Shown one piece after another: positions 1 through 7,067 of a DNA stretch of 7,067 nucleotides. Location: NCBI GenBank assembly GCA_022712845.1, contig JAFLJV010000211.1:1-7067 (forward strand), in the 5' to 3' direction. A program made the translations under genes and the position numbers. A model generated the notes under the pieces. The model searched no databases. It was not told the origin of the DNA and saw nothing but the letters and a program-made list of their open reading frames with translations. Source of the DNA: Sulfurimonas sp. GTDB lineage: Bacteria > Campylobacterota > Campylobacteria > Campylobacterales > Sulfurimonadaceae. Numbering within the stretch: the stretch's first letter is position 1; every line of letters starts with the position of its first letter.

Positions 1-10
1 TAGCCCTATG

Positions 11-113
11 GGAGGGTTTTAAAAAAACAACCTTGTACAAGATTTTTCATCGCCTTAGCTATGGCTAAGACTCAAAAAAAGTTTTGCACAATCTTGCCTT
101 TTTAAAACTCTCT
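11..113. repeat. Nested long palindrome downstream of fur
   Basis: The outer arms are 11-25 and 99-113. They pair over 15 positions, two of them G-U wobbles if the plus strand is the RNA. A middle pair of arms is CAAGAT (38-43) with ATCTTG (91-96). The inner parts are a T-run (43-47) facing an A-run (76-80) and a central hairpin CTTAGC-TATG-GCTAAG (54-69). Three helices nested on one centre are unlikely by chance even in AT-rich DNA. It could be a small non-autonomous mobile element (MITE-like), an IS end, or a structured RNA; the sequence alone does not decide. No transposase is present, and no convincing target-site duplication is visible. Small open frames across it look non-coding. Confidence 0.6.
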
Positions 114-140
114 GAGAATATGGTAATTGTTCAGAGGGTT
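106..140 (-). terminator. Candidate terminator of the dgc-cvpA-fur operon
   Basis: AACTCTCTGA (106-115) is an inverted match to TCAGAGGGTT (131-140), with a 15-nt loop. Read on the minus strand this is a 10-position stem with one A-C mismatch, ending in a short TTTT, about 60 nt after the fur stop. Position and shape suit an intrinsic terminator, but the loop is large and the T-run short. The 106-113 arm is shared with the larger palindrome at 11-113, so the two structures cannot form together. Confidence 0.35.
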
Positions 141-146
141 CTATTA

Positions 147-173
147 TATAAAATGAGAAAAATTCATTTTATA
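147..173. repeat. AT-rich hairpin after fur
   Basis: TATAAAATGA (147-156) and TCATTTTATA (164-173) form a perfect 10-bp inverted repeat around a 7-nt spacer, starting 25 nt beyond the fur stop. It has almost no G/C and no clear T-run, so it may be a weak terminator, an RNA 3'-end stabiliser, or chance in AT-rich DNA. Confidence 0.4.
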
Positions 174-198
174 ATGTTTAAGTTATTTTATAGAAATT

Positions 199-672
199 TT
201 AATTTTGACACTCTTTACAAATTCCATAAATCTGCATTGAATGGTCTTGCATGTTAAAACCAAGTTTGTTAGCTATTTTATCTTGTCTTTTTTCAATCTC
301 TTCATCAACAAATTCTGTAATACTTCCACACTCTGTACAGATAAGATGATCATGATGGTTTTTAGCACCAAGTTCATATTTTTTACCTTGAGCACCAAAT
401 GAAAGTGATGTAACAATATGAGATTCTTCTAAAAGAGATAAGGTTCTATATACAGTAGCAATCCCTATCTTCAACTCAGGAAACTTTTGCTGAATAAGGT
501 TGTGTAGTGATTCAGGAGTTAAGTGTTCATCTGAAGTGTAAAGTGTTTCTAAAATAACTTCTCTTTGAATAGTAAATTTAAGAGCATTTTTTTTAAGAAG
601 AATTTTAAAGTCATTTAATAATTGTTTATATTCAATAGTTCTATCATTAAAGTTTGTAGTAATATCTGCCAT
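199..672 (-). CDS. fur: Ferric uptake regulator Fur
   Basis: Iron-responsive DNA-binding repressor, cytoplasmic and dimeric in the family, that controls iron uptake and often oxidative-stress genes. At 157 residues it has the usual Campylobacterota Fur length. Residues 1-85 are the winged helix, with the recognition helix in GIATVYRTLSLLEE (70-83). Residues about 86-157 are the dimerisation and metal domain: the HHDH motif at 106-109, CTEC (C112, C115), H144, and a second CKEC pair (C152, C155). Two CxxC pairs fit a Cys4 structural zinc site. The run from GIATVYRTL through SFGAQGKKYEL to HHDH matches Campylobacter jejuni Fur as I remember it closely, so Fur is preferred over the paralogue PerR. 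It starts 3 nt after the cvpA stop. The best ribosome site, AGAGGA, is rather far from the ATG (13 nt), so coupling to cvpA translation is likely. Confidence 0.93.
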   Translation of the reverse strand: MADITTNFNDRTIEYKQLLNDFKILLKKNALKFTIQREVILETLYTSDEHLTPESLHNLIQQKFPELKIGIATVYRTLSLLEESHIVTSLSFGAQGKKYELGAKNHHDHLICTECGSITEFVDEEIEKRQDKIANKLGFNMQDHSMQIYGICKECQN

Positions 673-675
673 ATT

Positions 676-1326
676 TTAGTTTTTATCCTCTTTAGATAAA
701 TTTTGATCTATTCTTTTTATAATTATATTTTTTGTTTCTTCTACTATATTTATAGTGGAGTCACTAACATTTTTTATAATTTTATCTTGAACTAGCTCTG
801 TACTTTTATCAATGGTTTTATTGATATCATTGGTTATTTTATCATGGTCTAGTTTCATAATAAACCCACCAGTTTGAACTAAAATAGGAAAAACAAAACT
901 ATTTTTTGAAATAGAATCAATACTTCCTTTTATGGCATTAACATTGTAAGTTGCATATGCGATTACTGCAGTAATTAAGAAAAATTTTCCTGCACTAAAA
1001 ATAAAACCTAAGATTTTATCTAAGATACCTAAGCCACTTACAGAACTTAATTTTTTAAATACAAATCCTACTAGAATCATAAATAACCAAAAAATCAATA
1101 GAGTAACTAAGAAACCAGTAAAACCAATAGCAGAACTGTTTTCAAATTTAAAAATTAAATCACTTAATTTTTGTCCAACAGTATCACCAATTCTTGAGGC
1201 AAGAAAAATACCACCTACTATTCCAATAAGACCAAAAAGTTCTTTAAAGAAACCGTTTATAATCCCTTTTAATCCTAAAAAAAGAACAATAATAGAAACT
1301 ATAATGTCAAAATAGTTTAATTCCAT
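676..1326 (-). CDS. cvpA: CvpA family inner-membrane protein
   Basis: Small integral membrane protein of the CvpA/colicin V production family. In other bacteria the family is linked to colicin V export, envelope stress and biofilm phenotypes, but its molecular role is not settled. The 216 residues show four hydrophobic segments (about 5-25, 29-46, 66-92 and 103-126). Family motifs are present: GFFKELFGLIG (25-35) between the first two helices and LDKILGFIFSAGK (102-114) leading into the fourth. A charged, probably helical tail (about 155-216) follows and is likely cytoplasmic. The start codon lies 1 nt after the diguanylate cyclase stop. The GGAG ribosome site sits inside the last codons of that upstream gene, so translation is probably coupled. 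The cvpA-fur order is the one known in Campylobacter jejuni, which supports orthology. Confidence 0.85.
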   Translation of the reverse strand: MELNYFDIIVSIIVLFLGLKGIINGFFKELFGLIGIVGGIFLASRIGDTVGQKLSDLIFKFENSSAIGFTGFLVTLLIFWLFMILVGFVFKKLSSVSGLGILDKILGFIFSAGKFFLITAVIAYATYNVNAIKGSIDSISKNSFVFPILVQTGGFIMKLDHDKITNDINKTIDKSTELVQDKIIKNVSDSTINIVEETKNIIIKRIDQNLSKEDKN

Positions 1327-1327
1327 T

Positions 1328-2242
1328 TTACTCCATTACGCTAGAAACTTGATTTTTGCCATTACGTTTTGAGAGATACAGTGCTTTATCTGCTCTTGCA
1401 ATCAAAGTATCAGGAATATCGTTATTAATTAATCTTGTATGACCTATGCTTACTGTTACAGATATTTTTTGTCCCATATATATTAGGTTGTTTGAACTAA
1501 TTAATTTTAATATTCTATGTGCTATAAGGTCGCACTCTTCATCATTATTACGATTTAGAATAATTGTAAACTCTTCGCCACCATATCTAAAAATTTTATC
1601 CCCATCTCTTAGTGTTTTTCTAAGGATATTTGAGATAAATATTAAAATTTTATCTCCAGTTATATGACCATATTTATCATTAATTACTTTAAAGTTATCA
1701 ATATCCAGCATTAATGCGTGAATGTTATAATTAATATCTTTATTTGAACAAACATCACTAAGGTATATATTTAGAGCTCTTCTGTTAAATACTTTAGTCA
1801 GAGCATCTAAATTTGAAGCTTCTTCAAGTACTTTAACTTTGACTGTAAGCTCTGAAATGATTTTATTTGCTTTTTCAACTTCTTCCGTCATATGAGCCTG
1901 AATTTCATCAAATTTAGTAGTTAAAGTAGGTATATCAATGCAGTTATTAGAATATTCATCAATTGTTTGTTCTTGAAGTTGAGTTAACTCTCTAAACTTA
2001 TCATTTGAAAACTCATATGATGATAAACTTTGGTTTAATATATCTTTATATTTATTATTAAAAGATGCTTTAGCATGTTCAATAGAACTCATATCTTCAT
2101 CATTAACATTTGAAATTATATCTACAGAGTCCCTTAGATAGTTAACTACTTGCTCTTTTGTTGAACTTTCATCAGTGTCAATATGTTCAAGCAAATTCTC
2201 ATACATCTCTTTAACAAGATTTTTTAAATCATTTTTTTGCAT
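1328..2242 (-). CDS. Diguanylate cyclase (GGDEF domain), soluble
   Basis: Makes cyclic di-GMP from two GTP. The 304 residues have no signal peptide or membrane segment. Residues 1-140 are a helical, acidic region with coiled-coil character (especially 110-143) and no sensor fold that I recognise. Residues about 144-304 are the GGDEF domain: DALTKVFNRRA (146-156), LDIDNFK with metal ligand D180 (179-185), and the active loop GGEEF (221-225). An RxxD inhibitory site (R212-D215) lies exactly five residues before it. SIGHT (265-269) and ADKALYLSKRNGKN (284-297) complete the fold. All catalytic residues are present and no EAL domain follows, so an active, product-inhibited cyclase is predicted. 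It is first in an operon with cvpA and fur. The start has a TAGG ribosome site and a TATAAT box upstream. Confidence 0.92.
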   Translation of the reverse strand: MQKNDLKNLVKEMYENLLEHIDTDESSTKEQVVNYLRDSVDIISNVNDEDMSSIEHAKASFNNKYKDILNQSLSSYEFSNDKFRELTQLQEQTIDEYSNNCIDIPTLTTKFDEIQAHMTEEVEKANKIISELTVKVKVLEEASNLDALTKVFNRRALNIYLSDVCSNKDINYNIHALMLDIDNFKVINDKYGHITGDKILIFISNILRKTLRDGDKIFRYGGEEFTIILNRNNDEECDLIAHRILKLISSNNLIYMGQKISVTVSIGHTRLINNDIPDTLIARADKALYLSKRNGKNQVSSVME

Positions 2243-2268
2243 TATTTACCTACTTAAAATATTTCGAT

Positions 2269-2274
2269 ATTATA
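2269..2274 (-). promoter_or_regulatory. -10 box of the dgc-cvpA-fur operon
   Basis: A perfect TATAAT on the minus strand lies 26 nt upstream of the diguanylate cyclase ATG (2242). No good -35 hexamer sits at 16-18 nt. That is normal for sigma-70 promoters of this phylum, which rely on the -10 box and AT-rich upstream DNA. Confidence 0.55.
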
Positions 2275-2328
2275 CTATGATAAGCATAAGAATAGCTTTT
2301 GTTAAATATCAATCAGAGCTATTTTAGG

Positions 2329-2344
2329 TATATTTTAGTAAAAT
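2329..2344 (+). promoter_or_regulatory. Candidate -10 region of the DAHP synthase gene
   Basis: Two overlapping candidates exist on the plus strand: TATATT (2329-2334) and TAAAAT (2339-2344), 39-54 nt before the ATG. No -35 consensus is seen. The ribosome site AAAGG at 2371-2375, 8 nt before the ATG, supports the chosen start at 2384. The octamer TATTTTAG occurs at 2320-2327 and again at 2331-2338, across the first candidate. Confidence 0.4.
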
Positions 2345-2383
2345 TACAAAAAAAAACACTAGATTTAAATAAAGGTTTTATAA

Positions 2384-3733
2384 ATGAGTACCTGGAGTCC
2401 ATCAAGTTGGAGAGAAAAACCAATTTTACAACAGCCAACTTACCAAAATAAAGATGAATTAAATAAAGTATTATCAGAGTTAAATAATTATCCACCACTT
2501 GTTTTTGCAGGTGAAGCTAGAAGACTTAAAGAGCAGTTAGCGGGTGTATCAAAAGGTGAAGCTTTCTTACTTCAAGGTGGAGATTGTGCTGAGAGTTTTA
2601 GTGAATTTCATGCTGGTAATATTCGAGATACATTTAAAGCTTTGATGCAAATGGCAGTTGTTATGACTTATGCTGGTGGAGTACCAGTAGTGAAAGTTGG
2701 TCGTCTTGCTGGTCAGTTTGCAAAGCCTCGTTCAAGTAATACGGAAACATTTGATGGTGTAACGCTTGATTCATATCGTGGAGATATCATTAATGGTGTT
2801 GAGTTTACTAAAGAGGCTCGTACTCCAGACCCAGAGCGTATGATTCAAGCTTATAACCAAGCTTCTGCAACTCAAAATTTACTTCGTGCATTTGCATCTG
2901 GTGGTATGGCTGATTTACATCAAGTTCATCAATGGAATTTAGATTTTGCACATAAAAGTGAAGTTTCAGCTAAGTATGAAAAATTAGCACAAGAGATTGA
3001 AAACTCTCTGCAGTTTATGAAAGCTTGTGGAATTACATCTAAAACATATAGAAATCTTAGAGAAACAGATTTTTATACATCTCATGAAGCATTACTACTA
3101 CCTTATGAAGAAGCATTTACCAGAAAAGATTCTTTAACTGGAAAGTGGTATGATACATCAGCTCATATGTTATGGATTGGTGATAGAACGCGTCAACTTG
3201 ATGGAGCACATGTTGAGTATTTAAGAGGTGTTAATAATCCGATAGGTGTTAAAGCTGGTCCAACAATGGATCCAGATGATTTGATAAAACTTTGTAAAAC
3301 TCTTAATCCAAATAATGAAGCAGGTCGTCTGAATGTTATTGTTAGAATGGGAGCAGATAAAGTTGGTGATGGTATGCCTAAACTTATTCGTGCAGTAGAA
3401 AAAGAGGGTATGAATGTAGTTTGGAGTTGTGATCCAATGCATGGAAATACTATAAAATCATCAAATAACTATAAAACACGCCCAGTTGATTCTATCTTAA
3501 GAGAGATGAAACAATTTTTCCAAGTTCATCAAGCTGAAGGAACAATTGGTGGTGGCGTTCATTTAGAAATGACTGGTAAAAATGTTACTGAGTGTATTGG
3601 TGGTTCATTTGTGGTTACAGAAGAAGATTTATCTTCTCGTTACCATACACATTGTGACCCTCGTCTTAATGCTGATCAGTCATTAGAGTTAGCATTTTTA
3701 ATAGCTGATACACTTAAAGAAGCTAGAAGCTAA
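2384..3733 (+). CDS. Class II 3-deoxy-7-phosphoheptulonate (DAHP) synthase
   Basis: Condenses phosphoenolpyruvate with erythrose 4-phosphate, the first step of the shikimate pathway to aromatic amino acids. It is cytoplasmic. The 449-residue length is full for the plant/microbial class II (AroA-II) family, which is unrelated in sequence to E. coli AroF/G/H. Family motifs occur in order: [11 protein letters not shown] (62-72), [12 protein letters not shown] (106-117), [12 protein letters not shown] (233-244), [18 protein letters not shown] (263-280), GVKAGP (288-293), [10 protein letters not shown] (347-356), [21 protein letters not shown] (starting at 386) and CDPRLN (424-429). The expected metal ligands C68, H353, E395 and D425 have the same spacing as in the Mycobacterium tuberculosis enzyme (42 residues, then 30, between the last three). 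It stands alone between a divergent promoter and a terminator. Whether it is feedback-inhibited cannot be read from sequence. The symbol aroF, aroG or aroH is used inconsistently for this class, so none is given. Confidence 0.95.
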
Positions 3734-3743
3734 AAAAGTTACC

Positions 3744-3778
3744 AGCAAGAGTATATTTTGTTTAAATATGCTCTTGCT
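3744..3778. terminator. Bidirectional hairpin terminator
   Basis: Arms 3744-3758 and 3764-3778 form a 15-bp stem with one T-G wobble around the 5-nt loop TGTTT. The outer 8 bp are AGCAAGAG/CTCTTGCT. It lies between the convergent DAHP synthase and ABC-F genes, 10 nt after one stop and 12 nt after the other. On the minus strand a run of six T follows 3 nt after GGTAAC, which suits termination of the ABC-F transcript. The plus-strand tail is only AT-rich. Confidence 0.8.
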
Positions 3779-3790
3779 TAAATAATCTAA

Positions 3791-5734
3791 TTAAATTAAA
3801 TTTATTTCTTCCTCTTTTTCCTGTATTGTTAGAAGTTCTTCAACTTTTTGTTCATATACTAATTCTAATTCTCCAAGCTCTTTAGCTAATGCTGTTATAC
3901 CAATCTCTTCATAACATTTTGGATCCCCAAGGCAGTTGTTTTTTTCTTCAATTTCATTTTCAAGCTTTTCTATTTCTAATGGAAGTTCTTCTAAAGCTAT
4001 TTTTTCTTTAAAAGTTAGCTTAAGAGTTTTTGATTTCTCTTTTATCTCTACTATTTTTGATTTTTCTAAACTTTGTTTTTGCATCTCCTCTAACTCTTTT
4101 AATTCATGTTCAAGTTCTAAGTACTCGGAGTATTGTTGATGAGACTCTTCTATATGTTTATCTTTTTTAAATATAAAGAGTTTTTTAGCAATTTTATCTA
4201 CAAAATACCTATCATGACTTACAATTATTACGGCTCCAGGAAAGTTTGTAAGTTGTTCCTCTAAAATATTTATAGTTGGTATATCTAAATCATTTGTAGG
4301 CTCATCAAGAATAAGGATATCAACATCTTGCGTAAAGAGTAGAGCAAGAGCAATTCTATTTTTTTCACCACCGCTTAAGATACCTATCTTTTTCTCTAAA
4401 AATTCTCTAGGAAAAAGAAAATTTTTAAGATATCCATATACATGTAAATCTTGTCCTTTAACACTAACTCTATCTCCACCATGCGGACAAAAAGTCTCTA
4501 TTAGGTTCTTGTCATCATCAAGAAGTTCACGATGTTGATCAAAATATCCTATCTTGAAATCACCTTGTTTTATCTTACCAACAGTAGGTTCCATTCGTCC
4601 TAAAAGAGCTTTTAGTAAAGTTGACTTTCCACTACCGTTTGGTCCAACTATAGCAATTACATCTTTTTGAAGAATTCTAGTTGTAAAGTTTTTAAGTAAC
4701 TCTTTGCTTCCAAGCGTTAGACCTAAATTTTCCACTTCAAATAGCATTTTTTGTTTATTTATACTTTTATCACGGTTAAAATGTTTAGCTTCTCTTTGAA
4801 GCTCAATTGACATCTTTTTAATTTTTGCAGGGTTATTTTTAGAATCTTCTCTTAAAATCATAAGACGCTCTTTACGACCTTCATTTCTTTTAAGTCTTGC
4901 ACGAACACCTCTTGCATACCACTCATTTTCTCTTTTGAGTACTCCAAGTAGATTATCATGCTGTTTTTGTAGAGTTCTTATATACTCTGCTTTTTGAGTA
5001 AGATAGTTGGAGTAACCACCACTATATTCTTTAATAGAACCATCGTCAACCTCTATAGATTTAGTAGCAATTTTATCTATAAAATACCTATCATGAGAGA
5101 TAAATACAAGTGTAAATTTTTCTTTTAGTATAAGTTCCTCTAAAAATTCAACCATATATACATCAAGATGATTGGTAGGCTCATCAAGAAGTAAAATATC
5201 AGGTTTTTGAAGTAGAAGTGAGGCAAGAGCAACACGACGCTGTTCCCCTCCACTTAAAAGAGTAATTGGTTTATCTTCATATTGTTTTAAATCAAAATGC
5301 TGAATTATTCTTTCAATCTTATCATCAAGATTCCAAGCATTATGATGTTCTATATAACGAGAAAGCTTTTCATGTTCATCTATATTTCTTTGGTTATCAA
5401 AATCTTCAGCAAGAAGAAGTGAGAGTTCATTATATCTCTCTTTTGCATTATTTAGCTCTTTAAGCCCAGCTTCAACAGCTTCTCTAACTGTATCACCATC
5501 TTTAAAATCTGGTTTTTGTGATAGCATTTGAACTTCAAGGTTTTGTTTTATTATTCTTTCACCACCATCAAACTCTAATGTGCCGTTAACTATTTTCATA
5601 AGGGTAGATTTGCCACTACCATTTTTGCCGATAATAACAATTCTTTCACCTTCATCTACATGAAAGTTTACATCTATTAAAATTTTTTGTGCTGAATAGT
5701 GTTTCGATATTTTTTGTAGGTCTATTAATGCCAT
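3791..5734 (-). CDS. uup: ABC-F family ATPase, Uup type
   Basis: Soluble tandem-ATPase protein of the ABC-F class. These proteins act on ribosomes rather than in transport, and Uup in E. coli is linked to ribosome function and precise transposon excision. The 647 residues contain two nucleotide-binding domains. The first has Walker A GKNGSGKST (36-44), signature LSGGEQ (160-165), Walker B LLLDEP (181-186) and H214. The second has GPNGSGKST (364-372), LSGGEK (453-458), LILDEP (474-479) and H507. Both catalytic Glu residues (185, 478) are present. The interdomain linker (about 245-325) is rich in Arg/Lys and helical, as in ABC-F proteins. The segment around RVSVKGQDLHVYGYLKNFLF (422-441) is typical of Uup. 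The acidic coiled-coil C-terminus (about 540-647) matches the Uup DNA-binding-type tail in position. No membrane partner is nearby. An AAAGAGA ribosome site precedes the ATG. It appears monocistronic. Confidence 0.87.
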   Translation of the reverse strand: MALIDLQKISKHYSAQKILIDVNFHVDEGERIVIIGKNGSGKSTLMKIVNGTLEFDGGERIIKQNLEVQMLSQKPDFKDGDTVREAVEAGLKELNNAKERYNELSLLLAEDFDNQRNIDEHEKLSRYIEHHNAWNLDDKIERIIQHFDLKQYEDKPITLLSGGEQRRVALASLLLQKPDILLLDEPTNHLDVYMVEFLEELILKEKFTLVFISHDRYFIDKIATKSIEVDDGSIKEYSGGYSNYLTQKAEYIRTLQKQHDNLLGVLKRENEWYARGVRARLKRNEGRKERLMILREDSKNNPAKIKKMSIELQREAKHFNRDKSINKQKMLFEVENLGLTLGSKELLKNFTTRILQKDVIAIVGPNGSGKSTLLKALLGRMEPTVGKIKQGDFKIGYFDQHRELLDDDKNLIETFCPHGGDRVSVKGQDLHVYGYLKNFLFPREFLEKKIGILSGGEKNRIALALLFTQDVDILILDEPTNDLDIPTINILEEQLTNFPGAVIIVSHDRYFVDKIAKKLFIFKKDKHIEESHQQYSEYLELEHELKELEEMQKQSLEKSKIVEIKEKSKTLKLTFKEKIALEELPLEIEKLENEIEEKNNCLGDPKCYEEIGITALAKELGELELVYEQKVEELLTIQEKEEEINLI

Positions 5735-5758
5735 TTAATCTCTTTAATTATAATGGTA

Positions 5759-5767
5759 ATTGTATCA
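5759..5767 (-). promoter_or_regulatory. Extended -10 promoter of uup
   Basis: The minus strand reads TGATACAAT, a TGn-extended -10 box (TACAAT, 5764-5759), 24 nt before the uup ATG. A perfect TATAAT also occurs at 5752-5747, but it would leave only about 6 nt of leader and would cut into the ribosome site, so it is the less likely choice. Confidence 0.45.
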
Positions 5768-5943
5768 AAATAGACTTTTAATTTAATTTGTAATAATAAC
5801 CAAAATAAGTTATTTTTAATTTTAAGCTAACTATCACTTATTTGATTTATAAATAAATATCTGTATTTTTTACATATTTTATAATTATTCTAAATATTTA
5901 AACTCTGAAATATTGACTTTAAGGTTAACTATATTTTATTTAT

Positions 5944-5949
5944 TATAAA
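5944..5949 (+). promoter_or_regulatory. -10 box of the riboswitch-lipoprotein transcript
   Basis: TATAAA (5944-5949, within TTATAAAAT) would start RNA near 5956-5958, just ahead of the aptamer and its upstream hairpin AAACAT-TAT-ATGTTT (5961-5975). TTGACT at 5913-5918 looks like a -35 box, but its 25-nt spacer is too long. The leader would be about 215 nt. Confidence 0.45.
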
Positions 5950-5974
5950 ATTTCGCCAGAAAACATTATATGTT

Positions 5975-6047
5975 TGTAGCCAAGCCCGTTGTGAAACGGA
6001 GCACGGAAAGCTATGGGTCTTTATTTAAAGATTGCCAGGTTGCCAGT
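5975..6047 (+). ncRNA. Cyclic-di-GMP-I (GEMM-I) riboswitch-like aptamer
   Basis: The order and spacing of conserved parts match the GEMM-I class. The 5' strand is GCCAAGCC (5979-5986; family GGCAAACC). Next is a stem CCGTT/AACGG capped by the GNRA tetraloop GTGA (5986-5999). Then comes the joining strand CACGGAAAGC (6002-6011; family GACGCAAAGC, keeping the A that stacks between the two guanines). The second helix is GGTCTTT/AAAGATT (6016-6032) with loop ATTT. The 3' strand is GGTTGCC (6038-6044), whose first C matches the ligand-contacting cytosine C92 of the Vibrio Vc2 aptamer. In a gapless alignment the position equal to Vc2 G20 is G, which points to c-di-GMP. A shifted alignment would put A there, as in the cGAMP-type variants. 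Deviations include one extra nucleotide after the tetraloop stem and GG for GC before the AAA. It lies on the same strand as, and 127 nt before, a surface lipoprotein gene, a typical target. Confidence 0.8.
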
Positions 6048-6067
6048 TGTATTTTCTTTAAATACAA
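6047..6067 (+). promoter_or_regulatory. Candidate riboswitch expression-platform hairpin
   Basis: TTGTATTT (6047-6054) and AAATACAA (6060-6067) form a perfect 8-bp stem around TCTTT, starting where the aptamer ends. Its 5' arm and loop (6050-6059) can instead pair with the Shine-Dalgarno region 6162-6171 over ten positions, one of them a wobble. The hairpin would thus hide an anti-Shine-Dalgarno sequence. A second weak stem, AGTAA/TTACT (6069-6081) followed by TTT, could be a poor terminator. A translational switch looks more likely. Confidence 0.4.
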
Positions 6068-6162
6068 TAGTAAAAATTACTTTTCTGACAATCTAAACAA
6101 TCAAATATAAAAAAACTTCTAAACTTTCACTATCAGGCTCTCATATATATATTCCTAATTAA

Positions 6163-6167
6163 AAGGA
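6163..6167 (+). promoter_or_regulatory. Ribosome binding site of the lipoprotein gene, possibly masked
   Basis: AAGGA lies 6 nt before the ATG at 6174 and fixes that start. AGGAA (6164-6168) can pair locally with TTCCT (6152-6156). The wider site can also pair with the anti-Shine-Dalgarno stretch at 6050-6059, so access is probably controlled by leader RNA folding. Confidence 0.6.
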
Positions 6168-6173
6168 AATAAA

Positions 6174-7067
6174 ATGCTAAACCAACTAAAAACCATATTA
6201 TTAAGTATAATAACTATACTAACCCTAACCGCCTGTAGTGGTGGAAGCGGAGGAATAGGTGCCGCCCTAGGAGTAGATATAATAGTAGTAGATGGATATA
6301 TTGGTAATGCAAAAGTAATAGATTCAAACGGAAATATTGCAAAATATAAATCAAATGGAACATACACATTTACTCCAGCACCAATAGGGACTATAACAGT
6401 AACAGGAGGAGTGTTCGAAGATACAGGACTTCCAAATATAATGATATATAAAGTATCAGCAACTTCAAGAGTAATATCCCCAATAACATCATTCCTATAT
6501 AAATATTCACATCTTCAAGATAAGATATTAACAGCCCTAGGAGTAAGTTCACTAGAACTACTAGGTGACTTCGTAAAATCAAATAAAATAGAAGTAGCAA
6601 AACTAGCACAACTAATATATGCAATGAATGTAAACTCAATAGAAGATGATTTTGCAAACAGATTAACTAATGATACAGACCCAACAGATATAGATGATAT
6701 ATTTGCAAAAGTAAAAATAGTAGTAACTGCAAATAATCCAATAAGAGCAACAGAGATAGAAATATTTTTAGATGCAGTTGCTGTTTATGTAGGAAGTGTA
6801 TCTGACTTTGAAGTAGCTATAGAAACAGAAAAAAAGAGTACTCATGAAAGTGAAGATAATAACAACTTAAATAATGATAATTCTGATAATAATAACTCAG
6901 ATAATGATTCAAACTCAACACAAATTTATACAATAACCACAACTTTAAACACAGGTGGAAATATTACTCCAAGTAGTGTAAGTGTAGATAGTGGAGATAC
7001 AACTTATTTTACAGCTATTTCTGATAGTAATTATACTATTAGTAGTGTAAGTGGTTGTGGTGGCTCT
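6174..7067 (+). CDS. Surface lipoprotein with InlB B-repeat-like domain, 3' end beyond window
   Basis: The frame is open for 298 codons and runs off the right edge without a stop, so the protein is partial. Residues 1-20 are a lipoprotein signal peptide ending in the lipobox LTAC, with C21 the lipidated residue. Ser at +2 and a flexible GGSGG suggest outer-membrane sorting. Residues about 38-115 (VDGYIGNAKVIDSNGN, later SRVISPITSF) resemble the beta-sandwich start of many secreted bacterial proteins. Residues about 116-218 look helical. A linker of mostly Asn, Asp and Ser spans 226-249. From 251 on, YTITTTLNTGGNITPSS and TISSVSGCGG match the divergent InlB B-repeat pattern of cell-surface proteins. 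The product is probably an adhesin or other exposed protein; the exact role is unknown. The upstream riboswitch-like leader predicts control by c-di-GMP. Isoleucine codons are almost all ATA up to residue 216, then mostly ATT, unlike the other genes here. Confidence 0.82.
   Translation, partial: MLNQLKTILLSIITILTLTACSGGSGGIGAALGVDIIVVDGYIGNAKVIDSNGNIAKYKSNGTYTFTPAPIGTITVTGGVFEDTGLPNIMIYKVSATSRVISPITSFLYKYSHLQDKILTALGVSSLELLGDFVKSNKIEVAKLAQLIYAMNVNSIEDDFANRLTNDTDPTDIDDIFAKVKIVVTANNPIRATEIEIFLDAVAVYVGSVSDFEVAIETEKKSTHESEDNNNLNNDNSDNNNSDNDSNSTQIYTITTTLNTGGNITPSSVSVDSGDTTYFTAISDSNYTISSVSGCGGS

What the first reader, a model, noticed from the sequence alone, without database searches (positions are those of the whole stretch)
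5975..6047. GEMM-I-like c-di-GMP riboswitch in a campylobacterotal genome, upstream of a surface lipoprotein
The conserved strands, GNRA-capped stem and joining AAAGC of the c-di-GMP-I class are visible in the right order. The sequence also departs from the textbook consensus: GCCAAGCC for GGCAAACC, GGAAAGC for GCAAAGC, a GTGA loop, and an extra nucleotide or bulged A beside the tetraloop stem. Riboswitch control by c-di-GMP is not a familiar theme in Campylobacter or Helicobacter, so this may be a lineage-specific variant.
Basis: partly seen in the sequence, partly recalled or inferred. Interest (0 to 1): 0.72.

Follow-up and report, generated by a model that had tools for sequence, protein, structure and literature searches.

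The report
c-di-GMP riboswitch before lipoprotein gene
The stretch is a real RNA switch for the bacterial signal molecule c-di-GMP, of an already described sub-type, sitting in front of a surface-lipoprotein gene of a Sulfurimonas-like bacterium; its unusual letters are mostly the normal form in this lineage.

Summary
Confirmed. Rfam RF01051 (c-di-GMP-I) matches 5969-6047 + full length above its cut-off (44.0 bits, cut-off 35); a model of 43 relatives without the window gives 70.9 bits. G20, A47, C92 and the C44-G83 pair are kept, which predicts c-di-GMP, not cGAMP. Most 'departures' are explained: GCC/GG is a swapped 21-46 pair, present in 73 of 75 aptamers examined, and the GTGA loop belongs to the GYRA-loop, receptor-less 'type II' in print (PMC11218506). 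The form is probably not confined to Campylobacterota: viral contigs of 40-61% G+C carry it. RF01051 occurs in 34 of 80 Sulfurimonas-type genomes and 42 of 397 of the phylum. Of 57 aptamers with a recognised downstream ORF, 40 precede signal-like proteins. Private to the window: G25/C42 for A25/G42 and a bulged A (exact pattern in 0 of 135 congeners). Unresolved: how binding controls the gene. No terminator, no significant P1 or anti-aptamer; best guess is translation control at a Shine-Dalgarno hairpin.

The parts
5969..6047 (+). c-di-GMP-I (GEMM-I) riboswitch aptamer, GYRA-loop receptor-less type; core G5979 (Vc2 G20) to C6043 (Vc2 C92)
   Evidence: Rfam RF01051 44.0 bits, cut-off 35; R2 without the window 70.9 bits
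5980..6006 (+). P2 hairpin: basal pairs C5980-G6006 and C5981-G6005 (swapped 21-46 pair), upper stem 5985-5990/5995-6001 with bulged A6000, GUGA loop 5991-5994; G5984/C6002 (Vc2 25/42) can pair
   Evidence: alignment and pair counts, R2 alignment
6009..6041 (+). P3 hairpin with the nearly invariant UCU/AGA (6018-6020/6029-6031), the CU/AG helical receptor expected for a GYGA loop; G6034 (Vc2 G83) for the C44-G83 interhelical pair with C6004
   Evidence: loop-receptor rule from PMC3494683 passages
6007..6009 (+). A47-A48-A49 joining strand of the ligand pocket (A6007 = Vc2 A47)
   Evidence: alignment A1: A in 68, 68 and 67 of 68 rows
5944..5951 (+). possible -10 element (TATAAAAT) for the leader transcript; tentative
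   Evidence: read from the sequence; the consensus scan found no more promoter-like sites than shuffles (4 against a mean of 4.0) and none here
5961..5975 (+). small hairpin AAACAU/AUGUUU just 5' of the aptamer; possible competitor of P1
   Evidence: fold; 5954-5980 not better than shuffles (96 of 500)
6046..6068 (+). A+U-rich hairpin GUUGUAUUU/AAAUACAAU just 3' of the aptamer; possible part of the expression platform
   Evidence: fold of 6044-6090, 26 of 500 shuffles as good
6152..6168 (+). hairpin UUCCU/AGGAA that holds the Shine-Dalgarno sequence; candidate site of translation control
   Evidence: fold of 6140-6190, 38 of 500 shuffles as good; SD letters G6165, G6166 unpaired probability about 0 in the leader ensemble
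6174..7067 (+). presumed regulated gene: lipoprotein, at least 298 aa, lipobox-like LTAC at Cys21, weak InlB B-repeat-like C-terminal stretch; runs off the window
   Evidence: PF18998 E 0.0083, below its cut-off; no NCBIfam match

Best explanation
It is the aptamer of a c-di-GMP-I riboswitch of the GYRA-loop, receptor-less type, in the 5' leader of a surface-lipoprotein gene. Shown here: family membership by sequence and structure, the paired architecture across relatives, and the conserved contact letters. Inferred: the GUGA loop of P2 docks on the CU/AG pairs of P3, which lays P2 beside P3 (with C44-G83) and closes a pocket in which c-di-GMP stacks on A47 and is read by G20 and C92. Less certain: binding changes expression of the lipoprotein. 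Since no intrinsic terminator is seen and the Shine-Dalgarno letters lie in a predicted hairpin (6152-6168), control of translation start is the likeliest output; I guess, at little better than even odds, that the signal switches the gene on.
For: RF01051 above its cut-off; R2 without the window 70.9 bits, inside the range of other type-II copies outside the training set. 68-row alignment: 97.3% of cells paired, 13 of 22 pairs changed on both sides, 225 such cells against a mean of 69 in shuffles and 7-59 in slid controls. G20, A47, C92, C44, G83 kept in the window; these are the contact letters and interhelical pair named for Vc2/Vc1 (PMC4744006 passages; PMC3764141 passages). GUGA loop with CU/AG in P3 fits the (inexact) GYGA-AR/YU rule (PMC3494683 passages). 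A GGDEF protein is encoded in the same window, with GGEEF, an RxxD stretch and the Asp of YGHxxGD (by eye; residue roles recalled), so the cell can probably make c-di-GMP. Of 57 aptamers (out of 75) with a recognised downstream ORF, 40 precede a signal-like N-terminus against 104 of 551 background ORFs; lipobox-like 10 against 7.
Against: A25 and G42, listed as highly conserved in PMC3764141, are G and C here, and A6000 bulges P2; the exact pattern is in none of 135 congeners. The unconstrained minimum-energy fold of the whole leader keeps P2 but breaks P3, and is 6.6 kcal/mol better than the fold with the aptamer fixed (-42.8 against -36.2). P1 is not better than shuffles (112 of 200). Fixing the aptamer does not change predicted SD access (0.51 and 0.51) and lowers that of the AUG (0.87 to 0.67); the possible anti-aptamer strand 6084-6094 is not significant (p 0.13). 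The lipoprotein has no scoring homologue, so this leader cannot be compared with an orthologous one. No binding or expression data exist.
Confidence: 0.9

Rival explanations
1. It is a GEMM-Ib-like riboswitch that reads 3',3'-cGAMP rather than c-di-GMP.
For: G20 is described as a selectivity factor, not a hard filter (PMC9262584 passage); P2 of the window is altered at 25/42.
Against: Position 20 is G; the G20A change is what lets a c-di-GMP-I aptamer bind cGAMP (PMC7288161 passages). The window's GGDEF keeps the Asp that Hypr enzymes replace by Ser (PMC6456294 passage; placed by eye).
Confidence: 0.04
2. It is a decaying copy: it descends from a c-di-GMP-I riboswitch but no longer binds or controls well.
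For: Two highly conserved letters changed plus a bulge, seen in none of the other 74 aptamers, exact pattern absent from 135 congeners; the free leader fold breaks P3; no recognisable expression platform.
Against: The two changes are compensatory (G25 can pair with C42); all contact letters are intact; R2 score 70.9 ranks 19th of 44 rows, amid the type-II copies. Position 25/42 also varies in other copies (A-G in 48 of 68 rows, C-T in 11). Other leaders also fold better freely than with the aptamer fixed.
Confidence: 0.12
3. The aptamer acts on transcription (intrinsic or Rho-dependent termination) rather than on translation.
For: Class-I switches use terminators or sequesters (PMC11218506 Introduction); the 130-nt A+U-rich leader could hold a Rho site.
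Against: No terminator-like site in 5740-6260; 1 of 40 leaders looked at has one between P3 and start codon. Rho use was not tested.
Confidence: 0.3
4. Chance resemblance, no functional RNA.
For: Folding energy alone is unremarkable (75 of 500 shuffles).
Against: E 2.7e-6 and 2.4e-17 for sequence plus structure; position in a leader before a lipoprotein, as for some relatives.
Confidence: 0.01

Closest known systems
c-di-GMP-I riboswitch, RF01051, GYRA-loop 'type II' without tetraloop receptor (as named in PMC11218506)
   Same: GYRA loop, P3 a plain hairpin, G20/A47/C92, C44-G83, leader of a membrane/surface gene
   Different: G25/C42 and bulged A6000 in P2; P1 and expression platform not recognisable
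Vc2 aptamer of Vibrio cholerae (classical, GAAA loop)
   Same: overall P2/P3 architecture and ligand-contact letters
   Different: 21-46 pair is G-C there (numbering partly recalled), C-G here; GAAA loop there, GUGA with CU/AG helix here
RF03167 c-di-GMP-I-GGC
   Same: same clan; short P3; 40.4 bits
   Different: below its cut-off of 59 bits, although the type-II copies on 4 of 5 viral-contig stretches pass it
GEMM-Ib cGAMP riboswitches of Geobacter
   Same: same fold
   Different: A at the position of G20 there (recalled; G20A effect in PMC7288161 passages), G here

Membership tests
RF01051 c-di-GMP-I | score above the curated gathering cut-off over the full model | tested here: met
   44.0 bits, cut-off 35, positions 1-87 of 87
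RF01051 c-di-GMP-I | ligand-contact letters G20, A47, C92 | tested here: met
   G5979, A6007, C6043; residue list from PMC4744006 passages
RF01051 c-di-GMP-I | interhelical Watson-Crick pair C44-G83 | tested here: met
   C6004 and G6034; C-G in 66 of 68 rows
RF01051 c-di-GMP-I | P2 and P3 paired and covarying in relatives | tested here: met
   97.3% of cells paired; 13 of 22 pairs with changes on both sides. The 67 relatives were themselves found with RF01051, which favours the family structure
RF01051 c-di-GMP-I | P1 helix from flanking strands | tested here: inconclusive
   best 5'/3' pairing no better than shuffles, 112 of 200; only 2 of 38 leaders tested reach 10 of 200 or fewer
RF01051 c-di-GMP-I | binds c-di-GMP and changes gene expression | not testable with these tools
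   needs in-line probing and reporter assays
c-di-GMP-I type II | GYRA tetraloop and no tetraloop receptor | tested here: met
   GUGA at 5991-5994; P3 a plain hairpin; definition from PMC11218506 Introduction
GEMM-Ib (cGAMP) | A at position 20 | tested here: not met
   G5979
RF03167 c-di-GMP-I-GGC | score above gathering cut-off 59 | tested here: not met
   40.4 bits

The most novel reading that the evidence does not exclude
Free-living Campylobacterota run a large, little-described c-di-GMP riboregulon for exported proteins that works without intrinsic terminators, and this copy carries a rebuilt P2 internal loop (A25-G42 turned into G25-C42 with a bulged A) that retunes affinity or selectivity of the pocket.
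Probability: 0.15. Interest if true: 0.5.

Novelty: new member of a known kind. Interest (0 to 1): 0.32.

Why it matters
It adds a clear case to a riboswitch class whose presence in Campylobacterota I found undescribed in the papers I could search, and shows that the odd letters are a compensated, widespread sub-type rather than noise. The wider pattern (34 of 80 Sulfurimonas-type genomes; up to 10 matches in one genome of the phylum; 40 of 57 recognised downstream ORFs signal-like) would make c-di-GMP control of surface proteins in these bacteria directly testable with reporters.

Tried and rejected
P1 as 5958-5963/6052-6057: fits by eye but is 6.7 kcal/mol worse than the fold with P2 fixed alone (-19.4 against -26.1); best 5'/3' duplexes are no better than shuffles. 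Anti-aptamer strands downstream: no enrichment over 37 leaders (P3 3' strand p<=0.05 in 2 of 37, Fisher 0.87). Change of SD access on fixing the aptamer: it rises by more than 0.1 in 1 and falls in 3 of 38 leaders, so no direction can be read off. Intrinsic terminators: 0 in 5740-6260 of the window, 1 of 40 leaders. The 38, 37 and 40 leaders are the part of the 75 for which I had picked a nearby start codon. Orthologous leader next to the ABC-F gene: none of 80 loci aligned to the window's leader (blastn, E 0.01). Homologues of the lipoprotein: none at E 0.001 among 3063 candidates; one N-terminal match in 36 genomes (L155), without an Rfam match at the gathering threshold in the locus. The idea that GCC/GG is confined to Campylobacterota was given up as unlikely after 5 viral-contig stretches of 40-61% G+C carried it; their hosts are unknown.

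The 75 aptamers are the window plus 74 loci: all 25 matches, all 23 and 26 of the matches (its best-scoring ones, one locus a genome, so biased to good copies). Alignment A1 has 68 of the 75; left out were L106 and L113 (classical GGC/GC), L124, L126, L129, L131 and L147 (the last five read GCC/GG). Of the 73 'swapped' copies 72 are C-G and one (L083) U-G. One search aligned minus-strand loci unturned and is superseded; my notebook entry 1 is wrong in calling all loci plus-oriented. Numbering by Vc2 is my transfer from papers; I could not place G90 of PMC3764141. The background contains many copies of one ABC-F gene and uses a longer minimum ORF length, so its contrast is indicative only.

Full report
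WHAT IS THERE. Rfam finds one RNA family in the window at its curated threshold: RF01051, c-di-GMP-I, 5969-6047 +, 44.0 bits against a cut-off of 35, E 2.7e-6, full length. The sister family RF03167 gives 40.4 bits, below its cut-off of 59. The aptamer core runs from G5979 to C6043; the next gene, an ORF of at least 298 aa with a lipobox-like N-terminus, starts at 6174. Neighbours are a Fur-family regulator, a Colicin_V/CvpA-family protein, a GGDEF protein, a class-II DAHP synthase and an ABC-F protein. No genome is held for the window; its ABC-F protein is 73-89% identical to the 80 loci kept, most of them titled Sulfurimonas, so the source is Sulfurimonas-like.

HOW COMMON IT IS. RF01051 is over its cut-off in 18 of 40 and 16 of 40 of the genomes that hold those loci, and in 42 of 397 genomes drawn from the phylum (stricter filters), with up to 10 matches in one genome. 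My model R1 has a match at E 0.001 in 50 of 135 genomes of the genus of G014 (R1 was trained partly on these, and three of the matches, at 34-35 bits, are weak). None of the 14 control genomes rings.

STRUCTURE AND COVARIATION. The 74 fetched aptamers were oriented and aligned with the window; 68 rows went into A1. With the family structure, 97.3% of cells pair, 13 of 22 pairs change on both sides, and 225 cells show such a change, against a mean of 69 in shuffles and 7-59 when strands are slid. Since the rows were found with RF01051, this supports the structure in the lineage but is not independent of the family model. The fairer test is R2, made from 43 relatives without the window: 70.9 bits at 5969-6047 and nothing else in the window up to E 1. 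Among the other sources, type-II copies outside the training set score from 38 to 87 bits (many are close kin of training rows); classical copies score 24-55, except L167 at 70.

THE ODD LETTERS. In the 68 rows of A1 position 46 is G in 68 and position 21 is C in 67 and T in 1; with the seven rows left out, 73 of 75 carry the swapped pair (72 C-G, one U-G) and two (L106, L113) the classical G21-C46. So GCC...GG is a compensated base pair. The loop is GYRA in 62 of 68 rows, and P3 has UCU/AGA in nearly all rows (pairs 51-75, 52-74, 53-73 unchanged in 67, 68 and 67 of 68). A GYGA loop tends to go with an AR/YU receptor, a correlation its authors call inexact (PMC3494683, passages), so I read the GAAA/receptor module of classical members as replaced by a GUGA/CU-AG helix contact. 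PMC11218506 (Introduction) describes just this division: type I with GNRA loop and receptor, type II with GYRA loop and no receptor. The GCC/GG form also sits on 5 viral-contig stretches of 40-61% G+C, and the classical form on 8 (exact patterns); the hosts are unknown, but 61% G+C makes confinement to Campylobacterota unlikely.

WHAT IS PRIVATE TO THIS COPY. Positions 25 and 42, A and G in 48 of 68 rows and C/T in 11, are G and C in the window once A6000 is taken as a bulge (R2 alignment; MAFFT places the gap elsewhere). Both are in the list of highly conserved letters of PMC3764141 (passages). None of 135 congeners has the window's exact pattern. Whether this alters function cannot be told here.

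LIGAND. G20, A47 and C92 are kept, the set that contacts c-di-GMP in Vc2 and is conserved in Vc1 (PMC4744006, passages). Position 20 is a selectivity letter; G20A lets the aptamer take cGAMP (PMC7288161, passages; PMC9262584, passage). The window's GGDEF protein has GGEEF, an RxxD stretch and keeps the Asp that Hypr enzymes replace (by eye, roles recalled; PMC6456294, passage). c-di-GMP is therefore the predicted ligand.

TARGETS. Under one rule, 57 of 75 leaders precede an ORF; 40 of the 57 begin with a signal-like stretch against 104 of 551 background ORFs, and 10 against 7 are lipobox-like (the background is biased, see Tried and rejected). Of 20 downstream proteins scanned with Pfam, 13 have a match at E 0.001, among them DUF4214 (two), SdrD_B, DUF11/Calx-beta, CAP, PilJ, NIT, OEP, HATPase_c and cytochrome-like domains; some of these are below Pfam's cut-offs, and 7 of the 20 match nothing. 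The window's own protein has only a sub-threshold InlB B-repeat-like stretch, no NCBIfam match and no homologue at E 0.001.

EXPRESSION PLATFORM. There is no intrinsic terminator in the window leader and one in 40 leaders looked at. No P1 or anti-aptamer stands above controls, and fixing the aptamer shifts SD access in no consistent direction. The free fold of the window's whole leader breaks P3 and is 6.6 kcal/mol better than with the aptamer fixed, which fits either a ligand-stabilised alternative state or a poor aptamer. The SD letters lie in a 5-bp hairpin, 6152-6168 (38 of 500 shuffles fold as well). In a subgroup of 13 relatives a strand like TTTTCT-TATCTATCATAATTT is largely conserved, and its end is complementary in many of them to the stretch over the start codon (by eye), so translation control is plausible in the lineage; the window does not belong to that subgroup. 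The output mechanism is thus inference.

IN PRINT. A transcriptome paper found no metabolite riboswitch but TPP in C. jejuni leaders and cites a prediction of absence in related bacteria (PMC3847290, passages). My searches for c-di-GMP riboswitches with Arcobacter, Campylobacterota, Epsilonproteobacteria or Sulfurimonas gave no paper that describes them there by its title or listed abstract; the A. butzleri genome paper among them does not use the word riboswitch (PMC2147049, word search). Most subscription papers are not in the library, and Rfam's own member lists were not seen.

VERDICT. A genuine c-di-GMP-I riboswitch of a known sub-type, well placed and moderately interesting for its lineage and for the private P2 change; not a new class.

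Noticed in passing
L093 1501-1581 -, L094 1501-1582 -, L095 213-295 +: Three aptamers with A at position 20, the cGAMP-type letter, lie 425-465 nt upstream of an ORF that looks like rpsB (by eye); no ORF conserved in all three is seen between, and no tRNA. The exact pattern is in 3 of 135 congeners. Candidate cGAMP-type or stand-alone elements.
   Followed up: partly
A3: L084, L086, L088, L090, L096, L097, L098, L102, L112, L114, L116, L118, L123: Leaders, mostly of small exported proteins, largely share TTTTCT-TATCTATCATAATTT downstream of the aptamer, complementary to GATAAA near the leader's 5' end and, in many, to the stretch over the start codon (by eye); looks like a translation switch.
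   Followed up: partly
L156-L160 (IMG/VR contigs): Type-II c-di-GMP aptamers on viral contigs, two copies on L160.
   Followed up: no
G299:C1:356375-356473 and 356486-356583: Two c-di-GMP-I aptamers 12 bases apart on the same strand, a tandem arrangement in a genome of the phylum.
   Followed up: no
window 1328-2242 -: GGDEF protein, probably an active diguanylate cyclase, between a Colicin_V/CvpA-family and a DAHP synthase gene.
   Followed up: partly
L155 1486-2897 +: Lipoprotein-like ORF related at its N-terminus to the window's (45% over about 74 aa) whose DNA reads CxxCH motifs by eye; no Rfam match in the locus. Riboswitch-linked lipoproteins L081 and L082 also show CxxCH.
   Followed up: partly
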